From Clostridiales bacterium (GTDB taxonomy: Bacteria; Bacillota; Clostridia; UBA1381): a stretch of 34,189 nucleotides of DNA. Positions 1 to 34,189 of the stretch are shown piece after piece. Where the stretch lies: assembly GCA_029226065.1 (NCBI GenBank), contig JAQXXM010000019.1:1-34189 (forward strand). The letters run 5' to 3'. The notes beneath the pieces were generated by a model. The model searched no databases, was not told where the DNA came from, and saw nothing but the letters and a program-made list of their open reading frames with translations. Every line of letters starts with the position of its first letter. Within the stretch, counting starts at the first letter, position 1. Both the position numbers and the translations under genes were made by a program.

Positions 1-72
1 GACTTTTTTTGATGCATCGATCACTTCTTTTGTCTGATCGAACTTATAAGCATCTAAACCTGTTTTTGACAT
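1..72 (-). CDS. 5' end of an unidentified gene, cut by the window edge
   Basis: A minus-strand reading frame opens with ATG at 72 and runs out of the window after 24 codons (begins MSKTGLDAYKF). It is too short to appear in the ORF track. A good ribosome-binding site, AGAAAAGGAG, lies 8 nt upstream, and the frame has no stop, so a real gene start is likely. It is divergent from the AraC regulator at 204, so it may be that regulator's target, but the 24 residues are not enough to name a family. Confidence 0.6.
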   Translation of the reverse strand, partial: MSKTGLDAYKFDQTKEVIDASKKV

Positions 73-91
73 AATAATATCTCCTTTTCTA

Positions 92-120
92 TTGATTTTT
101 AACATCTATTATGTTATACT
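92..120 (+). promoter_or_regulatory. Candidate SigA promoter for the first AraC gene
   Basis: TTGATT (92-97), a 17-bp spacer and TATACT (115-120) on the plus strand give a transcript start about 75 nt before the ATG at 204. The -10 box lies inside a perfect inverted repeat (114-130). Confidence 0.5.
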
Positions 121-130
121 TGTAGTATAA
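114..130. repeat. Short inverted repeat between divergent genes
   Basis: TTATACT-TGT-AGTATAA is a perfect 7-bp inverted repeat. It overlaps the -10 box of the plus-strand promoter and mirrors a TATACT on the minus strand. It could be an operator or simply two facing -10 boxes; the sequence cannot decide. Confidence 0.4.
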
Positions 131-203
131 TAAATATTGAAGATTTTTTCTATATTTATTTTATCTAATATTTGTACGATTTTGACTTTTGAAAGGTGAT
201 ATA

Positions 204-1076
204 ATGTACGAAGAAATAATTAATTACAAATATGGTGTACCGATACGTGTTTCTGCACCTATAGAGCACCAATCAGGCATAATAAAAAAGGGAACAGCAT
301 GCAGTATGCATCTCCACAGACAGTATGAATTCCTATACATACACAGCGGATCCATGATATGTCAGTCACCTGACGCTAGATTGAAAATGGAAAAAGGTGA
401 TATTCTGTTCGTAAACTCATATACACCGCACTGGACACGATATGAGGTCGAAGGAATGGAACAGATTTTACTGCAATTTGATTTACCCACTACATCGGAT
501 TTATCACTAAAATATGTTGCTCGTTTTTCAAAAGTTACAGATACTCCCATGTATCTGTTTAAATCAAACGAGAAAGACACAGAGGAACTAAAAAAATGCA
601 TTCTGTCTATTGCTGATGAGTTTTATTATCAGAATGATTTTTGGAAGGAATATGTGAATGCAAATATACTTATGATAATGGCAATATTACACAGAAAAAA
701 AATAATTTCTGATTCAATTAGAAAACGAGAAGCTGAGATAAATAAAATAAAACCAGCAATTGAGTATATAAACGAAAATTACTCACAGGATATATCAACA
801 GCAGAGCTTAGCCGTTTACTGGGTTTTAATGAGTCATATTTTTGCAGACTTTTTAAAAACGCCGTAGGCACAAATGCAATTGAATACATAAATTTTGTAA
901 GAGTTTGTAAGGCCGGACATTTATTACCAAAAAATATAAGCATATCTGACATTGCATCAACAACAGGTTTTTCATCATTATCGTACTTTAACAGGATATT
1001 TAAAAAATATAATGCATATACACCAAGTGAATACAAAAAAATTCTTACCAGCACGAATTATGAGCAGATACAGTGA
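204..1076 (+). CDS. AraC-family transcriptional regulator with cupin sensor domain
   Basis: This is a 290-residue cytoplasmic regulator with the usual two-part AraC layout. The N-terminal half resembles a cupin/AraC ligand-binding domain (MHLHRQYEFLYIHSG, then GDILFVNSYTPH). The C-terminal ~100 residues hold the double helix-turn-helix (DISTAELSRLLGFNESYFCRLFK, then ISDIASTTGFSSLSYFNRIFK and TPSEYKK). The ORF track starts at a TTG at 189, but AAAGGTGAT lies just before the ATG at 204, so I place the start there. It is divergent from the truncated gene at 1-72 and followed 88 nt downstream by an aldo/keto reductase, so it probably controls one or both. Regulators of this shape usually sense sugars or their breakdown products; the ligand is unknown. 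Confidence 0.9.
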   Translation: MYEEIINYKYGVPIRVSAPIEHQSGIIKKGTACSMHLHRQYEFLYIHSGSMICQSPDARLKMEKGDILFVNSYTPHWTRYEVEGMEQILLQFDLPTTSDLSLKYVARFSKVTDTPMYLFKSNEKDTEELKKCILSIADEFYYQNDFWKEYVNANILMIMAILHRKKIISDSIRKREAEINKIKPAIEYINENYSQDISTAELSRLLGFNESYFCRLFKNAVGTNAIEYINFVRVCKAGHLLPKNISISDIASTTGFSSLSYFNRIFKKYNAYTPSEYKKILTSTNYEQIQ

Positions 1077-1164
1077 TGAAGATGCTCATATATAAAATAT
1101 GGAATTAAGATGCAATAAATATACTTGCAATTTATACCGACATAAGGTGGAATGGAGATTTATT

Positions 1165-2043
1165 ATGGTTTACGTGAATTTAGAAGATATGAAATTATCG
1201 CAGTTTGTATTAGGAACAGACGGTTATGGTGAGCGTATAGACAAAAAAACAGCTTTCGATATTATGAATGAGTACACATATAACGGTGGAAATATTATTG
1301 ATACCGCAAGGCTGTACTGTGACGGAATAAGCGAAAAATACGTAGGTGAATTTATTAAAGGAAAACGAGATGATATATACGTATCAACAAAATGTGCTCA
1401 TCCTCCTCTATCAGATATGACAAAAAACAGATTGAGTGAGTCGGAAATAGAGTACGATATTGACCTTAGTCTTAAAACAATGGGTATAGATTATATAGAT
1501 ATTCTTTGGCTTCACCGCGATGATATAACAGTATCAGTTGAGCCAATAATTGATGCTTTAAATAATATGCACCGCAAAGGTAAGATACGTTATTTCGGTG
1601 CATCAAACTGGACACACGATAGAATTATGCTTGCAAATGAATACGCAAAAGCATCAAATCAGATGGGGTTTATTGCAAGTCAGCCATTGTACAATTTAGC
1701 TGTTCGTTCAAAGGTTTGGGATGAAACACTCGTTTGTCTTGAAGGTGAAGAAAAAGATAAATACGATAAAAGTCATTTTCCTGTTTTTGCATTTTCATCA
1801 CAGGCAAAAGGCTTTTTTGAAAAATACGCTAAAAATCAAGTTACGCCAAAAGCTAAGGACAGATATATGAATTCAAAAACATTAGAAATATTTGAAAAGG
1901 TAAAGGAAAAGTCACTTGAAAGCGGTGACACCATATCATATACAGCTTTATCTATGCTGATTGATACAAGCAATTTTAATGTGTTCCCTATTATCGGTCC
2001 ATCAAATGTAGAACAGTTAAGAGTAACAATGAATATTAAATAA
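1165..2043 (+). CDS. Aldo/keto reductase, short C-terminus
   Basis: A 292-residue NAD(P)H-dependent oxidoreductase of the AKR fold. The catalytic tetrad is visible: Asp and Tyr in DTARLYCDG, Lys in VSTKC and His in LWLHRDD; the cofactor-binding IIGPSNVEQL lies at the end. The ORF track starts at 1099, but GGAG six to eight bases before the ATG at 1165 and the family-like beginning (KLSQFVLGTDGYG) favour 1165. The protein stops right after IIGPSNVEQLRVTMNIK, whereas relatives usually run some 15-20 residues further to a final helix. No other frame downstream gives a convincing continuation. No clear promoter of its own was found, so it may be co-transcribed with the AraC gene. The substrate is unknown. 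Confidence 0.88.
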   Translation: MVYVNLEDMKLSQFVLGTDGYGERIDKKTAFDIMNEYTYNGGNIIDTARLYCDGISEKYVGEFIKGKRDDIYVSTKCAHPPLSDMTKNRLSESEIEYDIDLSLKTMGIDYIDILWLHRDDITVSVEPIIDALNNMHRKGKIRYFGASNWTHDRIMLANEYAKASNQMGFIASQPLYNLAVRSKVWDETLVCLEGEEKDKYDKSHFPVFAFSSQAKGFFEKYAKNQVTPKAKDRYMNSKTLEIFEKVKEKSLESGDTISYTALSMLIDTSNFNVFPIIGPSNVEQLRVTMNIK

Positions 2044-2083
2044 TGCAATATCATTCAGAAATGGGTGCTGTTTCGTTTAGTAC

Positions 2084-2120
2084 AAAAAAGGGCTATTGCG
2101 TTAGCAACAGCCCTCTTTTA
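2084..2120. terminator. Bidirectional intrinsic terminator (GTTGCGTTAGCAAC type)
   Basis: GGGCTATTGC-GTTA-GCAACAGCCC forms a 10-bp stem with one G-U pair. On the minus strand it is followed by TTTTTT, which ends the S-layer-homology gene; on the plus strand it is followed by TCTTTTA, which serves the reductase. The same GTTGC-loop-GCAAC core recurs at 15393 and 21743. Confidence 0.85.
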
Positions 2121-2129
2121 GTGAATTAA

Positions 2130-3734
2130 TTAGTCGATATGTGTCTCGTAATAGCCTATACCTCTACGGTTATAATTATGCTCGTTTGTAGCTTCCTGAA
2201 CAGCCTCATAGTACCACTTATCAGCTGTATTATCTGACCATGTTACTAAATCGTCGTGCAAGCCATCCTTGCTAACAAATCTGTAAAGCATTCTGTTTAT
2301 AATTGTGATAGCCTCTGCTCTTGTAATATCAGCTTCAGGGTTAAATGTACCATCTTCGTAGCCAGCAATCCAACCTGTCATAGCAGCATTGTTGATTTCA
2401 TTTGCTGCCCAATGATCGGAGGTATCAGTAAACATATTTTCACCCTCATATACAAGTGATGTAAATCTTGACGCAATTGCTGCAAATTCAGCTCTTGTTA
2501 TCTTCTTATCAGGCATAAATGAACCGTCTTCGTAACCGTTTACTATACCTGCAGCAGCAACAGTTGAAACTTCAGTGTTAAACCACTTATCTTCTGAAAC
2601 ATCGCTAAATGAACTTACAGTAGTTTTAAACTTGTTTCTTGATGCTTCGTCAAGAATTCTGTAGAATATTGTAGCAACTTCTGCACGTGTAATCGGGTTT
2701 TCAGGTCTTACTACTGTTGTGCCATCGCCGTTATCGTAACCGTTAATATACGCAATATGGTCATTGTAGTTAAGCTTTGCTCCTGATGATGTTCCGTTTA
2801 TCTGCGGCTCAACATTGTCAGGTGTACCCTTCTCGGTCGGTAATGGAACCTGTACAGGGTCTGTTGTCGGAGTGGGAACAGGAATTACAGCAGAACCGCC
2901 ACCAGATGATCCTCCGTTGTTTGATGAACTCTTACGTCTTATGTAATCAACGTCTTTTTCACCGTATTCGCCGCCGCCAAGATCTTCACCAATAACGAAC
3001 AATCTCGGCTCATAGCCATCTATTTCATCTCTCAGTGTCGGAGATGCAGTCTGTATGGGATCTGTTGTCGGAATAGGAGCAGGATCTACATCAGAACTAC
3101 CACCTGCAATACCGATTTCTATTTTTCCACTGAATGTCGATGTAATCTTGTATGTAGTGCCTGACTTTGTTAAAGAATTATCCTTAACCTCGAGAGAAAG
3201 AATTTCTCTTGTTTCAGCATTGAAGAACTCATCTAACTGAGCAGTTGTAACATCGTCTTTAACCTTCATTGTTAAAGTATATGAATTGTCGTTGTCATTA
3301 ATAACAGGCTCACCAATCTGCTCAAAAATGTCATTTACCTTTGAGCTCCATGTAAATGTAGGGTTCTCGTTGGAAATCTTTTCATCCGCCTGGATTTTTA
3401 CAACGAATTCACTGTCTGTAACCTCAACGAAAGACAAAACAGCTGTTCTGTCAAAGCCCAACTCCATTGCTCTGTCGACATACGAATTCCATGTATCTGC
3501 AATATCATCCATATCTATAACTGCTTTTGCATCAAATGTGCTCTTATTTGCGGCAAGCTGATACGGACTTTCTTCTGTTGTATCTTCGTACTCTCCGTCT
3601 CTACCTAATTTAACTGTGATATCCGCACTAACATACTCAACCTGTGGATCCGGTTCATCGGCAGCAAAAGCAACCATACCTAACGACGAAGTTAACAATG
3701 CAGATGCGATCACAAACGACAAAAATTTCTTCAT
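2130..3734 (-). CDS. Secreted S-layer-homology (SLH) domain protein
   Basis: A 534-residue cell-surface protein. A signal peptide (MKKFLSFVIASALL...AFA) is followed by an N-terminal region of unknown function up to about residue 210. Two Pro/Thr-rich linkers follow (PAPIPTTDP; VPTPTTDPVQVPLPT), separated by a Gly/Ser patch. The C-terminal ~200 residues carry SLH repeats (INGYDNGDGTTVVRPENPITRAEV, GIVNGYEDGSFMPDKKITRAEF, WIAGYEDGTFNPEADITRAEA, each with an FSDV/WSDN-type lead). SLH domains bind pyruvylated secondary wall polymer and hold the protein on the peptidoglycan. The track's ATG at 3740 is only 2 nt from GGAG; the in-frame ATG at 3734 has proper spacing and starts the signal peptide. 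The ligand or activity of the N-terminal part is not recognised. Confidence 0.9.
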   Translation of the reverse strand: MKKFLSFVIASALLTSSLGMVAFAADEPDPQVEYVSADITVKLGRDGEYEDTTEESPYQLAANKSTFDAKAVIDMDDIADTWNSYVDRAMELGFDRTAVLSFVEVTDSEFVVKIQADEKISNENPTFTWSSKVNDIFEQIGEPVINDNDNSYTLTMKVKDDVTTAQLDEFFNAETREILSLEVKDNSLTKSGTTYKITSTFSGKIEIGIAGGSSDVDPAPIPTTDPIQTASPTLRDEIDGYEPRLFVIGEDLGGGEYGEKDVDYIRRKSSSNNGGSSGGGSAVIPVPTPTTDPVQVPLPTEKGTPDNVEPQINGTSSGAKLNYNDHIAYINGYDNGDGTTVVRPENPITRAEVATIFYRILDEASRNKFKTTVSSFSDVSEDKWFNTEVSTVAAAGIVNGYEDGSFMPDKKITRAEFAAIASRFTSLVYEGENMFTDTSDHWAANEINNAAMTGWIAGYEDGTFNPEADITRAEAITIINRMLYRFVSKDGLHDDLVTWSDNTADKWYYEAVQEATNEHNYNRRGIGYYETHID

Positions 3735-3785
3735 AATCATTTCTCCTTTTTATTTTTAGTCTCATCAAGACATCTTATTAGTTTC

Positions 3786-3814
3786 ATTATACATCATACG
3801 ATTGATTTTGTCAA
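3786..3814 (-). promoter_or_regulatory. Consensus SigA promoter of the SLH gene
   Basis: On the minus strand TTGACA, a 17-bp spacer and TATAAT match the housekeeping consensus exactly. Transcription would start about 45 nt before the coding start. This suggests strong constitutive expression, as expected for a surface-layer component. Confidence 0.85.
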
Positions 3815-3837
3815 GTAAAATTAAACAATTAATTCCA

Positions 3838-3866
3838 TTGATTTTAACAATTTTTTATGATATAAT
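3838..3866 (+). promoter_or_regulatory. Candidate promoter of the GH13 gene
   Basis: TTGATT (3838), a 17-bp spacer and TATAAT (3861). It faces the SLH promoter with 23 bp between the two -35 boxes. A 9-bp direct repeat ATTGATTTT occurs at 3801 and 3837. Confidence 0.6.
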
Positions 3867-3931
3867 AAATTCGTATATAATACCAAATCCTGATGGGTTT
3901 GTAATTTATGAATGTATAGGAGGAACAAAAA

Positions 3932-5245
3932 ATGTGGGCATTTAAGAGTGTTTTTTATCAAATATACCCGCTGGGATTATGTGGTGCACCTTTTGAAAAT
4001 GATGGTGTACAAGCACATAGAATATTAAGAATAAACGATTGGATAGCACATATAAAAGATTTAGGTGCTGATGCTATATATTTCTCTCCACTCTTTGAGT
4101 CGGACACACACGGGTATAACACTCGCGATTTTTTTAAGGTTGACTGCCGATTGGGAACTAACGACGATTTTAAACAAATAGCAATTAATTTGCATGCACA
4201 AGGAATTAGAATTGTTCTTGATGGTGTATTTAATCATGTCGGTCGCGGTTTTTGGGCGTTCAAAGATGTATTGGAAAACGGATGGAATTCTCCTTACAAA
4301 GATTGGTTTAATATTAACTTTGACGGTAACAGCCCATATAATGACGGTTTTTGGTATGAAGGCTGGGAAGGTAATTATGATCTTGTAAAGCTTAATCTAA
4401 AAAACGAAGCTGTTATCAATCACTTATTTGATGCAATTAAATTCTGGGTAGACGAATTTGATATTGACGGATTACGTTTAGATGTCGCCTACTGTCTTGA
4501 CCACGACTTCTTGCGTCGTTTACGTACCTATACCGAGTCGCTAAAACCTGAATTTACACTTATTGGCGAATTGCTCCATGGTGACTACAAGCAATGGGTA
4601 AATCCGACCATGCTTCATTCATGCACGAATTATCAGTGCTACAAGGGTTTATATTCATCATTTAACAGTATGAATATGTTTGAAATTATTCATTCTCTTA
4701 AGCGTATGTTCGGGCCCGAGGACTGGTGCGTATGCAGAGGTGAACACTTGCTTAATTTTGCTGATAATCATGATGTTACACGTATAGCAAGTATACTGAC
4801 AAATGAAAAGCATTTGCCTGTTCTATATGGAATGATGTTTGGTATGCCTGGAATGCCTTGCATATATTATGGTAGCGAATTTGGTGTTAAAGGCGAAAAA
4901 TCACAAGGCGACTCTGCACTGCGGCCCGAAATTATTTTGCCGCAAAACACAGAACTTACTGAATTTATATCCAAATTAGCCAATGCATTCAAAAATAGCG
5001 ATGCACTTATAAACGGTAATTTCACTGAAATAGTGTTGCAAAATAAATACTGTATTTTTGAAAGGAAAACAGATAAACAACGTGTGTTAGTTGCAATAAA
5101 TGCATCCGATGAACCTGTTGTATGTCATTTTGACGCCCGATGCGGTACTGCAATAGACTTAATAACTAATGAAAAACACGATTTTGGAGGCGGAAGTACA
5201 TTACCGCCATACAGCGTTCAATATTGGGATATGGAAACAGTTTAA
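3932..5245 (+). CDS. GH13 alpha-amylase-family glycosidase, intracellular
   Basis: A 437-residue alpha-glucan-acting enzyme of glycoside hydrolase family 13. The conserved regions appear in order: region I (VLDGVFNHVG, about 95-104), region II with the nucleophile Asp184 (GLRLDVA), region III with the acid/base Glu213 (LIGELLHG) and region IV with Asp281 (FADNHDV). A C-terminal beta-domain follows (VLVAINASDEPVV). There is no signal peptide and no extra N-terminal domain, so it probably acts in the cytoplasm on imported maltodextrins, like neopullulanase/cyclomaltodextrinase relatives but shorter. The start is fixed by AGGAGG 8 nt before the ATG. It stands alone, divergent from the SLH gene; no transporter is adjacent. 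Exact specificity cannot be read from the sequence. Confidence 0.9.
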   Translation: MWAFKSVFYQIYPLGLCGAPFENDGVQAHRILRINDWIAHIKDLGADAIYFSPLFESDTHGYNTRDFFKVDCRLGTNDDFKQIAINLHAQGIRIVLDGVFNHVGRGFWAFKDVLENGWNSPYKDWFNINFDGNSPYNDGFWYEGWEGNYDLVKLNLKNEAVINHLFDAIKFWVDEFDIDGLRLDVAYCLDHDFLRRLRTYTESLKPEFTLIGELLHGDYKQWVNPTMLHSCTNYQCYKGLYSSFNSMNMFEIIHSLKRMFGPEDWCVCRGEHLLNFADNHDVTRIASILTNEKHLPVLYGMMFGMPGMPCIYYGSEFGVKGEKSQGDSALRPEIILPQNTELTEFISKLANAFKNSDALINGNFTEIVLQNKYCIFERKTDKQRVLVAINASDEPVVCHFDARCGTAIDLITNEKHDFGGGSTLPPYSVQYWDMETV

Positions 5246-5251
5246 AATATT

Positions 5252-5283
5252 AAATGGGGTACACTTTTGATGTTACCCCATTT
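5252..5283. terminator. Terminator between convergent genes
   Basis: AAATGGGGTA and TACCCCATTT pair perfectly over 10 bp around a 12-nt loop. The hairpin fills the gap between the GH13 gene and the convergent phosphoesterase gene; flanking A/T tracts suit either direction. Confidence 0.7.
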
Positions 5284-5285
5284 AT

Positions 5286-5975
5286 CTATTTAATACGTTT
5301 TGGCATAAATGAAAGAAAGTCAGAAGATATAAGGTAATATTTAATACCATCATATTCTTCACTCAATCTTAAATCGTGACTTTTACCGTGCAAATGGCCA
5401 TAAAAGCATTTTTTTACATTGTATTTTTTCATCATATCAATAAAGGCATTACTTTTACACATTTTTGACATCGGCGGATAATGCGTAAACACATACTTTT
5501 CGTCGGTTGTTGCAGATTGTAATGATATTTCAAGACGTGCCACTTCACGATTAAAATACTTCTCCGAGCTTTCCTTATAGCCCGAACAACCGGGGCAAAG
5601 CCAGCCGCGTGTACCACATATAGATATCCCCTCTGCCTCGTATGAGTTGTTGTGTAAAAACGATATTGTTTTATACTCATTTTTCTTGATAAACTCATCA
5701 AGCTTTGACATTGTTGTCCACCAATAATCGTGATTTCCTTTTAATATAATTTTCTTTCCGTTTAATGAGTCAAGAAAATCAAAATCACATTTTGACTGCC
5801 CAATATACGTTGCCCATGAAAAGTCACCAGGTATAACCACTGTGTCTTTCTCCCCTACAACCGATTGCCAGTTCGATTGCAGACGCTCCACATAATTTTC
5901 CCAGCTCTGTCCAAATACATCCATAGGCTTATCTATGCCTAACGGCAGATGCAAATCCGCTATTGTAAATATCAT
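5286..5975 (-). CDS. Calcineurin-like metallophosphoesterase
   Basis: A 229-residue cytoplasmic protein with the full dimetal phosphoesterase signature: D-x-H in ADLHL (Asp7/His9), GD in VIPGDFSW, GNHD in LKGNHDYWW, a lone His in FTHYPP and GHLH in CFYGHLHG. The beginning (MIFTIADLHLPLG...KPMDVFG) resembles the small predicted-phosphohydrolase group COG1768, whose substrate is not established. The start has GGGAG at good spacing. It is the second gene of an operon, 11 nt after the HAD phosphatase. The chemistry (phosphomonoester or diester hydrolysis) is secure; the physiological substrate is unknown. Confidence 0.88.
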   Translation of the reverse strand: MIFTIADLHLPLGIDKPMDVFGQSWENYVERLQSNWQSVVGEKDTVVIPGDFSWATYIGQSKCDFDFLDSLNGKKIILKGNHDYWWTTMSKLDEFIKKNEYKTISFLHNNSYEAEGISICGTRGWLCPGCSGYKESSEKYFNREVARLEISLQSATTDEKYVFTHYPPMSKMCKSNAFIDMMKKYNVKKCFYGHLHGKSHDLRLSEEYDGIKYYLISSDFLSFMPKRIK

Positions 5976-5986
5976 ATAGTCTCCCT

Positions 5987-6790
5987 TTATATAGAATTAA
6001 TCAATTCATAAATAATGTATGCTATTGCACTGTCATCGTTTGACGGAACAACTTTTTTAGCAATTTTTTTCAGTTCCTTTACAGCATTTTCGACAGCAAA
6101 TCCGTTCCCTGCGTACTCAATCATCTCGTAATCGTTCATATTATCGCCGACTGCATATATATTTTCACGGTTTATTTTTAAACATTTTGCAAGACATCTG
6201 ACACCGTATCCCTTTGAAACATCGTTTGCGACAATATCAAGATAGAATTTACCGCTTCTTGCACTATAACCGCTATCGTAATCTCTTTTGAATATCGGTT
6301 CAAACGCATCAAGTTCTTCTTCTGTTCCGACAATCAATGCCTTTGTCCATGGTCTATCCCATATTTCATCAGGCATACCGTATGTTACATCATAATTTTT
6401 TGTTTTAAATCTCTCTGTTTCAAAACATTCCTGCATAATATATACACGTTCATCGGAGTATATCTCAATCCCAAATTCGGGATGATCTTGTGCAACCTTG
6501 AAAATTGCCTGTTTTCTCTCAGGTTCAATCGTCTTTTTATAAAGCACGGTATCTGTATCAAAATCATACAGAACGGCACCATTATGCAATATTGCAGGAG
6601 CATTTATCCTGAAATCGTCAAAATAATTGCCTACAGCATCTCTCATTCTGCCTGATGCTACAGTGAATTTACCGCCCTCCGATTTAAAATAGTCAATAGC
6701 TTTTTTGTTTTCCTCTGATATTCTGTGCTGAGAATTAAACAGCGTTGCATCAATATCCGACACAAGCAGTATTCCGTCAAATTTACCCAA
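5987..6790 (-). CDS. Cof-type HAD-IIB sugar-phosphatase-like hydrolase (TTG start)
   Basis: A 267-residue haloacid dehalogenase-superfamily phosphatase. Motif I is SDIDATLF (nucleophile Asp12, Asp14), motif II is the Ser of VASGRM, the motif III Lys is in VSKGYGV, and motif IV is VGDNMNDYEMIE. Motif I has Ala where most family members have Gly (DxDGT). The C2-type cap lies between. HAD-IIB proteins of this kind dephosphorylate sugar phosphates, FMN or pyridoxal phosphate with broad specificity. The start codon is TTG: AGGAG lies 7 nt upstream and there is no ATG nearby in frame. It leads the operon with the metallophosphoesterase, and a small hairpin lies just upstream of the ribosome-binding site. 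Confidence 0.88.
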   Translation of the reverse strand: MGKFDGILLVSDIDATLFNSQHRISEENKKAIDYFKSEGGKFTVASGRMRDAVGNYFDDFRINAPAILHNGAVLYDFDTDTVLYKKTIEPERKQAIFKVAQDHPEFGIEIYSDERVYIMQECFETERFKTKNYDVTYGMPDEIWDRPWTKALIVGTEEELDAFEPIFKRDYDSGYSARSGKFYLDIVANDVSKGYGVRCLAKCLKINRENIYAVGDNMNDYEMIEYAGNGFAVENAVKELKKIAKKVVPSNDDSAIAYIIYELINSI

Positions 6791-6806
6791 AGTCCTTCTC
6801 CTGTCT

Positions 6807-6824
6807 ATAAGCCTATCGGCTTAT
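6807..6824 (-). repeat. Hairpin in the leader of the HAD gene
   Basis: ATAAGCC-GATA-GGCTTAT on the minus strand is a perfect 7-bp stem with a 4-nt loop, starting immediately 5' of the AGGAG site. It could affect mRNA stability or initiation of the TTG-started gene. Confidence 0.5.
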
Positions 6825-6863
6825 GTATCCTTGTAAATTGCTATATACGCAACCTTACGAATA

Positions 6864-6892
6864 ATTTTATCATATTTTAAACTGTATTTCAA
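6864..6892 (-). promoter_or_regulatory. Candidate promoter of the HAD/phosphoesterase operon
   Basis: TTGAAA, a 17-bp spacer and TAAAAT on the minus strand, about 70 nt upstream of the TTG start. Confidence 0.55.
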
Positions 6893-6971
6893 GATTTTTT
6901 CACATAGTTTTCTATAATTTTTCGTCTGAAAATTTTACCGATATTGGGTTCTGATTTATGTATATTGTACC

Positions 6972-7000
6972 TTGATTTTATATAGTTTTTGATGTATAAT
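6972..7000 (+). promoter_or_regulatory. Promoter of the queH operon
   Basis: TTGATT, a 17-bp spacer and a perfect TATAAT on the plus strand, about 33 nt before the queH ATG. The leader is short, so no queuosine riboswitch fits between promoter and start. Confidence 0.7.
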
Positions 7001-7032
7001 AACATTATCAAGTCAGTTGTTGGGAGAAGTGT

Positions 7033-7662
7033 ATGAATAAAAATTATCAGCTAATACTAAATAATACACTAAAACAAATAAGCGCCGCTAATCGTAGACC
7101 GTCACTTCTGTTACACGTCTGTTGTGCTCCGTGTTCGAGTTATGTTTTAGAGTACCTTAATGAATATTTTGATATTACTGTATTGTTTTATAACCCGAAC
7201 ATAACCGAGAATGCAGAATATACTAAACGATATAACGAACTAATACGGCTTGTTAGTGAGCTACCGTATAAATATCCTATAAAGGTGATAGACGGAGGAT
7301 ATACGCCAGAGCAATTCACTGCCATTTCAAAGGGGCTTGAGAATGAGCCTGAGGGCGGAAAGCGATGCTTGAAATGTTATCACTTAAGACTCAGGTTTAC
7401 GGCAAATATGGCAAATAAACACAAGTTTGATTATTTTACAACTACGCTTTCCATAAGCCCCCACAAGGATGCGAATATACTCAACTCAATCGGTAAAGAA
7501 TTGTCTGATGAGTATGGTGTGGAGTATCTATATTCTGATTTCAAAAAAAAGAACGGATATAAACGCTCATGTGAGCTTTCACGTATTTATAACTTATACC
7601 GTCAGGATTATTGTGGGTGCATATATTCCAAAATGGAAAGGAGAAATCAAAATGAGCATTGA
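7033..7662 (+). CDS. queH: Epoxyqueuosine reductase QueH
   Basis: A 209-residue protein of the QueH (formerly DUF208) family, which performs the last step of queuosine synthesis: reducing epoxyqueuosine to queuosine at position 34 of tRNAs with a GUN anticodon. It is a non-homologous alternative to QueG. All the family's cysteine motifs are seen: HVCCAPCSS (Cys30, Cys31, Cys34), RCLKCYHLRL (Cys112, Cys115) and YRQDYCGC (Cys194, Cys196), plus YSDFKKKNGYKRS. These cysteines are the ones expected to hold the Fe-S/iron centre. The start has GGGAG upstream. The 3' end overlaps the next gene by 11 nt. No other queuosine gene (queC/D/E/F, tgt, queA) lies in the window. Confidence 0.95.
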   Translation: MNKNYQLILNNTLKQISAANRRPSLLLHVCCAPCSSYVLEYLNEYFDITVLFYNPNITENAEYTKRYNELIRLVSELPYKYPIKVIDGGYTPEQFTAISKGLENEPEGGKRCLKCYHLRLRFTANMANKHKFDYFTTTLSISPHKDANILNSIGKELSDEYGVEYLYSDFKKKNGYKRSCELSRIYNLYRQDYCGCIYSKMERRNQNEH

Positions 7663-7927
7663 ATTGGAAATGATGCGACTTCAAAATAATGCAAAAAAAG
7701 ATTTAGGATTAAAAAAAGAACTCTTGGAAACACGCTCAGAGGCAGATCCATATAAAGCTTTTTGTGATGTTGCAATAAAGCATGGATATGAAATATCGTT
7801 ATTTGAACTCGCCGATATGGGGCAAGCATTCTGCGATGCTATGCTACGCAGCGTAAACGGCGGCGGAACGGAAAGTTTTAACGAGTGGAACGATTTTTAT
7901 GGTATGTTTTTTGATGCAATAGATTAA
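7652..7927 (+). CDS. Nif11-like small protein, coupled to queH
   Basis: A 91-residue acidic protein. Its ATG lies inside the queH 3' end (ATGAGCATTGA, 11-nt overlap) and has its own site AAAGGAG nine bases upstream, so translation is probably coupled. I rejected the track's longer ORF from 7469 because it only adds out-of-frame queH sequence. By recollection it resembles Nif11-domain proteins (PF07862): an N-terminal helix (MSIELEMMRLQNNAKKD), then DPYKAFCDVAIKHGY followed by EISLFELADMGQAF. A triple Gly (SVNGGG, 70-72) sits where Nif11 leader peptides carry their cleavage motif. The tail after GGG is short, acidic/aromatic and Cys-free (NEWNDFYGMFFDAID), unlike a typical modified core. Two Cys (38, 61) are in the leader-like part. 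No peptide-modifying enzyme or exporter is nearby. Family call is tentative; function unknown. Confidence 0.7.
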   Translation: MSIELEMMRLQNNAKKDLGLKKELLETRSEADPYKAFCDVAIKHGYEISLFELADMGQAFCDAMLRSVNGGGTESFNEWNDFYGMFFDAID

Positions 7928-8020
7928 AAAAGCGTATTCTCACCTACTCCCAAACTTGGGAGCAAATATGAACGTTTTTTAGCAAGCAATATTGCTCACT
8001 ATAAGCGTGCATTTTCCCAT
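7924..8020 (-). repeat. Dispersed intergenic element, copy A
   Basis: The reverse complement of this stretch aligns over nearly its whole length with 21788-21897. Shared blocks are GTGAGCAAT(A/T)TTGCTTG, a CCCAAG(A/T)TTGGG hairpin and an end of the form TACGCTTTTTT. The T-rich end coincides with the TAA stop of the Nif11-like gene, read from the other strand as TAAAAAAGCGTA. As RNA downstream of that gene it gives an A-rich/U-rich outer stem around the CTCCCAA/TTGGGAG hairpin, so it can act as that gene's terminator. Confidence 0.75.
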
Positions 8021-8025
8021 TAGAC

Positions 8026-8077
8026 AAAAAAGACAATCCCGAATTTTGTATATAGACTTTACACAAAATTCGGGATT
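8026..8077. terminator. Terminator of the oxidoreductase operon
   Basis: AATCCCGAATTTTGT and its exact complement form a perfect 15-bp stem with a 13-nt loop. On the minus strand a TTTTTT tract follows 3 nt after the stem, so it terminates the NagB/oxidoreductase operon; it also backs up the plus-strand queH operon. Confidence 0.85.
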
Positions 8078-8104
8078 ATTCAATTTTCGGTTTTCGCACG
8101 TATT

Positions 8105-9358
8105 TTACTGATGTACTTTTACGACAGCTCCGCCGTTTTTACGTGACTCCTCTGCACTTATACCGATAAGGTGTGCTTCTACAGATTCTGAAATATCTGT
8201 TGTAGACTTTGAACCTTCGCTGAGCATACCATAAAGCTCATTCATAATTATTGAGTCACCGCCACCATGGCCGTGTCCGCCCTCAATCAGAGTATCAAGC
8301 TTTATTACTTCTGTTTTTCCGCCATACGGCATAACGGTAATATCATCAGTACGTTCATCCATAATAATTTCGCCCAATGTACCATAGAACACATATCTAC
8401 GTCCGTCATGATAACTATACACCATTTTCAGTGATGCTTTGACTCCGTTTTTGAAGTTCATCTGTACAACCTGGTGATCTACCTGCTCTACATTGCACTT
8501 GAACGCACATTTTCCGTATGGACCCGTCTTTATACCTTCGTATAATTTCTCCTCCGTTATAGGCGGATCAATTGATACTTTGGCATACGGCCATTGAAAT
8601 TCAGGTTCATTGTTTTCGTGCCACATATCTACGTAAATTCGTTTTGCACTATACGGACATGTATCAATATACTTACAATCTACACATCTCTCTGCCGATC
8701 CCTCAGGAGCATTTTCAGGCTTAAAAAATCTTAAGTCGCCCAATGATGATACAGTATCACATTCACTGCCTGCATAATACTGAATTAAGTCCAGGTCGTG
8801 ACTGCATTTAGCTAATATTGCAGGATGTGATTCGTCTAACGTTGCAAATCCATGTCTCACATACGCTTGTGCCCAATGCCAATAATAGGGGCGCTCTGAT
8901 GCGTCTATCACATTAAGCTTACCTATTATGCCGCTTTGTATCAGTTCATGACACTTTCTGTATCCTGCGCCGTAGCGAAGTTCATGACATACGATTATCT
9001 GTCCGCCTGTACGCTCTTTTGCATCTAACAGTGCTTTTAGTTCTTCTCTGCTGTCTGAGATTGGTTTCTCCATAAATAAATCATATCCCAGCTCAAGACC
9101 GCGTATTCCCATAGGAACATGGTCACGGTCACCTGTTGCAATGATCAGAAGATCTCCCCGTTTTTCCTTAAAAAATTCCTCAGGATCAACAAAGTCTGTT
9201 GTGTCAATATCTATAAGCTTATGTATTTTTTCCATCTGTTCCGGATTAGTGTCACATAATGCTACCACCCTGAACTGTTCTGTTTTTTCACCAAGCATAC
9301 ATGCAAAGCCGCATCCTCTGCCGCCGCAGCCTATTATTGCTACATCATACCTTTTCAT
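8105..9358 (-). CDS. Gfo/Idh/MocA-family oxidoreductase
   Basis: A 417-residue NAD(P)-dependent dehydrogenase-like protein acting on a sugar or sugar derivative. The N-terminal Rossmann fold has GCGGRGCG (about 10-17), the family hallmark EKP (MEKPISDS) and a catalytic-type KCSHDLDLIQY. A cysteine cluster (RCVDCKYIDTCPYSA) lies in the C-terminal domain and may bind a metal or stabilise the fold. It is 15 nt downstream of the NagB-like gene and shares its promoter, so the pair likely handles an amino sugar or a host/plant glycan product. The start ATG follows GAGGG. There is no signal peptide. The substrate is not predictable from sequence alone. Confidence 0.88.
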   Translation of the reverse strand: MKRYDVAIIGCGGRGCGFACMLGEKTEQFRVVALCDTNPEQMEKIHKLIDIDTTDFVDPEEFFKEKRGDLLIIATGDRDHVPMGIRGLELGYDLFMEKPISDSREELKALLDAKERTGGQIIVCHELRYGAGYRKCHELIQSGIIGKLNVIDASERPYYWHWAQAYVRHGFATLDESHPAILAKCSHDLDLIQYYAGSECDTVSSLGDLRFFKPENAPEGSAERCVDCKYIDTCPYSAKRIYVDMWHENNEPEFQWPYAKVSIDPPITEEKLYEGIKTGPYGKCAFKCNVEQVDHQVVQMNFKNGVKASLKMVYSYHDGRRYVFYGTLGEIIMDERTDDITVMPYGGKTEVIKLDTLIEGGHGHGGGDSIIMNELYGMLSEGSKSTTDISESVEAHLIGISAEESRKNGGAVVKVHQ

Positions 9359-9373
9359 ATTGTTCCCTCTCTC

Positions 9374-10201
9374 TTAAACTATCATATTATTATATAGCTC
9401 TTCTGTTACTACCATTTCAGCATTCGGATGACTTTGAAGAAACGTTACAGGTGCAAACCGGGTTTCTCCCTCAAGAGCCATCTTACGCATTATCCCCCAC
9501 TGCCAGTCGCAGTAGAGATATACCTTTATCGTTTTAGCCTTTAAAAGCTGTTTCATACCTAATGTTATGCAACGCTTCGGGAAAATATCAAGTGCACCTA
9601 AAATTTTTCCGCTGCCATTTCTTGTTATTGTCTCACGTGATATATCAAGACATCGGGTATTAGTGTTCTTATATTCCTCATCTGTTATGAAATCATCTTT
9701 TTCCGGCGGCTCATTAAATGCAATATGTCCGTTTATACCTACACCAGTCAAGACACAATCCACCTTACCAAGCTTTTCAATAAGCTCGTCAATTTCCTTT
9801 TCCTTGCCGGGCTGTGGGAACAGGCGTTGTTCTTCAGGCATTAAAAGATTACCCTCAATTCGTGAATATAACATTCTGTCCATAGTTGCTTTAAAACTCA
9901 ACGGATTATTATAGTCAATTATTTTATCATCCTCATCAAGATACTCGTCCATATTTATAAACCAGCAATTTTTCAAACTTAGCTTATTCTTATTAACAAG
10001 TTCGGCAAAAATTGGATACTGACCAATAGGTCCTACAGGACAAATGATAACCGTTTTATCATCTCCGTTGCTTTTAATAGTATCAAACATTATTTGTGCA
10101 ATTTCCTGATACATTGCACTTTCGCTCTCCATAACCCTGATTGGAATTTTTGAGTTTTTTACAAACTCGTCAGGTGGGCAGGAATAAGTTTTTGTAAACA
10201 T
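9374..10201 (-). CDS. Glucosamine-6-phosphate deaminase-like protein (NagB family)
   Basis: A 275-residue cytoplasmic protein of the NagB/RpiA/SugarP isomerase fold. Diagnostic stretches are NMDEYL (general region of the catalytic Asp) and GVGINGHIAFNEPP, which carries the His and Glu used in ring opening; the position held by Asp141 in E. coli NagB is Asn here, as I recall for some Firmicute enzymes. NagB converts glucosamine-6-P to fructose-6-P and ammonia, feeding amino sugars into glycolysis. The sequence is more divergent than canonical NagB and has an insert (EKDDFITDEEYKNTNTR), so a related sugar-phosphate isomerase/deaminase is possible. The track's GTG at 10210 touches the ribosome-binding site; ATG at 10201 has AAAGGAG at 8 nt. 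First gene of the operon with the Gfo/Idh/MocA oxidoreductase, divergent from an AraC gene. Confidence 0.8.
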   Translation of the reverse strand: MFTKTYSCPPDEFVKNSKIPIRVMESESAMYQEIAQIMFDTIKSNGDDKTVIICPVGPIGQYPIFAELVNKNKLSLKNCWFINMDEYLDEDDKIIDYNNPLSFKATMDRMLYSRIEGNLLMPEEQRLFPQPGKEKEIDELIEKLGKVDCVLTGVGINGHIAFNEPPEKDDFITDEEYKNTNTRCLDISRETITRNGSGKILGALDIFPKRCITLGMKQLLKAKTIKVYLYCDWQWGIMRKMALEGETRFAPVTFLQSHPNAEMVVTEELYNNMIV

Positions 10202-10229
10202 CTTGAACACTCCTTTCTCTTATACGTAC

Positions 10230-10258
10230 ATTCTAACATAAACAATATGCGTTATCAA
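10230..10258 (-). promoter_or_regulatory. Promoter of the NagB-like/oxidoreductase operon
   Basis: TTGATA, a 17-bp spacer and TAGAAT on the minus strand. Its -35 box is 39 bp from the -35 box of the divergent AraC promoter. The imperfect -10 fits a promoter that needs an activator. Confidence 0.6.
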
Positions 10259-10297
10259 TCAATTATCCAATACAAAAATATAATTTTTCGATACTAC

Positions 10298-10326
10298 TTG
10301 ATTTTTAATTTTATATGTGATATACT
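10298..10326 (+). promoter_or_regulatory. Promoter of the second AraC gene
   Basis: TTGATT, a 17-bp spacer and TATACT on the plus strand. The ORF track's GTG at 10317 lies between these boxes and therefore cannot be the translation start. Confidence 0.65.
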
Positions 10327-10364
10327 TTCAGTATTCGCAATTATTATGTGTGGAGGAAGATAAT

Positions 10365-11180
10365 GTGGAAATAATAAATTTACGGGAATTAAACCGATAT
10401 AATTATTCTGTTAATCTTATAAATTCTCTAAAACAATATTGGGTTACAAACAACAAATTTACTTGTATAAACAATCCGAAAAAAACAAATATGCTTATGT
10501 ATTTAGACGGATTTGATGCTGAATATATATTTAAAGACGGCAAAACACTGACTGCGCATAGCGGTAGTGTTGTCTATATCCCGATTGGAGCAGAATATGA
10601 GGTGTATATGGTTAATCCTCACCACTCGCAAAGCAACACTATCGGTGTGAATTTCTATACAAATGACCTTGACGGACAATCCTTTATATTTTCAAATGAC
10701 GTAGTAGTTTTCGACACTGATGATAAAATATACTATATGTTATTCAATAAAGTCGACCGATACAGTGAACAGCTTGTACCTAACTATACGAAGATGAAAG
10801 CAGGTTTCTATGACATTCTTGCAAATCTATGTGACTATTCTAATTTAATAAATGATAATAAGTATTCGGTTATTTCAAGAGGTATTTTATATCTGGAAAC
10901 AGAAACGGATGATGCTTTATCTATACCTGATGTAGCAAAGCTGTGCAACGTTAGTGAAGCATATTTCCGACGACTATTCAAGGAATTTTCAGGTATGTCT
11001 CCAATTGAGTATCGTCTGTACCATAAAATTAAACGTGCTAAAAAACTATTGGAGTATGAGCATTTAAGTGTGGCTGAAATTTCGGAAATGCTGTCCTTTG
11101 TAAGTCCTGCATACTTTATAAAGGTATTTAAGCAACAAACAGGTATGACTCCTTTAGAATACAAAAAGAGTAAAATTTAA
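10365..11180 (+). CDS. AraC-family regulator, divergent from the NagB-like operon
   Basis: A 271-residue regulator with an N-terminal cupin-like sensing domain (LTAHSGSVVYIPIGAEYEV) and a C-terminal double helix-turn-helix (LSIPDVAKLCNVSEAYFRRLFKEF; LSVAEISEMLSFVSPAYFIKVFK; TPLEYKK). The track's start at 10317 is inside the promoter. GGAGG at 10352-10356 points instead to the in-frame GTG at 10365, giving VEIINLREL (Met at initiation). An out-of-frame ATG overlaps that GTG by one base. It faces the NagB-like/oxidoreductase operon across about 160 bp and is the obvious candidate to control it, perhaps in response to an amino sugar. The effector is not known. Confidence 0.9.
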   Translation: MEIINLRELNRYNYSVNLINSLKQYWVTNNKFTCINNPKKTNMLMYLDGFDAEYIFKDGKTLTAHSGSVVYIPIGAEYEVYMVNPHHSQSNTIGVNFYTNDLDGQSFIFSNDVVVFDTDDKIYYMLFNKVDRYSEQLVPNYTKMKAGFYDILANLCDYSNLINDNKYSVISRGILYLETETDDALSIPDVAKLCNVSEAYFRRLFKEFSGMSPIEYRLYHKIKRAKKLLEYEHLSVAEISEMLSFVSPAYFIKVFKQQTGMTPLEYKKSKI

Positions 11181-11241
11181 AACAAAATCTGAAGAATGTA
11201 GATATCCGACATTATTCTATCCTTCGCTACTTCTATTATAT

Positions 11242-11263
11242 CAAACTCGCCAAAGCGAGTTTG
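11242..11263 (+). terminator. Hairpin after the second AraC gene
   Basis: CAAACTCGC-CAAA-GCGAGTTTG is a perfect 9-bp stem with a tetraloop, 61 nt after the AraC stop. There is no clean T tract, so it is a weak terminator at best. Confidence 0.45.
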
Positions 11264-11371
11264 TACCTCACCTCTTCACTTTTCACTATTACTTATTCTC
11301 TTTTATCTCTTATCTGGAAACGAGAATTTTCAGTGAAGAGTGATGAGAGACGAGTGAAAAGATAAGAGTAC
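11264..11371. repeat. Low-complexity, imperfect inverted repeat
   Basis: A pyrimidine-rich run (CTCTTCACTTTTCAC, then TCTCTTTTATCTCTTATC) is answered on the other side of GGAAACGAGAATTTTC by purine-rich complements (AGTGAAGAGTGATGAGAG, then GTGAAAAGATAAGAG). The two halves are built from the same short units and can fold back imperfectly. It holds no open reading frame and lies between the AraC gene and the tRNA terminator. It looks like a low-complexity dispersed repeat. Confidence 0.5.
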
Positions 11372-11410
11372 AAAAAGAAACGACAATCTTCTTGTCGAAA
11401 ATTGTCGTTT
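11372..11410 (-). terminator. Terminator of tRNA-Thr
   Basis: On the minus strand AAACGACAAT and ATTGTCGTTT form a 10-bp stem followed by CTTTTTG. It lies 8 nt after the tRNA's CCA end. Confidence 0.8.
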
Positions 11411-11417
11411 TCTTATT

Positions 11418-11493
11418 TGGAGCTGGTGAAGGGACTTGAACCCGCGGCCTGCTCATTACGAATGAGCTGCTCTACCAACTGAGCTACACCAGC
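11418..11493 (-). tRNA. tRNA-Thr (anticodon CGU)
   Basis: The 76-nt gene folds as a standard cloverleaf: acceptor GCTGGTG/CACCAGC, D-arm GCTC-AGTTGGTA-GAGC, anticodon arm GCTCA-TTCGTAA-TGAGC, 5-nt variable loop and T-arm GCGGG-TTCAAGT-CCCTT, with encoded CCA. The anticodon CGT reads the threonine codon ACG. The T-stem has a G-T pair and a C-T mismatch at its outer end. It is downstream of yqeY with no clear promoter of its own, so it may be transcribed by readthrough. Confidence 0.95.
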
Positions 11494-11495
11494 GT

Positions 11496-11521
11496 AAAAC
11501 GGAACAACCGTAGTTGTTCCG
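11496..11521 (-). terminator. Hairpin between yqeY and tRNA-Thr
   Basis: CGGAACAAC-TACG-GTTGTTCCG on the minus strand is a perfect 9-bp stem with a tetraloop followed by TTTTAC. It probably ends or attenuates the rpsU-yqeY transcript just before the tRNA. Confidence 0.7.
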
Positions 11522-11544
11522 ATTATTTTTTTATTCATATAAGG

Positions 11545-11988
11545 TTATGAAAGAAGTTCTCTTGCTATAGCATTGATTTCTTTTCCGTCTGCTCTGCCTT
11601 TTGTTTTAGGCATAACAGCCGCCATTATCTTCCCCATATCCTTTATCTCAGAAGCGCCCGTCTGGGAAATTGCTTCCTTTACAATTTCTACCAACTCATC
11701 ATGTGTTAATTGAGCAGGTAAATATTCCATCAAAAGTTCCATTTCTCGTTTTAGCTGAGCGATCAAATCATCACGCCCGCTTTTTTCGTAATCCGGTAGC
11801 GAGTCTCTGCGTTGCTTTAACTGCTTTGCAATTACGTCTAACACACCCTCATCATCAAGTGTGATTTTTTTATCTTTCTCGACCTGAAGAACTCCCGCTT
11901 TAATGAGCTGAACGACATTTTTTCTAACGGCATCCTTCTCAATCATTGCAGTCTTCAAATCATCTTTGAGTTTGTCCTTTATAGCCAC
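11545..11988 (-). CDS. yqeY: YqeY/GatB-like tRNA amidotransferase-domain protein
   Basis: A 147-residue protein of the GatB_YqeY family, almost entirely helical. It begins KDKLKDDLKTAMIEKDAVRKNVVQLI and ends with the conserved MGKIMAAVMPKTKGRADGKEIN. The domain resembles the tail of GatB that contacts tRNA; the role of stand-alone YqeY is not established. The start is GTG at 11988, two bases after the rpsU stop, with only a weak purine-rich site inside the end of rpsU, so it is probably translated by coupling. The rpsU-yqeY pairing is common in Firmicutes. Confidence 0.93.
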   Translation of the reverse strand: MAIKDKLKDDLKTAMIEKDAVRKNVVQLIKAGVLQVEKDKKITLDDEGVLDVIAKQLKQRRDSLPDYEKSGRDDLIAQLKREMELLMEYLPAQLTHDELVEIVKEAISQTGASEIKDMGKIMAAVMPKTKGRADGKEINAIARELLS

Positions 11989-11990
11989 GA

Positions 11991-12164
11991 TTAATACTTT
12001 CTCTTTCTGGCAGCTTCTGACTTCTTTTTACGCTTAACGCTTGGCTTCTCGTAATGCTCACGCTTTCTTACTTCAGCCATAACACCTGATTTTGCACACT
12101 GACGCTTAAATCTTCTCAATGCACTGTCAAGTGATTCGTTCTCTTTAATTCTAATCTCAGACAT
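11991..12164 (-). CDS. rpsU: Small ribosomal subunit protein bS21
   Basis: A 57-residue, very basic protein missed by the ORF track because of its length. It begins [20 protein letters not shown], continues [22 protein letters not shown] and ends in a Lys/Arg-rich tail. bS21 sits near the anti-Shine-Dalgarno region of 16S rRNA and assists initiation. A strong GGAGGG site precedes the ATG. It leads the rpsU-yqeY operon from its own promoter. Confidence 0.97.
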
Positions 12165-12252
12165 CCTATATTCCCTCCCCCCGGCAAGTCAATTACTAAA
12201 CGGACTCGATGGAAATAATTTAGTTTTACAATAACTTGTACAACTAACGTTT

Positions 12253-12282
12253 ATTATACTACAAATAACCTCAATTTGTCAA
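12253..12282 (-). promoter_or_regulatory. SigA promoter of rpsU-yqeY
   Basis: TTGACA, an 18-bp spacer and TATAAT on the minus strand. The predicted leader is about 80 nt, long for so small a gene. Confidence 0.8.
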
Positions 12283-12310
12283 GTATTTATTGAATTTTTT
12301 TGTAATTTTT

Positions 12311-14050
12311 TTATCTCATTGATAAAATTGCACTTCTTATTCCTGATGATGCTACTACAACGGGGTAATTTATAAAGGCAACATCATCTATATCCATTCT
12401 CTTGCAAAAGCTGTCAAGGTTAAAATAATTATTGTTTCCGCCAAATCCGTTAAACTTTCTCGGATCAACTACGCATACCTTTTTATAATTATTCATTGCC
12501 CATGTAGCAAAGGCATTTCCGAAAGATTCTTTAATAATAACTATCGACTCGTCGCTTGGCGCATCTGTATAGAAAATCGTAACCGGTCCGTCTCCACCTA
12601 TGAAACAAGAGTATGAATTATTTGATGTATTAACAGCTTTTACAGTATACTGCGGACGCTGTACCGCACAGTCTGAAAAAACCGTACCCACTGTTGCATA
12701 TTTAGGCATAAATCTTTCAAGCAGTTCCGGACTGCCTTTTAAAATATTCCCCGCGGTTGTACCCCTTGCAAACCCTGCAAAAGAACCAACAAAATTGTAT
12801 GACGGGTAATTTGTAAAGGCAGACAAGGGCTCTATTTCCCCACCCTTAAGCTCTATAAATTCCTTATATGCATAATATGCACCTCGCTGTGTCCAGTGGT
12901 GGTCAGTAGAAAAATATATTTTTTCATTTGCGTGAGCCTTTAGTGTATCATATACATTTACAGGCGTAACCTTATCACTTAAATTCTCATACACCGTACG
13001 TATTCCCGCAAGCTGATTAGGGTACATCTCTAAGGGTGCGTAAAATTCAGCCGCAGTAGGAACAAGTATATTATATACATTGACATCGCTTAAGCTGTCT
13101 GCAACAGCATTAATAACACCTGCATATTTTATAGCCTCCGATGACGATGCTGATACAAGCTCCATCCCGAATTTGTTTACAACTGTCACACCGCCGCCTT
13201 TATATACATTACCGCTTAATCTATACGAATCCGTACGGGTAGTACTTGACATAGTATCACGTTTTTTGTATTCGCTGTACTCGCCGTGTGATATTACGCT
13301 ATATCCTGTTACTTTCTCAAGCATTTCGCTTGAAATATACATAGTTCCTTTTATGTTTATAGGCGTATATGAAAATATTGTATCTAATGAACCCACCGAA
13401 ACCCTGCCTTCATTCATATAGATATACGAATAGACACCGTCTTTATATGCTATAACGGCATTCTTCTGTGAATCCCAACCTAATGTATACCCGCAAGCTG
13501 TAAGAACGCTGTTTGCAGGAATATACAAACGCAAATCGTACATATACGGTTTTGCATCAATAGTCTTTTCTATGCCATTGATATATATTTTCGTGCTATT
13601 GAGAGTTTCAATAATTCCATATTCTTCAAGCTCCGATTTTACATTGATTGAAACACCCGTCATTAACTCTATATTGTCCTTGCTCACATAAAGCTTGTCA
13701 TCCTTTATTATACATGGTGTACTTGTCCATATAAAACCATTTTCCGTCTCAATTTCATTCTTGTTTGGATATAAATAATAGGTAGTGTCGTCAAAAATGC
13801 ATATTTCCGCGTGTCTTGATAAATCCCAGCCAAGACTTAGCCCCAACGCAGGAGCAATATCATCTATAGGTATATACTCATACTTTTCATCTGATGCATA
13901 TATAAACGGAGATGAAGTAAACATAAACTCCCTTTTTAATTCGCTCACTGCCCTGTCAGCATAAATCTCAAGGCTCTCAACAGCATAAGCTGACGTATAC
14001 ATAAAGCAAAGCATAATAGCTGATATTGCAATTAACATTCTTTTTTTCAT
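12311..14050 (-). CDS. Exported DHHW/AlgX-like protein with copper-amine-oxidase-type N-terminal repeats
   Basis: A 579-residue exported protein. The signal peptide is KKRMLIAISAIMLCFMYTSAYA. Residues ~40-260 hold two repeats of the stalk-like copper amine oxidase N-terminal domain (YIPIDDIAPALGLSLGWD; YIPANSVLTACGYTLGWD), probably a wall- or glycan-binding module. The second half is a DHHW-family domain (PF14286) of the SGNH/AlgX-AlgJ type: STDHHWTQRGAYYAY (near 381) supplies the Asp/His and IIKESFGNAFATW (near 506) the Ser. Relatives take part in O-acetylation of exported polysaccharides. The track's first ATG abuts GAGGT; the in-frame ATG at 14050 has proper spacing. It follows obg by 12 nt and is likely co-transcribed. 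No MBOAT O-acyltransferase is in the window. Confidence 0.82.
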   Translation of the reverse strand: MKKRMLIAISAIMLCFMYTSAYAVESLEIYADRAVSELKREFMFTSSPFIYASDEKYEYIPIDDIAPALGLSLGWDLSRHAEICIFDDTTYYLYPNKNEIETENGFIWTSTPCIIKDDKLYVSKDNIELMTGVSINVKSELEEYGIIETLNSTKIYINGIEKTIDAKPYMYDLRLYIPANSVLTACGYTLGWDSQKNAVIAYKDGVYSYIYMNEGRVSVGSLDTIFSYTPINIKGTMYISSEMLEKVTGYSVISHGEYSEYKKRDTMSSTTRTDSYRLSGNVYKGGGVTVVNKFGMELVSASSSEAIKYAGVINAVADSLSDVNVYNILVPTAAEFYAPLEMYPNQLAGIRTVYENLSDKVTPVNVYDTLKAHANEKIYFSTDHHWTQRGAYYAYKEFIELKGGEIEPLSAFTNYPSYNFVGSFAGFARGTTAGNILKGSPELLERFMPKYATVGTVFSDCAVQRPQYTVKAVNTSNNSYSCFIGGDGPVTIFYTDAPSDESIVIIKESFGNAFATWAMNNYKKVCVVDPRKFNGFGGNNNYFNLDSFCKRMDIDDVAFINYPVVVASSGIRSAILSMR

Positions 14051-14062
14051 ACGCATACCTCA

Positions 14063-15343
14063 TTAATATACAAACTCAAACTCAAGATCGCCTATCTGTA
14101 CCATCTGACCTTCTTCTATACCCATATTAATAAGTTCTTCTATAACACCTCTGTTTATCAATGCACGTTGGAAATAACCGAGACTTTCGTTGTCATCAAA
14201 GGTTACACTGTTTCCGACAGCCTCAATCCATGAGCCTGTTATAATAAACGTGTCGCCATCACGTGTTATTTCAAATCCCTTTCCGCTCTTATCTACAAAT
14301 CTCTCGGCATCAAGATCAATCTGAGGCTCAAATGTGATTATAGGCGGAAGTTTCTGAAGCTCCTCATAAGTGTATTTCATAAGTTCATCTACACCCTGAC
14401 CCGTTGCCGCTGATATTGCGAAAACTTTATGACCACGTTTATTCATTTCCTCAACAAAGGAATTATACGCATCCTGGTCTTGTATAATATCAGTTTTGTT
14501 TGCCACAACGATCTGCGGGCGTTCTTCAAGAGCCATATCGTATGCTGACAGCTCCTCGTTAATTATATCAAAATCTTCAACAGGATTTCTTCCCTCTATT
14601 GACGAAACATCAACAACGTGCAAAAGTACACGTGTACGCTCGATATGACGTAAAAATTCATGACCTAAACCTACACCTTCAGATGCGCCCTCAATTATAC
14701 CTGGTATATCTGCCATTACAAAACTACGTCTATCGCCTAAATCTACAACACCTAAGTTAGGCTCAAGTGTAGTAAAATGATAATTTGCTATTTTAGGCTC
14801 TGCCTTTGTAGTCATTGAAAGTAGTGTTGATTTACCTACATTTGGGAAACCAACAAGTCCGACATCGGCAAGAAGCTTCAGTTCAAGAATAACCTCACGT
14901 TCCTCGCCCGGCTGACCGTTTTTAGCAAAGTTAGGAGCTTGACGTACTGCTGTAGCAAAATGCGAGTTGCCCCAGCCGCCGTTACCGCCCTGTGCAACTA
15001 CTACGTCTTTTTCAGGGTCTGATAAATCAGCAATTACAAGGTTTGATTCGGCATCTCTTACTAAAGTTCCTTGCGGAACATTGATTATAATATCATCACC
15101 GTTTCTGCCCTTTTTTCGTCTGCCTGCACCGTCAACGCCTGTCTGTGCTACATACTTTCGCTTATACTTAAAATCCATAAGGGTAGTCATACCTGTATCA
15201 ACGTGAAAAATTACATTGCCGCCATTACCGCCGTCGCCTCCGTCAGGCCCGCCTGCCGGTACGTACTTTTCACGTCTCCACGATATAGCACCATTACCGC
15301 CGTTACCGGCTTTGATAAATATTTTTGCTTTATCTGTAAACAT
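14063..15343 (-). CDS. obg: GTPase Obg (CgtA)
   Basis: A 426-residue essential GTPase acting in 50S ribosome assembly and ppGpp-linked growth control. The glycine-rich Obg fold is N-terminal (GNGGNGAISWRREKYVPAGGPDGGDGGNGG region). The G domain shows G1 GFPNVGKST, G3 DIPG, G4 NKTD and G5 SAATG. A C-terminal OCT domain (FEITRDGDTFIITGSWIE to the end) is typical of Firmicutes. MFTDKAKIFIKAG is the canonical start; the AGGAAGG site is about 12 nt away, rather far. It lies downstream of rplU-rpmA as in most Firmicutes, but an intrinsic terminator separates it from rpmA and I see no promoter in the short gap. Confidence 0.97.
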   Translation of the reverse strand: MFTDKAKIFIKAGNGGNGAISWRREKYVPAGGPDGGDGGNGGNVIFHVDTGMTTLMDFKYKRKYVAQTGVDGAGRRKKGRNGDDIIINVPQGTLVRDAESNLVIADLSDPEKDVVVAQGGNGGWGNSHFATAVRQAPNFAKNGQPGEEREVILELKLLADVGLVGFPNVGKSTLLSMTTKAEPKIANYHFTTLEPNLGVVDLGDRRSFVMADIPGIIEGASEGVGLGHEFLRHIERTRVLLHVVDVSSIEGRNPVEDFDIINEELSAYDMALEERPQIVVANKTDIIQDQDAYNSFVEEMNKRGHKVFAISAATGQGVDELMKYTYEELQKLPPIITFEPQIDLDAERFVDKSGKGFEITRDGDTFIITGSWIEAVGNSVTFDDNESLGYFQRALINRGVIEELINMGIEEGQMVQIGDLEFEFVY

Positions 15344-15386
15344 AAATCATCAATTCCTTCCTTTATTGAGTAAAGCTCATTTAGAC

Positions 15387-15417
15387 AAAAAAGGGGTGTT
15401 GCGTTAGCAACAGCCCC
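15387..15417 (-). terminator. Terminator between rpmA and obg
   Basis: On the minus strand GGGGCTGTTGC-TAAC-GCAACACCCC forms a long G+C-rich stem (one bulge) followed by TTTTTT. It belongs to the same GTTGC/GCAAC family as the hairpins at 2090 and 21743. It should cut most ribosomal-protein transcripts before obg. Confidence 0.85.
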
Positions 15418-15431
15418 ATAGTGTTTACAAA

Positions 15432-15686
15432 TTAGTCAGCGTATACGCTACACTGCTTTTTATCTCTGCCAAGTCTTTCAAACTTAACTTTACCGTCGAT
15501 AAGAGCAAACAATGTATCGTCTTTACCGATGCCAACATTGTTACCCGGATGAATCTTTGTTCCTCTCTGTCTTACAAGGATATTTCCGGCAAGAACAAAC
15601 TGACCGTCTGCTCTCTTAACGCCGAGTCTTTTCGATTCACTGTCACGACCGTTTTTGGTACTTCCCACACCTTTTTTATGTGCCAT
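15432..15686 (-). CDS. rpmA: Large ribosomal subunit protein bL27
   Basis: An 84-residue protein starting [16 protein letters not shown] and ending in the conserved [12 protein letters not shown]. The N-terminal tail of bL27 reaches the peptidyl-transferase centre. Many Firmicutes make a precursor with an extra N-terminal segment ending in FFA, removed by the protease Prp encoded between rplU and rpmA. Here that extension is absent and no prp gene fits in the 57-nt gap. GGAGGTG gives a clear start. Confidence 0.97.
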
Positions 15687-15743
15687 GTGTTATTACACCT
15701 CCGTGAATATCAAAATCGTAAATTTACTGCGAACAAGCCGTCA

Positions 15744-16055
15744 TTACGCATTTACTGCTGTAATCTCAACCTTTGTATAAGGCTGTCTGTGACCTTTTTT
15801 CTTACGCTCGTTCTTCTTTCTCTTCATCTTGAAAACAACGACCTTTTTACCTTTGCCGTTCTTAAGAGCCTTAGCTGTTACTGTAGCACCCTCTACAACA
15901 GGAGTACCTACCTTAACTGCATCACCCTCACCTGCCATAAGCACCTTATCAAAAGTTATCTCTGCGCCTTCCTCTACGTTAAGCTTCTCAACGAAGATTA
16001 CGTCGCCCTCTGAAACCTTATACTGCTTACCGCCTGTTTCGATAATTGCGTACAT
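15744..16055 (-). CDS. rplU: Large ribosomal subunit protein bL21
   Basis: A 103-residue protein with the canonical start [14 protein letters not shown] and the conserved C-terminal [20 protein letters not shown]. It binds 23S rRNA in the 50S subunit. GAGGAGGTG is the ribosome-binding site. It is the first gene of the rplU-rpmA(-obg) unit, preceded by a structured leader. Confidence 0.97.
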
Positions 16056-16140
16056 ATTGTTACACCTCCTCTGATTATTAATGAGGACACGCTAATTACG
16101 GTATGCATAAGCATTTAAAAAACCGTTTCTATGCGGTCAC
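16056..16140 (-). promoter_or_regulatory. Structured rplU leader, candidate bL21 autoregulatory element
   Basis: About 85 nt lie between the predicted transcript start and the rplU ATG. The segment CGGT (complement of 16122-16125) can pair with an upstream ACCG (16134-16137) or, as ACGGT, with a downstream ACCGT (16098-16102), two mutually exclusive helices. A further helix TCCTC/GAGGA (16083-16087 with 16067-16071) covers part of the Shine-Dalgarno sequence. bL21 leaders are a known ribosomal-protein element in Firmicutes; whether this matches that family was not tested. Confidence 0.5.
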
Positions 16141-16146
16141 CACACA

Positions 16147-16176
16147 ATTATAACATATCATACCTTTAATTGTCAA
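16147..16176 (-). promoter_or_regulatory. SigA promoter of the rplU operon
   Basis: Perfect TTGACA and TATAAT on the minus strand with an 18-bp spacer, starting 17 nt after the ddh stop codon. Confidence 0.85.
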
Positions 16177-16192
16177 GTATTTTTTTATTTTT

Positions 16193-17179
16193 TTATAATA
16201 ATTCTTTGCGAAGCTCTGCTCCACTCTTTGGAGATAAATATGCAGGTGCTATATCAAACACGGTTTTAGCTCCGCTAACACCTTCTTCATTTAATCTGTA
16301 AGCTGCTCTTGCGTATGCTAAAAGCACTGATGTTGTAAACTCCGGATTTGAGTCAAGCTTCAAGCTATACTCAATAACGTGCGAGTTTTCGCCGTTCTTT
16401 CCCGTCTTTCCGCTTCTTATAACGAAACCGCCGTGCGGTATTCCGCTATGGTCACGCTTAAGCTCCTCTTCTGTAATGAAATTAACAGTGGTATCGTAAT
16501 CAGCAAAATAGTTAGGCATAGTCTTAATCTCATTTTCAATACGTGCTAAATCAGCACCCTCTTCTGCTACTACGTAACACACTCTTGTATGCTTTTCACG
16601 TGTTGAAAGTTCAGGATTTTCGCCATTTCTTACAGACTCCAACGCAGACTCAACAGGAACTGTATACTGCTTTGCATCTTTTACGCCCTCTACCCTGCGC
16701 ACTGCATCTGAATGCCCCTGGCTTACGCCTTTGCCCCAGAAAGTATAGTCTTTTCCATCAACAAGTATAACATTGCCCATCAATCGGTTAAGCGAGAACA
16801 TTCCGGGATCCCAGCCTACGGAAATTATTCCGACCTTACCCGATGCCTTTGCAGCAGCATCAACATTATCGAAATGTTCAGGTATTTTCGCATGAGTATC
16901 GAAGCTATCTACTACATTGAAGTATTTTACAAATTCGGGTGTTTGTTCGGGCAAGTCTGTAGCAGAACCTCCGCAAAGTATCAAAACATCTATATCGTCT
17001 TTATGCTTTACAGCATCATCTGCGTGATAAACAGGTACACCCTCTGTCTGTATTTTTAAAGTTGACGGATCACGGCGTGTAAATACAGCCGCAAGCGTTG
17101 TGTCGCTGTTCTGTGCTATTGCATTCTCGACACCTCTGCCGAGATTGCCGTAACCCATTATTCCAATTCGTATATTCAT
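16193..17179 (-). CDS. ddh: meso-Diaminopimelate dehydrogenase
   Basis: A 328-residue NADPH-dependent enzyme that makes meso-diaminopimelate in one step from tetrahydrodipicolinate, giving both the peptidoglycan cross-linker and the lysine precursor. Visible are the Rossmann motif GYGNLGRGVENAI at the N-terminus, CGGSATDLPEQTP, the DSFDTHAKIP region, SVGWDPGMFSLNR and GKGVSQGHSDAVRRVEGV, all characteristic of Ddh. Length is normal for the family. AAGGAG precedes the ATG. It is a single-gene unit with its own promoter; no lysine riboswitch is present in the short leader and no terminator separates it from the rplU promoter. The rest of the lysine pathway is not in the window. Confidence 0.95.
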   Translation of the reverse strand: MNIRIGIMGYGNLGRGVENAIAQNSDTTLAAVFTRRDPSTLKIQTEGVPVYHADDAVKHKDDIDVLILCGGSATDLPEQTPEFVKYFNVVDSFDTHAKIPEHFDNVDAAAKASGKVGIISVGWDPGMFSLNRLMGNVILVDGKDYTFWGKGVSQGHSDAVRRVEGVKDAKQYTVPVESALESVRNGENPELSTREKHTRVCYVVAEEGADLARIENEIKTMPNYFADYDTTVNFITEEELKRDHSGIPHGGFVIRSGKTGKNGENSHVIEYSLKLDSNPEFTTSVLLAYARAAYRLNEEGVSGAKTVFDIAPAYLSPKSGAELRKELL

Positions 17180-17211
17180 TTTAACAACTCCTTTGTACTT
17201 TTCTGTAAAAT

Positions 17212-17240
17212 ATTATAGCACAATGTGATTTATTTTTCAA
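17212..17240 (-). promoter_or_regulatory. Promoter of ddh
   Basis: TTGAAA, a 17-bp spacer and TATAAT on the minus strand, about 25 nt before the start of the leader's AAGGAG site. Confidence 0.7.
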
Positions 17241-17314
17241 TAATAAATTTGAGTTTTTACAAAATTTTTGTTACATATATTATTAATAAAACTCAAAAAT
17301 ATCTTATTCAGCTA

Positions 17315-17343
17315 TTGAAAAGTTATGAAAAATATGTTATTAT
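17315..17343 (+). promoter_or_regulatory. Promoter of the phosphatase-purL unit
   Basis: TTGAAA, a 17-bp spacer and TATTAT on the plus strand. The box pair overlaps the ORF track's ATG at 17325, so the true start must lie downstream. Confidence 0.65.
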
Positions 17344-17381
17344 ATATCTATACGTGTAAAAATATGTATAGGAGCGGTCAG

Positions 17382-17978
17382 ATGGTACACATTTATATTA
17401 TACGTCACGGCGAGACAGAACCAAACACTCGTTTTGCCTGTGTCGGAAGAAGTGACGTTCCCCTTAACGAGACAGGCATCAGACAGGCCGAAGCACTATG
17501 TAACAGACTTACCGTCAAGGCAGATGCTGTATATATGTCACCTTTATGCCGTGCTCAACAGACAATAAAGCCGTATCTTGACAAAAATCCCGATATTCCT
17601 ATTAATGTCAATTTTAACCTCATTGAACGTAATTTTGGAATATGGGAAGATTTGAGTTTTAAACAAATTGAGGAGCTTGATCCCGCAAGGTACAAAGAGT
17701 GGCAGGATAATTATATAGAATATACTATACCTCACGGTGAAAGCTTAATGGAGGTACAGGAACGAGTTGATGCATTTCTCGGAAAGCTTTGCCCTATGTA
17801 TGACGGCAAAACGGTATTTTTAGTGACGCACCTATGTACCTCGCGTCATTTGATTGCTAAGCTTTTGGGGCTTTCGCCTGAAGATAGTCGTCGCTTTACA
17901 ATGGAGAACGCTCACTACGCCGTTATTGATTTTGATAATACTACCGGTTACGGTGTACTTAAATATTTAAACATTTAA
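17382..17978 (+). CDS. Histidine phosphatase (phosphoglycerate-mutase-like)
   Basis: A 198-residue phosphatase of the branch-1 histidine phosphatase superfamily. The phospho-accepting His is in YIIRHGETEPN; the second Arg/His pair is seen in SPLCRAQQT and VTHLCTSRHL; the acid lies in LIERNFGIWEDL. Relatives include alpha-ribazole phosphatase, cofactor-dependent mutases and broad phosphatases, and the sequence does not single one out. The ORF track's start at 17325 is inside the promoter; AGGAG seven bases before the ATG at 17382 fixes the start at MVHIYIIRHGE. It is 32 nt upstream of purL and probably co-transcribed, so a nucleotide- or sugar-phosphate substrate is conceivable. Confidence 0.9.
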   Translation: MVHIYIIRHGETEPNTRFACVGRSDVPLNETGIRQAEALCNRLTVKADAVYMSPLCRAQQTIKPYLDKNPDIPINVNFNLIERNFGIWEDLSFKQIEELDPARYKEWQDNYIEYTIPHGESLMEVQERVDAFLGKLCPMYDGKTVFLVTHLCTSRHLIAKLLGLSPEDSRRFTMENAHYAVIDFDNTTGYGVLKYLNI

Positions 17979-18010
17979 AATTCGCAAAAGATTGAAAGGA
18001 GCTATAACAA

Positions 18011-21000
18011 ATGGCTGATGTACGAAGAATTTATGTTGAGAAAAAATCGGGTTTTGACGTTGAAGCAAAGGACATTCTTGCTGATTTACGTGAAAATCTC
18101 GGTATGAAAGGCTTATCCTCCGTACGTATCATCAACAGATACGATATTGAGGGTATAACCGATGAGGAATATGACAAGGCTCGTTGCCTGATATTCTCAG
18201 AGCCTCCGGTAGATAATGTATATGATGAAGATATAGATATTGCTGATTTTAAAGTTTTTGCGGTAGAATTTTTGCCCGGTCAGTTTGATCAGCGTGCGGC
18301 AAGTGCCGAGGAATGTATATCTATCCTTACAACGAAAGACAGACCACGTGTACGCTACGCTAAGATATATGCACTTAGCGGAGATATATCGGATAATGAT
18401 GTTGATGCTGTTAAGAAATATGTCATTAACCCTGTAGAATCACGTGAGGCATCACTTGATAAACCCCAATCCCTTGATATGGCTGTTGACTATCCTGAGG
18501 ACGTAAAATCAGTTGACGGCTTTATTGATATGGACGAGTCTGCAATGAATACGTTTCTTTCCGAAATGGGATTTGCAATGGATATTGATGACTTGAAGTT
18601 CTGTCAGGAATATTTCAAAAATACAGAGAAGCGTAATCCGACAGTTACTGAACTTCGTATGATTGATACATACTGGTCAGACCACTGCCGTCACACTACT
18701 TTTTCAACGAAGATTAATAATGTAACAATCCCCGATGGCAAATATGCAGATGTAATCAAGGACTCTTTTGAGGAATACAAAGCGGCAAAGGCAGAGCTTT
18801 ACGCTCCCGACAGAAATATGTGCTTAATGAATATGGCGACAATTATTGTTAAGCAGTTAAAGAAAAAGGGATATTTAAAAGAGATAGACGAATCAGAAGA
18901 AATAAACGCTTGTTCAATCGTTATGCCTGTTGAAATAGACGGCAAAACCGAGGACTGGCTCATAATGTTTAAAAACGAAACACATAACCATCCGACGGAA
19001 ATAGAGCCGTTTGGCGGTGCGGCTACATGTCTGGGCGGTGCAATACGTGATCCATTGTCAGGAAGATCGTATGTTTATCAGGCTATGCGTGTAACAGGCG
19101 CAGGTGATCCGAGAAAGTCACTAAAGGAAACACTCCCCGGTAAGCTTATGCAGAGAAAAATCACCAAGCAGGCATCGTCAGGCTACAGCTCATACGGCAA
19201 CCAGATAGGTCTTGCTACAGGTCAGGTACAGGAAATATATGACGAAGGCTATGTTGCTAAGAGAATGGAGATAGGTGCCGTTATTGGTGCTGCTCCTAAA
19301 TCAAACGTCGTAAGAGAAGTTCCGTCAAAGGGCGACGTTATAGTTCTTTTGGGCGGACGTACAGGCCGTGACGGCATAGGCGGAGCTACAGGCTCATCGA
19401 AGGCTCATACTGAAAAGAGTGTTGTTACGTGCGGCTCTGAAGTACAGAAAGGTAATCCGCCTATCGAGAGAAAATTGCAGAGATTGTTCCGTGACAGCAA
19501 AGTCACAACATTAATTAAGCGTTGTAACGACTTTGGTGCGGGCGGTGTATCGGTTGCAATCGGTGAGCTTGCAGACGGTCTTACAATTAACCTTGATAAA
19601 GTTCCGAAGAAATATGAAGGACTTGACGGCACAGAGCTTGCAATCAGTGAATCACAGGAAAGAATGGCTGTTGTAGTACGTGAAAAGGACGTTGATACAT
19701 TTATAAGCTATGCAAACAAGGAAAATCTTGAAGCTACTCCCGTTGCTGTTGTTACAGACGAAAACCGTCTTGTAATGAAATGGCGTGACAAGGTTATATG
19801 TGATATTTCACGTGATTTCCTTAATACAAACGGTGCAGTAAAGAATACGGATATTGAAGTTGTACTGCCTGACGAGTCAGCTATTAAAACAGAGGCTGTT
19901 GCAGATGTAAAAGTTAAATGGCTTGACACCTTGAAAAACCTTAACGTATGTTCACAAAAAGGTCTTGCAGAAAAGTTTGACTCAACAATCGGTGCAGGTA
20001 CAGTTCTTATGCCGTTTGCAGGAAAGTATCAGCTTACCCCGGCTGACGGTATGGCGGCAAAAGTTCCCGTGCTTAACGGTACAACAAATTCAGCCACAAT
20101 TATGACGTTCGGTTACAACCCTGACATATCTAAATGGAGTCCGTACCACGGTGCATTATACGCAGTTGTTGAATCTGTATCAAAGGCAGTTGCATTGGGT
20201 GCAGACTACAAGACAATATACCTCACATTCCAGGAATACTTTGAAAGACTTGGCAACGATCCCAAGCGTTGGGGTAAGCCGTTTGCATCACTATTGGGTG
20301 CATACAAGGCACAGCTTGAACTAAATATTGCAGCTATCGGCGGAAAAGACTCAATGTCAGGCTCATTCAACGAACTTGACGTACCGCCTACACTTACATC
20401 GTTTGCGGTTGCTCCTGCAAGGGCTGATAAGGTGGTATCACAGGAGCTGAAAAAAGCAGGTTCAAAGCTTGTATTGTTCTCTATTGAACGTGATGATAAT
20501 TATTTACCTAAATTTGACAAACTAAAAGAAATGTATGACACTGTACACAAGCTTATAAATAACGGTTGCGTATTATCAGCATCGACTGTTAAGGGATTTG
20601 GTCTTTGCGAGACTATATCTAAAATGGCATTTGGTAACAAGATAGGCGTTAAGCTATATGACAATGTTACAAGTGATATGCTGTTCTACGCACCTATAGG
20701 CTCAATTGTACTTGAGGTTGCAGATGATATTGATTGTGGTGAAGTTATCGGCGAAACAACAGCAAATGCATCATTTGAGGCTTGCGGTACAGAAATCGCA
20801 ATTGATGAGGCTCTCAATACATGGACAGCACCCCTTGAAAAGGTTTATCCGACACACGCAGGTGAGTTTGACAAAGAGCCTGAAACATACACATATAACG
20901 GCAAGAGCCCTGCTGTAGCAGGCGAGAAATTTGCTAAACCGAGAATATTTATACCTGTATTCCCCGGTACTAACTGTGAGTATGATACAGCACGTGCATT

Positions 21001-21733
21001 TGAACGTGCAGGCGGTGTCTCTGATATATTTGTTATACGCAATCTGACAGCTTGCGATGTAGAGGAGTCACTAAACGAAATGAAAAAGCGTATCGACCAG
21101 TCTCAGATTGTAATGATACCCGGCGGTTTCTCAGGCGGTGACGAACCCGAAGGATCGGGTAAGTTCATTGCGACAGCCTTCAGAAATCCGCAGGTTAAGG
21201 ATGCAGTTATGAATATGCTGAACAATAGAGATGGTTTGATGCTCGGTATTTGTAACGGTTTCCAGGCACTCGTTAAGCTTGGTCTTGTTCCCTATGGCGA
21301 AATACGTGACCTTGATGCTGATATGCCCACGTTGACATTCAATACAATAGGCAGACATATTTCAAGAATGGCTTATACAAGAATTGCCTCAAACAAATCT
21401 CCATGGCTTGCAAATGTCGAGACGGGCGATGTTCATACAATTGCACTTTCTCATGGTGAGGGTAGATTTGTAGCATCTGATGATGTTATAAAGAAGCTTG
21501 CCGAAAACGGGCAAATTGCAACCCAGTACGTAAATCTTGACAACAAAGCGACATACGATAGTGAGTGGAATCCCAACGGCTCAATTGCCGCCATTGAGGG
21601 TATACTTAGTCCTGACGGACGAATACTCGGTAAAATGGGACACAGCGAGCGTATTGGTGAAAATATCGCATCAAACGTCCCGGGTAACAAAAATCAGAAA
21701 TTATTTGAAGCAGGCGTGAATTATTTTAAATAA
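18011..21733 (+). CDS. purL: Phosphoribosylformylglycinamidine synthase, single-chain (PurL fused to glutaminase)
   Basis: A 1240-residue enzyme for the fourth step of purine synthesis: FGAR + Gln + ATP to FGAM. The PurS-like N-terminal domain is followed by the two AIRS-like halves, with ETHNHPTEIEPFGGAATCLGG and GGRTGRDGIGGATGSS in the first. The C-terminal glutamine amidotransferase (from about residue 985) has IPVFPGTNCEYDTARA, IPGGFSGGDEPEG, the nucleophile Cys1081 in LGICNGFQ and the His/Glu of ALSHGEGRF. The length and single-chain form match the group known from Clostridia and streptococci rather than the split PurS/Q/L of Bacillus. GAAAGGAG precedes the ATG. No purine riboswitch lies upstream and no other pur gene is adjacent. 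Confidence 0.97.
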   Translation: MADVRRIYVEKKSGFDVEAKDILADLRENLGMKGLSSVRIINRYDIEGITDEEYDKARCLIFSEPPVDNVYDEDIDIADFKVFAVEFLPGQFDQRAASAEECISILTTKDRPRVRYAKIYALSGDISDNDVDAVKKYVINPVESREASLDKPQSLDMAVDYPEDVKSVDGFIDMDESAMNTFLSEMGFAMDIDDLKFCQEYFKNTEKRNPTVTELRMIDTYWSDHCRHTTFSTKINNVTIPDGKYADVIKDSFEEYKAAKAELYAPDRNMCLMNMATIIVKQLKKKGYLKEIDESEEINACSIVMPVEIDGKTEDWLIMFKNETHNHPTEIEPFGGAATCLGGAIRDPLSGRSYVYQAMRVTGAGDPRKSLKETLPGKLMQRKITKQASSGYSSYGNQIGLATGQVQEIYDEGYVAKRMEIGAVIGAAPKSNVVREVPSKGDVIVLLGGRTGRDGIGGATGSSKAHTEKSVVTCGSEVQKGNPPIERKLQRLFRDSKVTTLIKRCNDFGAGGVSVAIGELADGLTINLDKVPKKYEGLDGTELAISESQERMAVVVREKDVDTFISYANKENLEATPVAVVTDENRLVMKWRDKVICDISRDFLNTNGAVKNTDIEVVLPDESAIKTEAVADVKVKWLDTLKNLNVCSQKGLAEKFDSTIGAGTVLMPFAGKYQLTPADGMAAKVPVLNGTTNSATIMTFGYNPDISKWSPYHGALYAVVESVSKAVALGADYKTIYLTFQEYFERLGNDPKRWGKPFASLLGAYKAQLELNIAAIGGKDSMSGSFNELDVPPTLTSFAVAPARADKVVSQELKKAGSKLVLFSIERDDNYLPKFDKLKEMYDTVHKLINNGCVLSASTVKGFGLCETISKMAFGNKIGVKLYDNVTSDMLFYAPIGSIVLEVADDIDCGEVIGETTANASFEACGTEIAIDEALNTWTAPLEKVYPTHAGEFDKEPETYTYNGKSPAVAGEKFAKPRIFIPVFPGTNCEYDTARAFERAGGVSDIFVIRNLTACDVEESLNEMKKRIDQSQIVMIPGGFSGGDEPEGSGKFIATAFRNPQVKDAVMNMLNNRDGLMLGICNGFQALVKLGLVPYGEIRDLDADMPTLTFNTIGRHISRMAYTRIASNKSPWLANVETGDVHTIALSHGEGRFVASDDVIKKLAENGQIATQYVNLDNKATYDSEWNPNGSIAAIEGILSPDGRILGKMGHSERIGENIASNVPGNKNQKLFEAGVNYFK

Positions 21734-21742
21734 TAGCACAAT

Positions 21743-21784
21743 AATACGGGGGCTGTTGCAAATGCAACGCCCCCGTATTTTCAT
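21743..21784 (+). terminator. Terminator of purL
   Basis: AATACGGGGGC(T)GTTGC-AAAT-GCAAC-GCCCCCGTATT forms a 16-bp stem with one bulged T, followed by TTCAT. Third member of the GTTGC/GCAAC hairpin family in the window. Confidence 0.85.
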
Positions 21785-21787
21785 AAC

Positions 21788-21897
21788 ATAGGAAATTGCC
21801 CGTTTTGAGTGAGCAATTTTGCTTGTTCAAAAAAAGCGTACCACCTGCCCCCAAGATTGGGGGTCAGGGGGTTGATGCGTTATTACGCTTTTTTTAT
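21788..21897 (+). repeat. Dispersed intergenic element, copy B
   Basis: Aligns over about 100 bp with the reverse complement of 7924-8020. It holds GTGAGCAATTTTGCTTG, AAAAAAAGCGTA paired with TACGCTTTTTTT, an inner CCCCCAA/TTGGGGG hairpin, and a GCGT-TATT-ACGC hairpin. Its T-rich end contains the complement of the xylanase stop codon (TAAAAAAAGCGTA on the minus strand), so as RNA it would terminate the xylanase transcript. It is about 12 bp longer than copy A because of an insertion beside the inner hairpin. Confidence 0.75.
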
Positions 21898-23234
21898 ATT
21901 GTCACATCTATAAAACCGTTTCTATTCTCAGAAATCGAAATATCAGACTTAACCGATTTATCAGGTGTATGTATTTCCATTTCATATTCACCGTAAAATC
22001 CACGCAATTTTGCTTTACCGTTTTCATCCGTTGTCTCTTCTGCCTCTGTATGCCATACATTTGAAAATAGGTCTTTAATTACCTTTGATGCAGGTTTTTC
22101 TGACAAGTCAAAACGTCTTACTCCGCCGTAATAAACATTTTCTCCTACTGTCATATCACCTTGAGGTGCCCATGCCGCATATCCGTCAACAACATTCCAA
22201 TAGATTATCGCTTCCATTGCAGGATGACTAAAGAAAACAGAATACAGATTTTTAATAAGCTCTGCCTGTATCTCCTCATCCTCTGTAGAATCAGAATATG
22301 CAGGAATTGTCATCTCTGTAATCTGAATTTTCTTTCCAAGCTGTGCATATTTATTCAGAACTTCGTAAAGATATATTGGGTTATATCTTGTTTTAGCTAT
22401 ATCTTTTTCCTTATCCTGTCCAAAGAAGCTGTGGAACTGCATACCGATACTGTCAAGATGTGTAATGCCGTTGTTCATAAGTCTTTCTATCTGCATATAA
22501 TATTGGCTTCTGTTTTCTCTGTATGCCTGCTCAAATACGTGGTAGTCATTAATAATAAGTCGATTTAATGGAAAATACTTGTCTGCCATACGGAAGCTCC
22601 ACTCAACGAAATCATCTTCCTTGTAAAACTTGCTTTGAGAGTTATTTGGTGTATCCCATTGCCAATTAAATGTTTCGTTCGTTACCTCCCATGACGGAAT
22701 AATATCAGCATAATGCTCCGCAAGCTCTCGAAATCTCTTGTCAAGGAATTTCTTATGTGTAGCCACACCTGCATCCTTAAGCCACTTAGGAAGAAAATTA
22801 TCGTAATTCAAACAATGACACTTCGGCTCAATGCCTTTTTCCTTGCAATAATTAACACATAAATCAGTAGCAGGACGACGATATATTTTAGGGCTGTCTG
22901 CACTAAATCTCGGTTTACCCTGTTCCGGCTCCAAATCTGACCAATAGAATGGAACAGTTGCCAAGTTAAAAGTTTTTGAAAACTCATCCCTATAGATCTT
23001 GTTTTTTTCTTCCGTCTCAAATTCATCAAGCATAAATATGTTAGCGCCGTAATGGAACGTATGTGATTTCTGCTTAATTACAACCTTTGCATTTTTAACA
23101 GGATTTCCGTCCTTATCGGTGACATTGATATGAATATCACCTTTTCTGTTTTGCTCTATCTGAGCAGGAACATAGTTGTTCATAAAATCCTTGTTTTCAT
23201 CAAAGTAGCGTAATGCTATATCTCGTCTGTTCAT
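21894..23234 (-). CDS. GH10 endo-1,4-beta-xylanase, no signal peptide
   Basis: A 446-residue glycoside hydrolase family 10 enzyme cutting internal xylan or xylo-oligosaccharide linkages. The N-terminal strand region IHINVTDKDGNPVKNAKVVIKQKSH with FHYGANIF is typical of the family. The acid/base is Glu187 in SWEVTNETFNW and the nucleophile Glu307 in QITEMTIPAYS. A short C-terminal module (TDENGKAKLRGFYGEYEMEI) may be a small beta-domain. The track's 30 extra N-terminal residues look hydrophobic, but they are translated promoter DNA; GGAGGT fixes the ATG at 23234. Without a signal peptide it is probably cytoplasmic, acting on imported oligosaccharides. The usual WH(N/S)Q motif near residue 140 is replaced by CHCLNYDNFLPKW. 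It is divergent from an AraC gene, its probable regulator. Confidence 0.9.
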   Translation of the reverse strand: MNRRDIALRYFDENKDFMNNYVPAQIEQNRKGDIHINVTDKDGNPVKNAKVVIKQKSHTFHYGANIFMLDEFETEEKNKIYRDEFSKTFNLATVPFYWSDLEPEQGKPRFSADSPKIYRRPATDLCVNYCKEKGIEPKCHCLNYDNFLPKWLKDAGVATHKKFLDKRFRELAEHYADIIPSWEVTNETFNWQWDTPNNSQSKFYKEDDFVEWSFRMADKYFPLNRLIINDYHVFEQAYRENRSQYYMQIERLMNNGITHLDSIGMQFHSFFGQDKEKDIAKTRYNPIYLYEVLNKYAQLGKKIQITEMTIPAYSDSTEDEEIQAELIKNLYSVFFSHPAMEAIIYWNVVDGYAAWAPQGDMTVGENVYYGGVRRFDLSEKPASKVIKDLFSNVWHTEAEETTDENGKAKLRGFYGEYEMEIHTPDKSVKSDISISENRNGFIDVTI

Positions 23235-23267
23235 AATAGACCTCCATTTATAAAATATTGTATTTTT

Positions 23268-23296
23268 ATTATATATTACAAATACAGAAATTACAA
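23268..23296 (-). promoter_or_regulatory. Promoter of the xylanase gene
   Basis: TTGTAA, a 17-bp spacer and TATAAT on the minus strand, about 30 nt before the coding start. The -35 box is 21 bp from the -35 box of the divergent AraC promoter. Confidence 0.65.
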
Positions 23297-23307
23297 TACA
23301 TAAAACA

Positions 23308-23320
23308 CAACAAAATGTTG
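23308..23320. repeat. Small inverted repeat between the divergent promoters
   Basis: CAACA-AAA-TGTTG lies between the two -35 boxes and overlaps the AraC-gene -35 box. Possible operator half-sites; short enough to be chance. Confidence 0.3.
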
Positions 23321-23346
23321 ACAAAACGAAACAAATATTGTATAAT
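23318..23346 (+). promoter_or_regulatory. Consensus promoter of the third AraC gene
   Basis: Perfect TTGACA and TATAAT with a 17-bp spacer on the plus strand. The ORF track's TTG at 23338 is the last three bases of the spacer and cannot be the translation start. Confidence 0.85.
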
Positions 23347-23370
23347 TGCCTTGAAAAGAGGTGGAAAGTT

Positions 23371-24141
23371 TTGTTTTTCGAACAAGAAAATATAGGTTTT
23401 ATTGTCCTGGATGTAATGGAATTGCATCAGGAAACAGCAAGATCCTTTAACTGTAACAGAAAGTATAATGCATTGTCATTCAGATATGAATCTGATACAG
23501 TAATAGAAACTAAAAACTCCGTATTTCATTTAGGCGATAACGCAATCAGTTATTTTCCGCCAAATACAGATTACATACGAACGGCAAAGCTTGACCATGT
23601 TATTGTTGTTCATTTTCTGTGTTTCGGTCAGGAAAGCCGTAAAATAGAATATTTTTACCCTGATGATGCAGAAAAATACAAGCAGAAATTCAGAAAACTA
23701 TTGAATGTATGGGATAAAAAAGATGTCGGATATAAAATGAAAGCCGCTTCCGTGTTGTGCGATATTTTTTCAGATATATATTCCGAAAACCGACCGCCAA
23801 TAACAAAAAACCTCTTAATAAACGAATCTGTTGAATTTGCCATAAAAAACTTTTCTGATTCATCGCTTACAGTGGAGACACTTGCAGATATTTCGCATAT
23901 GAGTGAAACATATTTCCGTAAGCTTTTCAGAGAGGAATATGGGATTTCCCCCAAAAAATATATAATTAATCTTAGAATAAATTACGCAAAGGAGCTGATT
24001 TCTATGGGCTATTATACTCTACCAGAAATCAGTGAATTAGCAGGATTTAATGATTACCGACATTTTTCAGTCACGTTTAAAAAGCTGACAGGTCGTTCAC
24101 CGTCAGAGTACCGGCATAGTTATATAAGCAAAAAGTGGTAA
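23371..24141 (+). CDS. AraC-family regulator, divergent from the xylanase (TTG start)
   Basis: A 256-residue regulator with a weakly conserved N-terminal sensing domain (TKNSVFHLGDNAISYFPPNTDY) and a clear C-terminal double helix-turn-helix (LTVETLADISHMSETYFRKLFREEYGIS; YTLPEISELAGFNDYRHFSVTFKKLTGRSPSEYR). AGAGGTGG at 23358-23365 points to the in-frame TTG at 23371 as the start, giving (M)FFEQENIGF; the track's start is within the promoter. It shares a compact divergent promoter region with the GH10 gene and most likely switches it on in the presence of xylan breakdown products. That role is inferred from position. Confidence 0.88.
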   Translation: MFFEQENIGFIVLDVMELHQETARSFNCNRKYNALSFRYESDTVIETKNSVFHLGDNAISYFPPNTDYIRTAKLDHVIVVHFLCFGQESRKIEYFYPDDAEKYKQKFRKLLNVWDKKDVGYKMKAASVLCDIFSDIYSENRPPITKNLLINESVEFAIKNFSDSSLTVETLADISHMSETYFRKLFREEYGISPKKYIINLRINYAKELISMGYYTLPEISELAGFNDYRHFSVTFKKLTGRSPSEYRHSYISKKW

Positions 24142-24162
24142 ATATATTCTTATACAGATACA

Positions 24163-24192
24163 GGGCAGAAACATAATGTTTTGTTTCTGCCC
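24163..24192. terminator. Hairpin between the AraC gene and carB
   Basis: GGGCAGAAAC and GTTTCTGCCC form a 10-bp stem around a 10-nt loop, between two convergent gene ends. The plus-strand tail is A/T-rich but lacks a pure T tract. Confidence 0.65.
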
Positions 24193-24204
24193 CGTTATCA
24201 TATC

Positions 24205-27200
24205 TTATTTTATATCCTTATGGAAGTCCTGTAATGACCTAACATTGCCAATGCCTTTTTGTAAAGCACGTATTCCGTCAATTGCCGCCTTTGTCTCTGC
24301 CATTGTTGTCATATATGGTACTTTTGTCTTAATGATTGCTTTTCTTATATAGCTATCATCTGTTGCACCCTTTTTGTCATTAGGTGTATTGATAACAATG
24401 CTTACTTCATGGTTTGTTATGATATCAAGCACGTTCGGTCTGCCCTCATCAAGCTTCGCCACCTGCGTAGCTTCTATACCATTTTGCTTTAAATATTCAC
24501 AGCAACCCTTTGTAGCAACTATATCAAACCCACAGTCGATAAAGCCTTGTGCAACCTCAATAAGCTCATCCTTGTCGCGGTCATTTACACTTATAAGAAC
24601 TTTTCCGCCTTTAGGAAGTCTTGTCTGTGTTGCCTCCTGAGCCTTTGCAAACGCTTCGCCAAAGCTTTCTGCCATACCAAGAACCTCACCTGTTGAACGC
24701 ATTTCAGGTCCTAATACAGGGTCAACCTCCTGGAACATATTGAATGGGAATACTGCTTCTTTTACACCGTAGTGTCCAATATGTCTTTCCTTAATATCCG
24801 GGAGCGGTGACGGTCTGCCTGTAAGAGGAGCTGTAATAATGTCCGTTGCAAGAGGCACCATACGTATATCACATACCTTTGATACAAGTGGAACTGTTCT
24901 TGACGCTCTCGGATTTGCCTCAAGTACATAGACCTTTCCGTTCTCTATTGCATACTGCATATTCATAAGACCGCGAACGTTCATTTCCTTTGCAATCTTC
25001 TTAGTGTAATCCTTAATTGTTTCCACATGCTCAGGTGAGATATTCATAGAGGGCAATATACATGCCGAGTCACCCGAATGTACACCTGCAAGCTCGATAT
25101 GCTCCATTACAGCCGGAACAAATACGTTTTCGCCGTCGCTTATTGCATCTGCCTCACACTCTGTTGCATGGCCTAAAAATCTGTCTATAAGAATAGGTCT
25201 GTCAGGTGTTACACCAACTGCGGCATTCATATACACACGCAAGCTGTCCTCATCGTGAACAACCTCCATACCTCGTCCTCCCAACACGTATGAAGGACGA
25301 ACCATAACGGGATAACCTATTTCATTTGCTATTGCAATAGCCTCATCAATATTTACAGCCATTCCCGATTCAGGCATTGGGATTTCAAGCTTATCCATCA
25401 TTGCACGGAACAAATCTCTGTCCTCTGCAAGATCTATCGTTTCAGGTGTTGTACCAAGAATATTAACACCGTTTTTCTTAAGCTCTGCCGCAAGATTAAG
25501 CGGTGTCTGACCACCAAACTGTGCGATTACTCCTACCGGTTTTTCCTTTTCGTGGATGCTTAGAACATCTTCAAGTGTTAGCGGTTCAAAATACAGCTTG
25601 TCAGATGTATCGTAGTCTGTTGACACAGTTTCAGGGTTACAGTTTACGATAATCGTCTCAAAACCAAGTTTCTTAAGTGCCATTGATGCGTGAACGCAAC
25701 AATAGTCGAACTCTATTCCCTGTCCTATTCTGTTAGGGCCGCCGCCAAGTATCATAATTTTCGGCTTATCTGTATTGACAGGGCTATTATCTTTGATATT
25801 ATATGAGGAATAATAGTATGCTGCATTTTCTGTACTGCTTACGTGTACACCTTCCCACGCTTCTTTTATATCTGCATTAAGTCTTGCATTTCTGATTTCT
25901 TCTTCAGCTACATCAAGCAACTGTGATAAATACTTATCAGAAAATCCGTTTTTCTTTGCACTTTCAAGCACCGCTACGGGCGGAATACTGCCCTTATATG
26001 ATTTGAGTGCTTCCTCCTCCTCAACAAGCTCCTTCATCTGTTCTATAAAGTAGGACTTAATCTTTGTAATCTCGTTAATTTCATCAACTGATGCACCTTT
26101 TCTTAATGCTTCATACATAATAAAGTGTCTTTCGCTTGTTGCATTATTGAGCATATTCAAAAGCTCGTCCTTTGACTTTTCGCCAAAGTCCTTAGCACCA
26201 CCAAGTCCATATCTTCCTATCTCAAGTGAACGGATTGCTTTCTGGAATGCTTCTTTATATGTTTTACCGATACTCATTACCTCGCCAACGGCACGCATCT
26301 GTGTACCAAGCTTGTCCTGAGCACCTTTGAACTTCTCAAACGCCCAACGTGCAAACTTAATTACAACGTAGTCACCATCAGGATAATATTTATCAAGAGT
26401 TCCGTACTTTCCGCAAGGTATATCACAAAGGTCAAGACCTGCTGCCAGCAATGATGACACATAAGCTATCGGAAATCCTGTTGCCTTTGATGCGAGTGCA
26501 GATGAACGTGATGTTCTCGGGTTTATTTCAATAACGATTATACGTCCGTCTTTTGGGTTTCTTCCAAACTGTACGTTAGTTCCGCCTATAACCTCGATTG
26601 CCTCTACAATCTTATATGCCTGACGCTGAAGCTCTTGCTGTACATCCTCAGGTATAGTAAGCATAGGTGCAGAACAGAACGAGTCACCTGTATGCTCGCC
26701 AAGCGGATCAATATTCTCGATAAAGCATACTGTAATCATATTATTCTGTGAGTCACGTACTACCTCAAGCTCAAGCTCTTCCCAACCTAAAACTGACTCC
26801 TCAACAAGCACCTGACCTACTAAGCTTGCCTGCAGACCACGTTCACAAACAGTTTTTAATTCTTCCTTATTGTATACAAGTCCGCCGCCGGCACCGCCCA
26901 TAGTATAGGCAGGACGAAGAACTACAGGGTATCCTAATTTATCAGCAATCGCCAATGCCTCGTCAACTGAATATGCCACCTCACTGCGTGCCATTTCAAT
27001 ACCCAACGACTCCATGGTATTCTTAAATTCAATTCTATCCTCACCACGATCAATGGCGTCTACCTGAACTCCTATTACCTTAACATTGTATTTGTCAAGC
27101 ACACCCTCTTTTGCAAGTTCAGAACACAAGTTCAAACCTGACTGACCGCCTAAGTTAGGCAACAGTGCGTCGGGACGCTCCTTCTCAATAATCTGCGTCA

Positions 27201-27420
27201 AGCGTTCCACGTTAAGAGGCTCAATATATGTCACATCAGCAGTTTCAGGATCTGTCATAATAGTAGCAGGGTTTGAGTTTACAAGTACAATCTCGTAGCC
27301 CAGCTTCTTTAACGCCTTACATGCCTGTGTACCCGAATAATCGAACTCACAAGCCTGACCTATAATAATCGGACCTGAACCGATTATCAGTACCTTATTG
27401 ATATCGTCTCGTTTTTTCAT
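24205..27420 (-). CDS. carB: Carbamoyl-phosphate synthase large subunit
   Basis: A 1071-residue ATP-grasp enzyme making carbamoyl phosphate from bicarbonate, ammonia (from CarA) and two ATP, for pyrimidines and arginine. It has two homologous halves: VLIIGSGPIIIGQACEFDYSG with GYPVVLRPAYTMGGAGGG, then IMILGGGPNRIGQGIEFDYC with GYPVMVRPSYVLGGRGM. The C-terminal MGS-like allosteric domain follows (KVLISVNDRDKDELIEVAQ onward). The track's ATG at 27447 has no ribosome-binding site; the ATG at 27420 follows AAGGAG and gives the canonical start KKRDDINKVLIIGSG. carA is not adjacent, so the small subunit must be encoded elsewhere. No PyrR-type attenuator was seen in the short leader. Confidence 0.97.
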   Translation of the reverse strand: MKKRDDINKVLIIGSGPIIIGQACEFDYSGTQACKALKKLGYEIVLVNSNPATIMTDPETADVTYIEPLNVERLTQIIEKERPDALLPNLGGQSGLNLCSELAKEGVLDKYNVKVIGVQVDAIDRGEDRIEFKNTMESLGIEMARSEVAYSVDEALAIADKLGYPVVLRPAYTMGGAGGGLVYNKEELKTVCERGLQASLVGQVLVEESVLGWEELELEVVRDSQNNMITVCFIENIDPLGEHTGDSFCSAPMLTIPEDVQQELQRQAYKIVEAIEVIGGTNVQFGRNPKDGRIIVIEINPRTSRSSALASKATGFPIAYVSSLLAAGLDLCDIPCGKYGTLDKYYPDGDYVVIKFARWAFEKFKGAQDKLGTQMRAVGEVMSIGKTYKEAFQKAIRSLEIGRYGLGGAKDFGEKSKDELLNMLNNATSERHFIMYEALRKGASVDEINEITKIKSYFIEQMKELVEEEEALKSYKGSIPPVAVLESAKKNGFSDKYLSQLLDVAEEEIRNARLNADIKEAWEGVHVSSTENAAYYYSSYNIKDNSPVNTDKPKIMILGGGPNRIGQGIEFDYCCVHASMALKKLGFETIIVNCNPETVSTDYDTSDKLYFEPLTLEDVLSIHEKEKPVGVIAQFGGQTPLNLAAELKKNGVNILGTTPETIDLAEDRDLFRAMMDKLEIPMPESGMAVNIDEAIAIANEIGYPVMVRPSYVLGGRGMEVVHDEDSLRVYMNAAVGVTPDRPILIDRFLGHATECEADAISDGENVFVPAVMEHIELAGVHSGDSACILPSMNISPEHVETIKDYTKKIAKEMNVRGLMNMQYAIENGKVYVLEANPRASRTVPLVSKVCDIRMVPLATDIITAPLTGRPSPLPDIKERHIGHYGVKEAVFPFNMFQEVDPVLGPEMRSTGEVLGMAESFGEAFAKAQEATQTRLPKGGKVLISVNDRDKDELIEVAQGFIDCGFDIVATKGCCEYLKQNGIEATQVAKLDEGRPNVLDIITNHEVSIVINTPNDKKGATDDSYIRKAIIKTKVPYMTTMAETKAAIDGIRALQKGIGNVRSLQDFHKDIK

Positions 27421-27478
27421 ACCACCATTGTCTCCTTCGTTAATCATGTTTTATTTATCTAAAATAGTCCTACCTAAT

Positions 27479-27507
27479 AGTATCTAACATTTTGACTGTT
27501 TTGTCAA
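27479..27507 (-). promoter_or_regulatory. Candidate promoter of carB
   Basis: TTGACA on the minus strand with GATACT 17 bp downstream (or TACTAT at 19 bp). The -35 box is perfect, the -10 imperfect. It separates carB from the preceding operon. Confidence 0.5.
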
Positions 27508-27544
27508 GACTTTTTTCTAAAATTGTGCATATTTTTTTGTATGA

Positions 27545-28345
27545 TTATGCAATTCTGATAAAATTAACAGCTATCAGCAAAAAGATAAATATGCACGCCA
27601 TCATAATATACATAATTTGTGTAGGACTTTTTTTATACCACACACTTCTCAATATTTCATAGGTTATAATAACACTGCCAATAACACCGCATATCAGTAA
27701 AAGCAAAAGTGTTGTCTTAGAGAACAAACCTAATACAACGCTGAATGCTCCTAATACACTTATAGGCAGTGCAACAAATGCAAAACGCTTTATAAATTCA
27801 CGATACGGTGAAAATTGACGCACAATCCACTTGTTCACAGCAAAGAATATACCTGAATACAGAAAAAACATCACTATACCGCTTAATCCGCCCGAAAAGC
27901 CTGCCAATAGCCAGTTTTTCAGATTTGTGTACCCTGCAAGACCTCTAAATCCCATAGCATTGCCGAGAATACTCACAGCACCTCTTATTACTCCTGTATA
28001 TACTGAAAATACGCACAAACCGCATATAATGCCCTCTATTGCTACAAGAATAAGTATAGTTGCCCAACTCATCTCTCCGGGATTCATAACTGTTTCTACG
28101 GGATTTTTAATAAACGATACAAACTGTCTCCACACGTCTTTAAACGCATTTTTAGTGTCCGATTTAGCTTGCGAATGTGTATATGTTCGTTCACGTTTTT
28201 TCCGTTCTTTCTTCTGCTTCTTTTCCTTTTTTGGTGCGGAATTAGAAGCATTTCCTTCCTTTTCCATACGTTTTGCAACACTCATTGCACAACTGCACTT
28301 TTCACCCTTCTCTAACTGACGTCCGCAATATATGCACTCACGCAT
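27545..28345 (-). CDS. Zinc-ribbon YIP1-like membrane protein
   Basis: A 266-residue protein with three parts. A short zinc ribbon starts it (CIYCGRQLEKGEKCSC, Cys4/Cys7 and Cys17/Cys19). A very basic stretch of about 30 residues follows (PKKEKKQKKERKKRERT). The last ~170 residues hold about five hydrophobic segments resembling YIP1-type domains (WATILILVAIEGIICGLCVF; GGLSGIVMFFLYSGIFFAV; LLLLLICGVIGSVIITY). The cytoplasmic zinc/basic region may contact nucleic acid, protein or lipid head groups; no function is established. Last gene of the SNF2-glycosyltransferase operon, 19 nt after the preceding gene. No terminator hairpin was found after it. Confidence 0.75.
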   Translation of the reverse strand: MRECIYCGRQLEKGEKCSCAMSVAKRMEKEGNASNSAPKKEKKQKKERKKRERTYTHSQAKSDTKNAFKDVWRQFVSFIKNPVETVMNPGEMSWATILILVAIEGIICGLCVFSVYTGVIRGAVSILGNAMGFRGLAGYTNLKNWLLAGFSGGLSGIVMFFLYSGIFFAVNKWIVRQFSPYREFIKRFAFVALPISVLGAFSVVLGLFSKTTLLLLLICGVIGSVIITYEILRSVWYKKSPTQIMYIMMACIFIFLLIAVNFIRIA

Positions 28346-28364
28346 AACACATCACACCTTTCTC

Positions 28365-29999
28365 TTATTTATATAATTTTAATTCAAATTCTGTCTTTTC
28401 AGTCTCGGATATATCTTTTACTCTCTTGTACAGCCTAACGTCTACCTCACCTATTTTTGTTCTAAAATCTTTTATTTCCATAAAGGAGTTTGCTATATCT
28501 GTACCCTCATCAAAGCTTTTTACAGCCTGAACAATAATTGTCTGTTCTTTTGGCGACAGATGTGTCTGTGCAGGCGTTGCAACGAGAAGATATCCACACT
28601 GATACAACTCGTTAAGTCGCCAATAATCTCTCGAATCAACTTCGGGTAAACCTATTATATAGTTATCCTGACGCATTTCTTTCTTGTTAAGTGACGGTAC
28701 AACATTTATAAGTATGCTGCTGTTAAGCGTAAATGATGATGCAAGAACACCACAATTTTCGCCCTCAGGTATTTTCTTATCAAGATTACGTTTTAGTGCA
28801 AGAATTGCATTTATATCACTTCGTGTTTCAGGTTTTACGGAATACGACGGAAAAAGTGACAGTGTCTTTATCTCCTGTATATTCTTAGGCTGAACACGGT
28901 TAATCGATGGGCTGACAAAATTAAGTAAAGCTACAGCAGATAGAGTTATCAACAAAGCTTTTTTATCAATACAGTCCACAGAAAGCATTACAAGCATTGT
29001 AAGCGGCGGAATATACATCAGCAAATGCTGTTGACCATGTGTTTGTGTCAGCATAAACATAGATGCACATATTACAATCTGCATTATTGCAGACAGACAT
29101 CTCATTTCCTTTTTCTTGATTGCAAGATATATACCCAGTCCGAAAACAAGCAATATAAATACAACGCCAAAATATCTCGTTATCAGTTTAAAATCAGTAA
29201 AGACTGAATATTTGTAGCTTGAGTACAGTGTACCGTAATTTTTGAGCAATATATTCACAAGAAACGGATAGAAGAATACAACAAGCATTATAGCAATTGC
29301 AGATACTGTTACTGCAATCTCCTTAAAGCTCTTTTTGAACAGTATTGCATTTAATGCCATCACAGTGACGAATGACACTGCAAAAAAGGCAAAATATCTG
29401 CGTGTCAGCATAATAAGGACAAGTAAAACGCCTAAAAGCACACTCTTAATATACAGTTTATTACGCAATACGTCCGTAAAGTATAAATAATAGCACAAAA
29501 GCCCTATTAATACTCCTGCCACATCTATAAAACCTATAACTGCATTATATACAAAAGCAGGAATACTTAGTATCGACACCGCAAATGCAAGACGGGTTCT
29601 TTTCATACGTCTTGCAATAAGATATATAACAATCTGAGTCGGTACTACATAAAACAAAACAACTGCAATAACATAAGATATACGTGTAGTACCGAACAAC
29701 TTCATCCACAATGCCACAGGTACGGCTATAAAATAGTTGTAATCGTTTGTACCTATTGAATTATATACTTCTTTAAAGAAATCGAAATTAATGGGCTTTT
29801 CAGATAACATTCTGCCTATATCCCAATAAGTTGAATTATCCCAGAAATATACGGTCTTACTCATCAAAACGTACATTATCCCAAACAACAACGTCAAAAA
29901 GCACGTTCCGCCTACTAACCATAAATCAAAATAACGACTTTCTCTAAGCTTTCTCTTTTCTTTTGTTTTGTTAATTTCTATCCACTCAAGAAGCTCCAT
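28365..29999 (-). CDS. Polytopic membrane glycosyltransferase-like protein (GT-C/GT39-like)
   Basis: A 544-residue protein with roughly ten or more membrane segments between residues 28 and 350. The first extracytoplasmic loop carries acidic residues (YFWDNSTYWDIGR), where GT-C transferases (PMT/ArnT/GT39 type) keep their catalytic Asp. The segments IAVVLFYVVPTQIVIYLIA and the repeated VLLGVLLVLIMLTRRYFAFFAV are typical of polyprenyl-phosphate-sugar users. The last ~190 residues form a soluble extracellular domain. Such enzymes transfer sugars or aminosugars to wall polymers, lipids or proteins outside the membrane. The family call rests on layout and one motif, so it is moderate. It sits 18 nt after the SNF2 gene. 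Confidence 0.7.
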   Translation of the reverse strand: MELLEWIEINKTKEKRKLRESRYFDLWLVGGTCFLTLLFGIMYVLMSKTVYFWDNSTYWDIGRMLSEKPINFDFFKEVYNSIGTNDYNYFIAVPVALWMKLFGTTRISYVIAVVLFYVVPTQIVIYLIARRMKRTRLAFAVSILSIPAFVYNAVIGFIDVAGVLIGLLCYYLYFTDVLRNKLYIKSVLLGVLLVLIMLTRRYFAFFAVSFVTVMALNAILFKKSFKEIAVTVSAIAIMLVVFFYPFLVNILLKNYGTLYSSYKYSVFTDFKLITRYFGVVFILLVFGLGIYLAIKKKEMRCLSAIMQIVICASMFMLTQTHGQQHLLMYIPPLTMLVMLSVDCIDKKALLITLSAVALLNFVSPSINRVQPKNIQEIKTLSLFPSYSVKPETRSDINAILALKRNLDKKIPEGENCGVLASSFTLNSSILINVVPSLNKKEMRQDNYIIGLPEVDSRDYWRLNELYQCGYLLVATPAQTHLSPKEQTIIVQAVKSFDEGTDIANSFMEIKDFRTKIGEVDVRLYKRVKDISETEKTEFELKLYK

Positions 30000-30017
30000 A
30001 CAACTCTCTTTCCGCCT

Positions 30018-33000
30018 CTATATATCAAATAAAGACATTATCTCCCGATCTGTAAGATTACCGATTGTCTTGCTGTTTACTTTTATAATATCATCAGCAA
30101 GAGCTCTCTTTTTACTTTCCAGTCTCAGTATTTTTTCTTCTATTGTACCGTGTGACGCAAGCTTAATCACCTGTACCGCACGTGTCTGACCAATTCTATA
30201 TGCTCGATCTGTCGCCTGATCTGTAACGGCGGGATTCCACCATGGATCATAGTGAATTACAGTATCAGCACCTGTAAGGTTTATTCCTGTACCGCCCGCT
30301 TTAAGAGAAACAAGTATAACTTTCTTCTCACCGCAGTTAAATCGTTCACAAATATCCACTCGTTCCTGTATCGGAACATCGCCTGTAATAGTGAAAGCGG
30401 AAATGCCCTGTTGTGCAAGTTCATTTTCAATTATATCAAGCATTTTTCTGAACTGTGAAAAAATCAAAATTCTATGACCGCCTGCAAGTGCAGTTTTTAC
30501 TACGTCTTTTAAAAGCTCAAGCTTGCCGCTTGTAAGCTTTTGCCCGCTGACGAACAGTTCGGGATGACAGCATATCTGCCTTAGTCTTAATATTCCTGTT
30601 AATATGCCCATTTTTCCGCCACCCGAGGCAAGAACATCTATAGCCTCATTACGCACCTTTTCCACGTATACCTGATATATTGCCTTTTGCTCTCGACTAA
30701 GCTCCGCTGTCATAGTTGTCTCTATCTTTTCAGGAAGCTCCGATAACACATCTTTCTTTAAACGTCTTAATACGAAAGGACGTATAATATTCCTTAAGGT
30801 TTCGGATATTTCCGCATCATCTGAAACATTCAAAAACCTCTCACCAAATGACCGTGCCGTTCCTAAATAGCCCGGCATAATAAAATCGAATATAGACCAC
30901 AGCTCCATTATTGAATTTTCAATAGGAGTTCCTGTCAGTGCAAACTTATGCTTGGCCTGTATTTTTTTTACGCTAATAGCGTTCATTGTCTTTCTGTTTT
31001 TTATATACTGAGCCTCATCAATAACACAGAAAGAAAATTCTATATATTTATATTGATTTATATCTCTCCTTAACAATGGATATGATGTAATTACAAACTC
31101 ATATTCACCGACCTTTTGTATTAATTCAGTTCTTTCATCTTTTGCTCCGTTTATAAGCAAGTATTTTGAGTCGGGCAAAAAACGCTCTATTTCACGTTGC
31201 CAATTGTATATAAGCGTACTTGGTGCTACAATTAATGTCGGTTTGTCAGGTTTAATACAGTGTATATAGGCGATGGTCTCAAGCGTTTTTCCAAGTCCCA
31301 TATCATCAGCAAGTATTCCTCCCATACCCAGCTGCGTCAACTCATAAAACCACGAAATTGCATCCTTTTGATAACCTCTCAGCGTATTTGCAAGTTTATT
31401 CGGAATATCTATTTTTTTACTGCGAACTGCATCTATATACTCCTTTATGCTTCTGTCTTTTTCGATGTCGTTTGATGCTTCAAGCCTTAACAATTCAAAT
31501 TTCGGCAGTATCTTCCTGCCGTTTTTGAGATCCTCCTCTGTGACACCTACATTTAATAGAAGTTCAATAAGCTCACGCTTGCTGTTATTATTAAACTCAA
31601 TATATCTGCCGTCTTTGGTACGGTAAAAATCCTCTTTAAACTTTAGTGCATTCAATAGCTCGCTTATTTCTTCAGGCAAGAGATTAGATGAAAACTCAAT
31701 TTCAAGATAATCTTCACGTGTATTGTACGACGCTTTTACAGACAAGTCAAGATTATCATTAATCTCTAAACGCCTGAAGCTGTCACTGACCACAACTTTT
31801 GCAAGTCCCGACAAAAGCTTTATGTCCTGTGTGATGAATTTATATATTTCATTGTCGCCTGATAATCTGTATACATAGCCTGTACGATTAAAACTGCCAA
31901 ACATTGACAAAACACGATTTTCAAAATCAAAATCACGTATGATTATCTTATCATCAAGAGGTATATGTGTCTGGGGCAGTCTGAACTGCATACTGCCGTA
32001 TCTTGCAGTAACGGAAGCTACAATATCCTTTCCGTCACTGTCAAGAAATACAGTAAATTCAGGCTTGTCATTGACTATTATTTCATCAACTCCGTCTATA
32101 ACAACACCATGTCTATCACGCAGTTTAGGCAGTACATGTGCGGCAAACAGCATTGCGTTATCACCTTTAAACGTTATCTGTGTTCTCCTCTCATCAGATA
32201 ACGAACGATAAATCGGCATAAAATAATCACGCCATGTATGTGATGTATGGTAAATATTATCGTTGTAGAAAAACCATTCACCATTCGGAGTAAGTGCATA
32301 TCCGCTTTCGGATAGCGACATCATTATATCTCTGCCCGTTGCAAGAATGTCAATTAATATGTCGGGATCGTCTTGTTTGATTTTTACACCGCTGATACTG
32401 ATACCGTCAAATACAAACTTAAAATCCATATTTGTAAGATATGGCAAAACTCTGCGTATCACAGCAGAACCAAAAGACGTTTTTGACGATGCTTTTCGGT
32501 ATAGGCTTATACCTGATGAGCGAGTCTGATACACCTCAGCAAGTATTTTTATAATATTGTCCTCGTCAGGTGCAAAATACATACTCCGTCTTGAGTACAC
32601 ATTGCTCCTGTCAACCCTAAACTCCTTATAGTTAAGATAGCAATCAAGAAAGTTTTCAAGTCCCTGTATACGGCCTCCGCAGTCCGGCAAAACAACAGAC
32701 ATTTCAAATTCAGGCTCCGTATCACGATTAGGGCGCACAAAAAGCTCAAAGGTTGCACGGATTTTTTGCCTCTCTCCGTAGTAAGAAAACTCGTGACAGA
32801 GTAATGACGCTATCCTGTCATTTTCATTTTCAAGATTTGCTCCGTCTTTAAGTTCTGCCATACGTTGCATTAATACGGCAACTATATGCTTACAAGGTGT
32901 CTGCATAGTCTGGTAGTACGTACAGGTGCAAAGTTCGCTTTTTATTTTATTGTCCTCAAAAGATATATAGACATGATACAGTTCTTCCCCATCCACAGCG

Positions 33001-33122
33001 GCACCGATTTCAGTGTCTGAGCGTTTTTTTATATGCACACGCCCATCTGTAAAAATCTCATCACCATGCCTGTATACCATATCCGAGCAAAGCTTTTTTA
33101 TCATTTCGTCGGTTATATGCAT
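30018..33122 (-). CDS. SNF2-family DNA-dependent ATPase with SWIM zinc finger
   Basis: A 1034-residue DNA translocase. An N-terminal SWIM zinc finger (CTCTYYQTMQTPCKH: C-x-C, C-x-H at about 65-79) is followed by a long region resembling the bacterial SNF2-associated domain (roughly 100-560). The motor comes last: Walker A GILADDMGLGKTLET (Lys near 611), DEAQ box (VIDEAQYIKN), LTGTPIENS, then the second RecA lobe with ILIFSQFRKML, KAGGTGINLTGAD and the arginine-finger motif DRAYRIGQ. Bacterial relatives (HepA/RapA-like, SWIM type) remodel protein-DNA or RNA-polymerase complexes. The track's GTG at 33134 overlaps AAAGGTGATA; the ATG at 33122 has proper spacing. First gene of an operon with the glycosyltransferase-like and YIP1-like genes. 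Confidence 0.93.
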   Translation of the reverse strand: MHITDEMIKKLCSDMVYRHGDEIFTDGRVHIKKRSDTEIGAAVDGEELYHVYISFEDNKIKSELCTCTYYQTMQTPCKHIVAVLMQRMAELKDGANLENENDRIASLLCHEFSYYGERQKIRATFELFVRPNRDTEPEFEMSVVLPDCGGRIQGLENFLDCYLNYKEFRVDRSNVYSRRSMYFAPDEDNIIKILAEVYQTRSSGISLYRKASSKTSFGSAVIRRVLPYLTNMDFKFVFDGISISGVKIKQDDPDILIDILATGRDIMMSLSESGYALTPNGEWFFYNDNIYHTSHTWRDYFMPIYRSLSDERRTQITFKGDNAMLFAAHVLPKLRDRHGVVIDGVDEIIVNDKPEFTVFLDSDGKDIVASVTARYGSMQFRLPQTHIPLDDKIIIRDFDFENRVLSMFGSFNRTGYVYRLSGDNEIYKFITQDIKLLSGLAKVVVSDSFRRLEINDNLDLSVKASYNTREDYLEIEFSSNLLPEEISELLNALKFKEDFYRTKDGRYIEFNNNSKRELIELLLNVGVTEEDLKNGRKILPKFELLRLEASNDIEKDRSIKEYIDAVRSKKIDIPNKLANTLRGYQKDAISWFYELTQLGMGGILADDMGLGKTLETIAYIHCIKPDKPTLIVAPSTLIYNWQREIERFLPDSKYLLINGAKDERTELIQKVGEYEFVITSYPLLRRDINQYKYIEFSFCVIDEAQYIKNRKTMNAISVKKIQAKHKFALTGTPIENSIMELWSIFDFIMPGYLGTARSFGERFLNVSDDAEISETLRNIIRPFVLRRLKKDVLSELPEKIETTMTAELSREQKAIYQVYVEKVRNEAIDVLASGGGKMGILTGILRLRQICCHPELFVSGQKLTSGKLELLKDVVKTALAGGHRILIFSQFRKMLDIIENELAQQGISAFTITGDVPIQERVDICERFNCGEKKVILVSLKAGGTGINLTGADTVIHYDPWWNPAVTDQATDRAYRIGQTRAVQVIKLASHGTIEEKILRLESKKRALADDIIKVNSKTIGNLTDREIMSLFDI

Positions 33123-33156
33123 AGGACTTATCACCTTTCAATTTTGGTATCATATA

Positions 33157-33185
33157 ATTATACCATTTTTTATAATAAATTACAA
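33157..33185 (-). promoter_or_regulatory. Promoter of the SNF2 operon
   Basis: TTGTAA, a 17-bp spacer and a perfect TATAAT on the minus strand, about 28 nt before the coding start. Confidence 0.7.
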
Positions 33186-33246
33186 GTTGTTTCATAAAAT
33201 TTTTAAAATATGTTATTATTTTACGGTATATTCGCTGTGGTTTTAT

Positions 33247-33279
33247 GTTCTGTTCCCTTAGTGAACGAAAGAACAGAAC
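33247..33279. repeat. Inverted repeat upstream of the SNF2 promoter
   Basis: GTTCTGTTC and GAACAGAAC are perfect 9-bp complements separated by 15 nt, about 60 bp upstream of the SNF2 -35 box and downstream of the preceding operon's terminator. It lacks a T tract. It could be a binding site for a dimeric regulator or a remnant hairpin. Confidence 0.45.
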
Positions 33280-33294
33280 TGATATAAGCACACT

Positions 33295-33336
33295 AAAAAG
33301 CTGAATGATTAAGTATATACATCTAAACCATTCAGC
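33295..33336 (-). terminator. Terminator of the prmC/C_GCAxxG operon
   Basis: On the minus strand GCTGAATG and CATTCAGC form an 8-bp stem with a 21-nt loop followed by TTTTT. Confidence 0.65.
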
Positions 33337-33343
33337 CTTAAAT

Positions 33344-33784
33344 TTACAACAATTCGTCTTCGATTATTTTAACGCACTGCTTTACAAGCTCCACACACGG
33401 ACGCTTCTTATAGTATTTTTCTGTTCTTGCATCGGGTGTAGGATTGTATTCGTTTGTTTTGTCCAACCCAAGTAGCTGTGAACAAATAATTGTACCGTTT
33501 TCTGCACTGAATTTATCAGCAAGCTCATGTACCTTAGCATAGACCTCGGCTCTTGTGTCGCCGTCTGTATTGCCACGTGACATAACCATTCCTACTGCCA
33601 TTACCATTCCCGAAACAGCACCGCATGTCAATCGCATACGGCCCATTCCGCCGCCAAAGCCCTCAGAAATCTTCATAGCAGTATCAAAATCCAGTCCCAA
33701 ATCATCACATACTGCACCAATTACTGACTGCGAGCAGTTGTAACCTGATTTAAAAAGTTCCTCTGCTTTTGCTACTCTGTCCAT
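33344..33784 (-). CDS. C_GCAxxG_C_C family protein
   Basis: A 146-residue protein of the family named for its cysteine pattern (PF09719), common in anaerobes and often near redox genes. The pattern is seen as YNCSQSV (Cys17), VCDDLG (Cys26), LTCGAVSGMVMAVG (Cys54, the GCAxxG-like core), IICSQLLG and RPCVELVKQC. GFGGGMGRM precedes the core. The conserved cysteines suggest a metal or redox cofactor, but the function is not established. AAGGAG precedes the ATG. It follows prmC by 23 nt and shares its transcript. Confidence 0.93.
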   Translation of the reverse strand: MDRVAKAEELFKSGYNCSQSVIGAVCDDLGLDFDTAMKISEGFGGGMGRMRLTCGAVSGMVMAVGMVMSRGNTDGDTRAEVYAKVHELADKFSAENGTIICSQLLGLDKTNEYNPTPDARTEKYYKKRPCVELVKQCVKIIEDELL

Positions 33785-33807
33785 TTCAGTCTCCTTATGT
33801 GAGTATC

Positions 33808-34189
33808 TTATGAAATTAAATCCGAAAATAACGATGATTTATATTTAGCCGTAACAACACGCTCATTTCCGCAAGGATCCTCAATAACCTTTATTGAAGA
33901 AAACTCTGCCTCGTCAAGAATTTCCGATACAGCCTCTCCTTGAGTATATCCTATCTCAAATGCAATAAAACTATTATCCTCCAATAGTTCAGGAGCAAGC
34001 TCTGCAATTCTCTGATAGAACATCAACCCATCAAAACCTCCGTCAAGTGCCTCAGGCGGCTCATACATAGACACTATATTATCAAGGCTGAAAATCGTAT
34101 CAGTTTCGATATATGGCGGATTTGATACTATAACATCAAACTTACCGTCGGGTATCTCCTCTAAAATATCGCATTTTACAAGATTTACA
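33808..34189 (-). CDS. prmC: Release factor glutamine methyltransferase PrmC, 3' part
   Basis: The C-terminal 126 residues of an SAM-dependent methyltransferase; the 5' part lies beyond the window. The signature VSNPPYIE gives the NPPY motif that binds the glutamine of the GGQ loop in release factors RF1/RF2. The following YEPPEALDGGFDGLMFYQRI is the usual HemK/PrmC continuation, and the end (VVTAKYKSSLF) is family-typical. The ORF track lists only the last 88 residues, from an internal Met; the reading frame is open to the window edge. prfA often precedes prmC in Firmicutes but would lie outside this window. Confidence 0.93.
   Translation of the reverse strand, partial: VNLVKCDILEEIPDGKFDVIVSNPPYIETDTIFSLDNIVSMYEPPEALDGGFDGLMFYQRIAELAPELLEDNSFIAFEIGYTQGEAVSEILDEAEFSSIKVIEDPCGNERVVTAKYKSSLFSDLIS

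Follow-up and report, generated by a model that had tools for sequence, protein, structure and literature searches.

A small terminator-like repeat, probably mobile, in A-tracts between convergent genes of a rumen Clostridiales bacterium

A repeat of about 115 bases occurs at about 30 places in the genome of a rumen bacterium (G000), and two of its copies, A and B, lie in the window, i.e., the whole stretch of 34,189 nucleotides analyzed here. The repeat is best explained, with a probability of about 0.75, as a miniature, non-coding and non-autonomous mobile element that targets A-tracts and carries its own predicted terminator. The dispersed near-identical copies, their patchy spread, empty sites, duplicated A-tracts, and a terminator-like first module support the original prediction of a terminator cassette that is mobile or amplified.

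Two copies in the window

Copy A (7926-8031, plus strand) is located between a small Nif11-like ORF (7652-7927, plus strand), for which a Pfam match was looked for and none was found, and a convergent GFO/IDH/MocA oxidoreductase gene (8105-9358, minus strand). Its left A-tract (7926..7931) overlaps the TAA stop of the ORF (7925-7927) and, from the sequence and from the duplication seen at other copies, is taken as the left copy of the target site. It is followed by an X module (7932..7980), in which GCGTA..., an inner CTCCCAAACTTGGGAG hairpin, and ACG with a T-tract (7975-7980) form a terminator-like unit according to the family alignment and folding, and by a constant, palindromic Y module, AGCAAGCAATATTGCTCACT...GCATTTTCCCATTAGAC (7981..8025). 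The right A-tract (8026..8031), which the sequence and a terminator scan point to as the right target-site copy, doubles as the minus-strand U-tract of the oxidoreductase gene's own intrinsic terminator, called by the scan at 8033..8079 on the minus strand, just outside the element. The element had been located properly beforehand, with an end at 8020 that is about 10 bp short, as the element proper runs to 8025 before the A-tract.

Copy B (21895-21778, minus strand) is inserted between a GH10 xylanase gene and a convergent purL. Its left A-tract (21889..21895) overlaps the xylanase TAA stop (21894-21896), and the X module, GCGTAATAACGCATCAACCCCCTGACCCCCAATCTTGGGGGCAGGTGGTACGC with a T-tract (21829..21888), the Y module, GAACAAGCAAAATTGCTCACTCAAAACGGGCAATTTCCTATGTTATG (21782..21828), and a short right A-tract (21778..21781) follow; the purL terminator hairpin (about 21744-21776, plus strand) is next to it. 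A repeated terminator hairpin of the GGGGCTGTTGCGTTAGCAACAGCCC type is found three times in the window, at 2082-2113, 15385-15416, and 21749-21782, and a similar hairpin also adjoins some copies of the element elsewhere in the genome.

The proposed alignability of A and B over about 100 bp holds well: their local alignment score is 82, against a mean of 17.9 and a maximum of 40 for 2000 dinucleotide shuffles of B, and against at most 32 for any of 3364 further 113-nt windows taken from the contig. Their placement between convergent genes was likewise read correctly. Within the family, copy A is old and diverged, and copy B is near the consensus.

Family size and distribution

The family is dispersed: with a covariance model, a search proposed together with the two copies, the bacterium's own genome (1.84 Mb, 91% complete) gave 27 matches at E<=1e-6. 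With copy A as the query, further copies were found on other contigs at 73-80% identity, and with the consensus, 32 matches were obtained, many of them at 92-98% identity; the core pattern matches about 22 places. The consensus, in the orientation of copy A, is TATAAAAAA-GCGTAATAACGCATCAACCCCCTGACCCCCAATCTTGGGGGCAGGTAGGTACGC-TTTTTTT-GAACAAGCAAAATTGCTCACTCAAAACGAGCAATTTCCTATGTT-ATAAAAAA. The two outcomes named beforehand as adverse, no further copies and equally good alignments of shuffled sequences, were both looked for, and neither appeared.

Outside this genome, occurrence is patchy among rumen Oscillospiraceae-type genomes, and most relatives lack detectable copies. At the genus level, only two of 16 genomes (G000 and G007) have clear copies, and the closest relative compared (G004; purL 92% identical) yields no copy apart from a single weak match. 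At the family level, matches are found in 10 of 70 genomes, including 13 copies in G049 and seven in G016, and other families of the order give a few weak matches. When 85,462 species genomes were scanned for an exact pattern, six were positive, all of them MAGs with rumen- or sheep-type names (SUG1652, SUG37, RUG14178, RUG10604, RUG12270, and RUG11189). Viral contigs, phages, and plasmids were also scanned; carriage by any of these was dropped as no matches were found in those collections. A limited literature search found no description of the element in rumen Oscillospiraceae.

Modular structure

A full copy consists of X, made of the A-tract, hairpin, and T-tract and foldable on both strands, and Y, a constant palindromic module of about 45 bp. 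In X, the A-tract and GCGT pair with ACGC and the T-tract, and the stem covaries between lineages: GCGT/ACGC is replaced by the compensated GATT/AATC in G016. Other terminator-like modules can take the place of X, with Y staying constant. Furthermore, tandem X-Y-X-Y arrays, shortened X-only copies that stop at a new A-tract (C125, and in G007 C56), X-only copies without the right A-tract, and Y-only copies occur. The view that the second half exceeds what termination needs is therefore borne out, Y being the constant part and X the exchangeable one; probably, Y is the site recognized by the mobilizing machinery. As for the first half, the terminator-like fold proposed for it is present, and termination by X is a prediction from this structure. 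In a simple terminator scan, the element itself received no call.

For 48 of 51 copies, it is the minus-strand RNA that folds more stably, and G-U pairs are tolerated on that strand; this bias is only suggestive because the copies share ancestry. There are no terminal inverted repeats: the ends, GCGTAATAACGC... and ...CTATGTT, which are bounded by the A-tracts, are not inverted copies of each other. An Rfam search gave no match above chance, and a scan for internal promoters found nothing exceeding shuffled sequences and no consistent promoter. Resemblances to dif/Xer-like and CRISPR/tracr-like sequences, judged by eye, were dropped with no supporting feature.

A sister family with the same architecture is found in the same genome: AAAAAAGTCACTATCGTGAC...GTAGACTTTTTT, also written AAAAAAGTCACTATCGTGACTGTCG...GTAGACTTTTTT, followed by a TAATAGGAAATT/AATTTCCTATTA palindrome, e.g., L410, L416, L422, and L426 (G000 C41, C172, C65, and C128). 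Its matches number 19 here, 17 in G003, and 15 in G007, and between species both of its hairpins differ by compensated substitutions (GTCAC/GTGAC vs. GTCCC/GGGAC). Mosaics with Y1 are seen, and in G007 a sister copy occupies the site orthologous to that of copy A. Another sister copy (L411, G006 C44) borders a tyrosine recombinase gene at its 3′ end; this is the only recombinase adjoining any copy, an isolated case. A different repeat family in G003 (L073, L080, L083, and L086) has only a ATCAACCCCCTGACCCCCAATCTTGGGGG core in common with X, and in most of its copies a ATGCCTGACGGCAT hairpin precedes this core.

Insertion sites and target duplication

The copies sit in TA-rich A-tracts; mostly, these are A/U-tracts of the host's own intrinsic terminators in convergent gaps. 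The tabulation of gene orientation and distance to stop codons, suggested at the outset, covered 70 non-redundant copies, 61 of which had both neighbors called. Convergent genes flank 26 of these 61. In G004, the corresponding share is 18% for intergenic gaps (p=7e-6) and 23% for TA6 sites in such gaps (p=6e-4). Genes around the copies and in the background were called as simple ORFs, and copies from the same genome are not fully independent. The stop of the right convergent gene is typically 38-57 bp from Y, which leaves room for that gene's own terminator hairpin. The idea that the element begins at a stop codon is right for A and B but is not a rule of the family, since the TAA merges with the left A-tract in about 14 of the 39 full copies with a co-oriented left gene. 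Starting at TAA is a by-product: the TAA fuses with the A-tract, which is the actual target. Some copies are found in 5′ leaders with promoters upstream.

Comparison with G004 reveals empty sites, which show that the element is inserted into A-tracts and that these become duplicated. For example, a copy (C150) occupies an A-tract towards the end of a parB-like coding sequence whose G004 orthologue lacks it. In another case (C122), the element is inserted within the start of mnmA, encoding tRNA 2-thiouridylase (L131:1691-2839), flanked by ATGAATAAAAAA and AATAAAAAAGCT, and the G004 site is empty; AATAAAAAA is present on both sides and the reading frame is kept, so that the product, MNKK-[35 aa]-NKKAVIAMSGG, carries 35 element-encoded residues after MNKK. 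A shorter, X-only insertion (C125) is also missing in G004. As far as sequence comparison goes, the two coding-sequence sites are decisive for insertion into A-tracts. Most other sites are beyond such comparison, as DNA identity to G004 is only about 80%. At several copies (G000 C39, C142, C78, and C161), the flanking genes fall on different G004 contigs, possibly at rearrangement breakpoints.

Target-site duplication is present at the mnmA and parB-like sites and is not evident at every copy; the left and right A-tracts differ in many copies, B included. Rare A-tract variants are common to both flanks modestly more often than in permuted pairings (p about 0.009 and 0.018). This signal is weak because A-tracts carry little information, and the weight is therefore placed on the two coding-sequence sites.

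How the element may spread

We propose that the element inserts into TA-rich A-tracts, duplicating a short A-tract target of about 6-9 bp, and would therefore land mostly in the A/U-tract of intrinsic terminators of convergent genes. X and the A-tract would fold into a terminator-like hairpin closing in the T-tract, so that after insertion the left gene gains a new terminator at its stop codon, and the right gene would retain its old one, with the right target copy as its U-tract. For this reason, insertion may be near neutral. Mobilization would be in trans. Among the 92 proteins encoded next to copies, there is neither a recurrent transposase nor an autonomous transposon sharing the ends. 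Neither a reverse transcriptase (PF00078, RVT_1) nor, at E<=1e-6, a Y1 (RAYT-type) transposase (PF01797) was found in the 91% complete genome; thus, an agent for recent mobility is missing. An origin from IS200/IS605 was rejected, as no Y1 transposase was detected in this genome and IS200-type loci of the relatives lack the element's ends.

Alternatively, the minus-strand RNA, with Y at its 5′ and X at its 3′ end, might prime reverse transcription on A-tracts through the terminator U-tail, like a SINE. Variable-length poly-A target duplications, no inverted repeats, and 5′-truncated copies are expected from such a retroelement, and the variable A-tract duplications, the lack of terminal inverted repeats, and the X-only truncations ending at a new A-tract agree with this, as do the greater stability of the minus-strand RNA and the G-U pairs kept there. 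However, this strand asymmetry is partly due to one common ancestor, Y-only copies contradict the scheme, X-only copies that lack the right A-tract also count against it, and there is no RVT_1 match in the genome, so that a SINE-like origin is unlikely. That the copies are bacterial SINE-like elements, short RNAs whose own terminator U-tails anneal to genomic A-tracts and which a trans-acting reverse transcriptase copies into DNA, we consider quite unlikely; to our knowledge, no short bacterial repeat uses such retro-mobility.

Or the copies may be bidirectional terminators selected by the host and amplified by gene conversion or recombination. The enrichment between convergent genes and at stop codons, the terminator-like structure, and the several copies whose flanking genes are separated onto different contigs in G004 would fit with this, but insertions within coding sequences (mnmA and parB-like), copies in 5′ leaders with upstream promoters, tandem arrays, close relatives without the element, and conservation of Y beyond the needs of termination would not, and we hold it improbable. 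Conserved and covarying hairpins, the minus-strand G-U bias, and the occasional copy in a 5′ leader might also suggest a small RNA family or cis-regulatory leaders, transcribed as functional RNA; as there is no consistent promoter or gene association, no Rfam match above chance, and no uniformity of genomic context, this is very improbable. A mobile, A-tract-targeting terminator repeat is thus the reading that we prefer.

Relation to known repeats

By its description, the pneumococcal SPRITE appears to be closest in kind (PMC3049150). Both have about 30 copies per genome, are AT-rich with AAAA/TTTT ends and a terminator-like hairpin, favor convergent gaps and 3′ ends of coding sequences, and are nearly absent from relatives. 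The mobilizing enzyme of SPRITE in Streptococcus pneumoniae has not been identified, as for the element here, and target duplication could not be established by its authors (PMC3049150). In contrast to SPRITE, the element belongs to another bacterial lineage; its constant Y is separate, its X exchangeable, and both A-tract duplication and empty sites can be seen.

MITEs such as RUP, BOX, and Correia/NEMIS are also short, non-coding, repeated, and mostly intergenic, with target duplication and tandem or nested copies. The element differs in its A-tract target and in having no parent transposon among the neighboring proteins, and, judged from its sequence, fails the definition of MITEs on terminal inverted repeats. 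REP/BIME sequences, moved by RAYT (Y1), are likewise short palindromic extragenic repeats, and in comparison with them the G-T pairing points to a transcribed or single-stranded form (compare PMC3733652). Unlike these, the element is longer (~115 bp) and two-part, no GTAG end tag is seen, and, with no Y1 transposase detected in the genome, it would fail the REP definition. Rickettsia palindromic elements (RPE) resemble it in their in-frame insertion in a housekeeping gene, here mnmA, but the element is mostly intergenic and its coding insertions are exceptional. Group IIC introns insert at intrinsic terminators; the element differs from them in being far too short, with no intron RNA by Rfam and no reverse transcriptase in the genome. 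We would place it among the small mobile terminator-like intergenic repeats.

Uncultured rumen Firmicutes would thus be a second lineage with SPRITE-like terminator repeats, one in which the insertion sites, empty sites, and A-tract duplication missing for SPRITE are visible. A simple account is offered: small repeats may spread without harm when they land in terminators and carry one themselves, and the same account would cover why such repeats mark gene ends. The modular exchange of X and Y, together with the covarying hairpins, may provide concrete tests for the mobilizing enzyme.
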